From NCBI RefSeq assembly GCF_000377705.1, contig NZ_KB898624.1, positions 1 to 64,000 on the forward strand: a DNA stretch of 64,000 nucleotides, in the 5' to 3' direction. This document shows, piece after piece, positions 1 through 64,000 of the stretch; position 1 is the stretch's first letter; every line of letters starts with the position of its first letter. A program made the translations under genes and the position numbers. Source of the DNA: Salsuginibacillus kocurii DSM 18087 (GTDB lineage: Bacteria; Bacillota; Bacilli; Bacillales; Marinococcaceae). The notes under the pieces were generated by a model. It saw only the letters and a program-made list of their open reading frames with translations. It ran no database searches and was not told the DNA's origin.

Positions 1-357
1 GTGGATTTTGTTTTAGAAACGTTGCGCGAGGCATGTAATGGGAGAGATACGTATGGGGTCATATTGCACAGTGATCAAGGAGCTCAATATACGTCCTATG
101 CCTTTCAGGCATTAGCAAAAGAAAACGGCATCATCACAAGCATGTCCCGCAAAGGCAATTGCTTTGATAATGCCGTCATAGAATCCTTCCATTCCTCGCT
201 AAAGTCGGAAGAATTCGCCACTCAATTAAGAGCGACCCTTACATCTACTATTGTAATAGAAAAAGTAGTAAATTACATGTATTATTACAATTATATACGA
301 CCGTTTTCCAAATTAAACTGCCACACCCCTGTGGAGTACAGGACCGTGGCAGCATAG
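1..357 (+). CDS. IS3-family transposase (OrfB), C-terminal part
   Basis: This is the last 118 codons of the DDE transposase that cuts and joins the ends of an IS3-family element. The second catalytic Asp lies in HSDQG (residue 25 of the visible part) and the catalytic Glu in DNAVIESF (residue 61). Exactly 35 residues separate them, the D-35-E spacing typical of this family. The first Asp and the N-terminal half lie upstream of the window, so the GTG at base 1 is only an internal codon. The C-terminal stretch YNYIRPFSKLNCHTPVEY matches the usual end of OrfB proteins. No frameshift is seen in the visible portion. Confidence 0.9.
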   Translation: MDFVLETLREACNGRDTYGVILHSDQGAQYTSYAFQALAKENGIITSMSRKGNCFDNAVIESFHSSLKSEEFATQLRATLTSTIVIEKVVNYMYYYNYIRPFSKLNCHTPVEYRTVAA

Positions 358-393
358 GTGTTTTTTCTTGTCTCATTTCCCTGGGCCAGTTCA
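1..393 (+). mobile_element. IS3-family insertion sequence, 3' part (cut by window start)
   Basis: The window opens inside the transposase gene of an IS3-family element. Downstream of the transposase stop, the plus strand at 369-393 ends in ...CCAGTTCA. Read on the other strand this begins TGAACTGGCCCAGG, which resembles the terminal inverted repeats of IS3-family elements that start TGAAC. I take about 369-393 as the right end. The left end and any target duplication lie outside the window, so completeness and activity cannot be judged. Confidence 0.7.
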
Positions 394-468
394 TGTTTGC
401 TTACGGGCTTTTTTTGTTCGTTACCAGAGCCATTTTAATAGTGACGACCTTTTTAAGAGAAGCGGTAT

Positions 469-1461
469 TTAAAAGCTTGGATAGACGTAAGGGACGTCTG
501 GTTCCTCGGCTGGTTCAAGGTTGGTTACCTTTAATACAGGCATGTCATGACCGTTATATTCTGTTTCCTCGATTACACCGGTGGCTTGCACCCAGTCGTC
601 TACTTCAAATTGTTCTGCTTCCTCTGACTCAATTAAAAGGCCCTGAACAGAAGCGTCAGCAATACAGCATGTCATCGAAAACCGAGCAACAACAAGTTGA
701 TCTTCTGTGAATCCTTCTTCGCGATAGACAAATCCTTTGATTTCGGCTTCTTTGCCTTCAAAAGGGCCAATATTTTGGTCGAGCATCGTCATCATATCTA
801 AGAAGATGTCTTCATCAATATCGAGAAAATCCACATCTTCATATTCTTCAGCCATCTCGGCGTAATAACTATCAAATTGTTCATCTTCATAGTATTCTTC
901 GACTGTGTAATGTTCCTCTGCACCCGCATCAGCTGAGCCTTCGCCTACATTCTCCATGTACCCGTCCGGGTCTTCCATATACTCTTCAGCTCGTGAGGTG
1001 TCTTCACCAAAGTTTTCGCCTTCTTCAGCCTGAATAACACCTGTATCATCCGGTTCTCCCTGGGGTTCGCTTGCTTCAGCTGCGCCGAATTGAACGCCGC
1101 GGTTTTCAGCAACTGAACTGTTCAAGGTTTGGTCTGGCAACACAAACCCAAGCGCAATAGGGAGTAAGAAAATGCTGTAGATTCCTATTTGTACGTACCT
1201 AGGCCCTGACATTCCATGATCAGCACCACAATCACAAGCAGCTTCATCAGTATCATCGCCAGCTGTGCTGCGCAAGATCTGAATTACACCTAACAAAAAA
1301 AGAATGGCAGTGGAACCATATATAAATGGCATCATGGTTGGGGCGATATAGAGCTGAATGCTGCCGGATATAATCATTCCGAGTTTAAGCAAAGCAAATC
1401 CTAACAAAATAATGCCACGTAAATAAGCGTGAAAGCTGTAGTCTTTTCTTTCTTCCATCAT
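469..1461 (-). CDS. YcgQ-like membrane protein (DUF1980 / TIGR03943 family)
   Basis: A 330-residue membrane protein with hydrophobic segments at about 12-32, 38-60 and 88-110 and a soluble C-terminal domain. The C-terminal motif RFSMTCCIADA and the CDCG after the second segment fit the YcgQ/TIGR03943 family, which is commonly encoded beside a YcgR-type permease and a CobW GTPase. The exact function of the family is not established. Residues about 115-215 form a long Glu/Asp-rich insert, which I read as a salt-adaptation feature. It lies 9 bases downstream of the permease gene with an AAGGAGG site just before a double ATG (1461 or 1458). The two genes are probably one operon reading leftward. 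Confidence 0.8.
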   Translation of the reverse strand: MMEERKDYSFHAYLRGIILLGFALLKLGMIISGSIQLYIAPTMMPFIYGSTAILFLLGVIQILRSTAGDDTDEAACDCGADHGMSGPRYVQIGIYSIFLLPIALGFVLPDQTLNSSVAENRGVQFGAAEASEPQGEPDDTGVIQAEEGENFGEDTSRAEEYMEDPDGYMENVGEGSADAGAEEHYTVEEYYEDEQFDSYYAEMAEEYEDVDFLDIDEDIFLDMMTMLDQNIGPFEGKEAEIKGFVYREEGFTEDQLVVARFSMTCCIADASVQGLLIESEEAEQFEVDDWVQATGVIEETEYNGHDMPVLKVTNLEPAEEPDVPYVYPSF

Positions 1462-1470
1462 TACGCCTCC

Positions 1471-2502
1471 TTAGAGAAATACAATGAATTGCGTGATCAT
1501 CACGGCTGCATAGACAATTACGGTTACAGAGATCATAAAATAAATAACAAACTTTGCTTTGAAGAATGCAAAAAGCATGATTGTGTTCTTCAAATCGAGC
1601 ATAGGCCCGTAGACAAGAAAACCTACCAGTGATCCGGAACTGAATGTGTTGCTAAAGGAAGAAGCAACAAAGGCATCCGCCTCGGAACAAAGAGAAAGTA
1701 TGTAGGCAAATACCATCATAACCGCTGTGGAAGTCCAGGCATCAGTACCGATCGCAAGGAGAGTGCTTCGGTCTAGGAAGGTCTGAAACATAGCGGCAAT
1801 TAAAGCACCTGCAATTAAATACTTACCCATTAAGAAAAACTCATCAGAAGCGTGATAAAAGGTTTGCTTTAAGCGGTTTTGTTTATTTACTGGCACTTGC
1901 GCCAAATTATTGCTTTCTTTTCCTCGCAGTTCTTCGGTACGCCACTTCAATTGATCGCTGTTTTTAAAGAGAATATACATTAGCCCACCGATTATGATAG
2001 CAAGGACAAAGGCTAGCCCAAATCTAGTATAAAAAATAGATAAGTCATTACGGAACGCAAAATAGGTAGAACCGGCAACCACAGGATTTAAAATCGGCGC
2101 CCCAACTAGAAAGACAACTCCTACATGAAGCGGCATCCCTTTTTTAATCAAGCGTCGCACTACTGGTACAATGGCGCATTCGCAAATCGGAAAAATAGCG
2201 CCCAGAACAGCTGCAGGAAATAACGCGGCATATGCATTTTTTGGCAGGAAACGCTGAAGCGTATCTTCTGCCACAAATACTTGGATAAGTGAGGAGACAA
2301 ATACCCCAAGCAATAAGAAGGGGATTGCTTCGATTACAATTCCAAGAAAAATTGTGTTAACCGTCAACCATTCCGGTGAAAGTGAGAAAAACTCATCTTC
2401 TTGTAACGTATCAATATTAAAAAAAGCAAGAATAAACAAAAGGAGTAATACAATACCAAATCCATCTTTTAACCAAGAAGGTAGCTTAGAACTTCTAGAC
2501 AT
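1471..2502 (-). CDS. YcgR-like permease (DUF318 family)
   Basis: A 343-residue polytopic membrane protein with about eight hydrophobic segments, of the predicted permease family that includes B. subtilis YcgR. The family signature is visible in ICECAIVPVVRRLIKKGMP followed by FLVGAPILNP, and again in CSEADAFVASSF. Conserved cysteines in both motifs suggest handling of a metal or thiol-reactive solute, but the substrate is unknown. The ATG at 2502 follows AAAGAGG at suitable spacing. It is the first gene of a leftward pair with the YcgQ-like gene and is divergent from the CobW GTPase gene, which hints at a shared metal-related role (inference). Confidence 0.82.
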   Translation of the reverse strand: MSRSSKLPSWLKDGFGIVLLLLFILAFFNIDTLQEDEFFSLSPEWLTVNTIFLGIVIEAIPFLLLGVFVSSLIQVFVAEDTLQRFLPKNAYAALFPAAVLGAIFPICECAIVPVVRRLIKKGMPLHVGVVFLVGAPILNPVVAGSTYFAFRNDLSIFYTRFGLAFVLAIIIGGLMYILFKNSDQLKWRTEELRGKESNNLAQVPVNKQNRLKQTFYHASDEFFLMGKYLIAGALIAAMFQTFLDRSTLLAIGTDAWTSTAVMMVFAYILSLCSEADAFVASSFSNTFSSGSLVGFLVYGPMLDLKNTIMLFAFFKAKFVIYFMISVTVIVYAAVMITQFIVFL

Positions 2503-2753
2503 TTAAATGCCTCTTTCCTATGATAAAATATATACGGGAGAAACTACTACTATTAGAAAAAAGTAAATGCATAATCTACCCTCAATTTTCCTGTTGGCTA
2601 CAGGTATTCTATCATAGAACGTCTCTTTGGGAAGCGGTAAATTCAATAGGAAAAAGCAGTGTAAACGCTTCATCTCAATAGTGAGGCAATCATTGCGTTC
2701 AGAGTGAAATATATTTTTAAAACCATTAATATAATTGTAATAATAGGAGGTCT

Positions 2754-3716
2754 ATGATGACAGATTTACGTATTCCTGCTCATATTGTTACCGGCTTTTT
2801 AGGGAGCGGTAAAACAACATTTTTGAAAACTTGGCTCCGTGAAATGAAACAGGAAGGGAAGACACCTGGTGTAGTTATGAATGAATGGGGAGACCTTAAT
2901 ATTGACCGCGAGGACTTCGCTGATGAACCACTTTTGGAAATGCTTGATGGCTGTATTTGTTGTACGATTCAAGATGATTTAAAAGAAGATCTCAGCCGCT
3001 TTCTTAATCAAACAAAAGAGCGTCCAGATGTGCTGTTCATTGAAGCTACAGGGATAGCTGACCCTTATGAAATTGTAGCAGCCGTTTCAGATATTGAACT
3101 GATTGACCGCTTAAAACCAGAGTCAGTGATAGGGGTAATTGACGCAAAACATTTTTTGTCCTACCTCAGCCTTTTTCAAAGCTCCAAAGAAGTGCGAACA
3201 ACACTTAAACATCAAATTCAGGCGAGTTCGTTAGTAGTTCTTAATAAAATAGACCTTATTGATGAGAAAACGAAAGAAAAAGTTCATAAAAAAATAGCAG
3301 CTGAAAAATCAGTATCTGTTCCAGTTATCGAAGCGGAACACGGGGACATTTCATTTGCTCAGGTGCTAGCCACTCAGCGCCAGTCAGTAAATAGTGATTT
3401 CCCGACTACTGACGAGCTGCAGTCGGAGCACCACCACGATCATGACCATTCCTTTCATGTCGTTTCAATTGATATTGACCATAAAGTCTCTGCTGCTGAA
3501 ATAACAAAGTGGATTAAGCAGCTTCCTGCCGAAGTCATTCGCATGAAAGGGGTCGTTCAATTAGAAGATGGTTCCTTTACAAGAATTCAATGGGCAGGCG
3601 AGAAAATAGAATATAAACAAACAGAACTAGAAAAATCGCGAGTTATTTTGATTGGCTACCATGTATCCCCAGAATTAATGCGCAAATCTTTACTGCAAGG
3701 TATGAATTATTCGTAG
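2754..3716 (+). CDS. CobW/COG0523-family GTPase (putative metallochaperone)
   Basis: A 320-residue G3E-family P-loop GTPase of the CobW/YciC (ZagA) type, which delivers metals, often zinc or cobalt, to client proteins. Walker A is GFLGSGKTT at residues 14-22, the metal-binding CxCC motif is in GCICCTI near residue 68, the guanine-specificity motif is NKIDLI, and a His-rich stretch HHHDHDHS lies near residue 228 before the C-terminal CobW domain. The start is supported by AGGAGG at 2745-2750. The gene is divergent from the YcgR/YcgQ-like pair. I could not find a convincing Zur box in the 251-base divergent region. The metal is not decided by sequence alone. Confidence 0.85.
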   Translation: MMTDLRIPAHIVTGFLGSGKTTFLKTWLREMKQEGKTPGVVMNEWGDLNIDREDFADEPLLEMLDGCICCTIQDDLKEDLSRFLNQTKERPDVLFIEATGIADPYEIVAAVSDIELIDRLKPESVIGVIDAKHFLSYLSLFQSSKEVRTTLKHQIQASSLVVLNKIDLIDEKTKEKVHKKIAAEKSVSVPVIEAEHGDISFAQVLATQRQSVNSDFPTTDELQSEHHHDHDHSFHVVSIDIDHKVSAAEITKWIKQLPAEVIRMKGVVQLEDGSFTRIQWAGEKIEYKQTELEKSRVILIGYHVSPELMRKSLLQGMNYS

Positions 3717-4549
3717 CGCAAATATACATCAATAACTTCTTGCCCGGAAAAACCAAAAAGAACAATTAGAGCTAAGATAAAACAGTAAACAGAAAAAATG
3801 GTCAAGCGGAATGAACGAATCCAGTAGAGTAACCAGTGTATGCATATTAAGGAGCAGAAAAAGGCCATTATCATGGCTGCCAATAAGGAGACTTCAAAAA
3901 AGTGATACCAGGAGAGACCCTGTAATTCATCAAAAGCTAACACGGATGTGCCCAGCATAATGGGGATAGCTAATAAAAATGAAAATTTCACGGCTGTTTC
4001 TCGATCGATCCCGAGCGAAAGCCCAGCTAATAGGGTTGCACCGGAGCGTGAGATGCCGGGAATGACTGCTAACGCTTGAGCAAAGCCGACACATATAGCA
4101 TCTTTCATATTCATCGTTTCAATCGTTCTGGTGCCAGCGGCAAAACGTTCAATAACCCAAAGAGCAATAGCTGTAACTAAAAGGGCCCCTCCAATAAATT
4201 CGGGAGTCTTCATCGACGTCTCCACATATGGCTTTACGGAGAAACCAACAACTGCGGTTACTAGCGTAGCTGCAAACAAGTATAGTAAATAAATGAAACT
4301 AGACTTATCCTGTCGTTGGCTCAAGAGCAGGTAACGAACCCCGCCGCTCACTAGTTGGATGAGCTCTTTCCGAAAATAAAATATGATCGCTAAACAAGAG
4401 GCAAAATGCAGCATAAGTTCAAAGCTCAGCCCCGGCAAGGTATAGCCAAAAGCCATTTGCAAAAGAATGAGGTGTGCCGTGCTTGAAATAGGAAGAAATT
4501 CAGTGAAACCTTGAACGATTCCATAGATTAGTGCTTCAAACCAGCCCAT
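3707..4549 (-). CDS. uppP: Undecaprenyl-diphosphatase (UppP/BacA)
   Basis: An integral membrane phosphatase that recycles undecaprenyl diphosphate to the monophosphate lipid carrier used for peptidoglycan and teichoic acid synthesis. It confers bacitracin tolerance. The two family signatures are visible: QGFTEFLPISSTAHL near the N-terminus and PGISRSGATLLAG in the second half. I chose the ATG at 4549, giving 280 residues as usual for the family, because the longer reading frame from 4609 adds 20 residues without a ribosome site, while AAGGAG precedes 4549. The gene converges with the CobW gene and the two 3' ends overlap by 10 bases. Confidence 0.93.
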   Translation of the reverse strand: MGWFEALIYGIVQGFTEFLPISSTAHLILLQMAFGYTLPGLSFELMLHFASCLAIIFYFRKELIQLVSGGVRYLLLSQRQDKSSFIYLLYLFAATLVTAVVGFSVKPYVETSMKTPEFIGGALLVTAIALWVIERFAAGTRTIETMNMKDAICVGFAQALAVIPGISRSGATLLAGLSLGIDRETAVKFSFLLAIPIMLGTSVLAFDELQGLSWYHFFEVSLLAAMIMAFFCSLICIHWLLYWIRSFRLTIFSVYCFILALIVLFGFSGQEVIDVYLRYE

Positions 4550-4626
4550 AACTATTTCATCTCCTTGTGGTTGGTGGTTGAACTCATTCATATAATAGAT
4601 AAAAAGCATGGATAAAAGAGGGGAGA

Positions 4627-5160
4627 TTGAAACCGCAAATGAAAAAAGTACAAGTTACAACTCTTGTATTAGCACTTGCTGCTATTGCAGTGGCGTATGT
4701 TTTATACACCAACTTAAGTAATGTGGAGCCAGGCGTAAACGAAGGCGACCGAGCACTCGACTTTACGCTCCCGATGAGAGAACAAGAAGCTCAAAGTTTA
4801 TCTGGTTATGAAGGCGATGTCGTCATTTTGAATATGTGGGCGTCATGGTGTGAGCCTTGTAAAGATGAAATGCCGGAATTAAATGATTTGCACGATGATT
4901 ACCAAGATGAAGGGCTAACAGTAATAGCTCTAAACATGGCTTCGTATGAACGTTCCACTGATGACGCCATTGAATTTTTAGACGAATTTGATATTGATCT
5001 GCCTGTCATGTTTGATGAAGAGGGAGAAGTAGCAGACAACTATAGAGCTCAGCGTTTCCCTACCACCTATGTGATTAATCGCGACCAAGTTATTGAACAA
5101 GTAATCATAGGAGAAGTTACGTATGAGCAGTTGGACCGCCTGATTGCTCCGCTTTTATAA
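4627..5160 (+). CDS. ResA/TlpA-like membrane-anchored thiol-disulfide oxidoreductase
   Basis: A 177-residue thioredoxin-fold protein with one N-terminal membrane anchor (about 9-29) and a domain facing outside. The redox motif is WASWCEPCKDEMPEL, a CEPC active site of the type found in ResA, which reduces apocytochrome c before haem attachment. The cis-proline region is RFPTTYVI. The start is uncertain: TTG at 4627 sits almost on the GAGGGGAG site, while ATG at 4639 is 13 bases away. The res operon further right lacks resA, so this protein may fill that role (inference). YneN- or StoA-like function is an alternative. Confidence 0.8.
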   Translation: MKPQMKKVQVTTLVLALAAIAVAYVLYTNLSNVEPGVNEGDRALDFTLPMREQEAQSLSGYEGDVVILNMWASWCEPCKDEMPELNDLHDDYQDEGLTVIALNMASYERSTDDAIEFLDEFDIDLPVMFDEEGEVADNYRAQRFPTTYVINRDQVIEQVIIGEVTYEQLDRLIAPLL

Positions 5161-5164
5161 TACG

Positions 5165-5210
5165 GATGAGTGGCTTCGTGTAGTGTAACGAGGCAACTCT
5201 CATCTTTTTT
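5165..5210 (+). terminator. Rho-independent terminator after ResA-like gene
   Basis: GATGAG..GCTTCG pairs imperfectly with CGAGGC..CTCATC and is followed by TTTTTT. It begins four bases after the stop of the ResA-like gene. Confidence 0.8.
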
Positions 5211-5259
5211 AATCTATGAGACAAGCAATGGCTGATATGATAAAAGGAGTAGAGATTTT

Positions 5260-5796
5260 ATGAATTTAGAGGAAAAAACTAAACATACCACTTCTATTTA
5301 TGAAGGGAAAATTATTGATTTGGATGTCGTTGATGTAGAGCTTCCAGATGGGCGGGCCGGCAAAAGAGAAGTGGTGCGCCATCCTGGAGCGGTTGCCATC
5401 ATAGCAGTAACCGAAGAAGAAAAACTTGTTTTAGTCAAACAATATCGCAAACCTTTAGGTAAAGAAATTTATGAAATACCGGCAGGGAAAAAAGAAGCTG
5501 GTGAGGAGCCCAAGCTAACTGCTTCACGAGAATTGGCAGAAGAAACAGGTTATGTTGCTAACGAGATGGAGCTGTTATTTTCTACCTATACTTCTCCAGG
5601 CTTTGCCGATGAATTGATTGAATTGTACGAAGCAAAAGGGTTATCTCAAGGGGAGCGTTCCTTGGATGAGGATGAGTTTGTAGAAGTTATCGAGGTAAGC
5701 TTGGCAGAAGCTGAAGGTTTAATTAAAGAAGGGCTTATCCACGATGCAAAAACCGTACTGGCAGTTCAGCATTTGCGGCTGCAGACATTTAGGTGA
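5260..5796 (+). CDS. nudF: ADP-ribose pyrophosphatase (Nudix)
   Basis: A cytoplasmic Nudix hydrolase that splits ADP-ribose to AMP and ribose 5-phosphate. The Nudix box (G-x5-E-x7-REU-x-EE-x-G-U) is matched exactly between GKKEAGE and RELAEETGY at about residues 77-100. Length 178 is normal for NudF. The ATG follows AAAGGAG at good spacing. It precedes spoIIM and fur, the same order as in B. subtilis. A terminator upstream separates it from the ResA-like gene. Confidence 0.92.
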   Translation: MNLEEKTKHTTSIYEGKIIDLDVVDVELPDGRAGKREVVRHPGAVAIIAVTEEEKLVLVKQYRKPLGKEIYEIPAGKKEAGEEPKLTASRELAEETGYVANEMELLFSTYTSPGFADELIELYEAKGLSQGERSLDEDEFVEVIEVSLAEAEGLIKEGLIHDAKTVLAVQHLRLQTFR

Positions 5797-5916
5797 AAAA
5801 CGTACAGAACCAAGGGTTTTTTAAGGGATTTACACAGGCATTAAGATGCCGTTCTATCTGCAATTTTTATTTCATAGATTTCAAAGGAGGTGTTGTTTGA
5901 ACAGGAGGGGTGGCTG

Positions 5917-6543
5917 TTGAAAGAGGATTTATTGGAAGCGGTACGAGCCCATATTGGAGCGAATAGAACGACTTATGTATTTACAACCGTCCTTTTCTTA
6001 ATGGGAGTGGTATTTGGGAGTGTAATGGTTAACAGCTTAGGCTTGTCCCATAAACATGATCTATTAATGTATGTACAGCAATTTTTTACACAAATGTCTG
6101 AACAACGGGTAGCAAGCAGTACTGATATCTTCTATCAAAGCCTCTCACAGAATGTCATATATACTGGCTTCATGGCTTTATTAGGCTTATCAGTTGTCGG
6201 AGCCCCTTTTATATTGCTTATATTATTTATTAAAGGAATGGTAATTGGATTTACGGTAGGTTTTCTCGTGCAGCAAATGGAAGTAGATGGATTTTTGCTG
6301 GCTATGGTTTCAATTTTCCCGCAGAATATGATTACCGTTCCTTTCTTCTTATTCATTTCAGTCTGGTCGTTATCGTTGTCGATTAAATTAGTCAAACGCC
6401 TGTTTTATAATGATCAATCGGACATGCTCGGTTCTTTTATAAAAAAATATGTAGCAGCGGTGTTGGTAACATGGATAATGATTGCAGTAGCTGCCTTGGT
6501 GGAAGCTAACTTGGCGCCGATCATGATCAGGGTTGTCTCTTAA
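5917..6543 (+). CDS. spoIIM: Stage II sporulation protein M
   Basis: An integral membrane protein with about five segments that, with SpoIID and SpoIIP, dissolves septal peptidoglycan and drives membrane migration during forespore engulfment. VLFLMGVVFGSVMVNS and IFPQNMITVPFFLF are typical of the family. The start is uncertain. A longer frame from GTG 5890 lies on top of an AAAGGAGG sequence; TTG at 5917 has AGGAGGGG six bases upstream and gives 208 residues with an N-terminus (KEDLLEAVRAHI) like other SpoIIM proteins. CATAGATT at 5873-5880 could be a sigma-E -10 box, but its -35 match is weak. The last codons overlap the first Fur-type box. Confidence 0.9.
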   Translation: MKEDLLEAVRAHIGANRTTYVFTTVLFLMGVVFGSVMVNSLGLSHKHDLLMYVQQFFTQMSEQRVASSTDIFYQSLSQNVIYTGFMALLGLSVVGAPFILLILFIKGMVIGFTVGFLVQQMEVDGFLLAMVSIFPQNMITVPFFLFISVWSLSLSIKLVKRLFYNDQSDMLGSFIKKYVAAVLVTWIMIAVAALVEANLAPIMIRVVS

Positions 6544-6595
6544 TAATAATTATCATATAATAATAATTATTATTAATTATTGATAACTATTATTA
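6541..6595 (+). promoter_or_regulatory. Three tandem Fur/PerR-type boxes upstream of fur
   Basis: Compared with the 15-base 7-1-7 Fur box TGATAATnATTATCA, 6541-6555 matches 13 of 14 fixed positions, 6558-6572 matches 12 of 14 and 6581-6595 matches 12 of 14. The middle site fits the PerR box TTATAATnATTATAA equally well (12 of 14). The array starts at the spoIIM stop codon and ends 65 bases before fur. B. subtilis fur is controlled by PerR, so the regulator could be either Fur or PerR. Confidence 0.65.
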
Positions 6596-6659
6596 TTTGA
6601 CACACCTGACACACAAATTTATAATTAAAAAAGCGTGAAAGGTGCAAGGAGGGTGCGGT

Positions 6660-7160
6660 ATGGAACAGTGGATTGATCGGATAAAGAACCAGCTCCATGC
6701 CCAAAGCTACAAGCTGACACCACAGCGGGAAGCCACAGTTCGGGTACTTATCGAGCATGAAGAAGATCATTTGAGTGCCGAAGATGTATATTTGCTTGTA
6801 AAGGAAAAAGCTCCTGAAATTGGGTTAGCTACGGTTTACCGAACGCTTGAGCTTTTAAACGAACTTGAAGTTGTTGATAAAATTAACTTTGGGGATGGCG
6901 TTTCCAGGTATGACCTTCGAAAAGAGGGCGCTGATCATTTTCACCATCATTTAGTTTGCATGGAATGCGGGTCGGTTGATGAGATACAGGAAGACCTGCT
7001 AGGAGATGTGGAACGCATTGTAGAGAAAGATTTTTCGTTTCAGATCAAAGATCACCGCCTGACGTTTCATGGGGTATGCCACCGCTGTCAAGCCAATGAT
7101 ACACAACAAGAGGATGAGAACGTGGGGCAAGAGCTCGAACAAAAAGCTAAAAATGCGTAA
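6660..7160 (+). CDS. fur: Ferric uptake regulator Fur
   Basis: An iron-sensing dimeric repressor of iron uptake genes, 166 residues. It is very close to Bacillus Fur: YKLTPQREATVRVL begins the winged-helix domain, GLATVYRTLELL is the recognition region, HFHHHLVCMECG carries metal ligands and the first structural-zinc CxxC, and CHRC near residue 143 is the second. ATG 6660 is preferred over the upstream in-frame start because AAGGAGG at 6646-6652 is optimally placed. Metal-binding residues distinguish it from PerR only in part; near-identity along its length to B. subtilis Fur, as I remember that sequence, decides the name. It is followed by a terminator and yqzK-xerD. Confidence 0.95.
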   Translation: MEQWIDRIKNQLHAQSYKLTPQREATVRVLIEHEEDHLSAEDVYLLVKEKAPEIGLATVYRTLELLNELEVVDKINFGDGVSRYDLRKEGADHFHHHLVCMECGSVDEIQEDLLGDVERIVEKDFSFQIKDHRLTFHGVCHRCQANDTQQEDENVGQELEQKAKNA

Positions 7161-7164
7161 CCTG

Positions 7165-7196
7165 ACCTTTTCAGTACTAGTCTGAAAAGGTTTTTT
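7165..7196 (+). terminator. Rho-independent terminator after fur
   Basis: ACCTTTTCAG pairs perfectly with CTGAAAAGGT across a 7-base loop and runs into TTTTTT. Confidence 0.9.
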
Positions 7197-7347
7197 GGTA
7201 TAGGGAAGGGGGGGATGGAGTCAGGGACCAATTCTTACATATCCAAGCTCGCAGGTATATTCTTTTCAAAGCTTGTCATATGATAGATGTATGTTTTCTT
7301 ATATTTCTTTTTACCTTCATTGACAAGTGAGTAAAGGAGTTCATGCA

Positions 7348-7563
7348 ATGATAAAAAAAGCTTGGGAGACTTTAAAAGTGATTGTTATCTTTACGTGTTC
7401 CACCCTTTTCTTTTATTATGGTATCCTATGGTTACATGAAGAATATAGAGGAGATGAACGACTAGAACATCCCGAAGAAGTGTGGGTAGAAGTTTCTGAG
7501 TCAGATGATTCCATGCTTGCAGGGTGGGACCGTTTTCTATATTTGTTACGCCATGGAGAATGA
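7348..7563 (+). CDS. yqzK: YqzK-like small membrane protein (DUF4227)
   Basis: A 71-residue protein with one N-terminal membrane segment (about 9-28) and an acidic tail. It sits between fur and xerD exactly like B. subtilis yqzK, whose function is unknown. ATG 7348 is chosen because AAAGGAG lies eight bases upstream. The in-frame start at 7327 has no ribosome site. The stop TGA overlaps an ATG in the xerD frame. Confidence 0.8.
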
Positions 7564-7577
7564 GGGAGACGTTTGAG

Positions 7578-8465
7578 ATGAGAGAGACGTTGGAAGACTT
7601 TATCCATTATATTCATGTGGAGCGTGGTTTAAGTGAGGAGACTGTACGTTCCTATGAGAGAGACTTAAAAAAATACCTTGCCTATTTAAAAACCAAACAA
7701 ATCACCAACTGGGAAGAAGTAAAACGAGCCGAGATTTTATCTTATTTACATACTTTAAAAGATGAAGGGAAGTCACAAGCTACTTTAGCGCGCACGACCT
7801 CCTCGATTCGCGCTTTTCATCAGTTTCTTACACGGGAAAACCTTTCTTCTTTTGACCCTAGTCATTTGATAGAGCAGCCGAAAACGACGAAAAAACTTCC
7901 CCAAGTCCTTACCCCATTAGAAGTAGAAACGCTATTAATGGCTGCTGACGGCACTACTCCACTCTCAAAACGGAATAAGGCCATGCTTGAACTGATGTAT
8001 GCGACGGGGCTGCGTGTCTCTGAACTTTGCAATTTAAAAGTAGAAGATATTCATGGGCGAATGGGCTTTGTTCGTTGTATCGGCAAAGGAGATAAAGAAC
8101 GGATTATCCCAATTGGTAAAACAGCTATTGATGCGGTTGAGCGCTACGTGGCTCAAGCTCGGCCAAAATTGTTAAAAGGAAAAAAACAGCAGGTGTTATT
8201 TGTGAATCGCTTGGGAAACTCCTTAAGTAGACAAGGGTTTTTCAAGATTATACGTCAGATTGCCGTGGAAGCAGGTATTGAAAAAGAGCTGACGCCTCAT
8301 ACGCTTCGGCATTCCTTTGCTACTCATTTATTAGAAAATGGGGCAGACTTAAGAGCAGTTCAGGAAATGCTGGGACATGCTGATATCTCTACGACCCAAC
8401 TCTATACTCATCTTTCTACCTCACGGCTGCGAGATATTTATAGCGACCATCATCCACGCGCATAA
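7578..8465 (+). CDS. xerD: Site-specific tyrosine recombinase XerD
   Basis: A 295-residue tyrosine recombinase that works with its partner at the dif site and FtsK to resolve chromosome dimers. The N-terminal SAM-like DNA-binding domain covers about 1-90. Catalytic residues are seen in ATGLRVSEL (Arg), [10 protein letters not shown] (His, Arg), the GH of [10 protein letters not shown], and the nucleophile in QLYTHL. The start is chosen at ATG 7578 after GAGGGAG. An in-frame ATG at 7560 overlaps the yqzK stop but would add a near-duplicate hexapeptide (MRETFE before MRETLE) with a poorly spaced ribosome site. It is known as ripX or codV-like in Bacillus. It is probably co-transcribed with yqzK. 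Confidence 0.94.
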
Positions 8466-8515
8466 ACGTAATCTTCATTGTAACCCTTTACCTACTCTTA
8501 GAAAGGATGATCCAG

Positions 8516-9712
8516 ATGAAACGCTACCCGTATGAACGCATTTTTCTCGTTGTCATGGATTCAGTGGGAATTGGCGAAGCCAAAGATGCTGAAGCTTATG
8601 GTGATAAAGGAGCGGATACGTTAGGTCATATTGCTGAGCATGTCGGAGGCCTGCATTTGCCAACGCTAGAACGTCTCGGGCTTGGCTGGATAAAGCAAGC
8701 GCCCGGCATTGAGAAAGTTGGCAAACCTGAAGCTTATACAGGTATTATGCATGAAAAATCGAGAAGTAAAGATACGATGACAGGCCACTGGGAGTTAATG
8801 GGCCTTTATATTGACGAGCCATTTCGGACGTTCCCAGATGGCTTCCCAGATGAACTCATTAACAAGCTGGAAGAAATTTCAGGCCGTTCGATTATTGGCA
8901 ACAAAGTAGCTTCCGGAACAGAAATCATTGAGGAATTGGGCGAACAGCATATGAAAGATGGAAGCTTGATTGTGTATACCTCTGCAGACTCTGTTCTACA
9001 AATTGCTGCCCATGAAGAGGTCGTACCAATAGCTGAACTGCATGATATTTGTGAAAAAGCACGAGCCTTAACGTATGAAGCCCCTTATATGATCGGTAGA
9101 GTAATTGCCAGGCCTTTTGTAGGAAGTGGAGCAGGTCAATTTGAGCGGACTGCGAACCGTCATGACTATGCACTTAAGCCGTTTGGCCGTACGGTTATGA
9201 ATGATTTAGAAGATGAAGGCTTTGATTCCTTGGCCATTGGAAAAATTACTGACATATATGATGGCGAAGGGGTGACTAATGCGATACGCACTTCCTCCAA
9301 TAAAGATGGAATGGACAAGCTTTTAGAAACCGTAAAACATTCTTTTACCGGCCTCAGTTTCCTTAATCTTGTCGATTTCGATGCGAAATTCGGGCACCGT
9401 CGCGACCCGGAAGGCTATGCAAAAGCACTAGAAGAATTCGATCAGCAGCTGCCAAGTGTACTTGAAGAGCTTAACGATGATGACTTGCTTCTTATTACGG
9501 CTGATCACGGGAATGACCCTCTTCACCATGGTACTGACCATACGCGTGAAATTGTTCCGTTGTTAGCTTATTCGCCTGGCCATGAGCAAGGAGGAGTAAT
9601 AGGAGAACGAGAGACCTTCGCAGATGTGGGGGCCACAATTGCCGACAATTTTAGACTAAGTGCTCCAGCAAATGGAACAAGTTTCTTGTCAGAAATCAGA
9701 AATCAAGGGTAA
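8516..9712 (+). CDS. deoB: Phosphopentomutase
   Basis: It interconverts (deoxy)ribose 1-phosphate and 5-phosphate, linking nucleoside phosphorolysis to central metabolism; it is called drm in Bacillus. Alkaline-phosphatase superfamily metal ligands are visible: [10 protein letters not shown] at the N-terminus, DTMTGHWE carrying the phosphorylated Thr, [14 protein letters not shown], and [17 protein letters not shown] near the C-terminus. The protein is 398 residues, as usual. ATG 8516 is favoured over 8507 by the spacing from AAAGGA. It is the first gene of the drm-pup-pup2-pdp salvage operon. Confidence 0.95.
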
Positions 9713-9726
9713 AGGAGGCGGTTGCA

Positions 9727-10539
9727 GTGACAACGTCTTTACAGGAAGCAGTTACTGTTATCCAGGATAAATTAACAGATCAGCCCTCGCTCGGCTTAAT
9801 TCTGGGCTCAGGTCTTGGTATCTTAGCAGATGAAATAGAAGACCCGATCTATATTCAGTATAAAGATATCCCAGGCTTTTCAACCTCGACTGTAGCTGGC
9901 CATAAAGGCCAGCTTGTCTTTGGGACATTAGAAGGGAAAACAGTGATCGCTATGCAGGGCCGTTTTCATTATTACGAAGGCTACAGCATGCAAAAAGTGA
10001 CCTTCCCGGTCCGGGTGATGGCGGCTCTTGGCATTGAAAAGCTTATTGTTACGAACGCTGCTGGCGGGATTAATGAAGCTTTTCAGGCTGGAGATCTAAT
10101 GATTATTGAAGACCATATTAACTTTATGAACGACAATCCATTGATTGGACCGAATGATGAACAGTTAGGCCCTCGTTTTCCAGATATGTCCAGTGCATAT
10201 GATCAAGAGTTGCAAACTGTAGCTGAACAGGCTGGCAAGAAGCTAGAGCTTTCTCTACAAAAAGGTGTATATGTTGGAAATACAGGACCAGCATATGAAA
10301 CCCCGGCCGAAGTAAAAATGCTGCGGGAACTAGGTGGAGACGCGGTTGGCATGTCCACCGTACCTGAAGTGGTAGTGGCTAATCATATGGGACTTCAAGT
10401 CCTCGGTTTATCCTGTATTTCAAACTTGGCGGCAGGTATACTAGATCAACCGCTTAGTCACGATGAAGTTATAGAGACAACCGAACGAGTAAAAGTAGAT
10501 TTTCTACGTTTGATGAAAACAATTATTCAAGAACTGTGA
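9727..10539 (+). CDS. punA: Purine nucleoside phosphorylase (trimeric, 6-oxopurine type)
   Basis: It cleaves inosine and guanosine (and deoxy forms) with phosphate. It is of the trimeric PNP family: LILGSGLG phosphate loop at about 23-30, GHKGQL, QGRFHYYEGY and VGMSTVPEV. The base-recognition Glu is present in GPAYETPAE (Glu191) and the Asn in CISNLAAG (Asn233), as in guanosine/inosine-specific enzymes. GTG start with AAAGGAGG eight bases upstream. It corresponds to pupG of B. subtilis. It is followed after 13 bases by a paralogue that differs at exactly these two residues. Confidence 0.94.
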   Translation: MTTSLQEAVTVIQDKLTDQPSLGLILGSGLGILADEIEDPIYIQYKDIPGFSTSTVAGHKGQLVFGTLEGKTVIAMQGRFHYYEGYSMQKVTFPVRVMAALGIEKLIVTNAAGGINEAFQAGDLMIIEDHINFMNDNPLIGPNDEQLGPRFPDMSSAYDQELQTVAEQAGKKLELSLQKGVYVGNTGPAYETPAEVKMLRELGGDAVGMSTVPEVVVANHMGLQVLGLSCISNLAAGILDQPLSHDEVIETTERVKVDFLRLMKTIIQEL

Positions 10540-10552
10540 ACGGAGGAGAAAC

Positions 10553-11374
10553 ATGGATCATTTACATTCAAAAGTTAAAGAAGCAGCTTCATCTTTACAA
10601 GATAAACTAGAGCAAAAACCTGAAATTGGTTTAATCTTAGGCTCAGGCCTGGGCGACCTTGCGGAAGAAATTGAAGGCGATGTACGGATCAAGTATGAAA
10701 ACGTTCCTCATTTTCCGGTGTCTACAGTGGAAGGCCATGCCGGCCAGTTAGTAACCGGCTCATTGCAAGGAAAACAAGTCATTGCGATGCAAGGGCGTTT
10801 CCACTTTTATGAAGGCTATTCAATGCAAGATGTTACATTCCCAGTCCGGGTAATGAAAGAACTAGGGGTAAGTAAGCTGATCGTAACTAATGCTTGTGGT
10901 GGTATGAACCCTTCCTTTAATCCTGGAGATTTAATGGTCATAACTGATCATTTAAATATGACTGGAGCTAACCCGCTTATTGGCCCAAATGATGAAGAGC
11001 TAGGACCTCGCTTTCCAGATATGAGCCAGGCATATTCTCGACAATTGCAAGACGTAGCCCATGCTGCCGGCAAAAAGCTTGATCTTTCATTACAAGAAGG
11101 TGTGTATGCCGGGATTTCTGGTCCTAATTTTATGTCTGCGGCTGAATTAAAAATGCTGCGAAAATTAGGCGGTGACGTGGTTGGTATGTCTACGGTGCCT
11201 GAAGTAATTGTTGCAAATCATGCCGGCTTGGAAGTGTTAGGAATTTCCTGTGTGACAGATATGGCTGTTGGTGAAGAAATCGAAGGTGTCAGTCATGATG
11301 AAGTAATTGAGGTAGCTACCAAGACGAAGCCTCGTTTCATTCAACTCGTAAAAGAAATTCTGACTGAAATGTAA
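10553..11374 (+). CDS. Second purine nucleoside phosphorylase paralogue, altered base-recognition residues
   Basis: A 273-residue paralogue of the upstream PNP that keeps the phosphate and ribose motifs (LILGSGLGDLAEE, QGRFHFYEGYSM, VGMSTVPEV). The key Glu is replaced by Met in GPNFMSAAE (Met194) and the Asn by Asp in CVTDMAVG (Asp236). In this family Asn at the second position marks 6-oxopurine users, and Asp is found in methylthioadenosine phosphorylases and adenosine-preferring enzymes. I infer a shifted specificity toward 6-aminopurine nucleosides. It probably arose by tandem duplication. ATG follows GGAGG at good spacing; it is in operon with punA and pdp. Confidence 0.9.
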   Translation: MDHLHSKVKEAASSLQDKLEQKPEIGLILGSGLGDLAEEIEGDVRIKYENVPHFPVSTVEGHAGQLVTGSLQGKQVIAMQGRFHFYEGYSMQDVTFPVRVMKELGVSKLIVTNACGGMNPSFNPGDLMVITDHLNMTGANPLIGPNDEELGPRFPDMSQAYSRQLQDVAHAAGKKLDLSLQEGVYAGISGPNFMSAAELKMLRKLGGDVVGMSTVPEVIVANHAGLEVLGISCVTDMAVGEEIEGVSHDEVIEVATKTKPRFIQLVKEILTEM

Positions 11375-11434
11375 AGGTCTTTAGGGCCCATATGTTCTTA
11401 TTAAAAAGTTGTCTAATAGAAAGGAGGATACAAG

Positions 11435-12736
11435 ATGCGAATGGTAGATTTGATTGAAAAAAAACGAGATGGCGCTGCCCTTACAAGTGAAGAAATCAAT
11501 TGGTTTGTAGCAGAATACAGCCAGGATTTAATCCCTGATTATCAAGCCTCTGCATTAGCAATGGCTGTTTATTTTCAAGGGATGAGCCAAGAAGAAGCAG
11601 CTTCTCTTACCTTTGCAATGGCTGAATCGGGTGACCAATTAGATCTTTCCGACATAGCCGGGGTAAAAGTAGATAAACATTCAACCGGCGGGGTCGGGGA
11701 CAAAACCACCTTCGTGCTTGGCCCGCTCGTCGCTGCCCTGGGAGCACCGGTTGCTAAAATGAGCGGACGCGGCCTTGGGCATACAGGGGGAACGATCGAT
11801 AAGCTTGAAGCTTTTTCAGGCTTTGAGACTGAAGTATCACAAGCCGAATTTATACGTTTGGTCAATAAAAATAAACTGGCGGTAGCAGGCCAATCTGGGA
11901 ATTTAACCCCGGCTGACAAAAAACTTTATGCTTTACGGGATGTAACGGCCACTGTAAATTCAATTCCATTAATTGCAAGTTCGGTTATGAGTAAGAAAAT
12001 TGCAGCCGGTGCAGATGCGATCGTATTAGATGTAAAATGTGGCAGTGGGGCATTTATGACTGATGTGGAGTCTGCCAGGGAGCTTGCAGATGCCATGGTC
12101 CGTATTGGTAAATCTCTAGATCGTAATACCATTGCTGTGTTATCAGATATGAATCAGCCACTTGGCCAAATGGTTGGAAATGCGTTAGAAGTTAAAGAAG
12201 CCATTGATATATTAAGTGGGAATGGCCCTGAAGACGTACATGAGTTAAGTGTCACCTTAGCCTCTCATATGGCAGTATTAGCTGGGGTAGCAAAGAACCT
12301 TGATGAAGCGAAGGTAAAAATAGAAGAGGTTATCCAAAACGGTCAAGCACTTGAAGTCATGAAGACTTTTATTGCTGACCAAGGCGGGGATCCTCAAAGT
12401 GTGGATGACCCAGAACGGTTTGCCTCAGCCTCTTACCGCCATCAAGTTGTCTCCACTGAAGGAGGCTGGGTGCAGGGTATGCACGCAGCCAAAATCGGAC
12501 AAGCAGCGATGATGCTAGGGGCAGGAAGAGCTACACTGGAGGATACAATTGATCATGCAGTTGGTATAGAGTTAGTGAAAAAAATTGGCGATCCAGTTGA
12601 GCCAGGAGAACCTGTTGCTATTCTCCATGCCAATAAAGAAGAAACTGCCTCGGTGAAAGAAATGGTCAAGAATGCGTACCAAATTGGAACTGAAGCAGTT
12701 GCTTCTCCTCCATTAATCTATAATGTCATTCAATAG
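11435..12736 (+). CDS. pdp: Pyrimidine-nucleoside phosphorylase
   Basis: It phosphorolyses uridine, deoxyuridine and thymidine to base and pentose 1-phosphate. 433 residues as in Bacillus Pdp. Seen: N-terminal helical domain [18 protein letters not shown], phosphate site [12 protein letters not shown] at about 81-92, signature [18 protein letters not shown], and a C-terminal alpha/beta domain. ATG follows AAGGAGG. Last gene of the salvage operon, ended by a strong terminator. Its product feeds pentose 1-phosphate to DeoB. Confidence 0.95.
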
Positions 12737-12769
12737 AGGAAATGTTTCCTTATTATTGTAAACTTCGTT

Positions 12770-12808
12770 CAAAAGCACGTAAGTCTTAAAAGACTTGCGT
12801 GCTTTTTG
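12770..12808 (+). terminator. Rho-independent terminator after pdp
   Basis: A long hairpin, AAAAGCACG.AAGTCTT pairing with AAGACTT.CGTGCTTTTT, separates the salvage operon from dacF. Its T-run touches the -35 box of the putative forespore promoter. Confidence 0.92.
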
Positions 12809-12837
12809 TATGGTTTAGGCAAAGCTTGGCGATACTG
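12808..12837 (+). promoter_or_regulatory. Putative sigma-F/sigma-G promoter of dacF
   Basis: GTATG at 12808-12812 (forespore -35 GYATA), a 15-base spacer, then GGCGATACTG at 12828-12837, which fits the sigma-F -10 GGnnAnAnTn at every fixed position. It lies 27 bases before the dacF start. B. subtilis dacF is forespore-expressed. Confidence 0.65.
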
Positions 12838-12863
12838 GTGCTAAAAACTGGAGGTTTACAAAT

Positions 12864-14033
12864 ATGCTTAAGACACTGCTTTCCTTTATTGTATTACTTG
12901 CAAGTATTCTCTCATCAGACTATGCATCGGCAGAGACAGATGAGGTTTCTTATATCTTGATGGAAAAAGATACAGGAATGATCTTAAATGCTGAGAATGA
13001 AGATGAACAGCGGGCTCCCGCTTCAATGACAAAAATGATGACGATGCTGTTACTGATGGAAGCGATTGAAGAGGAAGAAGTTTCGTTTGATGATAAAGTT
13101 ACAACAAGTGAACAAGCCGCTTCTATGGGTGGTTCACAAATTTTTTTGGAACCTGGTGAAGAAATGACTGTTCGCGATCTGTTAAAAGCTATAGCCGTTG
13201 CATCTGGTAATGATGCTTCAGTTGCAATCAGTGAGCATCTAGAAGGCAGTGAAGAGGCCTTTGTGGAAAGAATGAATGAACGCGCCGAGGAATTAGGCAT
13301 GAAGAACACTCATTTTAAAAATTCAAATGGCTTGCCTGCAGATGGTCATTATTCTACGGCAAAGGACCTTGCAATGTTAGCGAGTAAACTGTTGGATCAT
13401 GAAGAGATTACGTCATTCACAAATATTTACGAAGATTATTTGCGCCAGGGAACTGATGACGAGTTTTGGCTCGTAAATACGAACCGGCTTGTCAAAACAT
13501 ATGAAGGAATGGACGGGTTGAAAACAGGATTTACACGTGAATCAATGTATGGTTTAACAGCCACCGCCAAACGTGAAGATATGCGGTTAATTGCTGTAGT
13601 GATGGGTGCTGAGACCCCAAATGACCGCAATGATCAAATCACAGGCTTATTGGATGAAGGATTTGGGGCCTATAAAGTTGAAAATCTATTTGACCGTGGC
13701 CAAGTCATCACATCTTCGCCAGTTGAAAAAGGGATGAAAGAAAATATTCCGGTCAGAACAAGCGATAGAACGAGCCTCTTGCTTCAAAAAGATGAATCTC
13801 GAGAAGGCATAGAAGAAAAGATTCAATTAAAAACCAATCTTGAAGCCCCGATTGAAGAGGGAGAAATTATTGGAGAATTACGTTTAGAACGTGAGGGAGA
13901 AGTGCTCTCAAGTACTGAATTAGAAGCAGCTGAATCTGTTGAAAGTGCCAGCTGGTTGCGTTTATTTGCACGCTCACTGTTAAAACTTGGCGGGAAGTCA
14001 CCATCTGAATCACCAGAACAGCTTGTAGAATAA
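12864..14033 (+). CDS. dacF: D-alanyl-D-alanine carboxypeptidase DacF
   Basis: A forespore-expressed low-molecular-weight penicillin-binding protein that trims D-Ala from peptidoglycan stem peptides and tunes cortex cross-linking. Signal peptide at about 1-24 ending near ASA. Catalytic motifs: SMTK (SxxK, about residue 54), SGND (SxN, about 113) and KTGFT (KTG, about 218), followed by a C-terminal beta domain. ATG follows GGAGG. It heads the dacF-spoIIA region as in B. subtilis, and a good forespore-type promoter lies upstream. The second paralogue in this window is dacB. Confidence 0.93.
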   Translation: MLKTLLSFIVLLASILSSDYASAETDEVSYILMEKDTGMILNAENEDEQRAPASMTKMMTMLLLMEAIEEEEVSFDDKVTTSEQAASMGGSQIFLEPGEEMTVRDLLKAIAVASGNDASVAISEHLEGSEEAFVERMNERAEELGMKNTHFKNSNGLPADGHYSTAKDLAMLASKLLDHEEITSFTNIYEDYLRQGTDDEFWLVNTNRLVKTYEGMDGLKTGFTRESMYGLTATAKREDMRLIAVVMGAETPNDRNDQITGLLDEGFGAYKVENLFDRGQVITSSPVEKGMKENIPVRTSDRTSLLLQKDESREGIEEKIQLKTNLEAPIEEGEIIGELRLEREGEVLSSTELEAAESVESASWLRLFARSLLKLGGKSPSESPEQLVE

Positions 14034-14073
14034 CAAAGAAATAAGGCTAATTATTACTACTTTTGTAAAACGT

Positions 14074-14100
14074 GAAGGGGAAAGGCAGGAACTCTCGAAT
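14074..14100 (+). promoter_or_regulatory. Possible sigma-H promoter of spoIIA operon
   Basis: GAAGGGGAA at 14074-14082 resembles the sigma-H -35 (RnAGGAwww) and CGAAT at 14096-14100 the -10 GAAT core, with about 12-13 bases between. The match is partial; I list it because spoIIA operons are normally sigma-H driven. Confidence 0.3.
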
Positions 14101-14144
14101 CCTAAAGAGGCAAGCTACTGTAAAAAAGGGAGGGTGAGGTTTAC

Positions 14145-14495
14145 GTGGAACTACTATCTGAACTCACTAAGGAAAAAAACGTATTATGTGTTCGGCTGAC
14201 TGGAGAACTCGACCACCATACGGCGTTAGAACTTCGCACTGAACTAGACGAAGCGTTAAAAGATGAAGACGTTCATCATATGTTATTAAACCTTGAAGAT
14301 CTACGGTTTATGGACAGTTCTGGGATTGGCGTGATTTTAGGACGTTATAAAACCATTGCTGCCCGTGAAGGAGAAGTTGTCGTTTGTGCGATTTCGGAAG
14401 AAGTCAATCGTATTTTTGAGATGGCTGGAATGTATAAGGTCTTGCGTTTAGAAGAAGGAGAAAAATCGGCGTTACGCACGTTGGGGGTGGCATAA
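14145..14495 (+). CDS. spoIIAA: Anti-sigma-F factor antagonist SpoIIAA
   Basis: A 116-residue STAS-domain protein. When dephosphorylated by SpoIIE it binds SpoIIAB and frees sigma-F in the forespore. The phosphorylated Ser is in LRFMDSSGIGVILGR at about residues 53-67. GTG start after GGGAGG. The stop is directly followed by the spoIIAB start with no gap, so translation is likely coupled. Confidence 0.95.
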   Translation: MELLSELTKEKNVLCVRLTGELDHHTALELRTELDEALKDEDVHHMLLNLEDLRFMDSSGIGVILGRYKTIAAREGEVVVCAISEEVNRIFEMAGMYKVLRLEEGEKSALRTLGVA

Positions 14496-14936
14496 GTGAA
14501 AAATGAAATGGAATTAAGCATTGCTGCATTGAGCCAGAATGAATCCTTTGCCAGAAGTACAGTGGCCGCTTTTGTTAGCCAAATAGATCCAACCATGGAA
14601 GAGCTAACTGAATTAAAAACAGTGGTTTCTGAAGCAGTAACCAATGCCATAATTCATGGTTATGACGAGAATCCAAATGGCAGAATCTTTATTCAAACAA
14701 GCATTGAAGAAGATGTGGTGACTCTCACAATAACGGACCAAGGGAAAGGGATACCAAACATTCAAACTGCTATGGAACCTCTCTATACATCCAAACCTGA
14801 GCTTGAACGTTCCGGGATGGGCTTTACGATAATGGAGAATTTTATGGATGAAGTCTCAATTCAATCAACCGAAACCACCGGTACCACCGTCTTCTTAAAA
14901 AAGTGGCTCACTAAAAGTACGTTGCCAAGCAATTAG
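14496..14936 (+). CDS. spoIIAB: Anti-sigma-F factor / serine kinase SpoIIAB
   Basis: A GHKL-fold kinase that holds sigma-F inactive and phosphorylates SpoIIAA. 146 residues, as in B. subtilis. ATP-binding boxes are visible: [12 protein letters not shown] (N box), DQGKGIPN (G1) and [16 protein letters not shown] (G2). The GTG start directly follows the spoIIAA stop; the first residues [19 protein letters not shown] match the family. Second gene of the spoIIAA-AB-sigF operon. Confidence 0.96.
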
Positions 14937-14949
14937 AAGGGGAGATCTT

Positions 14950-15693
14950 ATGAATAACAATACGAAATCACCTCCTTCTCAAGCTAAAGTGAGACAATGG
15001 ATCGAAGAATCACAAGCTGGCAGAACAGAAGCTAGAGAAGCATTAGTACATGCGAATACAAGGTTGGTCTGGTCAGTTGTGCAACGGTTTATCAACCGAG
15101 GATATGACCCTGAAGATTTGTTTCAGATCGGTTGTATTGGGTTAATGAAATCTATAGACAAATTTGACCTTACCTATGAGGTGAAATTTTCTACGTATGC
15201 CGTACCTATGATCATCGGTGAAATCCAGCGCTTTATCCGAGATGATGGCACGATGAAAGTTAGTCGTTCGCTGAAAGAATTAAATCAGCGTGTGCGCAAA
15301 GAAAAAGATGAACAAACAAAAGCGCTCGGACGTGAACCGACGATTAAAGAATTAGCTGAAGCGTTGGATATACCTGCTGAAGACATTGTTTTTGCTAGTG
15401 AAGCTGGCCGCCACTTATCTTCGCTTCATGAAACAGTTTATGAAAATGACGGAGACCCGATTACGTTAATGGATCAGCTCTCAGACCAAGAAGAAGCAAA
15501 GTGGTTTGACCAACTGGCAATCCGAGAAGCTATTCAAAAACTGGAAAAACGAGAGCGTCTTATTGTCTATCTCAGATATTTTCGAGATCAAACCCAGGAT
15601 GAAGTAGCTGAAAGACTGGGAATTTCTCAAGTCCAAGTATCAAGACTTGAAAAGAAAATATTAACTAAAATGAAAACCCGGATGGCCGAATGA
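14950..15693 (+). CDS. sigF: RNA polymerase sporulation sigma factor F
   Basis: The first forespore-specific sigma factor. 247 residues of the sigma-70 family: region 2 with YDPEDLFQIGCIGLMKSIDKF and FSTYAVPMIIGEIQRFIRDD, region 3 around SRSLKEL, and region 4 helix-turn-helix DEVAERLGISQVQVSRLEKK. ATG follows AAGGGGAG at 14937-14944. Third gene of the spoIIA operon. The terminator stem begins inside the last codons. Unlike in B. subtilis, the next genes are spoVAEa-AF, not spoVAA-AB-AC. Confidence 0.96.
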   Translation: MNNNTKSPPSQAKVRQWIEESQAGRTEAREALVHANTRLVWSVVQRFINRGYDPEDLFQIGCIGLMKSIDKFDLTYEVKFSTYAVPMIIGEIQRFIRDDGTMKVSRSLKELNQRVRKEKDEQTKALGREPTIKELAEALDIPAEDIVFASEAGRHLSSLHETVYENDGDPITLMDQLSDQEEAKWFDQLAIREAIQKLEKRERLIVYLRYFRDQTQDEVAERLGISQVQVSRLEKKILTKMKTRMAE

Positions 15694-15713
15694 AGGTCAC
15701 TTCCGGGTTTTTT
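15673..15713 (+). terminator. Rho-independent terminator after sigF
   Basis: AAAACCCGGA pairs with TTCCGGGTTTT, followed by TTTT. The 5' arm lies within the last codons of sigF. Confidence 0.88.
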
Positions 15714-15860
15714 AGTGAGGCGCTTTCCCCGAAGAATCTAAATTCCTTGCCGCAGGCAAGAAGACACCCCGAGGGCAAACAAAGTAACGAACAAGCCGCC
15801 ATTGCCTTGTAAATGTGATGAAAGCGACCGTCTGCAGCAGTTTCCAAGAAGATCATCTTC
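15714..15860. repeat. Degenerate intergenic repeat, copy A (tentative)
   Basis: A non-coding stretch with short pieces (GAAAGCGACCG.CTGCAGCAG, a GAAGA..CCCGAGGGC block) that recur in degraded form at 23117-23240 and 37075-37205. It looks like the 100-150 base intergenic repeats common in Bacillaceae. The match was made by eye and copies are heavily diverged. Confidence 0.35.
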
Positions 15861-15898
15861 TGTTGAAAATGTTCCGGTTATAGCTGATGGAAGTTTCC

Positions 15899-15928
15899 CG
15901 AGTAAATCTCATGTGTTGATGCATGATA
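15899..15928 (+). promoter_or_regulatory. Possible sigma-G promoter of spoVAEa-spoVAF
   Basis: CGAGTA, 17 bases, CATGATA resembles the sigma-G pattern TGAATA / CATACTA (4 of 6 and 5 of 7). It lies 80 bases before the proposed start of spoVAEa, and spoVA genes are sigma-G dependent in B. subtilis. Confidence 0.35.
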
Positions 15929-16007
15929 ATAAGAGAGCACGCACACGCTAACTTTAAAGTGACAACGAGTCAGTTCCAGCTTGTAAAAGAGAAAGGGGGT
16001 CTTCACG

Positions 16008-16568
16008 ATAAATAAGCAGCTGATCTTTGTAACGGATGGTGACTCAAAAGCCATTCAAGCGGTAAAAAATGCAGCGCGCCACCTTCAACTAGGAGTGGTG
16101 GTTTCCAGTCCGCCGTTAGCTAAGATGACCGGCCAGATAAACCGCCAGCCATTTTCTCGCGTTGTTGTATTGTTTGACGATTATGGATCACACGAAATCG
16201 GTGTCGGGGAAGAACTCATGCAACAGTTAAGTGAAGACCCTCGCTATGAAATTATTGGAGCGCTGGCGGTTGCGTCTACAGCACACCAATACGATTGGAC
16301 GCATGTGGATGTTTCTATAGACCGTTTTGGCGAAATCACGCAGTACGGGGTAGATAAAGAAGGATGGACAGAACTTGAAGTTCAGCGCATTAAAGGGGAT
16401 ACAACTTCCGTTTTAGACCAACTATCCATTCCTCTAATCGTTGGCATCGGAGATTTAGGCAAAATGGGGCGACGGGATGACCCAGTCTTTGGCTCCGAGA
16501 TTACATTAAAAGCATTGCAATTCGTTTTGGAACGGGAGGGTATAAGAAGTGAGCAATCAGGAAGATAA
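16008..16568 (+). CDS. spoVAEA: Stage V sporulation protein AEa, apparent ATA start
   Basis: A cytoplasmic-type member of the spoVA set, which moves dipicolinic acid into the forespore; the exact role of AEa is unclear. Conserved blocks are VVVLFDDYGS, ALAVASTAH, VDVSIDRFGE, VDKEG and LIVGIGDLGKMGRRDDP. The nearest standard start codon in frame (GTG 16095) would remove the conserved N-terminal strand QLIFVTDGDSKA. Reading back, the frame is open to a stop at 15984 with no ATG, GTG or TTG, but ATA at 16008 lies eight bases after AAAGGGGG. I place the start there (186 residues). A sequence error changing ATG to ATA is the alternative. It overlaps spoVAF by 20 bases. Confidence 0.85.
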   Translation: MNKQLIFVTDGDSKAIQAVKNAARHLQLGVVVSSPPLAKMTGQINRQPFSRVVVLFDDYGSHEIGVGEELMQQLSEDPRYEIIGALAVASTAHQYDWTHVDVSIDRFGEITQYGVDKEGWTELEVQRIKGDTTSVLDQLSIPLIVGIGDLGKMGRRDDPVFGSEITLKALQFVLEREGIRSEQSGR

Positions 16569-18024
16569 ACAACCACTCTATTCCGACATAAAAAAGAACG
16601 AAGAAGAATTTAAAAAAAGACTAGGAATGGATAAAAGTTTTGATGTAGGGATCCGTAAGCTGGAAGTGTTCGATAAAGAAATCCAATTATACTTTGTTCA
16701 AGGTTTAAGCGAAGACCAGCCCGTCATGGAACTATTAAAAGAGATTATGAAGCTTGAATCGCGCGGCCGCAAAGTACCCAATGTCCGGAAAGCAGTCGAA
16801 AATCATCTGGTAAATTTGCAAGTTGAATATAAGGATACATTTGAAGATTGTATTACGGAAATGTTGTCTGGTCTTATTTTCATTCTTATGGAAGGTGAGA
16901 GCGAAGCGTTTATCGTAGACGTTCGTTTTTACCCGGGAAGAGGGCCAGAAGAGCCGGACACAGAAAAAGTAGTGCGTGGGGCAAGGGATGGCTATACGGA
17001 AAATATCATTGAAAACACCGCTTTAACCAGGCGGCGTATACGTGATGAACGACTGCGCCATGAAATTATCAAAGTTGGAAAACGTTCGAAGACAGATATT
17101 TGTATTTCCTATATTGAAGATGTGGCCGATCATGATTTGGTGGAAATTATAAAAAAGGAATTAGAAACTGTAAATATTGACGGTTTTCCTATGGGTGATA
17201 AATCGATAGAAGAGTATTTAGTAAAACAAGGGTATAATCCATTTCCGCTCGTTAGATATACAGAACGCCCCGATGTTGCTGCTACCCATTTATTCGAGGG
17301 TCATGTCATCATTCTCGTGGACGCTTCACCAAGTGTGATCATTACACCGACCACTTTTTTCCATCATGTCCAACATGCTGAGGAACACCGGCAAGCTCCT
17401 TCAATAGGTACCTTTTTGCGTTGGATCCGCTTTTTCGGCATGGTAGCCGGTTTGTTCATTGCACCGTTATGGCTTCTATTCGTGTTATCCCCGGATATGC
17501 TGCCGCCTTGGCTGGATTACATTGGCCCACAAGACGAGCATAATATACCGATATTCACACAAATATTTCTAGCAGAAATCGGAATTGAACTGTTGAGGAT
17601 GGCTGCCATACACACCCCTGATCCATTAGCTACAGCATTAGGTTTAGTAGCTGCGCTCCTTATCGGGGAGATTGCGATGGAAGTCGGCTTATTCAGCGCT
17701 GAAGTTATTCTTTATGTAGCTGTGGGGGCAGTCGGTAGTTTTGCCACGCCAAGCTATGAACTGAGTTTAGCTTTAAAAATGATGAGGCTGTTATTTATTT
17801 TAGCGATAGGTTTTTGGGGCGCGCTCGGATTTGTCGTTTCTGCGATGTGCATCTTTCTTTTCATGTGCGGTATCAGATCGTTAAATAAACCATATATGTG
17901 GCCGCTTTTGCCATTTGACCCTCTTGCTTTATGGCAGATCTTTGTCCGACAAACGGTGCCAGCTATGAAAGTACGCTTGCGGATTGTTAATCCAAAAGAT
18001 GAGATTCGCCAAACGAAAGGGTAA
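16549..18024 (+). CDS. spoVAF: Stage V sporulation protein AF (GerA family)
   Basis: A 491-residue inner-spore-membrane protein of the GerAA/GerA family with a large soluble N-terminal region (1-285) and about five membrane segments after residue 290. It modulates germination together with germinant receptors and the SpoVA channel. Signatures: ERPDVAATHLFEGHVIILVD, LAEIGIELLRMAA and a C-terminal RQTVPAMKVRLR tail. GTG start with GGGAGG upstream, overlapping spoVAEa. It is followed by lysA, as in B. subtilis. Confidence 0.94.
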   Translation: MSNQEDKQPLYSDIKKNEEEFKKRLGMDKSFDVGIRKLEVFDKEIQLYFVQGLSEDQPVMELLKEIMKLESRGRKVPNVRKAVENHLVNLQVEYKDTFEDCITEMLSGLIFILMEGESEAFIVDVRFYPGRGPEEPDTEKVVRGARDGYTENIIENTALTRRRIRDERLRHEIIKVGKRSKTDICISYIEDVADHDLVEIIKKELETVNIDGFPMGDKSIEEYLVKQGYNPFPLVRYTERPDVAATHLFEGHVIILVDASPSVIITPTTFFHHVQHAEEHRQAPSIGTFLRWIRFFGMVAGLFIAPLWLLFVLSPDMLPPWLDYIGPQDEHNIPIFTQIFLAEIGIELLRMAAIHTPDPLATALGLVAALLIGEIAMEVGLFSAEVILYVAVGAVGSFATPSYELSLALKMMRLLFILAIGFWGALGFVVSAMCIFLFMCGIRSLNKPYMWPLLPFDPLALWQIFVRQTVPAMKVRLRIVNPKDEIRQTKG

Positions 18025-18127
18025 GCAAATACCTGTTCTATGGAATCGCTCATTCTTTTCCTTTGCTCTCACGACTCGACGTGTTAAAATATGAGCTATG
18101 ATTGAAGGAAGAAAGGGCGTAAGTGAA

Positions 18128-19447
18128 ATGAAATTGCAAGGCTCAAGCCACATAAATGAACAGGGGCGTTTGGAAATCGGAGGCGTAGACACGATCGCGT
18201 TAACGAAACAATATGGAACGCCTGTTTATGCCTATGATCTGGCACTGATTCGTGAACGAGCAGCTGCCTTTCATGAGGCTTTTCAAGAAGCAGAAGTCTC
18301 TTACCAAATCGCCTATGCTTCGAAAGCATTTAGTTGCATAGCAATGGTGCAATTAGCTCAGGAACTAGACCTCAGCCTGGACGTTGTCTCTGGCGGGGAG
18401 TTATATACAGCTAAAAAAGCAGGATTTCCCATGGAGCGCGTTCATATGCATGGCAATAATAAAAGCCCGGAAGAGATAAAAATGGGCGTGGAATATGGAG
18501 TGGGCTGCTTTGTCGTTGATAACTTTTATGAATTAGAACTATTGCAGCAGGAAGCACAAAAGTTGCAAAAGGAAGTGCGTATTTTATTACGTACGACCCC
18601 TGGAATTGAAGCTCACACACATGATTACATTTCTACAGGTCAGGAAGATTCTAAGTTTGGTTTTGATTTAGCCAGCGGTCAAGGAGCAGAAGCGGTAAAC
18701 GCTGCGATAAGCATGGATCACCTCCATTTATTAGGGGTCCATTGCCATATAGGCTCACAAATTTTTGAAACGATTGGCTTTGTAATGGCTGTTGAAAAAT
18801 TATACGAATCGCTCCGCAGCTGGAAAGAAAGCTTTGGTTTTGTCCCTGAAGTAGTTAACGTTGGGGGAGGTTTTGGGATCCGTTACACAGAAGAGGATCA
18901 GCCTTTGCACCCTGGCACGTATGTAGATGGGTTAGTACAAGCTATTAAGGAAGAAGCTAAAGCGAGCGGAATGCCTGTTCCAGAGGTATGGATAGAACCA
19001 GGACGGTCATTAGTCGGTGAAGCAGGTACCACGCTATATACGGTCGGTTCTTCAAAAGATGTCCCGGAAGTTAGAAGATATATCGCAGTGGATGGGGGCA
19101 TGACCGATAACATCCGTCCTGCTCTTTATCAAGCAGAGTATGAGGGCATTCTTGCTAATCGGCCAAATGAAGAAAAGAGTGAACAATTCTCAGTAGCTGG
19201 TAAGTGTTGTGAAAGTGGAGATATGCTAATTTGGGACCTGCCCCTGCCTGAGGTGAAATCAGGCGATGTATTAGCCGTATTTTCCACGGGGGCATATGGC
19301 TATTCGATGGCAAACAATTACAACCGCATCACGCGCCCGCCCGTTATTTTTCTAGAAAATGGAGAAGCAAATGTGGTCGTGCGCGGCGAAACTTATGATG
19401 ACATCATCATGCATGATGAACCATTATATAAAACTGAAAAAGTATAG
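18128..19447 (+). CDS. lysA: Diaminopimelate decarboxylase
   Basis: A PLP enzyme that makes L-lysine from meso-diaminopimelate. It is a fold-III decarboxylase, 439 residues, the same length as B. subtilis LysA. YASKAF carries the PLP Lys, VNVGGGFGIRY the phosphate site and GKCCESGDM the active-site Cys at the dimer interface. ATG 18128 is chosen because the N-terminus LQGSSHINEQGRLEIGGVD matches the family. An in-frame ATG at 18098 has no ribosome site. It follows spoVAF and ends at its own terminator. Confidence 0.95.
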   Translation: MKLQGSSHINEQGRLEIGGVDTIALTKQYGTPVYAYDLALIRERAAAFHEAFQEAEVSYQIAYASKAFSCIAMVQLAQELDLSLDVVSGGELYTAKKAGFPMERVHMHGNNKSPEEIKMGVEYGVGCFVVDNFYELELLQQEAQKLQKEVRILLRTTPGIEAHTHDYISTGQEDSKFGFDLASGQGAEAVNAAISMDHLHLLGVHCHIGSQIFETIGFVMAVEKLYESLRSWKESFGFVPEVVNVGGGFGIRYTEEDQPLHPGTYVDGLVQAIKEEAKASGMPVPEVWIEPGRSLVGEAGTTLYTVGSSKDVPEVRRYIAVDGGMTDNIRPALYQAEYEGILANRPNEEKSEQFSVAGKCCESGDMLIWDLPLPEVKSGDVLAVFSTGAYGYSMANNYNRITRPPVIFLENGEANVVVRGETYDDIIMHDEPLYKTEKV

Positions 19448-19452
19448 AGCTG

Positions 19453-19480
19453 AGGAGCCTGTAGAGCAGGCTTCTTTTTT
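19453..19480 (+). terminator. Rho-independent terminator after lysA
   Basis: AGGAGCCTG pairs with CAGGCTTCT over a short loop, followed by TTTTTT. Confidence 0.85.
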
Positions 19481-19543
19481 ATGGACAAAAGAAGAGAGCT
19501 TTTCTAGAAACGGTAAATAAATTATTCGGCAAAGGTCGTTTTC

Positions 19544-19574
19544 TTTCACGTCCATTTACGTTTTGTGATATAAT
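19544..19574 (+). promoter_or_regulatory. Sigma-A promoter of the rib operon leader
   Basis: TATAAT at 19569-19574 preceded by TG one base upstream (extended -10). The -35 is weak (TTTCAC or TCACGT around 19544-19551). It lies about 35 bases before the FMN aptamer. Confidence 0.6.
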
Positions 19575-19608
19575 GTGAACAATCATTCAAAGTTGAATAG
19601 GAATGACG

Positions 19609-19752
19609 GTGACCTTCGGGGCTGGGTGAAAATCCCGACCGGCGGTGATGAAGTGTATACTTCTTAGTCCGTGACCCGAGCGAATGACTCGTTCGGTGGA
19701 TCTGGTGCAACTCCAGAGCCGACAGTGAAAGTCTGGATGGGAGAAGGCAGGC
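19609..19752 (+). ncRNA. FMN riboswitch (RFN element)
   Basis: An FMN-sensing aptamer in the leader of the riboflavin operon. Conserved pieces in order: ACCTTCGGGGCTGGGTG at the 5' side, AAAATCCCGACCGGCGGT, AGTCCGTGACCC, TCTGGTGCAACTCCAGAGCCGACAGT and the closing GTCTGGATGGGAGAAGGC-type 3' arm. High FMN is expected to end transcription before ribD. The terminator is unusually far downstream, about 254 bases. Confidence 0.96.
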
Positions 19753-20005
19753 CGTGTTCATAGAAATAGCATGCCTGGGATAAGTATGTCTTTTTAGCAT
19801 AAACGGGAAGCAGGCGAGAATGGTGCAAATGCCTCCAGGGCAGTGAGACGATTTCTGCTAGTACACATTGGTTTCATTTTTGTGTTGTTTGTGTTTAAAT
19901 GTACATTCAAACATTCCTATGCTGCTATAACAAGACTATTCATGTGGAGCTGTAGGCCCCACGTGTATTTCTTAAATGGTTTTTTTCCTATGACCACGAT
20001 CTTCT
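19753..20005 (+). other. Long rib leader between FMN aptamer and terminator
   Basis: About 250 untranslated bases separate the aptamer from the terminator. They include a hairpin at about 19939-19962 (CATGTGG pairing with CCCACGTG) and a GGTGCAAATGCC segment at 19823-19834. No ribosome-site-backed reading frame is convincing here. The segment may hold the antiterminator. Confidence 0.5.
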
Positions 20006-20041
20006 CCCAGATCCTTCATTTTACGAAGGTCTGGGTTTTTT
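20006..20041 (+). terminator. Riboswitch-controlled terminator before ribD
   Basis: CCCAGATCCTTC pairs with GAAGGTCTGGG across a 7-base loop, followed by TTTTTT. It is placed between the FMN aptamer and ribD. Confidence 0.9.
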
Positions 20042-20122
20042 ATATGTATAAGAACTTAACTGAATCGTTGAGCTCGTTACTGTAACAACTGAATTAATGC
20101 CGTTGATCAAGGGGGATAGGTA

Positions 20123-21214
20123 ATGAATGATTCTATGTATATGACTAATGCCTTAGAACTAGCAGAAACAGTAGCAGGGCAGCAATCCCCTAATCCCGCA
20201 GTGGGAGCGGTTGTAGTGAAAGATGGTGAGGTGGTAGGCATTGGGGCTCATTTAAAAGTTGGAGAAGCTCATGCTGAAGTCCACGCTTTACAAATGGCAG
20301 GCAAGAAAGCAAAAGGGGCAACCATATATGTCACGTTAGAGCCTTGTAGTCACTACGGGAAGACACCTCCCTGCGCTGATTTAATTATTGAGTATGAAAT
20401 TGCCCGTTGCGTGATCGCCACCCAAGACCCAGACGCCCGTGTTTCTGGGAAAGGTATTGCAAAACTTCAACACGCGGGGATAGAAGTGGAAACGGGCCTC
20501 CATCAAGTGCGGGCAGCTACTCTCTATCGTAAATTTTTTCGGTATGTGCGATCAAACCGGCCATACGTGACGATAAAATCTGCTTCTTCCTTGGATGGTA
20601 AAACAGCTACTGCCGCTGGTGAAAGCAAATGGATCACGTCTGCAGAAGCAAGAGAGGATGGTCATCAGTTACGGGCTGATCATGATGCCATTCTCACTGG
20701 TATTCAAACCGTCTTAGCCGATGATCCGTCACTAACTGTACGTTTGCCGGGGATCAATAGACAACCGAAACGAATTATTTTAGATTCAGGACTGCAAATG
20801 CGGCCCAATGCAAAAATGCTGACAGATAACTCAGCTCCGGTTTTCATTTATACAGGGGCTGATGCTTCTCATGAAAAACAAGCAGCATTGGAAAAGGCTG
20901 GTGCCAAGGTAGTCCGTTTAAAGAAAGGTCCCTATGATGTAACAAGTGTCTTAAAGGACCTGGCTTCGTTAGAAGTAACCTCTCTCCTCATTGAAGGAGG
21001 ATCCACCGTAATTGGTTCGTTTATTCAATATGGATACGTGGATGAATGGGTGAGTTATACCGCACCGCTTCTGCTGGCTGGAAAAGAGGCAGTTCCTTCC
21101 GCCGGGGGAGAAGGGATTTCACAATTGGCCGATGCTTTACCAATGGAAGTGGTACACACAGGCATGGCAGGTCCTGATATAAAGATCGTAGCAAGACGAA
21201 CGGAGGAGATATAA
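20123..21214 (+). CDS. ribD: Riboflavin biosynthesis deaminase/reductase RibD
   Basis: A bifunctional enzyme for the second and third steps from GTP-derived pyrimidine to the ribitylamino precursor. The N-terminal deaminase has zinc ligands in AHAEVHAL and EPCSHYGKTPPC (about residues 50-85). The C-terminal reductase begins around SASSLDGKTA and contains LLIEGGSTV. 363 residues, as in Bacillus RibG. ATG follows AAGGGGG. First gene of the FMN-riboswitch operon; its TAA shares bases with the ribE ATG. Confidence 0.95.
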   Translation: MNDSMYMTNALELAETVAGQQSPNPAVGAVVVKDGEVVGIGAHLKVGEAHAEVHALQMAGKKAKGATIYVTLEPCSHYGKTPPCADLIIEYEIARCVIATQDPDARVSGKGIAKLQHAGIEVETGLHQVRAATLYRKFFRYVRSNRPYVTIKSASSLDGKTATAAGESKWITSAEAREDGHQLRADHDAILTGIQTVLADDPSLTVRLPGINRQPKRIILDSGLQMRPNAKMLTDNSAPVFIYTGADASHEKQAALEKAGAKVVRLKKGPYDVTSVLKDLASLEVTSLLIEGGSTVIGSFIQYGYVDEWVSYTAPLLLAGKEAVPSAGGEGISQLADALPMEVVHTGMAGPDIKIVARRTEEI

Positions 21215-21819
21215 TGTTTACTGGCATCATTGAAGAGATGGGAACCGTGAAAGCCTTAGAACGTACAGGGGAATCGTTTGTATTTGAAGTGTCAGCCCCT
21301 AAAATTCTTGAAGATGCAGCGATTGGAGATAGTATAGCGGTTAACGGTGTTTGCTTAACGGTGACATCGTTTAATGAGAACTCTTTTACGGTGGATGTAA
21401 TGCCTGAGACGGTAAGAGCAACCAGTCTTGAACAATTACAAGCGGGGTCAGTTGTCAATTTAGAGCGTGCTATGTCAGCAGGAGATCGCTTTGGCGGTCA
21501 TTTTGTCAGTGGACATGTGGACGCAAGAGCCAAGATCCAATCATTAAAAGAAGATGAAAATGCAGTTTACTTTTTAATTGACGTACCGCAGGAACTAACA
21601 CCTTACTTAGTTGAAAAAGGGTCAGTTGCCGTGGATGGAATAAGTTTGACTGTGTTCGGCATTGAGCAGACGACACTGACGCTATCTATTATTCCACACA
21701 CGATGAGTGAAACAGTGTTAGGACAAAAAGGTGCCGGTGATACTGTGAATCTAGAAGCGGATATGCTCTCAAAATATGTAGAGCGCCTGCTTGAAACGAG
21801 ATTCGCTAATCAAGCTTAG
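21214..21819 (+). CDS. ribE: Riboflavin synthase alpha subunit
   Basis: It dismutates two lumazine molecules into riboflavin and the pyrimidine precursor. It is made of two tandem lumazine-binding beta barrels: [10 protein letters not shown] opens the first and [10 protein letters not shown] the second half. The motif [11 protein letters not shown] in the first barrel is echoed by [11 protein letters not shown] in the second. 201 residues. Start overlaps the ribD stop (TAATG). Also called ribB or ribC in some Bacillus nomenclature. Confidence 0.95.
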
Positions 21820-21860
21820 TGAACGTATACCATAACCAAGGAGCGGGGGAGGAGACTAGA

Positions 21861-23066
21861 ATGAATGAGAACATGTTTGACCCGATTGAAGAGGCGATTT
21901 ATGAGTTAATGCAAGGCGAGGCAGTTATCGTGTGTGATGATGAGGACCGGGAGAATGAAGGAGATTTAGTGGCTTTAGCCGATAAGGTAACGCCAGAAAC
22001 GATCAACTTTATGATTACAAGAGGCCGGGGATTGGTATGTGTGCCAATGGAGGAAAAACGAGCAAAAGAGCTTGAATTGACTCCCATGGTTGATCATAAT
22101 ACTGATCCTCATGGAACAGCCTTTACAGTGAGTGTGGACCATAAGACAAATCAAACCGGTATTTCAGCCCCTGAACGAGCTGACACTGTGCGCGCTTTAA
22201 TCTCAGAAGAGGCTAAAAGTCAGGATTTTAAACGCCCGGGTCACATCTTCCCTTTAATTGCAAAAGAAGGGGGGGTTTTGCGCAGAGCAGGGCACACCGA
22301 GGCTGCGGTGGATTTGGCGCGTCTTTCAGGAGCGAAGCCGGCCGGGGTTATTTGTGAAATTATTAAAGACGATGGCACGATGGCTCGTGTACCAGATTTA
22401 AGACAAATCGCAGATGATTATGATTTAAAAATGATTACGATCAAAGATTTAATACAGTACCGCCATCGTAAGGATAAATTAGTCACTAGAGAAACGGAAA
22501 TTACAATGCCAACCGACTTTGGGGACTTTAAAGCATTTGGCTTTACGTCCAATATCGATGGAAAAGAGCATGTAGCTCTAGTTAAAGGCCATATCACACC
22601 TGAAGAGCCCACTCTTGTAAGAGTTCACTCCGAATGTTTAACTGGAGATGTATTTGGCTCCCACCGGTGTGATTGTGGACCTCAGCTTCATGCGGCTCTG
22701 CAGCAGATCGAAAAAGAAGGCAAGGGCGTGCTTTTATATATGCGCCAAGAAGGCAGGGGCATCGGCTTAATTAACAAAATGCGGGCTTACAAATTACAAG
22801 AAGAAGGTTATGACACCGTAGAAGCGAATGAAAAATTAGGATTTGGTCCCGATTTACGGGATTATGGAATTGGAGCGCAAATTTTAAGGGATTTAGATGT
22901 GGCTCAAATGAAACTGTTAACGAATAACCCTCGTAAAATAACAGGTTTAAAAGGGTATGGCCTTGAAGTTACGGACCGTGTGCCACTGCAGCTTCCTTAT
23001 AACCCGGACAATGAAAAATATATGCGCACAAAGCATGCAAAACTCGGACATATGCTGCATTTTTAA
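21861..23066 (+). CDS. ribBA: Bifunctional GTP cyclohydrolase II / DHBP synthase RibBA
   Basis: It supplies both early precursors of riboflavin. The N-terminal 3,4-dihydroxy-2-butanone-4-phosphate synthase domain (1-200) shows [25 protein letters not shown]. The C-terminal GTP cyclohydrolase II domain shows the zinc motif [18 protein letters not shown] and [12 protein letters not shown] 21861 has GGAGGAG upstream; the open frame from 21819 adds 14 residues without support. 401 residues, normal for RibBA. Confidence 0.95.
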
Positions 23067-23116
23067 AATAAAGGCACTGTTAAAGGTGAAGGTTGATATT
23101 TTAGAATGATGTTGCT

Positions 23117-23240
23117 TGTAGAAAAGCGCGAGACGCCTTCGGGAATAGCATTAGCTGAAGATCCCACAGGGTGGTTTTCCCGAGGAAGCCAAAGCAATGC
23201 CCGAGGCAAGCGAGTGTCTTTTAGTGAAAATCAACAGCAA
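23117..23240. repeat. Degenerate intergenic repeat, copy B
   Basis: Non-coding insert between ribBA and ribH with GCTGAAGATCCCACAGG, CCCGAGGAAGCC and AATGCCCGAGGC blocks. They resemble the intergenic repeat copy at 37075-37205 (AGATCCCGCAGGCAG, GCTGAGGCTGATGCC). Probably a short dispersed non-coding repeat; alignment was by eye. Confidence 0.45.
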
Positions 23241-23317
23241 AATTTAACAAAGCCAAAATAAAAACGTGTAGTCTTCGTATAGATAAAGTTTAAATTTTAA
23301 GGATTGGAGTTAGTAAT

Positions 23318-23782
23318 ATGGGTAATACATTTGAAGGTAACTTGGTAGGTACAGATTTAAAAGTAGGAATTGTCGTGGCCCGCTTTAACGATTTCATTAC
23401 CGAACGCTTGCTTGAAGGGGCGAAAGGGGCCTTAAGACAACATGGTGTGGCTTCAGAAAATATAGATGTCGCTTGGGTGCCGGGCGCGTTTGAAATTCCT
23501 TTTGCTGCTAAGAAGATGGCAGATACAGAAAAGTATGATACAATCATAACGCTCGGTACCGTAATTCGTGGTTCCACCCCGCATTTTGATTATGTATGTA
23601 ATGAAGTAGCTAAGGGAGTAGGTAACCTGTCTTTAACTTCTGGAATTCCAGTTATTTTCGGTGTGCTTACGACTGAAACGATTGAGCAGGCTATTGAACG
23701 GGCCGGCACGAAAGCTGGCAATAAAGGAGCAGAAGTTTCTGTTGCTGCTATTGAGATGGCTAATTTAAACCGCAGCTTCTAG
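23318..23782 (+). CDS. ribH: 6,7-dimethyl-8-ribityllumazine synthase
   Basis: It condenses the ribitylamino pyrimidine with the four-carbon unit; Bacillus enzymes form 60-subunit capsids around riboflavin synthase. 154 residues. Conserved [41 protein letters not shown] and [16 protein letters not shown] with GGATTGGAG upstream. It is separated from ribBA by about 250 bases carrying a repeat, but probably still in the rib transcription unit. Confidence 0.96.
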
Positions 23783-23929
23783 CTGAAATGAGTTATTAAG
23801 AAGTGAGATATTGAGGCAACCAGTTCTCATAAATTTTTTCTTTTACCTGCTTCCAGTAAACGGTATAATATTACCAGTACCGAGTTATCCTTGCAATAGA
23901 ACAAGATGCTGGGAATGAGGGATTAGAGC

Positions 23930-24319
23930 ATGTTAGCGAAGTATAAACCATCTCATCGTAAAATTGCGATGGGCCTCCTCTCCTACATGCCGGAGGAGAA
24001 GGACGTTAAAGTGTTACTTGAAACGATCCGGCGGTATGAAGAGGATGAAAGCTGGCGCTTGTATTTATGGAAACAAGACGATGATATTGTGGCCGTGGCT
24101 GGTCTCTTCTTTAAGGATGAGCAGCACGCAGAACTTCAACATTTATGCGTGAATCCTTCGTATCGGGAGGAAGGCATTGGCGGGCAACTTATTAATACGC
24201 TGTTAGAACGATTAGATGTAAAAATAACAGGAACGGATAATACGCAGACCTTTTTAGAACAATGTTTGTCCGACGGGACGAAGTCAGCTGATACTTCTTC
24301 TCAAGAAAATGAACAATAA
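23930..24319 (+). CDS. ribT: RibT-like GNAT-family N-acetyltransferase
   Basis: A 129-residue acetyltransferase-fold protein encoded at the end of Bacillus rib operons. Its acceptor is not firmly known. The N-terminus KYKPSHRKIAMGLLSYMPEEKD matches B. subtilis RibT. The acetyl-CoA loop is VNPSYREEGIGGQL at about 75-88. The C-terminal tail is Ser/Glu-rich and probably disordered. It converges on ypuF through a shared hairpin terminator. Confidence 0.88.
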   Translation: MLAKYKPSHRKIAMGLLSYMPEEKDVKVLLETIRRYEEDESWRLYLWKQDDDIVAVAGLFFKDEQHAELQHLCVNPSYREEGIGGQLINTLLERLDVKITGTDNTQTFLEQCLSDGTKSADTSSQENEQ

Positions 24320-24321
24320 AA

Positions 24322-24362
24322 AACGACAGGCTCAAGTGCTTACACGTACTGAGCCTGTCGTT
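24322..24362. terminator. Bidirectional terminator between ribT and ypuF
   Basis: AACGACAGGCTCA pairs perfectly with TGAGCCTGTCGTT. Plus-strand T-rich TTCTTTT follows it, and on the minus strand TTTTTTATTG follows. The ypuF stop codon lies in the loop. Confidence 0.88.
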
Positions 24363-24873
24363 CTTTTGCTTTTCGTTCTTTTTGATATTGACGCTCTTCA
24401 ATGACTTCTTGTCGATCGGGGCGGAGAGTGTGTTTATGAATAAGCATTGGCTCTTCCATGTTACTAGAGCCTAACCAAGTAAAACCACTACGTTTAGCCT
24501 TTTGCTTGACGGCGTGCAGCAATTCAGGGTCAATTATGGGTAAATCGATATCTTGATAACTGGCACCAGCTTGGATACGCTTAATTTGTTCATCTAATAA
24601 CTCAAATAAATGATCAGCGTTTAAGCCAAGTTTTTCTACCGTAAGTGAATGCTTGTGTAGAATTTGATAGCTGCTGCGGAGCATGCGCACGGCTCCGTCT
24701 TTATTTTCACGTCGCTCGTGATAAAGACCGACAGCAAGTTGTATAAGGCCGACCCAGTGGTGACCTTGTTTATTTTGAGATTTCCAGTGTTCTTCTAAAA
24801 TCTCATGGCATTCGAAAAAGTCACGATCGCCATGGAAATGAATTAAATATTGCAAGTAAGCTTCAGGGTACAT
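24340..24873 (-). CDS. ypuF: YpuF-like DUF309 protein
   Basis: A 177-residue helical protein of the DUF309 family: DFFECHEILEEHWK at about 19-32 and HWVGLIQLAVGLYHERREN at 39-57 are the family core. Function unknown. It sits between ribT and scpA, the position of ypuF in B. subtilis. A Glu/Arg/Lys-rich C-terminal tail follows. ATG with AAGGAGGAT upstream on the minus strand. Confidence 0.85.
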   Translation of the reverse strand: MYPEAYLQYLIHFHGDRDFFECHEILEEHWKSQNKQGHHWVGLIQLAVGLYHERRENKDGAVRMLRSSYQILHKHSLTVEKLGLNADHLFELLDEQIKRIQAGASYQDIDLPIIDPELLHAVKQKAKRSGFTWLGSSNMEEPMLIHKHTLRPDRQEVIEERQYQKERKAKERQAQYV

Positions 24874-25036
24874 TGGCGATCCTCCTTAATCGATCAATAA
24901 ACATTTTCAAGATCCAATTATAACACAGCGTACCCGTTAGGTGAAATTCCAACACATGATCGCCTTTTTTTATGGTATAATTCCCGGTGTTTCAACCATA
25001 CCTTCAATGATTTAAACCTGGAGGCTCCTATATAAC

Positions 25037-25810
25037 ATGAACACTTATAATGTTAAAATTGATGCGTTCGAAGGGCCGCTAGACTTGTTACTCCATTTAA
25101 TTCAACAAGCAGAAGTGGATATTTATGATATCCCGGTTGCTGAAATTACTGAACAATATGTTCATTATATTCATGCAATGCAGGAGCTTGAACTGGACAT
25201 AGCAAGTGAGTATTTAGTGATGGCGGCTACACTACTCGAACTTAAAAGTAAAATGCTTCTGCCCGATCCGCAAGTGGAAATTGAAGATGAAGAAGAATTT
25301 TATTACGAAGAAGACCCGCGGCAAGAATTAATTGAACGACTAGAGGAATACAAGCAATTTAAAGAAGCAGCAGCTGTTCTTTCTGAACGTGAAAAGTCCA
25401 GAGCTGTGCTATTTACGAAGCCTCCTACAGCTGATGAATCTTTTGAGCCTTCGAGCGAAAACGAAACGGTGCCTGATATAGGAGAAGTTACTGTTTATGA
25501 TATGTTACAAGCATTTGAACGTGCTAGGCACCGAGTTGACGTTAAGCGGCCGATCACAGCACGTGTTCAGAAAGAAGAAGTTACCATTGAAGAACGGATG
25601 GGAGAAGTTAAACATGTACTTAAAGAAAGAAAAACACCACTATCTTTTTTATCGTGGGTAGAACATGAAGAAAGAACTTCTCAAGTACTTACGTTCTTAG
25701 CCATACTAGAATTGATGAAAACACGAGCTGTTTACTGTGAGCAATCAAATAACTTTGAGGACATTTTAATTTATACGAATGAAGAAGGTGTCTCCCATGA
25801 TTTCCATTAA
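25037..25810 (+). CDS. scpA: Segregation and condensation protein ScpA
   Basis: The kleisin subunit of the bacterial Smc condensin; it bridges Smc heads and binds ScpB to compact and segregate the chromosome. N-terminal FEGPLDLLLHLI and DIYDIPVAEITEQY, acidic middle, and C-terminal winged helix (FLSWVEHEERTSQVLTFLAILELMK). 257 residues. ATG with TGGAGG upstream. The 3' end overlaps scpB. Confidence 0.95.
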   Translation: MNTYNVKIDAFEGPLDLLLHLIQQAEVDIYDIPVAEITEQYVHYIHAMQELELDIASEYLVMAATLLELKSKMLLPDPQVEIEDEEEFYYEEDPRQELIERLEEYKQFKEAAAVLSEREKSRAVLFTKPPTADESFEPSSENETVPDIGEVTVYDMLQAFERARHRVDVKRPITARVQKEEVTIEERMGEVKHVLKERKTPLSFLSWVEHEERTSQVLTFLAILELMKTRAVYCEQSNNFEDILIYTNEEGVSHDFH

Positions 25811-26378
25811 TTCAACGTTAGAAAGCCTTCTATTTGTATGTGGTGATGAAGGAGTATCTGTGCAAGAAGCAGCCCGGGTATTAGAGATTGAAAGCGAAGA
25901 AGCAAAAGATAGACTGGATTCTCTTGCTAGGCAGTATCGTGATCGAGACGCAGGCATTCAAATACGAAAATTCGGTGATGTTTACCAATTTACAACGATA
26001 AAAGAAGCAGCCCCATATATTACTGCGATGCTGCATCCTCCTGAACGGAAAACGTTGTCTCAAGCTGCTTTAGAAACATTGGCTATTGTTGCCTACCGCC
26101 AACCCATTACCCGGATTGCGATTGAAGAAGTACGGGGCGTAAAATCTGATCGTCCAATTCAAACGCTGGTCGGAAAAGGGCTTATTCAAGAGATGGGCCG
26201 GTCAGAAGGGGTTGGGAGACCGATTCTTTATGGAACAACCACGCAATTTTTGGATGCCTTTGAACTCAGTTCGTTAGAAGAGCTGCCGCCATTGCCAGAG
26301 CATGCAAAGACAGAATCAAGCAATGAAGCTGACTTGTTTTTTAAAGAGGTCGGTGTTGATGAAATAACAGAAACGTAA
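25797..26378 (+). CDS. scpB: Segregation and condensation protein ScpB
   Basis: A dimeric double winged-helix partner of ScpA in the Smc complex. Core motif AALETLAIVAYRQPITRIAIEEVRGV followed by LVGKGLIQEMGRSEGVGRP. ATG 25797 is chosen because AAGAAGG precedes it; the earlier in-frame ATG at 25779 has no ribosome site. It overlaps scpA by 14 bases. The C-terminal tail is acidic. It converges with a DUF421 gene, leaving only four bases between stop codons. Confidence 0.94.
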   Translation: MISINSTLESLLFVCGDEGVSVQEAARVLEIESEEAKDRLDSLARQYRDRDAGIQIRKFGDVYQFTTIKEAAPYITAMLHPPERKTLSQAALETLAIVAYRQPITRIAIEEVRGVKSDRPIQTLVGKGLIQEMGRSEGVGRPILYGTTTQFLDAFELSSLEELPPLPEHAKTESSNEADLFFKEVGVDEITET

Positions 26379-26382
26379 AGGT

Positions 26383-27078
26383 TTACGCTTTATCATCGTA
26401 GGGTTGAACATACAGGCCGTCATAGGGGTCCCAGTCCGCAAACAGAACATCCTCATGAGAATAAATATGCAAGTCTGCTAGCTCTTCATTTAATGCAGTC
26501 AAAGTGAGTCCTGCTTCTTTTATGTTATCACCAAGCAGCTCGCCGTCTGCAATCAAGGTGATCGGCAAGCTGGGCGGTGTTTGACTTACGACCTGTAAAT
26601 CAGAAGCCGTGGGTGTTTTGGTTTCGTTGGTTTTAATGATGTTTAGTTTTCCATTAGCCTCGAGGATTCCATAGGCCACTTCACGCACAGAAAACACATC
26701 GTTATCCCGTAAGAGGTGTTGCATTTGATTAATATCGAGCCGCTGTTTTTTCATGGCCTGAAAATCTAATTCTCCGTTGCGGATAATGACTGTCGGTTCA
26801 CCTTCTAATAGGAACCGACTTTTTTTAAATTTTTGTGTAACCCACTCTACGGTAGCAATTAACATCGTCCAGAGCGCGAGAGCATATAAAACATAATTGA
26901 CTCCAATTTCTTTATCGTAAATAGCGTTACCTACTAATTCCCCTAACACAAGGGCTGAAATAAAGTCAAAGGGTGTTAGTTGAGTAATTTGCGTTTTCCC
27001 GAGCCATTTGGTCATTAAAAGCAAGGCAAAAAAACCGACAATTAACTCTACCGTTAAGGAGAGAACGTTCGTATCCAC
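26383..27078 (-). CDS. DUF421 (YetF-type) membrane protein
   Basis: A 231-residue protein with three N-terminal membrane segments (about 6-85) and a soluble DUF421 domain. GKTQITQLTPFDFISALVLGELVGN and ALNIIKT-like NGKLNIIK after MQHLLRDNDVFSVREVAYGILE are typical of YetF/YrbG proteins. Members of this family act in the spore inner membrane, and the 2Duf protein of the spoVA2mob element raises spore wet-heat resistance (established for that family). The gene faces the spoVAC-AD-AEb cluster from the left. GTG start with GGGGG eight bases upstream. Confidence 0.85.
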   Translation of the reverse strand: MDTNVLSLTVELIVGFFALLLMTKWLGKTQITQLTPFDFISALVLGELVGNAIYDKEIGVNYVLYALALWTMLIATVEWVTQKFKKSRFLLEGEPTVIIRNGELDFQAMKKQRLDINQMQHLLRDNDVFSVREVAYGILEANGKLNIIKTNETKTPTASDLQVVSQTPPSLPITLIADGELLGDNIKEAGLTLTALNEELADLHIYSHEDVLFADWDPYDGLYVQPYDDKA

Positions 27079-27135
27079 ACAGATGACCCCCTTACTTCAT
27101 GTAGGGTGGTTTTTTTGTGTGGAATTATCCGGTAA

Positions 27136-27675
27136 TTAAGCGGAAAACTTAGACATTTGCGCATCAAGTTGAGCTAACGTTTGTTTGGAAGCTTGGACAA
27201 CTTGATTCCATTCACTTTGAGGGTCATGCGGCTGTCCGGTAAAGACTGTTTTGTAACTACGGTCTTTAGTAAGCCAGTAAGTCTGAAGGTAGGATTGATA
27301 CATATCCCAAAACTGTTCGATGGCGATCAGTTCATTTGCGTGAAAGCACTTGGCGAGCGTTTCTTTTTGAAAGCCGGGTTCAATAGGTGTTTGTTCAAAA
27401 GCAGTAGGAGTAAGTGTGTTTGTTTGTTTTTTAACAGCCCTTCGTACGGTTAAGGCGCGCTCTAATACAACCTCTCTTGTTTCCTCGCACAAGTTCTCAC
27501 TTTTTAAGTGGTCTAATTGTTCTAAAGATTGTAACAGCTCAGACATCTTTTCTTGTGTAGAATGCAATTCTGTTCCGACGGTTTTAAACTGTTTTATTAT
27601 CCTGGAAAGAAGCCATAGTACCAACATGATCAATAGCAGTAAAACACTGATCGCGCTCCATATAACAGGTTCCAA
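27136..27675 (-). CDS. Membrane-anchored coiled-coil protein of unknown function
   Basis: I do not recognise this 179-residue protein. It has one N-terminal membrane segment (about 7-26), a predicted coiled coil (about 30-80, rich in Glu, Leu, Gln) and a C-terminal part with FWDMYQSYLQTYWLTKDRSY. It lies just upstream of the DUF421 gene on the same strand (57 bases apart) and divergent from the lipoprotein-spoVA operon, so it may belong to the same spore module (inference from position only). Confidence 0.6.
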   Translation of the reverse strand: MEPVIWSAISVLLLLIMLVLWLLSRIIKQFKTVGTELHSTQEKMSELLQSLEQLDHLKSENLCEETREVVLERALTVRRAVKKQTNTLTPTAFEQTPIEPGFQKETLAKCFHANELIAIEQFWDMYQSYLQTYWLTKDRSYKTVFTGQPHDPQSEWNQVVQASKQTLAQLDAQMSKFSA

Positions 27676-27860
27676 AGGTTACACCCTTTCATCTTTAATT
27701 AGTTGATAAGGTAATGGTGGCAAAGCCAAGGATATTAACCTGTCTGCACATGCTTCCTCTCTCTCGGTTCAGCTCAATAGAACAAAGCAGTGGTAAAGCG
27801 TGAAGCTTCGCGCATTTAATGCGACTTTCCACTTTCCTACTCATATCTTTTTTTGGTTTG

Positions 27861-27882
27861 GTCAAACTACAGTCAGGTTTGA
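27861..27882. promoter_or_regulatory. Inverted repeat upstream of the spoVAC operon
   Basis: GTCAAAC at 27861-27867 and GTTTGAC at 27876-27882 form a perfect 7-base inverted repeat around an 8-base centre, directly before the ribosome site of the lipoprotein gene. It could be an operator or a small hairpin in the leader. Confidence 0.4.
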
Positions 27883-27906
27883 CTTTAATGGAGGTGAGGG
27901 TTAAGG

Positions 27907-28347
27907 ATGTCTACCTGGAAAACATTAGTACCATTTTTCATTATCTTTTTGATAGTGGCGGGGTGTAATACGGATGACACGGGAGCAGCTCAAAAAAAGG
28001 GCACCCCGGATAACCCGTGTCAACAAGATGAAGCTGTAGAAGCAAAAGTCGTATTAAATCAAATGGATGCTTTCATTGAACCTCGAGCTGTCAGCTGTGA
28101 TGAGGAAGTATTTGCGACTGCAAAAGTTAAGCAGATGAACCGATTGAAGATACCAGAACATACGAAAGAAGCTTTAGTCGAGTTAGATGAAAAACTGCCT
28201 CACTCAGAACTACATTTTTCCACAGATCAAAAAGTGTGGCAACTATTAGATGACTTAGAAACTGATACAGGCAGCGAAGAAATGCAAAAATCAGAAATTC
28301 GTACACGCCTTTTAGAAGTGGAAGACCATATAAGAGTGAAAGGATAG
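27907..28347 (+). CDS. Sporulation-type lipoprotein, divergent YhcN/YlaJ-like (tentative)
   Basis: A 146-residue secreted lipoprotein: signal peptide 1-20 with lipobox IVAGC. The mature part contains FATAKVKQMNRLKIPEHTK and SELHFSTDQKVWQLLDDLE, which fits the pattern of the YhcN/YlaJ spore lipoprotein domain (a VAV-type strand, a helix, then a YVSxxPD-like strand and helix), but the usual HANxA motif is absent. YhcN/YlaJ genes precede spoVAC in spoVA2-type operons, so position supports the call. It ends 5 bases before spoVAC. GGAGGTGAGG lies upstream of ATG 27907. Confidence 0.65.
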   Translation: MSTWKTLVPFFIIFLIVAGCNTDDTGAAQKKGTPDNPCQQDEAVEAKVVLNQMDAFIEPRAVSCDEEVFATAKVKQMNRLKIPEHTKEALVELDEKLPHSELHFSTDQKVWQLLDDLETDTGSEEMQKSEIRTRLLEVEDHIRVKG

Positions 28348-28352
28348 ATTGG

Positions 28353-28814
28353 ATGTCTCAGAATAACAAAACCCATTATCAACAATTATCCAGCCAAATG
28401 GAACCAAAGCGCCCGCTATTAATAAATTGCTTTAATGCTTTTTGGATAGGTGGGTTAATTTGTGTGGTGGGACAATGTTTGCAATGGTTTTTCATTCATT
28501 ATTTTGATTTTAATGAGCAGACAGCTGGAGATCCCACTGTGGCTGTTTTAATCATCCTCGCTATATTGTTAACGGGGTTAGGTGTATATGATAAATTTGC
28601 TCAATTCGCAGGGGCCGGTACAGCGGTTCCGGTTACGGGGTTTGCCAATGCCATGTCTAGTGCGGCGATTGAACACCGGACGGAAGGATTCGTGTTAGGC
28701 GTAGGCGGTAATATGTTCAAACTCGCAGGTTCTGTTATTGTTTACGGGACCGTAGCTGCTTTCGTAATTGCCTTAATTCGTACGCTGTTAGCGCAAGGAG
28801 GGATTGCGCCTTGA
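28353..28814 (+). CDS. spoVAC: Stage V sporulation protein AC
   Basis: An integral membrane protein of the SpoVA complex, thought to form a mechanosensitive channel for Ca-dipicolinate in the spore inner membrane. 153 residues with hydrophobic segments at about 28-48, 66-82 and 118-140. Family motifs: CFNAFWIGGLICVVGQ, DKFAQFAGAGTAVPVTGFAN and GMxF-like GVGGNMFKLAGSV. ATG with AAAGGAT upstream. It is the first spoVA gene of the cluster and overlaps spoVAD by four bases. Located far from spoVAEa-AF, unlike the single B. subtilis operon. Confidence 0.94.
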   Translation: MSQNNKTHYQQLSSQMEPKRPLLINCFNAFWIGGLICVVGQCLQWFFIHYFDFNEQTAGDPTVAVLIILAILLTGLGVYDKFAQFAGAGTAVPVTGFANAMSSAAIEHRTEGFVLGVGGNMFKLAGSVIVYGTVAAFVIALIRTLLAQGGIAP

Positions 28815-29827
28815 AGCTAGGTAAACAAAGTTGGAGATTTGAAAATAGTCCGGTTATTTCCTCTGCTGGCACGTCAGCTGGTCCTTTTGAAGCCCAAGGT
28901 CCGTTGGCAACAGACTTTGATGTTTTATACGATGAGCTTTGGCTGGGCGAAACGTCATTTGAAAAAGCACAACAAATGTTGTTCGAGACGGCTTGTAATC
29001 AAGCAATGGAAAAAGGCCAACTGACAGAAGAAGATATTGATTTTATATTAGCAGGAGATTTATCAAACCAAATGACGTCAACAAATTTTGGCTGCCGGTC
29101 ATTTACTCTTCCGTACATCGGTGTGTTTGGTGCTTGTTCCACCTCTATGGAAGCACTTGCTTTAGGAGCTTTTTTAGTAAATGGTGGAGGGGCGCAGCAC
29201 GTTCTTGCTGGAACAACGAGCCATAACGCTGCGGTCGAAAAAATCTTCCGCTATCCGACAGAATATGGATCTCAAAAACCACCTACTGCTCAATGGACAG
29301 CAACGGCTGGCGGGGCAGCTATCGTTAGTGCACAAGGGAACGGTCCGCTCATCACTCATGCGACGATTGGTCGCGTAATCGATGAAGGCCTGACTGATCC
29401 TTTCAATATGGGAGCTGCGATGGCTCCAGCAGCGGTTGATACTCTTAAAGCTCACGTTAATGATACAGGCAGCGATCTTACTCAATATGATTTAGTGGTA
29501 ACGGGAGACTTGGGGCGAGTAGGACGCCCGCTTGCATTGGAGCTTTTAAAAGAGGAAGGAATAGACATTCAGCCCCAGCAATTCGTTGACACAGGAATTC
29601 TAATGTATTCTGAACAGCAAAATGTAAGAGCGGGAGGAAGTGGGTGCGGCTGTGCTGCCGCTGTCACCTTTGGTCATTTATTGAAGCGACTCGAGAACGG
29701 AGAATGGAATCGAATTTTTGTTATTGCTACAGGGGCACTTCTCTCTCCCATTTCTTATCAACAGCATGAGACCATTCCTTGTATTGCCCATGGAGTAGTG
29801 ATTGAGAGAGGGGGTAAGCAGTCATGA
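28811..29827 (+). CDS. spoVAD: Stage V sporulation protein AD
   Basis: A 338-residue soluble thiolase-fold protein that binds dipicolinic acid and delivers it to the SpoVA channel. Thiolase-like landmarks: [24 protein letters not shown] and [19 protein letters not shown] start, with AAGGAGGG well placed and TTGA overlapping the spoVAC stop; the N-terminus [15 protein letters not shown] matches the family. It overlaps spoVAEb by four bases, which supports coupled translation. Confidence 0.95.
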
Positions 29828-30174
29828 TTTTTCTCTGGGCTTTTATCGTAGGGGGGCTGATTTGTGTCATTGGCCAATTGCTGATGGATGTCGGTAAATT
29901 AACACCAGCTCACACATTGGCAGCTTTGGTGGTATCTGGAGCTGTACTTGATGGCTTGGGTATTTATGAACGGTTAATTGATTTTGCCGGAGCAGGGGCT
30001 ACTGTGCCAATTACTAGCTTCGGTAATCACCTCGTTCATGGAGCGATGCAAGAAGCAGAGGAGAACGGGATTATTGGTATATTAACTGGTATCTTTGAAG
30101 TGACCAGTTCTGGTATATCTGCAGCTATTATATTCAGCTTTATTGCTGCACTGATTTTTAAACCAAAAGGCTGA
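29824..30174 (+). CDS. spoVAEB: Stage V sporulation protein AEb
   Basis: A 116-residue inner membrane partner of SpoVAC with three hydrophobic segments, the same length as B. subtilis SpoVAEb. Motifs [17 protein letters not shown] and [20 protein letters not shown] parallel those of SpoVAC, showing their common origin. The start overlaps the spoVAD stop (ATGA). Last gene of the relocated cluster, followed by a terminator. Confidence 0.94.
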
Positions 30175-30194
30175 TTTAAGCTAAGGTGTTGATG

Positions 30195-30225
30195 AATCCT
30201 TCCCGCATAATGGGGAGGATTTTCT
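30195..30225 (+). terminator. Rho-independent terminator after spoVAEb
   Basis: AATCCTTCCC pairs with GGGGAGGATT, followed by TTTCT, 21 bases after the spoVAEb stop. Confidence 0.8.
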
Positions 30226-30451
30226 ATTAGAGAGACAAAACTGTCCACAAGTTCTTTGCCACCAATGGCATTTACCGGCTCCAGGGGGCCTTTACCCTAC
30301 ATCATTGGTTTTCACTTCGTTTGAACTCACTGTGTCTTCTATGCCGCGGTCTGTTTGGGCCCTCATCGAAGCTCTGGTCTGCGGATATTCAGTTGTGCCG
30401 TATTGCCCACAGGGGAGTCTTGCCTCTTTCGTTATTTTCTACACAGAGCAA
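30226..30451. other. Unassigned 226-base non-coding block
   Basis: Relatively GC-rich for this genome (for example CCGGCTCCAGGGGGCC). A reading frame from 30305 on the plus strand runs through it into the antisense of the DUF421 gene and lacks a ribosome site. No known repeat or RNA was recognised. Confidence 0.4.
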
Positions 30452-31162
30452 TTATTTAGGGGTTGGAAGTTCAGGGAGGCGTCCTTTTTCGGAAACGTAA
30501 AGGTTTTTCTGTTCATCCATCCAAACATAAAATGCTTGCGCGATTGTCGTTTGAAAGTTTCCCTCCAATTGTTCGGTAATGTCTTGTTCGGTCAATTGAA
30601 AAGAATCCAGTGTTTCTTGAACAAACTGACCGTCTTTATACACTGGAAAGGTTAGGAGCGTATGCTGGGGAAGTTGCCCCATATCTTCGGCAGTTAACGG
30701 ACGTTTTTCATCAAAAGGATAAATAGATAACTTGCCGCTGCCTTCGATGAGGGCAAGTCGAATGTCACTTGGTTGAAAATATCCTTGTTCTCGCAGTAAT
30801 TCGGTGACATCATCTATTGAATATTTTATCTTTTTCATATTTTCCGGCAGTAGTTTCCCGTATTCAATGACTGGTGTAGGAGGCAGGCTCAATTTTCTTC
30901 TGAAAGCTGGGTATTTAAGCATAAGAATAGTCGCTGTTTTTTGTAATAATCCAATCATGAGAATGGCAAAAGCCGTAAGCGTGTTTGAGACATTGGGGTC
31001 TGCTATATCTGCGCCAGTTACAGAAGCTAGGGTTATAATAATTAAAAAATCAAAAACAGGCATTTCTGCGACTGGTCTTTTTCCCATAAATAGAGTAACC
31101 ATAGCTAACAAAGGAAGAATTGTAAGAATCCTCCCTAAGACGATTGCCATTTCACCCACCAT
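30452..31162 (-). CDS. Second DUF421 (YetF/YrbG-type) membrane protein
   Basis: A 236-residue paralogue of the DUF421 gene at 26383-27078, with three N-terminal membrane segments (about 6-80) and a soluble domain. GKRPVAEMPVFDFLIIITLASVTG and IRLALIEGSGKLSIYPFDE mark the family. It lies to the right of spoVAC-AD-AEb and, like the first one, is on the minus strand, so the two DUF421 genes bracket the spoVA cluster. The product is probably in the spore inner membrane (inference from family and context). The minus-strand start follows AGGAGGT. Confidence 0.83.
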   Translation of the reverse strand: MVGEMAIVLGRILTILPLLAMVTLFMGKRPVAEMPVFDFLIIITLASVTGADIADPNVSNTLTAFAILMIGLLQKTATILMLKYPAFRRKLSLPPTPVIEYGKLLPENMKKIKYSIDDVTELLREQGYFQPSDIRLALIEGSGKLSIYPFDEKRPLTAEDMGQLPQHTLLTFPVYKDGQFVQETLDSFQLTEQDITEQLEGNFQTTIAQAFYVWMDEQKNLYVSEKGRLPELPTPK

Positions 31163-31289
31163 TTAGATACCTCCTATTAACTCTCTCTTTCTTAAGTAAC
31201 AAGGTCATGATATGTGTATTTGCTTAGAAAATGTTATCCTCCAAATCTTTACTAAGTAGTATAACCATGTTCTCTTTCTTTACCATGCT

Positions 31290-31317
31290 GCATAGCTTAG
31301 AAGGACATGCATACAGA
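31290..31317 (+). promoter_or_regulatory. Possible sigma-E promoter of dacB-spmA-spmB
   Basis: GCATAGC at 31290-31296, 13 bases, CATACAGA at 31310-31317 resembles the sigma-E pattern (GCATATT / CATACAnT). It ends 32 bases before dacB. The dacB operon of B. subtilis is sigma-E dependent. Confidence 0.4.
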
Positions 31318-31349
31318 TTATTATAGACCAGTGGAGGGAGGAGCAAGGG

Positions 31350-32486
31350 GTGAAGGCAACCATTGTGCGAATCGTTCTCTGTCTTCTCTTTTTTGGGGTT
31401 GTAGCTATTAGCCCAGCAAATGCTGAGACGATTGAGGCAGAAATATCAGCAGAGACAGCCATATTAATTGATGAGGAAAGCGGGCGAATATTGTTTGAAA
31501 AAAATAAAGATCAGCCGATGAGAATTGCAAGTATTACAAAAATCATGACTGCAGTGCTTGCTCTAGAGCATGGGGATTTAGAAGAAGAGGTTAAGGTCAG
31601 TGAAGAAGCGGTAAGAGCAGAAGGGTCCTCTTTATATTTACAAGCAGGTACTAAAATACCGCTCGAAGATTTAGTGTATGGTTTAATGCTTCGTTCTGGA
31701 AATGATTCTGCTGTAGCTATCGCAGAACACGTGGGCGGCAGCTTAGAAGGTTTTTCTATTATGATGAATGAAAAAGCTGAACAGCTGGGGATGAATAATT
31801 CCTATTTTAATAATCCGCATGGGTTAGATGACCACGAACAGCATTATTCTAGTGCTCATGATATGGCCAGGCTCATGCAATACGCCATGAAAGATGAGCA
31901 GTTCCGGGCAATTTCAGCTACAGAGACCTATAAAACGGACAATCCAGCAGAAGACTGGAATTATGAGTGGAGAAATAAAAATAAGCTGTTAACTAGCTTG
32001 TACAGCTACACAACAGGTGGGAAAACAGGGTATACCAAACGGGCTAAACGTACATTAGTAACCACTGCCGAAAAAGAAGGTGACCGTTTCATTGCGGTTA
32101 CCTTGAATGCTCCATCAGATTGGAATGACCATATCCGCATGTATGAAGAGGGTTTTGAAGCATTTGATACGATTACATTGGCTGAAGAGGGCAAACAGCC
32201 GCTTGTACAAGCGCCAGAAGGCAAAGACGTCTATTTGCATGAAGCGATTCGGTATCCGCTGACAGAAGAAGAAAGAAAAAGGGTAAGGCAAGCAGCTACG
32301 TTTCATTCTCCACGTGAACGGCGAAGTGAACATGAGGAGCGCGTAACACAGGAAGTGGGTCATTTAACGTTCGAATTGGATGACAGAACAATTGCAAGGT
32401 CTCCATTATTTGAAGAAAAGCAGCTAGACCAACAAGAAGGCTGGCGGGATCGGATTTGGCGTATGATTCGTTCGTTTATGGAGTGA
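31350..32486 (+). CDS. dacB: D-alanyl-D-alanine carboxypeptidase DacB (PBP5*)
   Basis: A mother-cell carboxypeptidase that limits cross-linking of the spore cortex. Signal peptide 1-25 (ending NAE). SITK (SxxK) near 62, SGNDSA (SxN) near 117 and KTGYT (KTG) near 222; then a C-terminal domain with a predicted amphipathic tail (WRDRIWRMIRSFME) for membrane attachment. GTG start after GGAGGGAGGAG. It is followed directly by spmA and spmB, the conserved dacB-spmA-spmB order. Confidence 0.94.
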   Translation: MKATIVRIVLCLLFFGVVAISPANAETIEAEISAETAILIDEESGRILFEKNKDQPMRIASITKIMTAVLALEHGDLEEEVKVSEEAVRAEGSSLYLQAGTKIPLEDLVYGLMLRSGNDSAVAIAEHVGGSLEGFSIMMNEKAEQLGMNNSYFNNPHGLDDHEQHYSSAHDMARLMQYAMKDEQFRAISATETYKTDNPAEDWNYEWRNKNKLLTSLYSYTTGGKTGYTKRAKRTLVTTAEKEGDRFIAVTLNAPSDWNDHIRMYEEGFEAFDTITLAEEGKQPLVQAPEGKDVYLHEAIRYPLTEEERKRVRQAATFHSPRERRSEHEERVTQEVGHLTFELDDRTIARSPLFEEKQLDQQEGWRDRIWRMIRSFME

Positions 32487-32492
32487 GGAGCT

Positions 32493-33095
32493 ATGATTAA
32501 TGTTATTTGGGCAGGGCTACTCATTACAGGCATTCTATATGCAGCAATCAATGGAACGATGGATCAGGTAAATGAGGCAATTTTTACAGGGGCTGAGCAA
32601 GCGGTAACGTTGTGTCTTGGGTTGATTAGTATCTTAGTTTTCTGGCTGGGCATCATGAAAATCGCTGAGCGTGGGGGGCTTCTAGCTTTAATTAGAAAAG
32701 CACTCTCCCCGCTCGCAGCCAAGTTGTATCCAGAAGTACCCAGAGACCACCCCGCCTTAGGTTATATGATTTCAAACATGAGCGCGAATATGCTCGGGCT
32801 TGGTAATGCGGCTACACCACTTGGCATTAAAGCAATGGAAGAACTAAAGAAACTAAATGGAAACAAAGATGAACCAAGCCGAACGATGATTACATTTTTG
32901 GCTATGAACACAGCAGGTTTAACATTAGTTCCTACCACGGTAATTGCCATAAGAATGAATTATGGCTCGGTGAACCCAGGGGAGATTATTGGCACGACTT
33001 TAATTGCAACAGCCCTTTCTGCCTGTGCCGCGATAATGATTGACCGCTTTTTTTATCATTTACGAAGGCGAAAGGAACGAAGGACTAATGGTTGA
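32493..33095 (+). CDS. spmA: Spore maturation protein A
   Basis: A 200-residue integral membrane protein of the nucleoside-recognition/Gate family, needed for normal spore core dehydration with SpmB. Motifs: VTLCLGLISILVFWLGIMKIAE and SANMLGLGNAATPLGIKAME, LAMNTAGLTLVPTT. It starts 6 bases after dacB, and the end overlaps spmB by 8 bases. Confidence 0.94.
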   Translation: MINVIWAGLLITGILYAAINGTMDQVNEAIFTGAEQAVTLCLGLISILVFWLGIMKIAERGGLLALIRKALSPLAAKLYPEVPRDHPALGYMISNMSANMLGLGNAATPLGIKAMEELKKLNGNKDEPSRTMITFLAMNTAGLTLVPTTVIAIRMNYGSVNPGEIIGTTLIATALSACAAIMIDRFFYHLRRRKERRTNG

Positions 33096-33621
33096 AGTAG
33101 TAAATTTGATATCTGTCTGGCTCATTCCTGTTATGTTGTTGCTGATTATATCTACAGCCGTTTTTCGCAAAGTCCCGGTGTACGAGACCTTTGTAGATGG
33201 GGCTAAGGAAGGGTTTGGACTGGCCGTCTCTATTATTCCCTATTTAACAGCAATGATGGTAGCTATCGCTGTATTTCGTGCCTCTGGTGCTATGGAGGCC
33301 TTAATTGGTCTGATCCAGCCTCTATTAGCTATCTGGAATGTTCCTGGAGAAATTGTGCCTTTAGCTGTGATGCGGCCATTGTCAGGGACGGGGGCGCTCG
33401 GATTAACGAGTGATATTATTCAAACTCACGGTCCGGATTCATTTATAGGCCGTTTAGTCTCTACGATGCAAGGGAGTACAGACACTACTCTTTATGTACT
33501 GACTGTTTATTTTGGCGCTGTAGGGATCAAAAAAGCAGGGGATGCGTTGAAGGTAGGATTACTTGCTGACCTTTGTGGCATTATTGCAGCCATCGTTATT
33601 GTTATGATCGTATTTGGATAA
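33088..33621 (+). CDS. spmB: Spore maturation protein B
   Basis: A 177-residue membrane partner of SpmA of the same Gate family. Motifs: VPVYETFVDGAKEG, IIPYLTAMMVAIAVFRASGAM and MRPLSGTGALG, STMQGSTDTTLYVLTVYFGAVGI. ATG 33088 follows GAAGGA; the longer frame from 33040 lies wholly within spmA and is unlikely. It ends the dacB-spmA-spmB operon. Confidence 0.94.
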   Translation: MVEVVNLISVWLIPVMLLLIISTAVFRKVPVYETFVDGAKEGFGLAVSIIPYLTAMMVAIAVFRASGAMEALIGLIQPLLAIWNVPGEIVPLAVMRPLSGTGALGLTSDIIQTHGPDSFIGRLVSTMQGSTDTTLYVLTVYFGAVGIKKAGDALKVGLLADLCGIIAAIVIVMIVFG

Positions 33622-33664
33622 AAAGTATAGGTGAGATGTCGGAATTTTCGGGCGAGATCCTAAA

Positions 33665-33700
33665 GAAAAAGCCTGAAGGTTTATCTTAAACCGTTCAGAC
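33665..33700 (-). terminator. Terminator of the 34-codon gene
   Basis: On the minus strand GTCTGAA.GGTTTA pairs with TAAACC.TTCAGGC around an AGA loop and runs into TTTTTC. The 5' arm includes the stop codon of the small gene. Confidence 0.75.
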
Positions 33701-33799
33701 GTTATAAAACGTATAGTAATTCGAAGCAGCTTTTTTCTGAATTAGTAGTAACCGTTCAGCAAGACTCATCTCTTTCCATTCTCGGACCGTAACAAGCAT
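33695..33799 (-). CDS. Small protein of 34 residues, unknown
   Basis: ATG at 33799 preceded by AAAGGAGG seven bases upstream, 34 codons, then TGA within a rho-independent terminator stem. A sigma-A-like promoter (TTGTTG, 16 bases, GATAAT) lies 65 bases upstream on the same strand. The protein starts MLVTVREWKEMSLAERLL and ends in a Tyr-rich NYYTFYNV; the first 28 residues could form an amphipathic helix. I recognise no family. The complete set of expression signals makes a real, single-gene unit likely. It lies between spmB and unknown minus-strand genes. Confidence 0.6.
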   Translation of the reverse strand: MLVTVREWKEMSLAERLLLIQKKAASNYYTFYNV

Positions 33800-33864
33800 A
33801 GAAGAACCTCCTTTATAATGGGGTAAAACAGTGAGCTTGATTACGAATGGAACTGACGTGTTGT

Positions 33865-33892
33865 ATTATCATAATTACCCCGAAAGCAACAA
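33865..33892 (-). promoter_or_regulatory. Putative sigma-A promoter of the 34-codon gene
   Basis: On the minus strand TTGTTG (33892-33887), a 16-base spacer and GATAAT (33870-33865). Confidence 0.5.
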
Positions 33893-34031
33893 AGAGAAAC
33901 GGATAATTCAAAATTTTAGAAAACATTAGTAATAAAGTAGGTATTTTACACGGAGGCAAGAGGGTTTTGTCCCGCTGTCATTTTAATGCAAAGTTTAAGC
34001 GAAGTATCGGCTACTAGCAGGTGTGAAAATA

Positions 34032-34058
34032 AAAACCTCGCTAGAAAAGCGAGGTTTT
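34032..34058 (-). terminator. Terminator of the 64-residue protein gene
   Basis: AAAACCTCGCT pairs perfectly with AGCGAGGTTTT; on the minus strand it is followed by TTATTTTC. It lies 68 bases after the stop of the gene at 34126-34320. Confidence 0.85.
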
Positions 34059-34125
34059 AATACTTATACACGTATATTTTGGTAAGAAACAGAAGAGTGT
34101 CGTTAAGCAACACCTACGTTAGCCA

Positions 34126-34320
34126 TTAGCTGAGTGTAACTTTTTCTTTTCTTACCACAATTCGTTCATGGTCATCATCGTCTACAGGAACAAAATGTAC
34201 ATATTCAAGCACAAGTGTGCGTTCAAGCTCATTAATAACTGTCATTTCTTCTCCTTGATAATAGACAGTTTGACCAATTTCAAATTTCGATTCTTCTTCT
34301 TCAAAGTTCTCATCAACCAT
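34126..34320 (-). CDS. Small acidic protein, unknown (64 residues)
   Basis: I do not recognise the family. After an acidic N-terminus (VDENFEEEESKF) comes a probable small beta-barrel core, IGQTVYYQGEEMTVINE and LVLEYVHFVPV, then DDDDHERIVVRKEKVTL. The IGQxVYYxGEExTV pattern resembles small SH3-like or KOW-like folds. ATG 34320 follows GGGGTG; the frame extends to 34335 but without a ribosome site there. It has its own terminator downstream. Confidence 0.6.
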   Translation of the reverse strand: MVDENFEEEESKFEIGQTVYYQGEEMTVINELERTLVLEYVHFVPVDDDDHERIVVRKEKVTLS

Positions 34321-34482
34321 CAACTTACACCCCATCTTGAGTCGAATTGCTTTTTAATATACCGTTTGAACCCTTTGCTTGTCAACTGTATTCCCCTATT
34401 GAATAGTTCATCATCTATTCACGTCTTCTGTGTGTAAAAAAGCATATGCTACTCATACCTTACCGGAAGGCTGCTTGATTTA

Positions 34483-35088
34483 TTAAGACGGAAGAAGGTC
34501 CAACTGCTTTTCAAAGGTAGCAAACGTTGCTGCTTCCCTTTTTTTTATACGTGAATGGCCATTGAACCATTGATATAAGCGTTCGCATTCTTCGCGCATT
34601 TGTTTTTTTCCCAGAGGATGTTTGAACCACTCAGCTTTACTAGTTTCGGTCGTGCTTTCCAACGGCAAAACATCAATGACATTTTTCTGCTGGAAAGGCA
34701 AGTAGGTATTGCTATACTCATACAAGCGGCGTAAGCGCATTGCTTCAGACACAAGCAATATGTTAAGTGGGGAGTGGATCCGCTGAAAAGAGGAAAACGC
34801 TTGGGAGGTGAGACTAAAAAGAGGGTCATCTTCTCCCGCTCCAAGTGCGATAGGGTAAAGCTGTTCTTTTGCAAAGTAACTTGCCAAGTGCTGTACTTGA
34901 TTAGGGTCATGATTGTTTTCTCTATAGTAAATAAGCGGTTCATTTTTATCCAGTAAATAGTAGTATAGTTGTTCAACCAGAAGAGCGTCTTCTACACTGT
35001 CAAAAATGATAACATCAGGCATTAGAAAGCGATCAAACCGTTCCATAAACATATATTCACTCAACCAATCGACTGCTGTTTGTTTCAT
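34483..35088 (-). CDS. Hypothetical protein (201 residues)
   Basis: No family recognised. A soluble, mixed alpha/beta protein with ERFDRFLMPDVIIFDSVEDALL near the N-terminus, LNILLVSEAMRLRRLYEYS in the middle and a basic region HPLGKKQMREECERLYQWF near the C-terminus. ATG 35088 has a clear AAGGAGG upstream; the open frame to 35157 is unsupported. No signal peptide or membrane segment. Confidence 0.65.
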   Translation of the reverse strand: MKQTAVDWLSEYMFMERFDRFLMPDVIIFDSVEDALLVEQLYYYLLDKNEPLIYYRENNHDPNQVQHLASYFAKEQLYPIALGAGEDDPLFSLTSQAFSSFQRIHSPLNILLVSEAMRLRRLYEYSNTYLPFQQKNVIDVLPLESTTETSKAEWFKHPLGKKQMREECERLYQWFNGHSRIKKREAATFATFEKQLDLLPS

Positions 35089-35342
35089 GGTATTCCTCCT
35101 TCTATTAGCCAACTGGAACCCCATACTACATAGCCTTAAAGGAAGAAGTTGAAACATGTTTTTTTATATCTGCTCTATGGGATAGCGTATTTTTTTAGCA
35201 GATGGTCTTTTGGTGCTGTTAGAGCAATGTTAATTAACTGACTAATGGCTCATTAAGAAGAAGTGATACGTAAAGCTGGAACGAACAAGCTATATTGAAT
35301 AGGCTAGGGCGTGTCCTGGGCATGAAACGTTTGCCATAAGAA

Positions 35343-35371
35343 AAGCTACCCCGATTAGAGGCAGCTTCGCT
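35343..35371 (-). terminator. Terminator after the YjiH-like gene
   Basis: On the minus strand AAGCTGCC pairs with GGGTAGCTT and is followed by TTCTTA, 16 bases after the stop codon. Confidence 0.65.
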
Positions 35372-35386
35372 CAAGAGTCAGCTCAG

Positions 35387-36742
35387 TTAGAAAATCATAT
35401 GAGCAACTAAAACAATGACTGGCAGCGTAATGATTGTACGTTGGAGGAAAATAATAACCAAGTCAATAAAGCGTACTGGCAGTTTGGAAGCAAGCAATAC
35501 GCCCCCGACTTCTGAAAGATAAATCAGCTGCGAAACAGAAAGACAGCCGATGATAAAACGTGTCATCTCGCTTTCTATATCTCCACCAATGATAGCTGGA
35601 AGCAGCATATCAGCAAAGCCGATTAGCATTGTTTCCGCTGCTGCAGATGCTTCAGGCACATTCATAAGCTGTAACAGTGGAATGAATGGTGCTCCAATTA
35701 TTGAAAAGAATGGAGTGAATTCAGCCACGATCACGGCCGCAGTTCCAAAAGCCATAACAATGGGCAGAACACCTAGCCACATGCCAAGTACATTTTTAAC
35801 TCCACCGGTAAACACGAAAGAAACACGGGACTGACTTGCTCGTTTCAGGGCCATAGTCCAGCCCGCTTTAAGAGCAGACTGGGAGTTCTCCACTTCTGAA
35901 ACTTGAGTTTCTGGAGCTTCTTCATAATATGTGTCTTCCTTTAAAGACAACGGTGGGATGCGCGGCATAATTAATGCAGCTACAAAGCCAGCAAGCACAA
36001 TCGTTAAATAATACGGAATAACGAGGTGCGTTAATTCCAAGGTAGTTAAAATGTAAATACTAAACGTTATCGACACAACTGAAAACGTAGTACCAATAAC
36101 TGCAGCTTCTCGTTTTGTGTAAAAGCCTTGTTCGTATTGCTGATTGGTAAGCAAAACCCCGATCGTACCATCACCCAGCCAGGATGTCAGTGAATCGATG
36201 GATGAACGGCCAGGCAGTTTAAATAAAGGCCGCATAATAGGGTTTAACAAAGTGCCAAACAACTCGAGTAACCCAAAGTTTAAAAGGAGAGGCAAGAATA
36301 AACCAGCAAATAAAAAGATTGTAAATAAGAGAGTTAGTAGGTCATGTAGCATGAGGCCACCAGTAAACTCTGCAATAACAGCTTCTGGCCCTACTTCAAA
36401 TAATACAAGAACGGCGAAGATTAAACCGATCAGTCGTACTGCCAGCCAAAACGGGGAGACGACAAATAATGATTGGATCGTTTCGCTGTTTTTCGCTTTT
36501 TCCGAAAAGCTAGGGAACACTTTAACGAGGATACTTCCTGCTACAGAAACAAATATAGTAAGAGTCACTAATTCTGGCAGAATAGGTGCTAAGAATCCAC
36601 CAAGCATTTCAGCTAACAACGCTACCGGAATGGTAAGGTCACCTTCTATATTGATGGGAACCATAAAGAGAAAGACACCGAGCAGTGATAAGACTATGAA
36701 TTTTAATGAAGCAGTGTTTCCTGATTGTTGTCGGGAATCCAC
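35387..36742 (-). CDS. YjiH-like membrane protein with nucleoside-recognition (Gate) domains
   Basis: A 451-residue polytopic membrane protein of the YjiH/COG3314 family with about ten hydrophobic segments. LLGVFLFMVPINIEGDLTIP at the N-terminus and DSLTSWLGDGTIGVLLTNQQY in the middle are typical. A hydrophilic, acidic linker lies near residues 265-290. Its two Gate-like halves are distantly related to SpmA/SpmB. Function unknown; probably a transporter-like protein. Start ATG or near it at 36742 follows AGAGGTGATG. Single gene with its own terminator. Confidence 0.8.
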   Translation of the reverse strand: MDSRQQSGNTASLKFIVLSLLGVFLFMVPINIEGDLTIPVALLAEMLGGFLAPILPELVTLTIFVSVAGSILVKVFPSFSEKAKNSETIQSLFVVSPFWLAVRLIGLIFAVLVLFEVGPEAVIAEFTGGLMLHDLLTLLFTIFLFAGLFLPLLLNFGLLELFGTLLNPIMRPLFKLPGRSSIDSLTSWLGDGTIGVLLTNQQYEQGFYTKREAAVIGTTFSVVSITFSIYILTTLELTHLVIPYYLTIVLAGFVAALIMPRIPPLSLKEDTYYEEAPETQVSEVENSQSALKAGWTMALKRASQSRVSFVFTGGVKNVLGMWLGVLPIVMAFGTAAVIVAEFTPFFSIIGAPFIPLLQLMNVPEASAAAETMLIGFADMLLPAIIGGDIESEMTRFIIGCLSVSQLIYLSEVGGVLLASKLPVRFIDLVIIFLQRTIITLPVIVLVAHMIF

Positions 36743-37074
36743 CTTTCATCACCTCTTTTAATTAATAGTAGCCAATGAATCAGTAATAATTACACCTCAG
36801 AAAGAGTACCTTGTTTTGTCTCATTTTGCAATAATAAATATTAGAATTTATACATCTTTATACATTCTCTATCTGTCACTTGCTGTTAAGCGTAAGGCAG
36901 TCAACAAATGAACAAGCATGCATGAAAACAAGGATGGTAGTTTAATTTGAACATGTCTGTGCTTTTATTATAGTTTCACCTATCTTTATTCATTCTTGTT
37001 AAATTTGTATAATTTCATAAACCGAACCATTTTCATGAGTGGTCTTTTGAATAAAAAACACGAATAGTTCGTCT

Positions 37075-37205
37075 TTAGCGTAAGGTAGTGACTCCAACGG
37101 GATGAGCTTAAGGAAAAGATCCCGCAGGCAGTACATGTTGCTGCCGCTGAGGCTGATGCCAAACCTGTGAAAGGCGACCGCCTAAAGCAAAAAATCGAAT
37201 GAAAC
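37075..37205. repeat. Degenerate intergenic repeat, copy C
   Basis: GTGACTCCAACGGGATGAGC, AAGATCCCGCAGGCAG, GCTGAGGCTGATGCC and GAAAGGCGACCGCCTAAAGC follow the block order of a short intergenic repeat common in Bacillaceae. Copies A and B in this window share parts. It is the best preserved of the three. Confidence 0.55.
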
Positions 37206-37247
37206 TAATGATTTATATATTGTTCATGATTAAAAGCAAGGAGTTGA

Positions 37248-37319
37248 ATGATGAAATTCATTCAATCAAAAACATTTATACAGATGGCTCTCTGGCTTCG
37301 ATCCACTATTTTTTCGTGA
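37248..37319 (+). CDS. Possible 23-residue peptide
   Basis: ATG with AAGGAG seven bases upstream, then 23 codons ending TGA. The peptide is hydrophobic toward its end (FIQMALWLRSTIFS). No promoter or terminator identified. It may be chance. Confidence 0.2.
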   Translation: MMKFIQSKTFIQMALWLRSTIFS

Positions 37320-37474
37320 ATACGTAATGCATTCCGGCTTTCTAAAATAGCAAGAAGTTGTTAAAATGAGTGAATCCTTACTAACGATAGTATAAAAAAG
37401 AAGATAAGACGTCTGAAAGCATCCAACTTGTGAAAAGCTAAGAAGGTGTTTAAGATGGTCGATGAGGTGAAATA

Positions 37475-38197
37475 ATGGAACGTTTACAAAAAGTCATTGC
37501 ACAAGCAGGTATTACATCTCGTCGTAAAGCGGAAGAATATATTACCGCAGGACGAGTGCGAGTGAACAACAAGGTTGTTAAAGAACTAGGGACGAAGGTG
37601 AATCCAGAAAAAGATAAGGTAGAAGTGGATGATATCCCAATTGACCGGGAAGAGCCTGTATATTATTTGTTATATAAACCGAAACAAATCATATCTGCTG
37701 TTCAAGATGACAAGAACCGCAAAACAATTATGGATTTCTTCCCAGAGGAAGAACGCCGGATTTTCCCGGTTGGAAGGCTTGATTACGATACTTCGGGCTT
37801 AATTTTGCTGACCAATGATGGGGAGTTCGCCAATATGCTTATGCACCCTAAAAATAAAATTCATAAAACGTATGTCGCTAAAGTAAAAGGAAAGCCGACA
37901 AATGAGAAAATAAGGCTTTTATCGACCGGGGTTGAATTAGAAGATGGGAAAACGGCACCAGGTAAGGCTAAATTTATGTCAGGCGACAAAAAGAAGGATA
38001 CTTCCATTGTCGAATTGACTATTACTGAAGGCAGAAATCATCAAGTGCGAAGAATGTTGGAAGCTGTAGGACATCCAGTGCTTAAATTAAAACGCGAAAA
38101 GTACGGATTTTTAACGTTAGAGAATTTACGTCCTGGAGAAAAAAGACCGTTAAAACCGATCGAAGTACAGCGCCTTCGGGAAATTGCTGTCACATAA
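37475..38197 (+). CDS. rluB: Ribosomal large-subunit pseudouridine synthase B
   Basis: It makes a pseudouridine in 23S rRNA. The N-terminal S4 RNA-binding domain (1-60; RLQKVIAQAGITSRRKAEEYI) precedes the RsuA-family catalytic domain with GRLDYDTSGLILLTNDG, whose Asp is catalytic, and EGRNHQVRRML. 240 residues. ATG with GAGGTGA upstream. It precedes the res genes, as in B. subtilis where the next gene is resA; here it is resB. Confidence 0.94.
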   Translation: MERLQKVIAQAGITSRRKAEEYITAGRVRVNNKVVKELGTKVNPEKDKVEVDDIPIDREEPVYYLLYKPKQIISAVQDDKNRKTIMDFFPEEERRIFPVGRLDYDTSGLILLTNDGEFANMLMHPKNKIHKTYVAKVKGKPTNEKIRLLSTGVELEDGKTAPGKAKFMSGDKKKDTSIVELTITEGRNHQVRRMLEAVGHPVLKLKREKYGFLTLENLRPGEKRPLKPIEVQRLREIAVT

Positions 38198-38266
38198 CCT
38201 TCATAAAAATCTTAGCCGGTATTGTTCTTTAAGGCGTTATAATAGAACTGATGAAACGATAAACTA

Positions 38267-38299
38267 GCCTTCCCTTCAATGATTGAGGGGAAGGCGATT
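38267..38299 (+). terminator. Hairpin between rluB and resB
   Basis: GCCTTCCCTTCAA pairs with TTGAGGGGAAGGC, followed by GATTTTAA. The T-run is short, so it may only attenuate. It lies 55 bases before resB, where resA would be expected. Confidence 0.6.
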
Positions 38300-38354
38300 T
38301 TAAGAATTAAAACATTGGTGCTATGCAACAATCGCCAGAGTTGGGGTGTTAAGT

Positions 38355-40022
38355 ATGAGCAAAGTGTCTTGCGAATGTGGTCATATAAACCCAGAAGGCA
38401 CTGAAATATGTGAATCATGTGGAAAACCGCTTCAACATGAGAACAAACAAGTATTGAATATGAGGTATGAAGGGGTAGCCCGCAGATCACAAACGTACAA
38501 CAAATCAATAGTAGACAAAATCTGGAACTTTTTTTCTTCGGTTAAAGTAGGCGTGTGGATTATTGTATTAACCTTGCTGGCTTCTTCTTTAGGTACAATT
38601 TTTCCACAAGAACTATTCATCCCGCCAAATGTCGATCCTGCTGCGCACTATGCACAGGAATACGGTGTGGCCGGTAAAGTTTATTACACTCTTGGCTTTC
38701 ATAATCTGTATGGTTCATGGTGGTACATGGGATTAATAGCTGCTCTTGGGACGTCGCTTATTATTGCAAGTATTGACCGGGTGGTCCCCCTGTACCGGGC
38801 TCTTAAAACCCAGCGCGTGACGCGCCATACTGGTTTTATGAAGCGTCAGCGTTTATATGGTACAAGCCAGCCGGAAAACGTAGACGAAACAATGGCTGAA
38901 GCTAAGGAGCTATTAAAATCCAAACGTTACAATATTCGCGAAGAAAATGGGAATTTGGTCGCTGAAAAAAATCGCTTCTCTCGCTGGGGTCCTTATGTGA
39001 ATCACTTGGGCTTGATTATTTTCTTGCTCGGGGCGATGCTGCGCTTTTTCCCTGGTATGTATGTTGATGAAAATGTTTGGGTTCGTGATGGGGAGACAGT
39101 GGTCTTACCAGGCACGGACGGAGAGTACTACTTAGAAAACGAAGAATTCGTCCTCGAATTATACGACGAAGAGGATGAAAGATTTGTAGAGTCGATGGCT
39201 AGAACATCAGACCCAGTAGTAGAAACCTTTCAGACTAATGCGGTGTTATATGAGCGTGAACAAGGAGACACGATTGGTGTTGATGGTGAATTAACACGAA
39301 TTGATGAACATCCAATTGAAGTGAACGATCCGCTGACTTTTGATAATTTCTCCGTCTACCAGGTGGATTACAAATTAAATGAATTTAGCGACATGAGTTT
39401 TGAACTTACCAACCGTGAAACAGATGAAGCGGTGGGGCAAATCGATATTGATTTGTTTGATCCTGAAGATACGTATGAATTGGATGATGGATATGCCGTA
39501 GATATTCATAGTTATTTTCCCGATTTCTTCTTCACCGATGACGGCGATCCTTCCACGCGCTCCAGTGTGCCGGATAATCCTGCTTTTATTTTTGAAATGA
39601 GCGGGCCAGACTTGGAAGAACCGGAAATCAGTTTTGTTGGTATTCAACAAAACATGGATGTAAATGGTGATAACCAATACGGGATGAACTTTGCTGATTT
39701 AGATACAAATCATGTTACTGCCTTAACGGTAAGAAAAGACCTGACACTTCCATTTTTAATTGTAGGTGGATCTATTTTCATGATTGGACTTATCCAAGGC
39801 TCTTACTGGGCTCATCGTAGAATCTGGCTGCAAAGAGGCGAGGATGGGAGCGTTCATTTAGCAGGTCATACGAATAAAAACTGGCAATCATTAAAACGTG
39901 ATTTTGAAGCACTATCCAACCAAACCGAGCTACAGGTTCCTGCAGATCAAATTGAAGAAAAAGAGAAAAAAGAAGAAGCAGAGAAAGAAAACGAGACATC
40001 TTCTCGTAATGAGAAAGAGTAA
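38355..40022 (+). CDS. resB: Cytochrome c biogenesis protein ResB
   Basis: With ResC it forms the system II (Ccs) haem export and apocytochrome c ligation complex in the membrane. 555 residues: a zinc-ribbon-like N-terminus CECGHINPEGTEICESCG (4-21), membrane segments near 65-85, 120-140 and 215-235, a large outside domain rich in Asp/Glu (240-470), and a last membrane segment near 472-492. An acidic/Lys C-terminal tail follows. ATG 38355; GGGG lies nine bases upstream. It is followed by resC after 17 bases. Confidence 0.94.
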   Translation: MSKVSCECGHINPEGTEICESCGKPLQHENKQVLNMRYEGVARRSQTYNKSIVDKIWNFFSSVKVGVWIIVLTLLASSLGTIFPQELFIPPNVDPAAHYAQEYGVAGKVYYTLGFHNLYGSWWYMGLIAALGTSLIIASIDRVVPLYRALKTQRVTRHTGFMKRQRLYGTSQPENVDETMAEAKELLKSKRYNIREENGNLVAEKNRFSRWGPYVNHLGLIIFLLGAMLRFFPGMYVDENVWVRDGETVVLPGTDGEYYLENEEFVLELYDEEDERFVESMARTSDPVVETFQTNAVLYEREQGDTIGVDGELTRIDEHPIEVNDPLTFDNFSVYQVDYKLNEFSDMSFELTNRETDEAVGQIDIDLFDPEDTYELDDGYAVDIHSYFPDFFFTDDGDPSTRSSVPDNPAFIFEMSGPDLEEPEISFVGIQQNMDVNGDNQYGMNFADLDTNHVTALTVRKDLTLPFLIVGGSIFMIGLIQGSYWAHRRIWLQRGEDGSVHLAGHTNKNWQSLKRDFEALSNQTELQVPADQIEEKEKKEEAEKENETSSRNEKE

Positions 40023-40039
40023 AAAGGAGGTTCATCGAT

Positions 40040-41233
40040 ATGGCAGCTCTAAGTGAAACGTTGCTGCTCATTGCATTTTTTTCGTATTTCGCTTCCACTA
40101 TTCTTTTTGCCGTTTCTTTAACAGGGAAGAAATGGCGCAACAAAGAAGGAGACATGTCCGGCAACCGCTGGGGCACGTTCGGCTATACTGTAGCGATTAT
40201 TGGTTTTCTATTTGCGATGGGTTATTTCTTTACGCGCTGGGCGGCTGCCGGCCATCCGCCGGTTAGTAATATGTTTGAATATACAGCCTTTCTGGGCATT
40301 ACGCTGACACTCGGTTTCATTGTGATTTACGCGATTTATAAATCCAATGTTCTCGGTTTGTTTACAATGCCGATCGCTATGCTGATTATTGCATACGCTT
40401 CGATTTTTCCGCGCGAAGTGGAACCGTTAATTCCAGCCCTTCAGTCGTATTGGCTTCATATTCATGTTATTACGACGGCGATTGGCCAGGGAATTTTGGC
40501 GGTAAGTTTTGTCGCTGGGCTTGTGTATTTAATCCGTGTGATCGATACATCGAAAGAACAAAAGAACAAGCAAACGTTCTTCCTTGAATTTATTATGTAC
40601 TGCCTGGCAAGTGTCCTTGCATTTGTGGTGGTTTCAAATGCATTCAACCTGGCCGGCTTTGAATCAGAATTCAACTATGTTAATGAACTGGGAGAAGAGG
40701 CGGAAATTACCTATAACCTCCCTCCAGTCTTCGGTCCGCATGAAGGAGAAGTCGCTGATGAGAATCAAATGGACGCTCTAATTACCATGCCGGACTGGGT
40801 GGAAAGTGAAGATCTCAACACTGTTTTCTGGTCTCTTGCTTCAGGGCTTGTACTTTACGGTCTATTGCGCCTTATTTTTAGAAAGCGGCTCAGCTACGCG
40901 TTAAAGCCGGTGCTTAAAGGCGTAAGTCCGGATAAAGCAGATGAAGTAAGCTACCGGGCCATTGCAATCGGCTTCCCAATCTTCACCCTTGGCGGCCTGA
41001 TATTTGCAATGATTTGGGCACAAATCGCCTGGACGCGCTTCTGGGGCTGGGACCCTAAAGAAGTATGGGCTTTGATTACGTTCTTATTCTATGCCGCTTA
41101 TTTACATTTGCGGTTGTCAAGAGGATGGCATGGCGCTCCATCCGCCTGGTTAGCCGTGATAGGTTTTGCTATCATCATGTTTAACCTTATCTTTGTTAAT
41201 CTCGTTATAGCAGGTTTGCATTCTTATGCATAA
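40040..41233 (+). CDS. resC: Cytochrome c biogenesis protein ResC (CcsA family)
   Basis: Haem-handling partner of ResB, 397 residues with about eight membrane segments. The WWD haem motif is present as RFWGWDPKEVWALITF near residue 337, and conserved His residues occur in HIHVITTAIG and LRLSRGWHGAPSAW. ATG after AAAGGAGG. A hairpin follows resC, so resDE probably have their own promoter in addition. Confidence 0.95.
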   Translation: MAALSETLLLIAFFSYFASTILFAVSLTGKKWRNKEGDMSGNRWGTFGYTVAIIGFLFAMGYFFTRWAAAGHPPVSNMFEYTAFLGITLTLGFIVIYAIYKSNVLGLFTMPIAMLIIAYASIFPREVEPLIPALQSYWLHIHVITTAIGQGILAVSFVAGLVYLIRVIDTSKEQKNKQTFFLEFIMYCLASVLAFVVVSNAFNLAGFESEFNYVNELGEEAEITYNLPPVFGPHEGEVADENQMDALITMPDWVESEDLNTVFWSLASGLVLYGLLRLIFRKRLSYALKPVLKGVSPDKADEVSYRAIAIGFPIFTLGGLIFAMIWAQIAWTRFWGWDPKEVWALITFLFYAAYLHLRLSRGWHGAPSAWLAVIGFAIIMFNLIFVNLVIAGLHSYA

Positions 41234-41239
41234 GAAAAG

Positions 41240-41272
41240 AAAGTCAGTCGCTTGCTGCGGCTGACTTTGTTA
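41240..41272 (+). terminator. Terminator-like hairpin between resC and resD
   Basis: AAAGTCAGTCGC pairs with GCGGCTGACTTT around TTGCT. The following T-run is short (TTTGTT). Confidence 0.65.
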
Positions 41273-41517
41273 CATAGTCCATGTTAAATAAGCAACAGTT
41301 TACGCGCTAAGCGTATGTTTTCACCACAGGCAAAGCACGTCATCCGCTAATTGGCTGTGAACGTTGCTTTCAGTAAGTTATGCTCATTTTATCCATTTTC
41401 GTTGTATTGCTGCGGCCAGGATTGGTTTATCACCGCTTGCTTCTAGACGGCGGCTGACCCAGTCTCCGGGCTGGATGATAAGTATGCTGTATCGTAAGGA
41501 AACGCTCTCCACTTTTC

Positions 41518-41547
41518 TTGCTGTTTATTGTAGGGCTCAGTTAGAAT
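41518..41547 (+). promoter_or_regulatory. Putative sigma-A promoter of resDE
   Basis: TTGCTG at 41518-41523, an 18-base spacer and TAGAAT at 41542-41547, 55 bases before resD. It fits a separate promoter for resDE after the resC hairpin. Confidence 0.45.
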
Positions 41548-41602
41548 AAATAGTGGATGCTTGTTTTGTCGAACGTAGACGTAATAAGGAGGAAACTGCT
41601 AA

Positions 41603-42322
41603 ATGGAAAAAGAAGCTCAAGTACTTGTTGTAGATGATGAAGAAAGAATTCGCAGGCTCCTGCGGATGTATTTAGAGCGTGAAAATTATGAAGTGACAGA
41701 GGCTGAAAATGGAGAAAGTGCATTAGCTAAGGCAATGGAAGAAGATTTTGATGTGATCTTGCTGGATGTAATGATGCCTGACATGGATGGTATTGAAGTC
41801 TGTAAAGAATTACGAACGGTAAAAGCGACGCCGGTCATCATGTTAACGGCCAAAGGAGAAGAAGCCAATCGGGTACAAGGCTTTGAAGTCGGGACAGATG
41901 ATTATATTGTAAAGCCATTTAGCCCAAGAGAGGTCATCCTGCGGGTAAAAGCTCTATTGCGACGTTCCTCCAGCACGAAATTTTTAACAACTGAAACCGG
42001 AGCAAAAGATGTGCTCGTTTTCTCTCAGCTTATGATAGATAATGATGCTCACCGCGTTACAGTGGATAACGAAGAGATTAGTTTAACGCCAAAAGAATAT
42101 GAACTGTTACATTACCTTGCCCAGGCTCCGGATAAAGTATTTTCGCGCGAACAGCTGCTAAAAGACGTCTGGAATTATGACTTTTTTGGGGATCTTAGAA
42201 CTGTAGACACTCACATTAAACGCTTGCGGGAAAAGCTTAACCACGTTTCTGAGGATGCTGGAAACATGATCTCGACTGTCTGGGGTGTCGGTTACAAATT
42301 TGAAGCAGTGAATGAAGAGTAA
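41603..42322 (+). CDS. resD: Response regulator ResD
   Basis: An OmpR-family response regulator controlling aerobic and anaerobic respiration genes. N-terminal receiver domain: VLVVDDEERIRRLLRMYLE, phospho-acceptor Asp in FDVILLDVMMPDMDG (about residue 55), KPFSPREVILRVKALLRR. C-terminal winged helix: SLTPKEYELLHYLAQ, DLRTVDTHIKRLREKL. ATG with AAGGAGG upstream. The resE start follows the stop directly. Confidence 0.95.
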   Translation: MEKEAQVLVVDDEERIRRLLRMYLERENYEVTEAENGESALAKAMEEDFDVILLDVMMPDMDGIEVCKELRTVKATPVIMLTAKGEEANRVQGFEVGTDDYIVKPFSPREVILRVKALLRRSSSTKFLTTETGAKDVLVFSQLMIDNDAHRVTVDNEEISLTPKEYELLHYLAQAPDKVFSREQLLKDVWNYDFFGDLRTVDTHIKRLREKLNHVSEDAGNMISTVWGVGYKFEAVNEE

Positions 42323-44143
42323 ATGATTTATTTCTTTCGCAGTATTGTTGGCAAGCTGTGGATGACAATCATCTTATTAGTACTTGTTGTATTAGCCATT
42401 CTATCGGTCTTGCTGCTTCAGTTTTTTGAACGTTTTTACATGAATGAAGCTGAAGAAGATTTAACAAACCGTTCAGAGCTTATGGCATCTGTCCTGGAAG
42501 GTTACGATGATTCAGAGGAAGCTTTGCAGACCATGCGGTATATGGCCAATGCATTTGATACTAAAGTGAGTATTTTTTCCGAGGAAGAAATCTATTGGAT
42601 GTCTGCAGATAATAACGAAGAGACGATTCATTTACCACCGAGTGTGTTTTTGGAAGAAGATTCTTTTGACGAGGTGTTTGCTGGCGAAGAAGTAGTAACC
42701 TTGTACGGGGAGTACCCGGTTGGCAATGAAGGAGAACAGACAAATGAAATGTTGATTGTGGGTGTTCCGCTGGATCCGGAAGTGCTTGAAGGAGGAACGC
42801 TCTTTCTCTATCAATCTCTTGCAGTCATTGAAGATACTACAAGCGAAACACAGCGCATTATTCTCCTTTCAGGTGGTATTGCAATCATTATGACTACTGT
42901 ATTTGCTTTTTTCTTGTCCACGCGAATTACAGCTCCACTTCGAAAAATGAGACAAGTCACGCTCGAAGTGGCTGAAGGAAAATTTGATACTAAAGTTCCG
43001 ATTTTAACGAAAGACGAGATCGGCCAGCTGGCTAACGCCTTTAATCGAATGCGCCGAGAGTTAAATCGAAATATCAATGCCTTGAATCAAGAGAAAGAAC
43101 AATTCTCCCGCATATTAACCAGTATGGCAGATGGAGTAATTACAATTGATCGTAAAGGAAAGATTGTAGTTACAAATCCGCCAGCAGACAGATTCTTGCA
43201 GGCGTATGCGTATGAAGTGGGAATTGACCACCGTGAGCAAATGACAGAACAAATGCCAAAGGATATAAAGAAACTGTTTCAACAAGTGGTGGCGCTTGAA
43301 AAAGAACAAGCGACTGAGTTTGATGTGCAAGGCAGAAGTTATGCCATTGTGATGACTCCCCTTTATGACGGAGAATTTGTGCGCGGGGTAGTAGCAGTCA
43401 TTCGAGACATGACAGAAGAAAGACAGCATGATAAGTTGCGAAAAGACTTTATAGCTAATGTCTCACATGAACTACGCACTCCGATCTCAATGTTGCAAGG
43501 CTACAGTGAAGCGATTATCGATGATATGGCGCCAACAGAAGAAGAAAAGAAAGAAATTGGCCAGATTATATACGATGAGTCTAACCGCATGGGACGGCTT
43601 GTGAATGAACTGCTTGATTTAGCCCGAATGGAAGCGGGCCATATTCAATTGCAGCCGGAGTCAGTGAATGTAGGCGAGCTATTAAAGCGTATGGAAAGAA
43701 AATTTCAAGGGATGGCCAAAGAAAACAATCTATCAATGAAAGCTGAAGAAACGAGTGAATCACACGTTGTAGAAGCTGACCCTGATCGCTTAGAACAAGT
43801 ATTAACTAATTTGATTTCCAATGCTATACGCCATACTGAGGACGAGGGCGAAGTGTTAGTCCGCAGCGTACTACAGCAGGATGAAGTTGTTATCGAAGTG
43901 GAAGATACAGGAGTTGGTATTCCTGAAGAAGATTTGCCTTTTGTGTTTGAACGTTTTTATAAAGCCGATAAAGCTCGAACGAGAGGCCGATCTGGCACTG
44001 GTTTAGGACTTGCCATCGCTAAAAATATTATCGAAGCTCATGAAGGGCGTATTAGTGTTCAGAGTAAAGAAGGCGAAGGTACACTATTTCAGGTGAATCT
44101 TTCTCTTTATGCTACAGACGAGCAGGATGAAAGGAACGAATAA
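42323..44143 (+). CDS. resE: Sensor histidine kinase ResE
   Basis: Membrane sensor partner of ResD, 606 residues. Two membrane segments (about 12-32 and 175-198) enclose an acidic outside domain; then HAMP (200-250), PAS (about 260-365), HisKA with phospho-acceptor in ANVSHELRTPISMLQGY (about 385) and a HATPase domain with NLISNAIRHTE, DTGVGIPEEDL and GRSGTGLGLAI. The start directly follows the resD stop. The redox or NO signal is likely read by the PAS domain (known for the family). Confidence 0.95.
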   Translation: MIYFFRSIVGKLWMTIILLVLVVLAILSVLLLQFFERFYMNEAEEDLTNRSELMASVLEGYDDSEEALQTMRYMANAFDTKVSIFSEEEIYWMSADNNEETIHLPPSVFLEEDSFDEVFAGEEVVTLYGEYPVGNEGEQTNEMLIVGVPLDPEVLEGGTLFLYQSLAVIEDTTSETQRIILLSGGIAIIMTTVFAFFLSTRITAPLRKMRQVTLEVAEGKFDTKVPILTKDEIGQLANAFNRMRRELNRNINALNQEKEQFSRILTSMADGVITIDRKGKIVVTNPPADRFLQAYAYEVGIDHREQMTEQMPKDIKKLFQQVVALEKEQATEFDVQGRSYAIVMTPLYDGEFVRGVVAVIRDMTEERQHDKLRKDFIANVSHELRTPISMLQGYSEAIIDDMAPTEEEKKEIGQIIYDESNRMGRLVNELLDLARMEAGHIQLQPESVNVGELLKRMERKFQGMAKENNLSMKAEETSESHVVEADPDRLEQVLTNLISNAIRHTEDEGEVLVRSVLQQDEVVIEVEDTGVGIPEEDLPFVFERFYKADKARTRGRSGTGLGLAIAKNIIEAHEGRISVQSKEGEGTLFQVNLSLYATDEQDERNE

Positions 44144-44145
44144 CA

Positions 44146-44874
44146 TTGAAACCTTGGTATCAAGAACATTTTCAAGAAGATTATTTACGCATATACAAAC
44201 ATCGAGATGAGCAGCGGGCAGCACGAGAACTCGAGCAGATAATGACTTATGTTCCGGTGCAGGCTGGTTTACGCGGTCTTGATTTATGCTGCGGAGATGG
44301 CAGGCATTGTCGCTGGTTAGCTCGTTCAGGCGTCGCAATGACCGGAATTGATTTATCTCCAGCCCTTTTAAAACAGGCCCTTGATATGACGGGGGATTTA
44401 CCGGTTCAGTATCGCCGTGCTGATGTGAGACATTTTTCATATCAGGAAGAGATGGATTTGGTGTTTAATTTGTTTACCAGTTTTGGTTATTTCACAGAGG
44501 ATGAAGAAAATGAACAAGTGTTTGCTCATGCGGCCCATGCTTTGAAAACCGGGGGTTATTTTATTTTTGATTACTTGAATCCTCCCCATGTTAAATCACA
44601 CTTAGTTCCTTATAATGAAGATTGTATTGATGATTTACGCGTAAAACAAAATAGAAAAATTGAAAATGGCTATGTTATTAAAGAGATCACCATCCAGGAA
44701 GGGAATTCAAAACGAGAATATATTGAACGTGTTAAGCTGTATAACCCCGATGAAATTGAAAACATGTTGCTGCGTAATCAGCTGGAGCCACTTTATACTT
44801 TTGGGGATTATGATGCGTCAACGTTACACAGAGAGCAATCCCCTCGTCAAATCTGGGTTTGTCGGAAAGTTTGA
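44146..44874 (+). CDS. Class I SAM-dependent methyltransferase
   Basis: A 242-residue soluble methyltransferase. Motif I is GLDLCCGDGRHCRWLA (about 45-60), followed by GIDLSPALLKQA and VFNLFTSFGYF. The substrate is unknown. TTG start with AAAGGA upstream; the gene begins two bases after resE stops, so it may be co-transcribed with resDE. Similar small methyltransferases are often annotated as ubiE/smtA-like, but nothing here fixes the substrate. Confidence 0.82.
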   Translation: MKPWYQEHFQEDYLRIYKHRDEQRAARELEQIMTYVPVQAGLRGLDLCCGDGRHCRWLARSGVAMTGIDLSPALLKQALDMTGDLPVQYRRADVRHFSYQEEMDLVFNLFTSFGYFTEDEENEQVFAHAAHALKTGGYFIFDYLNPPHVKSHLVPYNEDCIDDLRVKQNRKIENGYVIKEITIQEGNSKREYIERVKLYNPDEIENMLLRNQLEPLYTFGDYDASTLHREQSPRQIWVCRKV

Positions 44875-45021
44875 TAAAAAAGAGACGCTAGCTACAAAAA
44901 GCTACCCTCTGCAACCAGAGTAAGATATAATCGAATAGTATATTAAACTCGTTCACACTTGGGTCATTTGCTAAGTCAGGCTTTTCAACTACCGAAAGCA
45001 AAAAGTGTATAAACACGCTGT

Positions 45022-45200
45022 TTTCGGTAGGTTGTGTGTCTACTTCGGTGAATGATAATAGGGAAGCCGGTGCAAATCCGGCACGGTCCCGCCACTGTAA
45101 GCGACAAAAAAGCACAGATGATGCCACTGCCTCAGAAGTTAAAGAGGCGGGAAGGTGGTGCTTGTCCAATCGTCGCAAGTCAGGAGACCTGCCTGAGTGT
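45022..45200 (+). ncRNA. Cobalamin riboswitch
   Basis: An adenosylcobalamin-sensing leader. Conserved pieces: the P3-P5 core AATAGGGAAGCCGGTGCAAATCCGGCACGG-type region at 45057-45086, CCGCCACTGTAAGCG at 45089-45103 (the B12 box is GCCACTG), and the closing AGTCAGGAGACCTGCC at 45179-45194. It precedes the B12 uptake operon and should reduce its expression when cobalamin is plentiful. Confidence 0.95.
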
Positions 45201-45301
45201 TTCGTATGCGACACCTTCGAGGAAAGGTCGAGCAGCCGCTTTTAGCAATCTATACTGGGGAGAATAACTCGGTGAGGTTGTGTAGGCAGTTATGTTCAAC
45301 C

Positions 45302-45330
45302 GCCCCTCCAATGAAGGAGAGGGCTTTTTC
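45302..45330 (+). terminator. Terminator downstream of cobalamin riboswitch
   Basis: GCCCCTCC pairs with GGAGAGGGC (one bulge) and is followed by TTTTTCTTTT. It is placed to be controlled by the riboswitch. Confidence 0.82.
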
Positions 45331-45473
45331 TTTTGCTTTGTCAAGGAGAAGAACTGAAAGGTATGGGCCGGCTATTGGCTTAATTGAACATTTGAGCCAT
45401 GAGTATCCACTGCATTTATAAGGTGAGCGTGCGCACGAACGAGGACCAATACATAGAAGGAGAGCCGATTAGT

Positions 45474-46493
45474 ATGCGTAAACAATGGATAACGATAAGC
45501 TTTGCTGCTACATTGCTTGTTCTTGCAGCCTGTGGAGACGAAGAAGCACAAGAAGAGAATGGAGAAGAAGTGGAAGAAACAGAAGAGGAGACAGAATTGG
45601 ATGAAGACCCAGCTGACGAAGAGCTAGCTGAAGAAGAGGAGGAAGAAAGTGAAGAGGATACGGTTCAGGATGCGCTTGGAGAGGAGATTGAAGGGCCAGA
45701 AGAGCCTGAACGCATTATAAGCTTAATGCCGAGTAATACCGAGACGGCTTTTGCGCTTGGCCTAGGTGATCAGCTAGTTGGGGTTACTGACTGGTGTGAT
45801 TATCCGGAAGAAGCTCAGGATATTGAAAGCGTTGGCGATATGGAATTCGATGTAGAGACAGCACTTGCTCTAGAACCTGATGTCGTTTTAGCTCATGAAT
45901 CAAACGTCCATAACGTTGAAGAAGGGTTGGATACATTGGGCGAAGAGGCAGAAGTGGTTGTAGTGAACGATGCTGATTCTTTAAACGGTGCTTATGAGGC
46001 CATGGAGATGATTGGAGAAGCTGCTGGTGCGCAAGAAGCAGCAGAAGATTTAATCACTGAAGTAGAAGAAGGGTTAAACGAAGTGGCTGCCCAAGCTGAA
46101 GAGGTCCCAGAAGAAGAACGGGTTTCAGTTTGGTATGAGGTGGACCCGGGCCCTGAAATATTCACAACCGGAAGCGGTACATTCGCTCATGAAATGATTG
46201 AATTGATCAATGCAGAGAATGCTGCTGCGGATGAAGAAGGTTGGATTTCCTTAACGGAAGAGGAAGCTGTTACGCTAAATCCCGATGTAATTATTACAAC
46301 GTATGGAGATCATATAGACAATCCTGAAGCAGAAGTAAGTGAACGTACAGCCTGGGATGAGGTTGAAGCAGTTGCAAATGACCGCATTTATGATGTTGAT
46401 GCAGATAAGCTCAACCGCCCAGGGCCTAGACTTGTAGAGGGAGCGGAAATGCTAGGTGAAAATGTCTACCCAGAAGTTTTCGGTGCTGAGTAA
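45474..46493 (+). CDS. btuF: Cobalamin ABC transporter substrate-binding lipoprotein BtuF
   Basis: A 339-residue surface lipoprotein that captures cobamides. Signal peptide with lipobox VLAAC near residue 19, then an extreme Glu/Asp-rich linker of about 50 residues, then the BtuF/FhuD-type binding domain (RIISLMPSNTETAFALG, GVTDWCDYPEEA, and a C-terminal TTYGDHIDNP region). The open frame starts at 45399, but ATG 45474 has AAGGAGAG nine bases upstream and gives a proper signal peptide. The acidic linker suggests salt adaptation. First gene of the riboswitch-controlled operon. Confidence 0.92.
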   Translation: MRKQWITISFAATLLVLAACGDEEAQEENGEEVEETEEETELDEDPADEELAEEEEEESEEDTVQDALGEEIEGPEEPERIISLMPSNTETAFALGLGDQLVGVTDWCDYPEEAQDIESVGDMEFDVETALALEPDVVLAHESNVHNVEEGLDTLGEEAEVVVVNDADSLNGAYEAMEMIGEAAGAQEAAEDLITEVEEGLNEVAAQAEEVPEEERVSVWYEVDPGPEIFTTGSGTFAHEMIELINAENAAADEEGWISLTEEEAVTLNPDVIITTYGDHIDNPEAEVSERTAWDEVEAVANDRIYDVDADKLNRPGPRLVEGAEMLGENVYPEVFGAE

Positions 46494-47511
46494 ACACACA
46501 GCATGGGGATATCCACTGTTTGTAATTCTTTCATTACTGACTGTTTTACTAACGGTTGCTGTTGGCAGCGTGACCATACCTTTGCAGGATACAGCTGCTA
46601 TCATACTGAATGAAGGCTTTCACATCCAAACAGGTGTTTATGAAAGCATGCATGCGAATATTGTGATGGAGATCCGCTTGCCGCGTACATTGTTAGCTTT
46701 TCTAGTAGGGGGGGCGCTTGCTATTGCGGGCGCTTCCTTTCAAGGTTTTTTGAAGAATCCATTAGCAGATCCTTATACATTAGGTGTGTCTTCCGGCTCG
46801 GCATTAGGGGCAGTGACTGTGCTCTACTTGGGCCTTAGTCTCCCGCTTCTAGGGAGTTTTACTTTACCAGTCATTAGTATTATCGCTGGTTTTATTACTC
46901 TTTTACTTGTCTTATTTTTTGCCCGCTTAATTCAAAAGTCCCTATCTACACAAACTATTATTTTAACAGGCATTATCTTCAGTTCTTTCCTTGGTTCACT
47001 CATTTCTTTGCTGATTGCGCTTACAGGTGATGAATTAAGACAGATTGTTCATTGGCTGATGGGGAGCGTGGCTATGCGAGGGTGGGACCATGTGCTATTA
47101 ATGATCCCTTTTTTTATCGTTGGTTCTTTTATTTTATTTGCCAACGCAAGAGAATTAAACACGTTTGTGTTTGGAGAGGAAACGGCACGGACGCTAGGAG
47201 TAAATACAGAACGCAGAAAGTATTGGATATTGGGTGGAGCCTCGTTGTTAACGGGCTCAGCTGTTGCCGTTGCGGGAACGATTGGCTTTGTTGGGCTTGT
47301 CATTCCCCACCTTGTCAGGCTTTTGGTCGGGCCAGATCATCGTCATTTGCTCCCTCTCTCCATTTTAGCAGGAGGAAGTTTTTTAGCGCTCACAGATATG
47401 GTAGCACGTACTATCATAGCGCCAACGGAGTTACCGATTGGAGTTATAACTGCTATGATCGGAGCTCCGATCTTTGGAGTGCTTTTATATAAACAACGCC
47501 GCAAAGAGTAA
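46456..47511 (+). CDS. btuC: Cobalamin ABC transporter permease BtuC
   Basis: A FecCD-family permease with about ten membrane segments, 351 residues. MEIRLPRTLLAFLVGGALAIAGASFQ, DPYTLGVSSGSALGAV and GTIGFVGLVIPHLVRLLVGPDHR are the family signatures. It overlaps btuF by 38 bases. The start may be GTG 46456 or ATG 46462; neither has a strong ribosome site, so translational coupling to btuF is likely. Pairs with BtuD. Confidence 0.93.
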   Translation: MKMSTQKFSVLSKHTAWGYPLFVILSLLTVLLTVAVGSVTIPLQDTAAIILNEGFHIQTGVYESMHANIVMEIRLPRTLLAFLVGGALAIAGASFQGFLKNPLADPYTLGVSSGSALGAVTVLYLGLSLPLLGSFTLPVISIIAGFITLLLVLFFARLIQKSLSTQTIILTGIIFSSFLGSLISLLIALTGDELRQIVHWLMGSVAMRGWDHVLLMIPFFIVGSFILFANARELNTFVFGEETARTLGVNTERRKYWILGGASLLTGSAVAVAGTIGFVGLVIPHLVRLLVGPDHRHLLPLSILAGGSFLALTDMVARTIIAPTELPIGVITAMIGAPIFGVLLYKQRRKE

Positions 47512-47531
47512 CGAGGAAAGGAGGGGCTTTA

Positions 47532-48998
47532 ATGCTTCGTGTTGAACAGTTAAGTGGAGGATATGGCCAGAGAGACATTGTTTCGGATCTTACATTTTCA
47601 ATTGAGAAGGGAACGTTTTTTGGGGTGCTTGGTCCAAATGGCAGTGGGAAAACGACGCTGCATAAGCTGTTAGCGGGCTTAATTCCCCCTCGGACCGGGA
47701 ATGTTGAGATTAATGAGGTGTCTATGTCTGCTATGAATGCAAAGGACAGGGCGAGGAAAATGGCTGTCCTTCCGCAACAGCATCTTGCCTCTTTTTCCTA
47801 TACGGTGCGTGAAGTCGTAGAGCTCGGCCGTTATTCTCATCAGCGCGGTTTATTTTCGTTTCAAAGCGCTGAAGATGAGAAGGTTGTTAATCAAGCGATG
47901 AACGATACGGGAGTGAGGGCCTTTGCTGATATGTCCATAGATCGATTAAGCGGGGGAGAACAGCAGCGGGTGTTCCTCGCCAGGGCTCTCGCTCAGCAAC
48001 CTGACATTTTGCTGCTTGATGAACCAACGAATCATTTGGATGTTTCGTATCAATTACAGCTTTTAGACACATTAAAAAAGTGGAATGAGACAAAACAGCT
48101 GACTGTACTGGCTATTATTCATGATTTGAATTTAGCTTCAATGTATTGTGATGAACTGCTTTTATTAAGTAAGGGAAAAATAGCAGCAAAAGGCCGACCT
48201 GCTCATGTTTTAAAGGAAGCCAAACTTCAAGCAGTGTACGGAGCTGATATTCAACAAAAATACCATCCAACTGTGCCGAGTCCGCTGCTAACTCTGTCAC
48301 CTTCTGCAGAAGAAACAAACTCAGACTCCCTTTTATCACGACTTACGATTCGTCAGGACAGCGACGCCCTCCGCATTGATGCGCCTAGCTACTTTAAAAC
48401 GTTCTCCTCTGCGTTAATTGGGGCAGGTTTTGGCTGGGCGAATTGCTTTTACAACTTTCAGATTGCTAAGGAATATGATAGGTCGGAGGCTGAGGAACAC
48501 GTTTATAAGCAGACAGCAGACGACGGAATTGATTCAAGCGATCTTGTCGGAATGATCACTGCTACCCTTGAGAATCGATCTATGAAGCGCCTGCAGGTTG
48601 AAAATGTGGATGTGTTTATCCTCACAACTGCAGATCCGTCGAGCGCTGTCGATGCCTCAACTGGCTGGGCGACAAAACCAGGCCAACAAAGGAGCGGTAC
48701 AATTAACACATTTATTTTTATAGAAGGGACATTAAGCGAACTTGCCTTTGCCCAAGCGATAGTAACGGCTACAGAAGCAAAGTCGAAAGCCTTTCAGGAT
48801 GGCGAGGTGGTTGCTGCTTCCAGCCAATCTATTGCCACTGGTACTCCTATGGATGGCCTGGCGATAGCGGCCAGTCAGCAGGAACCAAACCATATATATG
48901 CTGATACGTCTACACCGCTCGGACGCTTGATTGGAAAAGGGGTTTACGAAACGTTAAGTGAAGCTTTGAAATATAGCTGTAGCCGGAACCATTCATAA
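47532..48998 (+). CDS. BtuD ATPase fused to CbiZ adenosylcobinamide amidohydrolase
   Basis: A 488-residue fusion. Residues 1-250 are an ABC ATPase: GPNGSGKTTLHKLL (Walker A), LSGGEQQRVFLARAL (signature) and ILLLDEPTNHLD (Walker B). From about 265 on is a CbiZ domain (SSALIGAGFGWANC, VDVFILTTADPSSAVD, GTINTFIFIEGTLSELA, and a C-terminal STPLGRLIGKGVYE). CbiZ cleaves the aminopropanol side chain of adenosylcobinamide to give adenosylcobyric acid, a salvage step. The fusion couples import with remodelling. ATG after AAAGGAGGGG. The domain border is inferred by eye. Confidence 0.9.
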   Translation: MLRVEQLSGGYGQRDIVSDLTFSIEKGTFFGVLGPNGSGKTTLHKLLAGLIPPRTGNVEINEVSMSAMNAKDRARKMAVLPQQHLASFSYTVREVVELGRYSHQRGLFSFQSAEDEKVVNQAMNDTGVRAFADMSIDRLSGGEQQRVFLARALAQQPDILLLDEPTNHLDVSYQLQLLDTLKKWNETKQLTVLAIIHDLNLASMYCDELLLLSKGKIAAKGRPAHVLKEAKLQAVYGADIQQKYHPTVPSPLLTLSPSAEETNSDSLLSRLTIRQDSDALRIDAPSYFKTFSSALIGAGFGWANCFYNFQIAKEYDRSEAEEHVYKQTADDGIDSSDLVGMITATLENRSMKRLQVENVDVFILTTADPSSAVDASTGWATKPGQQRSGTINTFIFIEGTLSELAFAQAIVTATEAKSKAFQDGEVVAASSQSIATGTPMDGLAIAASQQEPNHIYADTSTPLGRLIGKGVYETLSEALKYSCSRNHS

Positions 48999-49116
48999 CT
49001 CAATTTCTTCATTTAGTTCGCGGCAGCGACAAAATACAATGATGATAAGAAGGGAAAAGGTTCACTAGTAAAGCAATACACATCAAAATTGATGAAGAAT
49101 GAAGGGAGAGAAGAAC

Positions 49117-49689
49117 ATGAAGCTATATACAAAAAAAGGTGATCAAGGCAAAACATCTATTATTGGGGGTCGTCGTGATAAAGACGATATTCGTATAGAG
49201 GCCTACGGAACCTGTGATGAATTAAATGCTTTTGTTGGGCAGGCCGTTTCCTCACTTTCCGTAGAGACGTTTCCTGATCTAGTGCAAGAGCTTGTCAATA
49301 TTCAGCATGAATTATTTGACTGCGGAAGCGATCTGGCTACGGTCAAAGAAAATCCCGAATATAAAGTTACTGAAGATATGACCACCTTTCTCGAAAAACG
49401 CATCGATGCGTATACGGAGGAATGTTCTGAATTAAAACGTTTTATCCTCCCAGGAGGTTCCCAGTCGGCTGCGCTTATTCATGTCTGCCGCACTGTAGCA
49501 AGAAGGGCAGAACGAGAAACAGCCCGGCTTAATAAAGAAGAGGAAATTAATCTGGAAGTACTGAAATATTTAAATCGCCTCTCTGACTATTTCTTTGCGG
49601 CGGCGCGGGTTGCGAATCACCGCTTACAGGTGGCGGATGTAGAATACGAACGTAGTGCGATTGTATTTAAACCGGATAATGAGAAATAA
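49117..49689 (+). CDS. Cob(I)alamin adenosyltransferase (PduO type)
   Basis: It transfers the adenosyl group of ATP to cob(I)alamin or cobinamide. PduO/YvqK family, 190 residues: KLYTKKGDQGKTSIIGGRR at the N-terminus, TCDELNAFVGQA, and the ATP-site motif CRTVARRAERETARL with LKYLNRLSDYFFAAAR. ATG 49117 has GAAGGGAGAG upstream; an in-frame ATG at 49099 is less likely. Its position after btuD::cbiZ fits the same salvage route, since CbiZ acts on adenosylated cobinamide. Confidence 0.94.
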   Translation: MKLYTKKGDQGKTSIIGGRRDKDDIRIEAYGTCDELNAFVGQAVSSLSVETFPDLVQELVNIQHELFDCGSDLATVKENPEYKVTEDMTTFLEKRIDAYTEECSELKRFILPGGSQSAALIHVCRTVARRAERETARLNKEEEINLEVLKYLNRLSDYFFAAARVANHRLQVADVEYERSAIVFKPDNEK

Positions 49690-49711
49690 GGAGTTTAAAA
49701 CAGCGTCTAAT

Positions 49712-49767
49712 ACTCTCTATTCATACCTTAGTCTTCACTGACTTTTGGTGTGAAAGGGAGTTTTTTT
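49712..49767 (+). terminator. Terminator after the B12 operon
   Basis: An imperfect stem, ACTCTCTATTCATACC with GGTGTGAAAGGGAGT, followed by TTTTTTT. Confidence 0.7.
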
Positions 49768-49950
49768 ATGCCGTAATAATGTCTAAATAGTTGAATGGAA
49801 CGGTATACGTGCAACTAAGGATCAGCCTACGGAGAAGGCCTTAGCCAAGTTTTCTTTATTACTTTTTTGTTGGGGAGAATGGTGAAAGGAGGGTCATAAT
49901 GAAAGTGGGTGTTAACGAATCTTTTTAATACCCAGCTACATGTTCTACCG

Positions 49951-49981
49951 TGAATAGTTCTTTTGACGTTGTTTCATAATA
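49951..49981 (+). promoter_or_regulatory. Sigma-G promoter of the gerA-type operon
   Basis: TGAATA at 49951-49956 (perfect -35), an 18-base spacer and CATAATA at 49975-49981 (6 of 7 to CATACTA). It ends 34 bases before the proposed gerAA start. GerA-type operons are sigma-G dependent in B. subtilis. Confidence 0.75.
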
Positions 49982-50015
49982 ACAGCAGTCAACAGTGAAA
50001 GCAGGGGGTGAGAAG

Positions 50016-51512
50016 GTGTTTAAGAAAAGGTACCAACAACATCAGCTAAATGACAATGAAACGATTGAAGAAATGCTCTCTAGACTTAATGAGAGCGATG
50101 ATTTTGAGCGGATGGAGATACGCTCTGACACCAAGCCCTTATTTATTAGTTTTTTTGACCCTATGGTTGATATGGCGTCTATGCAAGAATATGTCATCAC
50201 CCCTCTCAAACTGCGAAAGGTTACGTCAAAAGAAGATATTATTAAAACAATCTGGAATATAGAAGCTACTTGGTCGACAAATACGAATGAGGTTTATGAA
50301 AACTTAGGTCGAGGCCATGTATTTATACAACTTGAGCGCAGAGCAAATGAAGGATTACTTATTGATGTGAAAAATGTCATTAAGCGAGAAGTAACTATGC
50401 CAGAAATTGAATTTAGTGTCACGGGGCCACAAGAAGCGTTCGTTGAGACGCTAAGTGACAATATTCACCTGCTGCGCAAACGAATTCCACATTCCAATCT
50501 TATTGTGAAAGACAAAGTAGTTGGTACAGAATCGAATACAAAATTTGCTATCTTGTATATTGATGGACTGGCTGACGAGGTTAACGTGAACACGGTAATG
50601 CAGCGCATTGAAGAAATTGACTTTGATCATATCCAAGATGCAACGACAGTAGCGCAAATGATTGAAGACCATACATTTACGATTTTTCCGCAATTTATTA
50701 ACACCGAACGACCTGATCGCGCAGCATCCGTATTAGTAGAAGGAAAAGTAGTCATCTTGGCTGAGGGTTCTCCAGAAGCAATTACGCTCCCTTCTACCTT
50801 AATGCAGTTCTTCTCCTCATTGGAAGATTATTATTTACCCTGGTCAATGGCTAGTTTTGTTCGTTTGCTTCGGTTTTTTGCGGTAGGTTTTTCTGTCTTA
50901 GCTACTTCAATCTATGTCGCAGTAACGACTTATCATTACGAAATGATTCCAGAGGATTTACTAGCGACATTAGTGTCGTCAAGGAGTAATATTCCGTTCC
51001 CCCCCATCGTGGAAGCATTATTTCTCGAATTTACAATTGAACTCTTGCGGGAAGCAGCAGCCAGGCTCCCGACAAAAATTGGTCAGACCATCGGTATTGT
51101 AGGTGGGATCGTAATTGGTCAAGCCTCAGTAGAAGCCGGCCTTACAAGTAATGTTCTACTTATTATTGTGGCCTTAGCAGCACTTGCTTCATTTACAACA
51201 CCTGTGTATCAAATGGGTAACACGATTCGTATTATTCGCTTTCCTTTTCTTATAAGTGCGGCTGTTTTAGGAGCGATAGGGATTGCTATTGTGTTCATGT
51301 TTCTGCTCGTACATTTACTAAAATTAACATCGCTCGGGAGACCGTACTTGGAACCAATCTACCCATTCCGTATTACAGACTGGCGCGATGCCTTTGTCCG
51401 GTTTCCATTTCAGTATTTAAACAAGCGGCCAGCGTTTGCCCGTGCCCAAAAAAGAGCACGGTTTCCAAAAACGAAATCCAAACAGTACAAAGATAAAGAT
51501 ATTGACGAATAA
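50016..51512 (+). CDS. gerAA: Spore germinant receptor subunit A (GerAA family)
   Basis: The A subunit of a nutrient germinant receptor in the spore inner membrane, 498 residues. A large soluble N-terminal region (1-290) precedes about five membrane segments. Conserved FPQFINTERPDRAASVLVEGKVVILAEGSP and FTIELLREAAARLPTKIGQTIGIVGG. GTG 50016 follows AGGGGGTG; an in-frame GTG at 49995 has no ribosome site. Its germinant cannot be told from sequence. First gene of an A-B-C operon with a sigma-G promoter. SpoVAF in this window is a paralogue. Confidence 0.93.
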   Translation: MFKKRYQQHQLNDNETIEEMLSRLNESDDFERMEIRSDTKPLFISFFDPMVDMASMQEYVITPLKLRKVTSKEDIIKTIWNIEATWSTNTNEVYENLGRGHVFIQLERRANEGLLIDVKNVIKREVTMPEIEFSVTGPQEAFVETLSDNIHLLRKRIPHSNLIVKDKVVGTESNTKFAILYIDGLADEVNVNTVMQRIEEIDFDHIQDATTVAQMIEDHTFTIFPQFINTERPDRAASVLVEGKVVILAEGSPEAITLPSTLMQFFSSLEDYYLPWSMASFVRLLRFFAVGFSVLATSIYVAVTTYHYEMIPEDLLATLVSSRSNIPFPPIVEALFLEFTIELLREAAARLPTKIGQTIGIVGGIVIGQASVEAGLTSNVLLIIVALAALASFTTPVYQMGNTIRIIRFPFLISAAVLGAIGIAIVFMFLLVHLLKLTSLGRPYLEPIYPFRITDWRDAFVRFPFQYLNKRPAFARAQKRARFPKTKSKQYKDKDIDE

Positions 51513-51535
51513 CAGTTGAAAGGAGAGAAGTGAAA

Positions 51536-52627
51536 ATGAACATAAGCGAAACAAAACAAGTCTCTCCTTTCTTTGTTTTCTTTTTAATTCATGCTATGCA
51601 AGTAGGTATTGGCATTCTTACTTATCAACGAGCAGTAACGAAGTTTAGCGGAGAAGATTCATGGTTAGCAGTCCCAATAGCCACGCTCGTAGTATCCATT
51701 ATTATTTGGATGATGTACCAAGTCTTGAATGCTCATAATACAGATATAACAGAGATTCATAAACGTCTGTTTGGCAAATGGATTGGTGGCTTATTAACGA
51801 TATTATTTTCACTCTACCTCTTCCTTCTGGCTGTCTTTATCCTGCGGGCTTATATTGAAGTGATTCAAGTTTGGGTTTTTCAAGAGTTACAAACTTGGCA
51901 TATAAGTGTGCTGGCTGCTTTATTTTTTTATTCCGTCGTAAGTGGCGGCTTCCGGACGGTAACCGGATTATGTGTGGTGGGGGTGTTGCTCCCTTCAGTT
52001 TTGTTTTTTTTTATGTTGATACCTCTCGAATATGCACACTGGGTCAATTTAACCATTTATATTGATCATTCGTTTATAGAGATTTTACAAGGAGCGCTGG
52101 AAACGACCCTTTCTTATTTAGGCGTGGAAATGCTGCTTGTCTTTTATCCGTTTATTAAACGGGCGCAAGAATCACAATTATGGGCGCAAATTGGCAATGC
52201 GTCCACCGGCTTTGTATACCTTGTCATTATGTTAGTTTCCATTGTCTTTTACAGTAAAGAACAGCTGCAGGAAACGATTTGGCCGACATTAACGATGTTA
52301 AAAATTATTCATCTTCCCATTATTGAACGCTTTGAATATATCGGGATCTCCTTATGGATAGTCGCTATTTCGCCGAACATCGGCTTAGCTATTTGGTCTG
52401 CGAGTCGCGGCTTGAAAAATGTCTTTCTAGTTAAACAAAAGTATATCCTCATGTTCTTTAGTATCTGTGTTGCCTTTCTTCCTCCTTTATTTGTTGACCG
52501 CAGAGAAATCGAACAGTATGGGGAGATAATAAGTGACGTTGGCATGTACGTTATGTTGGTTTATATTCCTTTTCTCTACGTATCGCACCTTATTTTTCAA
52601 CGGATAAAGAAGGTGAAAGAAAAATGA
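51536..52627 (+). CDS. gerAB: Spore germinant receptor subunit B (GerAB family)
   Basis: A 363-residue APC-superfamily-like membrane protein with about ten segments, thought to hold the amino-acid germinant site. VSPFFVFFLIHAMQVGIGILTYQ is a typical N-terminus; HNTDITEIHKRLFGKWIGG follows. ATG 51536 is eight bases after AAAGGAGAG. The 3' end overlaps the C-subunit gene (ATGA). Confidence 0.93.
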   Translation: MNISETKQVSPFFVFFLIHAMQVGIGILTYQRAVTKFSGEDSWLAVPIATLVVSIIIWMMYQVLNAHNTDITEIHKRLFGKWIGGLLTILFSLYLFLLAVFILRAYIEVIQVWVFQELQTWHISVLAALFFYSVVSGGFRTVTGLCVVGVLLPSVLFFFMLIPLEYAHWVNLTIYIDHSFIEILQGALETTLSYLGVEMLLVFYPFIKRAQESQLWAQIGNASTGFVYLVIMLVSIVFYSKEQLQETIWPTLTMLKIIHLPIIERFEYIGISLWIVAISPNIGLAIWSASRGLKNVFLVKQKYILMFFSICVAFLPPLFVDRREIEQYGEIISDVGMYVMLVYIPFLYVSHLIFQRIKKVKEK

Positions 52628-53727
52628 AAAATTGTCTGCTCATGCTCGGGCTACTGCTTGTAGTAAGCGGCTGTGTAGAAACAAAAGTCATTGAAGAAAG
52701 CTCGCTCATACAAGCTTCTGCATTTGATAAAGCAGAAGATGGAAAGATCAAACATACAATTACTTATCCTTCATTTATTGATCAAGGGGAAGAAAGTCAC
52801 CTTCGTGTGAAAATGTTATCAGCAGTGGCAGAAACCACGCAGAAAACGAGCTCAGATATGGAGAATAAATCACAACGGACTTTGCGAATCGGTCAGCTGC
52901 GGGTCGTATTGATTGGGAGAGAGTTGGCAGAAGATGGTATTAAAACGATTTTGGATACGTATTACCGTGATCCTATGGTTGGGAATCGGATTTATATAGC
53001 TGTAACAGATGAAGACGCGGAAGAGAGTGTTAAGATAGCTACACTAGAGCGAGGAGAGAGAGCCGGGATGTATTTTTCAGATTTAATTAAGCACAATGTT
53101 GAAAATGAGAATATGCCCGAGACCAATTTGCATTTATTTGTATTTGCAATGTTTAGTGAAGGAAAAGACCCTCATTTGCCGTATATCGGCCAAACAGGGG
53201 AGCGTGCAGAAATCGAAGGAACTGCTCTATTTAAAGGAGCAGAAAGTAAAATGGTCGGAAAGCTTGATATGGACGAATCATTTTTATTACAGAAGCTGAA
53301 AATTGGACCGGCAGAGGGGACAAAGCAGTTCCACGTAGATTGGGGAGATATAGACAGCCATGTGTTTTTAGAAGACATTCATTCCGAGACGAGAATTAGT
53401 ATGGATCAAGAAGCGCCAGAACCTACATTTACCATTAAGATTACTATGCGTGGAATAATCAATGATTTTGATGAGCGACTAGACTTAGGCGTAGAAGGAA
53501 AAATGGAGAAAATGGAAAAGAGCATGTCGAAGCAACTGGAAGAGGAAATGAAACAACTACTTGTTAAACTACAAGAACTTGAAGTCGACCCGGCTGGATT
53601 CGGACAACAGTATAGACAAGCTCATAAAGGGTGGGACCGTGAGGAATTTTATGATGAGATTTACCCTAATTTGCAATTTAATTTCGATGTTGAGGTGAAC
53701 GTTGTACAGTCAGGCGCGGTAGAATAA
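52624..53727 (+). CDS. gerAC: Spore germinant receptor subunit C (GerAC lipoprotein)
   Basis: A 367-residue lipoprotein anchored outside the spore inner membrane. Signal peptide with lipobox VVSGC at 13-17. Conserved KTSSDMENKSQRTLRIGQLRVVLIG and a C-terminal GerAC domain rich in Glu. It overlaps gerAB by four bases and ends the receptor operon. Confidence 0.93.
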   Translation: MKNCLLMLGLLLVVSGCVETKVIEESSLIQASAFDKAEDGKIKHTITYPSFIDQGEESHLRVKMLSAVAETTQKTSSDMENKSQRTLRIGQLRVVLIGRELAEDGIKTILDTYYRDPMVGNRIYIAVTDEDAEESVKIATLERGERAGMYFSDLIKHNVENENMPETNLHLFVFAMFSEGKDPHLPYIGQTGERAEIEGTALFKGAESKMVGKLDMDESFLLQKLKIGPAEGTKQFHVDWGDIDSHVFLEDIHSETRISMDQEAPEPTFTIKITMRGIINDFDERLDLGVEGKMEKMEKSMSKQLEEEMKQLLVKLQELEVDPAGFGQQYRQAHKGWDREEFYDEIYPNLQFNFDVEVNVVQSGAVE

Positions 53728-53730
53728 ATA

Positions 53731-53760
53731 GTCATAACTTGTCCACTTGGTTCATAGAGT
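53731..53760 (+). promoter_or_regulatory. Possible sigma-E promoter of the M23-LysM gene
   Basis: GTCATAAC at 53731-53738, 14 bases, CATAGAGT at 53753-53760 fits the sigma-E pattern (GTCATATT / CATAnnnT). A sigma-A reading (TTGTCC, 15 bases, TATAGT) overlaps it, so the choice is open. Confidence 0.4.
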
Positions 53761-53791
53761 ATAGTGAACGCTATTGGCCAAGGAGGAGACG

Positions 53792-54514
53792 ATGAAAAAA
53801 CAATTCTTTCTTTTTATCATAACAGGGGTAGCTTTTATGTTAATTGGTTCATTCAGTGAAACAGATACCGCTCAGGCTCATAACCACGCTAAAGTCTGGC
53901 CTGTAGCGGAAGAGGGAGAGATTACAGATACCTTTGGCACTCGCGGAGGCACACATTTCGGAATAGATATTGCTGCTCCGGCAGGGACACCAGTAATAGC
54001 GGTGGCAGAGGGGATAGTGTCACGGTCTTACTACTCCTCGACTTATGGAGAAGTCATCTTTATTGAACATCCATCGGGTAAAGAGACGGTGTATGCGCAT
54101 TTACAGGCGCGCTATCTCTCAGAAAATGACCCGGTAAACCAAGGAGATTTTATTGGTGAACTGGGTATGACGGGAACAGCAAGCGGGCCTCATCTTCACT
54201 TTGAAATTCATGAGGGACCATGGACGGAAGATAAACGCTACGCGGTCGACCCTCTTGTACATATAGGTACATCCCCCACTCCAACTCACGCCGGGGCTGC
54301 ACCGCATGTTGATGGGCCTCAGCATGCACAAGTGCTTTCTGAGTCAGAAGTAAGCTCATCTTCTGGTGAAAAAATTCATACCGTAGAGGAGGGGGATAGC
54401 TTATGGGAGATTTCCGAAAAGAATGATATCTCCTTAACTGAATTAAAGGATAAGAATGATGTGAAGGACCATTATATTTATCCAGGGGATGAAATTGTAG
54501 TGCCAGCTTCTTAA
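53792..54514 (+). CDS. Secreted M23-family endopeptidase with C-terminal LysM
   Basis: A 240-residue exported cell-wall hydrolase. Signal peptide 1-30 ending AQA. The LytM/M23 zinc site is seen in THFGIDIAAP (HxxxD, about 55-64) and HLHFEIHE (HxH, about 130). A Ser/Pro/His-rich linker leads to a C-terminal LysM domain (HTVEEGDSLWEISEKND..IYPGDEIVVP). It probably cuts peptide cross-bridges in peptidoglycan. ATG 53792 after AAGGAGGAG; the in-frame TTG at 53774 is inferior. A possible sigma-E promoter suggests sporulation use (inference). Confidence 0.9.
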   Translation: MKKQFFLFIITGVAFMLIGSFSETDTAQAHNHAKVWPVAEEGEITDTFGTRGGTHFGIDIAAPAGTPVIAVAEGIVSRSYYSSTYGEVIFIEHPSGKETVYAHLQARYLSENDPVNQGDFIGELGMTGTASGPHLHFEIHEGPWTEDKRYAVDPLVHIGTSPTPTHAGAAPHVDGPQHAQVLSESEVSSSSGEKIHTVEEGDSLWEISEKNDISLTELKDKNDVKDHYIYPGDEIVVPAS

Positions 54515-54548
54515 CGTGTTGAGTTGGCTTAACAGAAGGAAAGAAAAA

Positions 54549-54576
54549 CAAAGACTACCCGTTCGGATAGCCTTTG
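54549..54576 (-). terminator. Terminator after serA
   Basis: CAAAG.CTA.CC pairs with GG.TAG.CTTTG; on the minus strand TTTTTCTTT follows. It lies 9 bases after the serA stop codon. Confidence 0.8.
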
Positions 54577-54584
54577 GTGCTCGT

Positions 54585-56210
54585 TTATACTTCAATTTTA
54601 TCGGCAATTGTAATTTCCTCAATCGAGGTTAGATCATCAACCACTTCACGACTTGGTTCACGGTCTATTGCTAACATCATAATCGCGTCACCGCCTTCTT
54701 GCTGGCGCCCGACCTGCATGGTGGCAATATTAACTTGATGTTCACCGAGAAGCTGCCCCATTTTTCCGATTACACCTGGTTTGTCCGTGTGCTGAATGTA
54801 AATCAGGTGTCCAGTAGGGAAAAAGTCAACGTGAAAATCATTGATTCGCACGATGCGGGGCCCATATTCTTTTACGTAGGTGCCATGCAGGGTAAAGGAG
54901 CGGTCTTCTCCTTTTACAGTGGCTTGAATCAGGTTCGCATAACCAAGTGTATCCGGGGCATGCTTTTCTCCAAATGTGATGCCTCGTTCTTTAGCAATTA
55001 ACGAAGCGTTGACATCGTTTACCGGCGCATCAACCCGCGGGGTCAAGAATCCAGCAATCAGGCTTCTAGTCATAATGGATGTTTCTAGTTCAGTAACATC
55101 GCCACTGTAAAAGACTTCAATGTCTTGCACAGCTGACTTCATGCATTGTGATAAAATGTTCCCCATTTTTTTAGATAATTCATAAAAAGGGCGGATTTCA
55201 TTAAATAGTTCTTTGGACATCGTTGGTAAATTAATCGAATTTAACGCTGGCAGTCCATTTAAGAAATTAATGACTTCTTCAGAAACTTGTACGGCTACGT
55301 TCATTTGAGCTTCTTTTGTTGAGGCTGCGATATGTGGGGTTGCAATCACCCGATTAGAAGCGAGTAAATCATAGTTTGTAACGGGTTCTTCAACAAACAC
55401 ATCAAGTGCAGCACCAGCGACATGGCCGCTGTCCAAATAATGCTTTAAAGCAGCTTCATCGATGATTCCACCTCGTGCACAATTTAATAAAAAGACGCCC
55501 GGTTTAGTTTTTCCGATATTATCCATTCCGAGCAAACCTTCCGTATCTTTAGTCAGTGGGGTATGCACGGTAATAATATCAGATTGGCTGAGGACTTCAT
55601 CGAGCTCTGCTGTCGTAACGCCCAATTTATCAGCGCGGTGCTTAGTTAAATACGGATCGTATACGAGCAAATCCATTTCGAATGCTTTTGCCCGTTTGGA
55701 AATCTCGCCGCCAATGCGGCCAAAGCCGACAATTCCAAGTGTTTTTCCGCGAAGTTCTCGTCCTTGAAATGCTTTCCGGTTCCATTCATGGGCTTTTACT
55801 GACGTGTTTGCCTGTGGAATATTGCGGCTTAATGAAATCATCATCGCAAAGGTGTGCTCAGCGGTAGAAATGGTATTTCCATCAGGTGCATTTACCACTA
55901 CAATGCCTCGTTTTGTAGCTGCATCAATATCAATATTATCAACGCCCACCCCGGCACGAGCAATGATTTTAAGCTGTGGCATTTTATCCATTATTTCTGC
56001 TGTGACAGTGGTGCCGCTTCTGACAAGCAAAGCATCGAATGCTTCCAAGTTCGGGGCATTTTCTACATATTCCGTAGTAACTTTCACATGTTCTTCGTCA
56101 ATTAATGGTTGAAGCCCTTCTTCGCTCATTGGATCTGATACTAAGACGTGATGTAATGTTTGATTTTTGAATTCTGTTCCCTCTGTAATAGGTGCCTCTG
56201 TTTGTATCAT
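54585..56210 (-). CDS. serA: D-3-phosphoglycerate dehydrogenase
   Basis: It oxidises 3-phosphoglycerate, the first step of serine synthesis. 541 residues. NAD-binding GFGRIGGE near 150, catalytic Arg in NCARGGIIDE, Glu in FVEEPV and His in TPHIAAST; then an intermediate domain and a C-terminal ACT domain (YIQHTDKPGVIGKMGQLL) for effector binding. ATG 56210 lies about 10 bases after AAAGGAG; GTG 56219 is too close to it. It reads leftward under a T-box leader. Confidence 0.94.
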   Translation of the reverse strand: MIQTEAPITEGTEFKNQTLHHVLVSDPMSEEGLQPLIDEEHVKVTTEYVENAPNLEAFDALLVRSGTTVTAEIMDKMPQLKIIARAGVGVDNIDIDAATKRGIVVVNAPDGNTISTAEHTFAMMISLSRNIPQANTSVKAHEWNRKAFQGRELRGKTLGIVGFGRIGGEISKRAKAFEMDLLVYDPYLTKHRADKLGVTTAELDEVLSQSDIITVHTPLTKDTEGLLGMDNIGKTKPGVFLLNCARGGIIDEAALKHYLDSGHVAGAALDVFVEEPVTNYDLLASNRVIATPHIAASTKEAQMNVAVQVSEEVINFLNGLPALNSINLPTMSKELFNEIRPFYELSKKMGNILSQCMKSAVQDIEVFYSGDVTELETSIMTRSLIAGFLTPRVDAPVNDVNASLIAKERGITFGEKHAPDTLGYANLIQATVKGEDRSFTLHGTYVKEYGPRIVRINDFHVDFFPTGHLIYIQHTDKPGVIGKMGQLLGEHQVNIATMQVGRQQEGGDAIMMLAIDREPSREVVDDLTSIEEITIADKIEV

Positions 56211-56273
56211 GTTCTTCACACTCCTTTATATAATTAGGATTCTCCTCTAGCTGCTTTCTAATGAAAGCGTTTT

Positions 56274-56550
56274 AAAAAGACGTTCACCCCCCACGAGTCA
56301 ACACTCGTGAGGGGCGAACGTCTTATCCGCGGTACCACCCTCATTCCAGCCTTTCACTGGCACTTGGACGAAATGTCCCTGGGATAACGGACCAACCGGG
56401 TTACCTTACTGATGTTCTATGTTCAGGTGACCAGCTCAGAAGCGCTAAGACTAATTGTATTTATTGCTGGATCGCACCTACCTCCAGCTCTCTGGGAAAT
56501 AAACACAAGCCCCTCTTCCTCAATGCTGCAGTCATTCTATTTTATGAGTT
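56274..56550 (-). ncRNA. T-box riboswitch of serA
   Basis: On the minus strand the leader carries the T-box sequence AGGGTGGTACCGCGG (complement of 56326-56341) that pairs with the acceptor end of uncharged tRNA. It is followed by a strong terminator (56274-56324: AAGACGTTC..CCCC.CACGAGT pairing with ACTCGTG..GGGG..GAACGTCTTTTT). The AGAG..GGAGGTAGGTGC part near 56480-56500 fits Stem I. A serine-specific tRNA is expected from the downstream gene; I could not fix the specifier codon by eye. Confidence 0.92.
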
Positions 56551-56557
56551 GTGTGAT

Positions 56558-56586
56558 AATTTAACACAGTAAAGAAGAAGTGTCAA
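56558..56586 (-). promoter_or_regulatory. Sigma-A promoter of serA T-box leader
   Basis: On the minus strand TTGACA (56586-56581), a 17-base spacer and TAAATT (56563-56558). The -35 is perfect. Confidence 0.75.
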
Positions 56587-56643
56587 TTCTATCTGTCAAG
56601 ATTGTTCTGATTTTTCATAAGTTTGTGTGGAGGGGGGATAAAA

Positions 56644-57720
56644 GTGAAAGTGATTCGTGTTCAAGCTGGAGATACGATCGCTAAAATTGCTGCGCGTGAA
56701 CAAGTACGAAAGACAACGCTTGTACATGTAAATGAGCGTTTAGCGAACACAGAGACTTACTTAGTCCCAGGAGAAGAATTAAAAATACCAGCTGAGAGTG
56801 GAGGAGCTCCTGGCCATCCGTGTGAGACAGAATTTGGCTGGCAAGAACTTGAGCAATTTAAACATGAATGGCGCAACAACGGCGAGGACTGGAAACAAAT
56901 CGGAAGTTCTTGTCTTGGCAGACCTCTTTATTCATTTGGTTGGGGGAAAGGAAAGGGGAAAGTTTTGTTTAGCGGGGGCTGGCATGGAAATGAGTGGCTG
57001 ACCAGCTGGTTTCTTGTTCACTTTTTAAAAACATTACAGAAGAAAACACAACAAAAAGAGACTTGGTATGGCTACCATCTTAGCAAATTGGAGAAGAATT
57101 TGTTTACAGTCTGGGTTCCTCTAGTGAATCCAGATGGGGTAGAACTGGTTCAGGAAGGTGCTGTGGAAGCGACACCTTTAAAACAGAAAGCCTTGCAAAT
57201 AAACGATGGTTTAGCTTGTTTCCGTCATTGGTCAGCTAATATTCGCGGGGTGGACTTAAACCACCAATGGCCTGCCGGTTGGGAGAAGGAAGCCAGCACA
57301 AGCCCCCAGAGACCTTGGCCCCGCCATTACGGAGGAGCGCAGCCGCTCACTGAACCCGAGGCAATTGCTGTATATGAGCTTGTTAAAAGCCTTGATTTTC
57401 AAAGTGTCTACGCTTTTCATTCGCAAGGTCAGGAGATATTTTGGGGATATGATAAACAAGAGCCGCCAAAAAGCGCAGACTATGCAAAACGGTTAGCACA
57501 GGCCAGTTCATACCAGCCAATACGAAATGCTGGAAGCGGAGCAGGATTTAAAGATTGGTTTATTAATGCATATAAAAAACCCGGGTTTACGATTGAAGTC
57601 GGAAAAGGGATAAATCCGCTTCCCTTTGAAGCTTCTTCTGAAATTTGGCGGAATAATGTTCCACTAGTACTTGAAGCCTTAGCTATTGCGGCGGAAGAAG
57701 CAGAAGCAAACGCTAAGTAA
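56644..57720 (+). CDS. LysM + M14-family gamma-D-glutamyl-(L)-meso-diaminopimelate peptidase
   Basis: A 358-residue zinc carboxypeptidase-type peptidase that cuts the D-Glu/diaminopimelate bond of peptidoglycan stems. LysM domain at 1-45 (KVIRVQAGDTIAKIAARE..YLVPGEELKIP), then the M14 domain: GGWHGNEW (zinc His and Glu, about 107-114), NPDG, RGVDLNHQWP, AFHSQGQEI (zinc His) and FTIEVGKG with catalytic Glu. No signal peptide, as in LysM-M14 ENP1-type enzymes, which act in the spore integuments or mother cell. GTG 56644 has GGAGGGGGG six bases upstream. Confidence 0.9.
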   Translation: MKVIRVQAGDTIAKIAAREQVRKTTLVHVNERLANTETYLVPGEELKIPAESGGAPGHPCETEFGWQELEQFKHEWRNNGEDWKQIGSSCLGRPLYSFGWGKGKGKVLFSGGWHGNEWLTSWFLVHFLKTLQKKTQQKETWYGYHLSKLEKNLFTVWVPLVNPDGVELVQEGAVEATPLKQKALQINDGLACFRHWSANIRGVDLNHQWPAGWEKEASTSPQRPWPRHYGGAQPLTEPEAIAVYELVKSLDFQSVYAFHSQGQEIFWGYDKQEPPKSADYAKRLAQASSYQPIRNAGSGAGFKDWFINAYKKPGFTIEVGKGINPLPFEASSEIWRNNVPLVLEALAIAAEEAEANAK

Positions 57721-57921
57721 TAAGAAAAGAGCTGTCTTAAAAGAAGTTTCTAAAGCATTGAAAAATGAAGCAGGTGCACAGGTACGCTTTCCGCTTGGTC
57801 AGTGAAGAGGACGGAGTGTGGTGTCACAGATCATTAGTGCGGCGTCGCGCAACTCCCCCGCCTGTATTTGTGTTATGGCAGCCGCGCCAACGGAAGCACC
57901 CAGTTTTCTTATGATAACTAG
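57721..57921. other. Unassigned intergenic block
   Basis: No gene seen. It contains CAGGTACGCTTTCCGC and CAACTCCCCCGCCTG, which might be a further decayed copy of the intergenic repeat, but the similarity is slight. The terminator of ppa follows. Confidence 0.3.
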
Positions 57922-57952
57922 AAAAGAGCTGCCCTTTTGGGACAGCCCTTTT
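57922..57952. terminator. Bidirectional terminator between the M14 gene and ppa
   Basis: AAAAGAGCTGCCC pairs with GGGACAGCCCTTTT; T-rich ends on both strands (TTTTC each way). Confidence 0.8.
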
Positions 57953-57991
57953 CATTCACAGTCACGATATAACTTTTTAAAGGTTTTCTTA

Positions 57992-58480
57992 TTAGCCTTG
58001 GGTCTTGTAGCGTTCAATACATTCGTCTACAAGTTGAGCAGCAGCTTCTGCATCTTCCCAGCCACCGATCTCAGTCTTTTTGTTTTCAAGGTCTTTGTAT
58101 GTTTTAAAGAAATGAGCAATTTCATCTAATTTGTGCTGTGGTACATCTTTAAGTGAGGTGATTTGCTCAAAACGTGGGTCTTCCACTGGTACAGCGATTA
58201 GCTTTTGATCTTCTTCACCATCATCAATCATGTTCAAATATCCAATTACGCGGGACTCAATCATGCAACCTGGGAAGGTTGGGTTTGTAACAAGTACTAA
58301 AATATCTAATGGATCGTCATCCAAAGCCAAAGTATCTTCTAAATACCCATATTCCGCTGGATAAAACATCGAAGAGAAAAGGACTCGGTCTAATTTAAAT
58401 ACACCTTTATCCTTGTCAAATTCATATTTGTTCTGGCTCCCTGTTGGAATTTCAATTAGTGCTTCTACAACTTTACTCAT
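57992..58480 (-). CDS. ppa: Inorganic pyrophosphatase (family I)
   Basis: A soluble cytoplasmic enzyme that hydrolyses pyrophosphate and drives biosynthetic reactions. 162 residues: EIPTGSQNKYEFDKD, YPAEYGYLEDTLALDDDPLDILV with the metal-binding aspartates, and PVEDPRF. ATG 58480 has AGGAGG upstream on the minus strand; the open frame to 58600 is not supported. Family I is notable, since B. subtilis itself relies on a family II enzyme (PpaC). Confidence 0.94.
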   Translation of the reverse strand: MSKVVEALIEIPTGSQNKYEFDKDKGVFKLDRVLFSSMFYPAEYGYLEDTLALDDDPLDILVLVTNPTFPGCMIESRVIGYLNMIDDGEEDQKLIAVPVEDPRFEQITSLKDVPQHKLDEIAHFFKTYKDLENKKTEIGGWEDAEAAAQLVDECIERYKTQG

Positions 58481-58674
58481 ATGTATTCCTCCTAAAATGT
58501 TTGTTTTGGTATTATGATTCTTAAAAAAGGTGAGAACTACGAAGATTTGTTCCATGAAAAGCTTGTACTCATTTACTGCTAACTTATAAAGTTGATTCAT
58601 TACAGCGATAAGTGGATGTGCAGGTATGCCTTAACCCGCATAAGCGGTTGGGCTCCCAATCAGACAGTTCGATG

Positions 58675-58705
58675 ATAAAAAGACCCAACCTGGGTGGATG
58701 GGCCT
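58675..58705 (-). terminator. Terminator after the ferredoxin gene
   Basis: On the minus strand GGCCCATCC pairs with GGTTGGGTC (with G-U pairs), followed by TTTTTATC. Confidence 0.7.
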
Positions 58706-58714
58706 CACTTTTCC

Positions 58715-58981
<267 letters not shown>

Positions 58982-59177
58982 TTAGGGTAAACATATTCCT
59001 TATAAAAAAACGAGCACTATACTGTTGCTCAAGTGTAAGTTCGGACATAAGGAATCAACTTTATATTTCATATTGTATGCCCTCATGTTAAACTTTTCAA
59101 CAGTTAAGAGCGTAGAATTCCCTGCTTTTTTGATAAAAATGTTATCAGAGAAACCTTTAAATAAGGGGGATATACAC

Positions 59178-60242
59178 TTGGAAAAGTTCCGGCAGGTGTT
59201 ATTTGTGCACCTTTTATCCAAGCTGCATCAGGATCGAACAGCCCGTTCAGCTTATCATTTACTAAAAGGAAAACGCTCTGCTCAAACCATTCAGGATGCC
59301 CGCTTGTATCAGATGTTAGAATATTTTGGAGCTGTTCCTGCCTGGAGTGACGAAGTCTTTGAACGGGATATTTTTGAATTAGAAGCGAAAAATTATATTG
59401 AAAAAGGACGGGAAGAGGGCTTTTATACGGTCACCCCTGCTGGAAACAGAGCTGTTCAGGCTGGTTTTAATATGTTTCCCTTTTCGCGCAGTTTTCATGG
59501 CTTTCATTTTAAAGACGATGCCCCCATATTTTGGGAACGGCTGCAGTTAGCGGTGCAGACCGTCTCCTTTATAACTGCAGGGAATACTTCATTTGTGCCG
59601 ATTAGTTCCAAATTTGAAGTGCAACAACAGATAAGGAAATGGTATTACAGGTATGATGATAAGCTGCAATTAAGCAGATCGCTCCTCCAAGAGCTTTATA
59701 CAGGGTTGGCGGAGTTATCAGATAAAGAAGCCTGTCTCCTTACTTCCCAGCTTACAGGCAGAGATGGTGTTGGGTTGACAATCCGCCAATTGAGCCGCCA
59801 GCAAGATGAAGAATACATACGGACTCTCTTTTGGGGCGTTGTCCATCATTTGACTGCAACTGTGAAATCTTCGCCCGAGCAATTCCCCGTTCTGCATGCC
59901 CTCTCCTATGATTTAACAGAAAGGAGCACGTTAACCTACACTGCGCAAAAAACCCTTCTGTTACTCGAACAAGGTTATTCCTTTTCTGACATTGTCCAAT
60001 TTCGTAAGTTAAAGCCGAGTACAATTGAAGACCACTTTGTAGAAATAGCGGGGGCAGTAGAAGGGTTTAGATTTAATGAGCTAGTGAGTGAACAGGTTAA
60101 GCAAAAAGTTGTGCAAGTCTCTAAACAGGAGAATACGAAACGGCTTAAACTAATTAAAATGTCTTTAGATGCGGAACAGATAGAGGCCACTTATTTTGAG
60201 ATTCGCTTAGCGCTCGCTCTAGGAGGGAAAGAGGAGTTATGA
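59178..60242 (+). CDS. ypbB: YpbB-like helix-turn-helix protein, partner of RecQ-type helicase
   Basis: A 354-residue soluble protein. The C-terminal third has an RQC/HTH-40-like domain (KTLLLLEQGYSFSDIVQFRKLKPSTIEDHFVE). Function unknown, but it is always next to recS. TTG 59178 is chosen: AAGGGGG lies upstream and the length matches YpbB. The reading frame extends back to 59025, but without a ribosome site. It overlaps recS by four bases (ATGA). Confidence 0.9.
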   Translation: MEKFRQVLFVHLLSKLHQDRTARSAYHLLKGKRSAQTIQDARLYQMLEYFGAVPAWSDEVFERDIFELEAKNYIEKGREEGFYTVTPAGNRAVQAGFNMFPFSRSFHGFHFKDDAPIFWERLQLAVQTVSFITAGNTSFVPISSKFEVQQQIRKWYYRYDDKLQLSRSLLQELYTGLAELSDKEACLLTSQLTGRDGVGLTIRQLSRQQDEEYIRTLFWGVVHHLTATVKSSPEQFPVLHALSYDLTERSTLTYTAQKTLLLLEQGYSFSDIVQFRKLKPSTIEDHFVEIAGAVEGFRFNELVSEQVKQKVVQVSKQENTKRLKLIKMSLDAEQIEATYFEIRLALALGGKEEL

Positions 60243-61732
60243 CACTCGAAGAGAAATTATATAATTGGTTCGGCTACTCTTCTTTTCGCCCAGGCCAAAA
60301 AGAGATTATTGAGGAAATCGAAAAAGGAAAAGATGTATTTGCCATGCTGGCGACAGGTGGGGGGAAATCGATTCTTTATCAGCTGCCTGCTTTTACTCAT
60401 GCATCTGGTTTAACACTTGTTGTATCTCCGTTAATTTCGTTGATGGAGAATCAAGTCCAAGAATTGAAAGCGAACGGATTAAAACGTGTGACTTCTATTA
60501 CTAGTACACTTACTTTTTCTGAAAAACAAGAACGAATGGCCCGCCTTCAGGAATGGCGCCTGCTTTATGTATCACCAGAGATGTTAAATGCGCCTACTTT
60601 CCTAGAGCGTTTAAAAGCGCAACCGATCCATTTACTTGTGGTGGATGAAGCTCATTGTGTTTCGCAATGGGGGCATGATTTTCGCCCGGATTATCTTGAT
60701 ATTGGCGAGAAACGTTTGCAGCTTGGTTCTCCACCTTGTCTTGCGTTAACTGCAACTGCCACGCCTACTGTCCGGGAAGATATTTTGAAGCATTTACATA
60801 TGGACAGCAAAAGGACTTCTTTATTCTGTCATTCGATGAATCGACCGAATATCGGCCTGTTTGTTGAGCATGTGCAAGGGGAAGAAGACAAAAAAAGTCG
60901 CTTACTTGATATTCACTCGCATTTTCGCGGCCCGATGATGATTTATACAATGAGCCGCATGGTAGCTGAAGAACTCGCTGTTTGGTTAGAGGAGCAAACG
61001 ACTGTGCGGGTTGCTGCTTATCACGGGGGGATGGAGGCACAGGAACGATTAATGATTCAGCAGCAATTTATTAATGGCTCCCTCGACGTGATTTGTTGTA
61101 CGAGTGCTTTTGGGATGGGCATTAATAAACCTGATGTACGATGTATCATTCACTATCATATTCCTGCCGATTTAGAATCCTTTGTCCAGGAAATAGGACG
61201 GGCGGGAAGAGATGGGGAGCGCGCGGCCTCGATTGTATTAAAAGCTCCGTATGATGAAGATAGACCGGAAGGAATGATTTATCATACCTATCCTCCTGTG
61301 GAAACAATTAAACATTTACTTATGATGTATGTAGAGGATAACCAAACAGCTGAGCAATTATTGGCTGCCTGGGATGAAGAAGAGGAACTGTATGGGAGGC
61401 AAATTGTATACGCCTTAAAACGAATGGGATGGTTTGATTCTGATGATCAGTTATATACCGCTAACATTGAGCGAATGGCCGCCCATCTTAGTAAGTGGGT
61501 TGAAGAGCGGATAGCTAATCGCTTACAAAAGCTTGCAGTCATGAAAAAATGGTTGTATGCAACTACGTGCAGGAGAGAAATGTTGGTAAAGGAATTTAAT
61601 GAAACGGCAGGACAAAACAGCGAGTGTTGTGATGTGTGCGGAGCTGAGTGGCCTGAAGTGGCTGTGAAAAAAGACTTGAAAGTGTCTGAAAAAGGTTGGC
61701 GGGACCGATTGCAACAGTTGCTCGGTGAATAG
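60239..61732 (+). CDS. recS: RecQ-family ATP-dependent DNA helicase RecS
   Basis: A 3'-5' DNA helicase used in repair and stalled-fork processing. 497 residues, the short RecQ form lacking HRDC. MLATGGGKSILYQLPAF (motif I), VVDEAHCVSQWGHDFRPDY (motif II, DEAH), TATATP (motif III) and QEIGRAGRDGE (motif VI). A zinc-binding Cys set is seen in TTCRREML and CCDVCGAEWP near the C-terminus. ATG overlaps the ypbB stop. Confidence 0.94.
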   Translation: MTLEEKLYNWFGYSSFRPGQKEIIEEIEKGKDVFAMLATGGGKSILYQLPAFTHASGLTLVVSPLISLMENQVQELKANGLKRVTSITSTLTFSEKQERMARLQEWRLLYVSPEMLNAPTFLERLKAQPIHLLVVDEAHCVSQWGHDFRPDYLDIGEKRLQLGSPPCLALTATATPTVREDILKHLHMDSKRTSLFCHSMNRPNIGLFVEHVQGEEDKKSRLLDIHSHFRGPMMIYTMSRMVAEELAVWLEEQTTVRVAAYHGGMEAQERLMIQQQFINGSLDVICCTSAFGMGINKPDVRCIIHYHIPADLESFVQEIGRAGRDGERAASIVLKAPYDEDRPEGMIYHTYPPVETIKHLLMMYVEDNQTAEQLLAAWDEEEELYGRQIVYALKRMGWFDSDDQLYTANIERMAAHLSKWVEERIANRLQKLAVMKKWLYATTCRREMLVKEFNETAGQNSECCDVCGAEWPEVAVKKDLKVSEKGWRDRLQQLLGE

Positions 61733-61755
61733 TTTGAAACGAGTGGGGGGAGAAA

Positions 61756-61989
61756 ATGACACGTAATGATCAGGCAGAGAAGTTAAGAGAACAAGTGAAA
61801 ACAAACAGAAAGATAAGAGAAGAGGTGAACTTGCCTCCTCGTAGTCAGGTACACAAAAAAAAGAAAAACCAAAAAAAGAGCAAACGTCGTTATTTTTTTC
61901 AGTTTCAATTCATTCATGTCCTGTTTATAGTCTTTGTTATTGGAGTATTTCTGACGTTAATATATTTAATTTGGGGATGGCCGCTTTAA
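61756..61989 (+). CDS. Small basic single-pass membrane protein (ypbE position)
   Basis: A 77-residue protein: a charged N-terminus with NLPPRSQVHKKKK, a Lys-rich stretch, then one membrane segment (about 50-74). B. subtilis has ypbD-ypbE here; YpbE has a similar basic-then-membrane N-terminus but continues into an outside LysM domain, which is absent. It could be a shortened YpbE relative or an unrelated protein. ATG with GGGGGGAG upstream. Confidence 0.6.
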   Translation: MTRNDQAEKLREQVKTNRKIREEVNLPPRSQVHKKKKNQKKSKRRYFFQFQFIHVLFIVFVIGVFLTLIYLIWGWPL

Positions 61990-62030
61990 AAAAAACGTCT
62001 CTTACAGCACTTTATCGTGCCTAAGAGACG
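61987..62030 (-). terminator. Terminator of the 78-residue protein gene
   Basis: CGTCTCTTA..GCAC pairs with GTGC..TAAGAGACG; on the minus strand TTTTTTTT follows. The stop codon of the minus-strand gene lies in the stem-loop. It also abuts the 3' end of the small plus-strand gene. Confidence 0.85.
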
Positions 62031-62238
62031 GAGAGTAACCAAAAAATAGATATTTGGGTCGGTTAAAGCAGGTGCCTGATATAGTGACATGTACTTTTGA
62101 AAATGATTTAATACGCCCAAATGCAAGGGTCCGTTTTTTAACCGGGCAGTAAACTTCAACTGGTAAGCCAAGACGAATGTTCTCCATTAAATCTTCGTCA
62201 AATGCGAGGGACTTTGTTTTCATTTTGTTTAATTTCAT
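62002..62238 (-). CDS. Small hypothetical protein (78 residues)
   Basis: Not recognised. A basic, soluble protein starting KLNKMKTKSLAFDEDLMENI and containing LPVEVYCPVKKRTLAFGRIKSF and a basic C-terminus. ATG 62238 is supported by GGAGGGGAG; the longer frame to 62304 is not. It has its own terminator, and it may be transcribed with the 73-residue gene upstream on the same strand. Confidence 0.55.
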   Translation of the reverse strand: MKLNKMKTKSLAFDEDLMENIRLGLPVEVYCPVKKRTLAFGRIKSFSKVHVTISGTCFNRPKYLFFGYSPSLRHDKVL

Positions 62239-62311
62239 TCGCTCCCCTCCGACCGCACAGAATCTTCTAATTCTTATTATACGGGTTGTTGTTAGAAAAT
62301 TCAATAAAAGG

Positions 62312-62533
62312 TCATAGCTTCGGTGAAGTCACTGTGGTTAACGATGCACGTACATCTGTTTCGTCTTCCTCGAGTGGGGAGGCCAGCATAAGCCCAATCA
62401 AACAAAATATTACTCCAGCTCCCATACTGATGAATGGAATAAGTAAACTTTTTTTGCGATACAGCTGTATCAAAATAAAAATAAACCCAGCCGTAAAAAA
62501 AAGGGAGCCAATTAAGAAAACTGTAAGGTCCAT
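62312..62533 (-). CDS. Small two-segment membrane protein (73 residues)
   Basis: Two hydrophobic segments (about 4-24 and 31-52) joined by a short basic loop YRKKS, then an acidic tail. Family not recognised. ATG 62533 with AAGGAGC upstream. A longer frame (62301-62804) in another register runs antisense through the sirtuin gene and is rejected. Confidence 0.55.
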   Translation of the reverse strand: MDLTVFLIGSLFFTAGFIFILIQLYRKKSLLIPFISMGAGVIFCLIGLMLASPLEEDETDVRASLTTVTSPKL

Positions 62534-62655
62534 AGTACCGCTCCTTCAAAATAGTAAAATAACATGGTGTGAATATTATATAAAATTTCGTTAAACAAAG
62601 CATGTGATGCTGAAAACTGACACAAGTTTGTAAACAGATCAGAAAGGAGATATGT

Positions 62656-63384
62656 ATGAACGCAAATGCAAGGCAAGTAGCAACGTATTTACAGAAAAGC
62701 AAGTGTACAGTGATTCTCACAGGGGCAGGCATGTCTACTGAAAGTGGTATACCTGATTTTAGGTCGGAAAATGGGTTGTGGCATGGGAGAGACCCGATGA
62801 CCATAGCTACGCCAGAAGCATTAGAAACCGATTACGAGACATTTTTCAATTTTTATTTAGCTCGTCTAGAAGCCTTAGACGAAGCTAGTCCTCATAAAGG
62901 ACATCAGATATTAGCGAAGTGGGAAGAAAACGGCTTTACCCACCACGTAGCTACTCAGAACGTTGATGGCTTCCATAGGCAAGCTGGACAGCAGCACATA
63001 TCTGAATTGCATGGGTCTATCCAAGCCATTCGCTGTCACGATTGCAATATGAAAGCAAGCGACGAAAAATTTCGCAGTAAAGGAGCTTGCAGTGCTTGTG
63101 GAGGAAGGCTGCGTCCGGACATCGTACTCTTTGGGGAAATGCTGCCCCAACAGGAATGGGAACGAAGCATAGAAATGATATCTGAAGCTGAGCTCGTGCT
63201 GGTAATTGGTACCAGTCTGCAAGTTGCCCCAGTCAGCCAACTGCCTAATCTTACGCCAGGCCAAAAAGTGTGGATTAATCAAGAGGCTCCGGAAAGGGAG
63301 GAGTGGTTTGACCTTACGATTCAAGGCAAGGCCGGCGAAATATTAACAGAAATCGATCAAATGTTGTCTCAACCAGAATCGTAG
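62656..63384 (+). CDS. srtN: NAD-dependent protein deacetylase (sirtuin)
   Basis: It removes acetyl groups from protein lysines using NAD. 242 residues: GAGMSTESGIPDFRS (NAD site, about 22-36), TQNVDGFHRQAG and catalytic His in ELHGS, zinc ligands CHDCN and CSACGG, and VIGTSLQVAPVSQLP. ATG with AAAGGAG upstream. B. subtilis SrtN is encoded elsewhere (yhdZ), so the position next to ypbG-like is a local difference. Confidence 0.93.
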   Translation: MNANARQVATYLQKSKCTVILTGAGMSTESGIPDFRSENGLWHGRDPMTIATPEALETDYETFFNFYLARLEALDEASPHKGHQILAKWEENGFTHHVATQNVDGFHRQAGQQHISELHGSIQAIRCHDCNMKASDEKFRSKGACSACGGRLRPDIVLFGEMLPQQEWERSIEMISEAELVLVIGTSLQVAPVSQLPNLTPGQKVWINQEAPEREEWFDLTIQGKAGEILTEIDQMLSQPES

Positions 63385-63401
63385 CAGAAAGGAACTGAAC
63401 G

Positions 63402-64000
63402 ATGTATCTAGGGCTGTTTATCCTCTTCCTTTGCACTCTATCACTTTTTACAATTATTGCTCGGCATACGTGCACAACTCGCATACAACGCACTACCATA
63501 AAACGACCGGATTTAATAGATCAGGTGGAACAGCTGCAGCTTTTGTTTATCTCAGATCTTCATGGGAAGCGCCTCTCACCCAGGTTTCTTCAGCGTATAG
63601 ACGAGAACCTGGATGCCGTAGTTGTGGGCGGAGATTTAACGGAGGCCGGCTTAAAAGAAGAACAAGTCGTAAAAAATTTAGAACGGCTATCAACGTTAGC
63701 ACCTCTCTATTTTGTATGGGGAAACCACGACGAATATTGGGGAAAAGAAGCGCTTGCTCGTTTATTGACTCATATGGGCGTCCGAGTTTTAGAAAATCAA
63801 CCTGCGTATATACCAAGTAATACAGGTGCAGTTCAACTCCTGGGTCTCTCGCTAAGAGAAAGTGAAGAAGACCCAGCGTTAATCAGCCGTGCCCAACAAT
63901 CGTTTACTATTATAGCGGCGCATGATCCGGAACGCCTCGAACCATTTTTACAACAAAAAACCCCTGGACTTTATTTGAGCGGCCACACCCATGGTGGACA
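63402..64000 (+). CDS. ypbG: YpbG-like metallophosphoesterase (cut by window end)
   Basis: The first 199 codons of a calcineurin-type phosphoesterase with an N-terminal membrane segment (about 2-20). Metal motifs: SDLHG (about 55), VGGDLT (about 78), GNHDEYW (about 108), AAHDPE (about 171) and GHTHGG at the window end. The substrate is unknown. ATG 63402 has AAAGGAACTG upstream, 17 bases after srtN. The gene continues past base 64000 with no stop in the window. Confidence 0.88.
   Translation, partial: MYLGLFILFLCTLSLFTIIARHTCTTRIQRTTIKRPDLIDQVEQLQLLFISDLHGKRLSPRFLQRIDENLDAVVVGGDLTEAGLKEEQVVKNLERLSTLAPLYFVWGNHDEYWGKEALARLLTHMGVRVLENQPAYIPSNTGAVQLLGLSLRESEEDPALISRAQQSFTIIAAHDPERLEPFLQQKTPGLYLSGHTHGG

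Follow-up and report, generated by a model that had tools for sequence, protein, structure and literature searches.

A spoVA2-type DPA transporter cluster upstream of dacB as the probable sole C-D-Eb core of Salsuginibacillus kocurii after loss of the spoVA1 core

The SpoVA2 (5A2) transporter of the Bacillus cereus group is encoded by NJ2, C2, D2 and Eb2 and exists beside a complete spoVA1, as described in PMC13059800. In that 2026 description, NJ2 caps the SpoVA2 DPA transporter; with B. cereus-group proteins it was physically in the complex and was required for DPA import (PMC13059800). The related spoVA2mob is reported to be carried on Tn1546-like elements (PMC5133452; PMC10126465). In Bacillus subtilis, which has the seven-gene spoVA operon (spoVA1), loss of the DUF421 gene yetF or ydfS was reported to lower spore heat resistance (PMC10126465).

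The window analysed in this study was 64,000 nucleotides of S. kocurii DSM 18087. A lipoprotein gene, spoVAC, spoVAD and spoVAEb formed an operon (27907-30174, plus strand) in the scpB-dacB interval, about 10 kb from spoVAEa-spoVAF (16008-18024), which were the only spoVA genes left after sigF. Two minus-strand DUF421 genes bracketed the cluster, and dacB began at 31350. A preliminary description of this DNA had reported these genes and their strands, which were confirmed (Table 1), and the absence of spoVAA and spoVAB from the window. Labels for window genes (sigF, lysA, scpA, dacB, spm, res, ger and others) were assigned from sequence and gene order; family scans covered the cluster, DUF421, ypuI-like, spoVAEa and spoVAF genes.

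Table 1. Positions and assignments of the features discussed in the window.
Feature	Position	Strand	Assignment	Basis or remark
spoVAEa	16008..16568	+	spoVA1 operon remnant	PF14097
spoVAF (GerA family)	16549..18024	+	spoVA1 operon remnant	PF03323 E 1.1e-152; position after spoVAEa
DUF421_1	26383..27078	-	YetF-like membrane protein	PF04239 + PF20730; no DUF1657 match
sigma-G-like site GGATA-N17-CACCCTA	27102..27130	-	before DUF421_1	weaker case than NJ2
ypuI-like gene	27136..27675	-	function unassigned	scpB-dacB slot member; 11/27 slot loci
sigma-G-like site TCATA-N17-CAAACTA	27841..27869	+	before NJ2	66 bases before NJ2 start
NJ2-type (YhcN/YlaJ) lipoprotein	27907..28347	+	predicted extracytoplasmic channel cap	family-wide homologues, YhcN fold
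spoVAC	28353..28814	+	predicted channel subunit, spoVA2 type	TIGR02838 above cut-off; concatenated C+D+Eb tree
spoVAD	28811..29827	+	predicted cytoplasmic plug, spoVA2 type	PF07451; SpoVAD and concatenated trees
spoVAEb	29824..30174	+	predicted channel subunit, spoVA2 type	TIGR02839 above cut-off; Ser65 kept
DUF421_2	30452..31162	-		convergent with spoVAEb; PF04239 only
weak sigma-G-like site	31281..31310	-	before DUF421_2	position not conserved

Genome-wide searches found one copy each of SpoVAC, SpoVAD, SpoVAEb and SpoVAEa, and no SpoVAA. No second C-D-Eb set was found in the genome, a point that the preliminary description had marked for checking, and sigF was not followed by a canonical C-D-Eb flanked by AB and Ea. 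The sigF-spoVAEa gap yielded no spoVAA or spoVAB remnant (tblastn, two query proteins each for AA and AB, best E 0.16). The first codon of the conserved spoVAEa N-terminus was ATA. SpoVAD scored 547 bits with PRK12404 versus 469 bits with PRK08304. A FigP homologue (YqhR family) was present elsewhere in the genome.

The cluster showed both marks of the B. cereus-group SpoVA2 as described in PMC13059800: a YhcN/YlaJ-type lipoprotein lay beside C, D and Eb, and these sequences fell on the spoVA2 side of the trees. Eb also shared Ser65 with SpoVA2, a residue found as well in the spoVA1 proteins examined. In contrast to that group, no DUF1657 or 2Duf gene was found in the cluster, and spoVA2 was the sole core of the genome, with AA lost. 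Compared with B. subtilis spoVA1, C, D and Eb were homologous and Ea-AF still followed sigF, whereas B. subtilis spoVA1 has no lipoprotein, the window core belonged to another clade, and the spoVA1 core and AA were missing. The lipoprotein, C, D, Eb and a nearby DUF421 gene are shared with spoVA2mob (PMC5133452; PMC10126465). Unlike spoVA2mob, the cluster occupied a fixed chromosomal place, and the YetF-like DUF421 genes were on the opposite strand. In agreement with the preliminary description, reading the ORFs near the slot by eye revealed no transposase. 2Duf (DUF421+DUF1657) was not found downstream of Eb in the window, a domain scan found neither 2Duf nor DUF1657 in the cluster, and the 2Duf homologue of the genome was on another contig, unlinked to the cluster.

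The results suggested that the cluster is a resident spoVA2-type DPA transporter and the only C-D-Eb core in the genome, because C, D and Eb disappeared from spoVA1 in the family ancestor; the probability of this reading is about 0.86. C and Eb would form the inner-membrane DPA channel, D would plug it on the core side, and the NJ2 lipoprotein would cap it on the outer side. Gene identities, core type, copy numbers, synteny, the recurrent core loss and the lipoprotein fold come from the present data; transport, plug, cap, ion trigger and the importance of NJ2 in this organism are inferred from the literature on different species. The earlier suggestion of a chromosomal spore-membrane module agrees with this reading, the module being of the spoVA2 kind with NJ2 lipoprotein, C, D, Eb and DUF421. 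The further suggestion that it was the ancestral source of spoVA2mob was not supported: in four family genomes, second, 2Duf-linked copies lay near the B. glycinifermentans spoVA2 core and the slot copy did not. This grouping had 98/57 support, not starred, for two of the four copies in the concatenated tree, and all four formed one starred group in the SpoVAD tree.

The type of the core was examined with a SpoVAD tree of 108 rows (29 from 80 named loci: 25 spoVA2, 4 slot loci) and a concatenated C+D+Eb tree of 46 rows chosen from these; G009, with a broken spoVAD, was excluded. The preliminary description had read the locus as a split canonical operon whose own C-D-Eb had moved 10 kb downstream. 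The single core in the genome, near sigF and the Ea-AF remnant, is consistent with this, and the SpoVAD-only tree left the window and nine family rows near the spoVA1 base (support 82-93, not starred), a placement probably caused by long branches. However, the concatenated tree gave a spoVA1 clade of 13 rows with 100/100 support and the window core outside it, and the topology uniting family cores with nearest-outgroup spoVA1 cores was rejected (lnL 188 worse, p-AU 0.00027). Two outgroup genomes held both operons in both places simultaneously, and the NJ2-kind lipoprotein was absent at 28/28 spoVA1 loci. Relocation was rejected on the two tree results and is considered highly improbable; the grouping of C-D-Eb with spoVA1, which had been named beforehand as evidence against a spoVA2mob-like module, was not seen. 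Identities of window C/D/Eb to Alkalihalobacterium elongatum were 70/59/81% for spoVA2 and 50/46/66% for spoVA1. Among the best 80 of at least 584 SpoVAD relatives, which included one family member, spoVAA, spoVAB or spoVAEa lay within 6 kb in 0/80, NJ2 was near 50 and 2Duf was near 70. The slot copies formed no single clade in the unconstrained SpoVAD and concatenated trees, and a constraint to one clade was not rejected (p-AU 0.42 for the family, 0.19 for family and outgroup slots); all slot copies may have a common origin. The second SpoVAD of Domibacillus (L209) adjoined spoVA1 in the SpoVAD tree on a long branch and was left untyped. The content shared with spoVA2mob, including the YhcN-like lipoprotein, could also reflect recent capture of such a mobile element by the chromosome. 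This was refuted by the conserved place: lipoprotein-C-D-Eb lay upstream of dacB in 22/22 SpoVAD-bearing family genomes (28 searched, at least 95% complete), and the same cluster, flanked by DUF421_1 and dacB, recurred in four named genomes from other genera (L085, L090, L094, L124), so the arrangement is not due to chance. The missing transposase, 2Duf and DUF1657 also argue against recent capture, which has very little probability.

Because the gene tree was rooted at its midpoint, the case for spoVA1 core loss depends on the outgroups and the species tree. The nearest outgroups, Alkalihalobacterium and Halalkalibacter, had the slot cluster and a complete seven-gene spoVA1; the SpoVADs of the two operons were 24-25 kb apart in both Alkalihalobacterium outgroups, and the operons were on different contigs in Halalkalibacter. 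Since these outgroups carry both operons, the sequences indicate that the family ancestor lost C-D-Eb from spoVA1, with lineages differing in the retained AA-AB, Ea and AF, and that the window lineage additionally lost spoVAA, so that spoVAEa-spoVAF were left after sigF. In the order (genomes at least 97% complete; intact meaning a SpoVAA and a SpoVAD no more than 4 kb apart), spoVA1 was coreless by position in 44/110 genomes among the matches listed. Twenty of the 44, one or two per family, were read in sequence. AB was followed by Ea or AF with C-D-Eb missing in 20/20 sampled and 9/9 named genomes, all chosen by position, and median gaps were 21 bp (sampled) and 13 bp (named), with a range of -73 to 217. 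On the species tree the core state changed at least nine times, six of them forced, with L277 scored as intact although it has D only, and L273 and L274 as intact without AA-AB. Every genome typed that had lost the spoVA1 core carried a spoVA2 core. Loss or replacement of the spoVA1 core is common and recurrent among the relatives; the channel type is already known, and no published account of recurrent core replacement was found. Alternatively, the coreless state could be ancestral, other lineages having gained a spoVA1 core by insertion between AB and Ea. The tight junctions and the unrooted gene tree would allow this, but the spoVA1 cores are one clade at one site, the intact and coreless states interleave, and L277 retains an orphan D1 between sigF and Ea. 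An ancestral coreless state is unlikely.

It is fairly probable that the core of the DPA channel is exchangeable across Bacillales. The spoVA1 core would have been repeatedly excised, while AA-AB, Ea and chiefly SpoVAF stay and now serve the capped SpoVA2 channel. There would then be a large SpoVA2-only group that B. subtilis (spoVA1 only) and the B. cereus group (both) do not represent, and NJ2 should be indispensable there. Besides correcting the tempting reading of a split, relocated operon, this reading offers a natural experiment: many spore-formers appear to depend on the SpoVA2/NJ2 channel alone. Such genomes make three questions testable: whether the NJ2 cap is essential without a spoVA1 core as backup, which roles SpoVAA and SpoVAB have once their core is gone, and whether either channel type can be triggered by SpoVAF/FigP.

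The lipoprotein had a lipobox-like cysteine at residue 20, and homologues were found across the family. PF09580 was matched by 12/15 aligned homologues, not by the window lipoprotein itself; the sole match in a genome-wide search was a paralogue elsewhere. Searching PDB sequences with a profile built from the lipoprotein alignment did not recover YhcN. The structure model (pLDDT 84.9) matched YhcN (PDB 7PEG) with a VIA Z of 12.1 over 107 residues, the next entry scoring 7.7, and Foldseek placed YhcN at rank 9 (E 0.015). By this model, the lipoprotein adopts the YhcN fold and is the counterpart of NJ2, the SpoVA2 DPA transporter cap. At split spoVA2 loci, NJ2 remained with Eb in three Evansella/Litchfieldia genomes, and NJ2-C-Eb stayed together with D elsewhere in four genomes.

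Both flanking DUF421 genes were YetF-sized. They share the DUF421 domain with YetF, YdfS and 2Duf (DUF421_1 matched the YetF structure 3C6F at E 7.9e-38), and differ from 2Duf in showing no DUF1657. Tentatively, the two genes could be module members aiding wet-heat resistance like YetF or 2Duf. DUF421_1-like genes lay within 6 kb of spoVA2 at 13 of the 80 named loci that ranked best among at least 584 SpoVAD relatives (11 on the opposite strand only, five at slot loci), at 5/20 sampled coreless loci and at 0/28 spoVA1 loci; this distribution, the sigma-G-like sites of DUF421_1 and the reported effect of yetF or ydfS loss (PMC10126465) favour membership. Against it, both genes are outside the operon, their presence is patchy (DUF421_1 at 17/27 and DUF421_2 at 10/27 slot loci), and five further DUF421 genes, of seven in the genome, could serve. 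That the pair may stabilise the same membrane is the least certain part of the model.

Forespore expression was addressed through promoter-like sites, scored with a sigma-G consensus. The strict pattern was found in 7/27 NJ2 upstreams versus 1.7 expected, six of the seven from close relatives, and in 5/27 dacB control upstreams versus 1.5 expected. A weighted pattern was designed after this result was known, so its contrast is exploratory: scores of at least 16 were obtained for 22/27 NJ2 upstreams at slot loci versus 18% of shuffles, with controls near background, and for 12/17 DUF421_1 orthologue upstreams versus 18.5% of shuffles. The ypuI-like gene, so named from B. subtilis gene order, gave zero Pfam or NCBIfam matches. 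It sits between DUF421_1 and the lipoprotein gene and had been overlooked in the preliminary description.

The gene calls and family scans of the window bore out the genes assigned in the preliminary description. Between scpB and dacB, the order was DUF421_1 (minus strand), a ypuI-like gene (minus), lipoprotein-spoVAC-spoVAD-spoVAEb (plus), and DUF421_2 (minus). The plus-strand run was closely spaced, with a gap of 5 bp followed by two overlaps of 4 bp. Of spoVA1, the canonical seven-gene operon after sigF, only spoVAEa and spoVAF followed sigF. In the whole genome (3.83 Mb, 23 contigs, completeness 99.88%), the search found one copy each of SpoVAC, SpoVAD, and SpoVAEb, no SpoVAA, and seven DUF421 genes, one of which was a 2Duf homologue with DUF1657 on a different contig. 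In the region 15992-16097, the conserved N-terminus of spoVAEa began at an ATA codon (16008), with a strong ribosome-binding site 8 bases upstream; in-frame ATG, GTG, or TTG was absent upstream of 16095. The ATA may be a rarely used start codon, or the start may be in the process of loss.

Coordinates of the cluster interval in the window
Feature	Start	End	Position
scpB		26378	left border
lipoprotein gene	27907	28347	within the interval
dacB	31350		right border

The type of the C-D-Eb core was investigated with the best 80 of 584 SpoVAD relatives from named genomes. AA, AB, and Ea were absent from the 6-kb surroundings of all 80 loci; 50 of them had a lipoprotein like NJ2, the YhcN/YlaJ lipoprotein of the second channel type (spoVA2), and 70 had 2Duf. 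NJ2, 2Duf, and DUF421 were found at 0 of 28 spoVA1 loci. Yu et al. 2023 place 2Duf close to three-gene spoVA clusters (PMC10126465). In a SpoVAD tree of 108 rows, spoVA1 formed one group (100*), and the window and nine relatives branched near it with weak support. In a concatenated C+D+Eb tree (46 chosen rows), spoVA1 was recovered at 100/100 and the window fell on the spoVA2 side. Two Alkalihalobacterium species and Halalkalibacter carry all seven spoVA1 genes after sigF plus spoVA2 next to dacB. Constraining the family copies from the scpB-dacB slot with these spoVA1 cores was 188 lnL worse (p-AU 0.00027). Identity of the window C/D/Eb was 70/59/81% to A. elongatum spoVA2 versus 50/46/66% to its spoVA1.

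The window lipoprotein shared 20-32% identity with family lipoproteins in the alignment. Spore_YhcN_YlaJ matched 12 of 15 aligned lipoproteins; the family scan gave no such match for the window lipoprotein itself. Its AlphaFold2 model (mean pLDDT 84.9) superposed on B. subtilis YhcN (7PEG, chain of 109 residues) with Z 12.1, rmsd 2.9, 107 residues aligned, and 6% identity, versus Z 7.7 for the second-best structure. Two additional cysteines were common to this lipoprotein and that of the sole congener (L060:10037-10504), in which no clear lipobox was read. According to Yu et al. 2026 (PMC13059800), NJ2 is the SpoVA2 complex's fourth subunit, is predicted to cap C2/Eb2, and is bypassed by a Ser65 change in Eb2. 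Ser65 was present both in window Eb and in the spoVA1 proteins inspected, so this residue is useless for distinguishing the types. Three Evansella/Litchfieldia genomes had only NJ2 and Eb next to dacB, with C and D elsewhere; four genomes (G059, G087, G153, G040) had NJ2-C-Eb grouped and D at another place, and G125 had C-Eb without D. Since NJ2 stays with Eb in the first two of these sets, where spoVA2 is split, gene order in other genomes supports a putative NJ2-Eb bond. Several genomes (loci L221, L236, and relatives) had a separate D, DUF1657, and 2Duf cluster apart from NJ2-C-Eb; plug and channel genes thus need not stay together.

The distribution of spoVA genes was investigated in 28 genomes of the window's family, each at least 95% complete. 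SpoVAD occurred in 22, SpoVAA in 14, and SpoVAEa in 12: AA without Ea in 10, Ea without AA in 8, both in 4. All three were missing in six genomes (G011-G015 and G026), probably asporogenous lineages. All 22 SpoVAD-bearing genomes had the lipoprotein-C-D-Eb run upstream of dacB, some with a DUF421 gene intervening. Four had a second cluster elsewhere, each followed by a 286-aa 2Duf; DUF1657 was detected in the one scanned.

Absence of the core from spoVA1 extended beyond the family. Nine named genomes, selected for a SpoVAA remote from all SpoVADs (two Evansella, Litchfieldia, Peribacillus, Neobacillus, Sediminibacillus, Virgibacillus, Jeotgalibacillus, and Domibacillus), had AA-AB-(Ea)-AF with C-D-Eb missing. 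An even sample of 110 genomes across the order, including the window's (at least 97% complete), had SpoVAA next to a SpoVAD in 58 cases; in 44 it was distant from all listed SpoVADs, in 7 it was missing while SpoVAD was present, and one genome lacked both. Twenty coreless survey genomes were read in sequence: AA-AB was followed by Ea in 13 and directly by AF in 7, sigF was within the stretch in 18, SpoVAD fell outside the spoVA1 group of the SpoVAD tree in all 20, and NJ2 adjoined SpoVAD in 17. The median gap from AB to the next gene was 18.5 bp (12 family loci), 13 bp (9 named), and 21 bp (20 survey), ranging from -73 to 217 bp. A species tree built by a quick method (SigF, SpoIIAB, SpoVAF, and LysA; 78 rows) required at least 9 changes in core presence, 6 of them forced by starred branches; 21 family rows formed a single coreless clade (100*) with intact adjacent outgroups. 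G092 (680-contig assembly) had sigF-D1-Ea-AF plus an intact spoVA2 at another place, which, on gene order, looks like a middle stage. Galperin et al. 2012 (PMC3533761) report spoVAC, AD, and AEB in all spore-formers, with AA and AB kept less widely and dispensable in one group. No published report of spoVA1 core removal was found among titles and abstract beginnings, subscription literature being mostly outside the scope.

NJ2-C-D-Eb would most likely be the only channel, serving both loading and release of dipicolinic acid. SpoVAF was kept in every coreless operon inspected (22 from the family, 9 from named genomes, and 20 from the survey), and its partner FigP was found in the window's genome. 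This retention agrees with the germination weight of F, described in PMC13059800 as the most important spoVA1 gene for germination in a species also having spoVA2. AA-AB may act for germinant receptors, not for their own core, because premature germination upon AA or AB loss is suppressed by gerA deletion, as stated in a review (PMC11841064). Such a role would account for the persistence of AA-AB without the core.

A sigma-G-like pattern, based on what we take to be the sigma-G consensus, was scored at 16 or above and compared with shuffled sequences. With counts that kinship among the slot loci makes non-independent, it preceded NJ2 in 22/27 loci (18% of shuffles), DUF421_1 in 12/17 (18.5%), and, at varying positions, DUF421_2 in 8/10 (20%). 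Controls gave 6/27 (dacB), 4/24 (scpA), 3/16 (ypuF), 0/25 (rluB), 0/22 (resD), and 0/11 (ypuI), with 12-28% of shuffles. A stricter pattern gave a far less clear outcome at the same loci.

Several family loci had further features. In G021 and G022, two of the four genomes with both AA and Ea, AA-AB was not near sigF; the pair (L071 and L068, respectively) lay far from it, downstream of a gene presumed from its sequence to be DJ-1/PfpI-like. This placement suggests transfer or re-acquisition of the pair on its own. At locus L067 (G009:C37), the frames of spoVAD and spoVAEa were broken by stops or frameshifts and that of resB was divided, which may reflect decay of sporulation genes or a poor assembly. 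In G001, additional genes separated scpB from the spoVA2 cluster. At L043, L061, and L065, an N-terminally extended gene, which we take from its sequence to be superoxide-dismutase-like, occupied this position; ORFs of similar length occupied it in other relatives.
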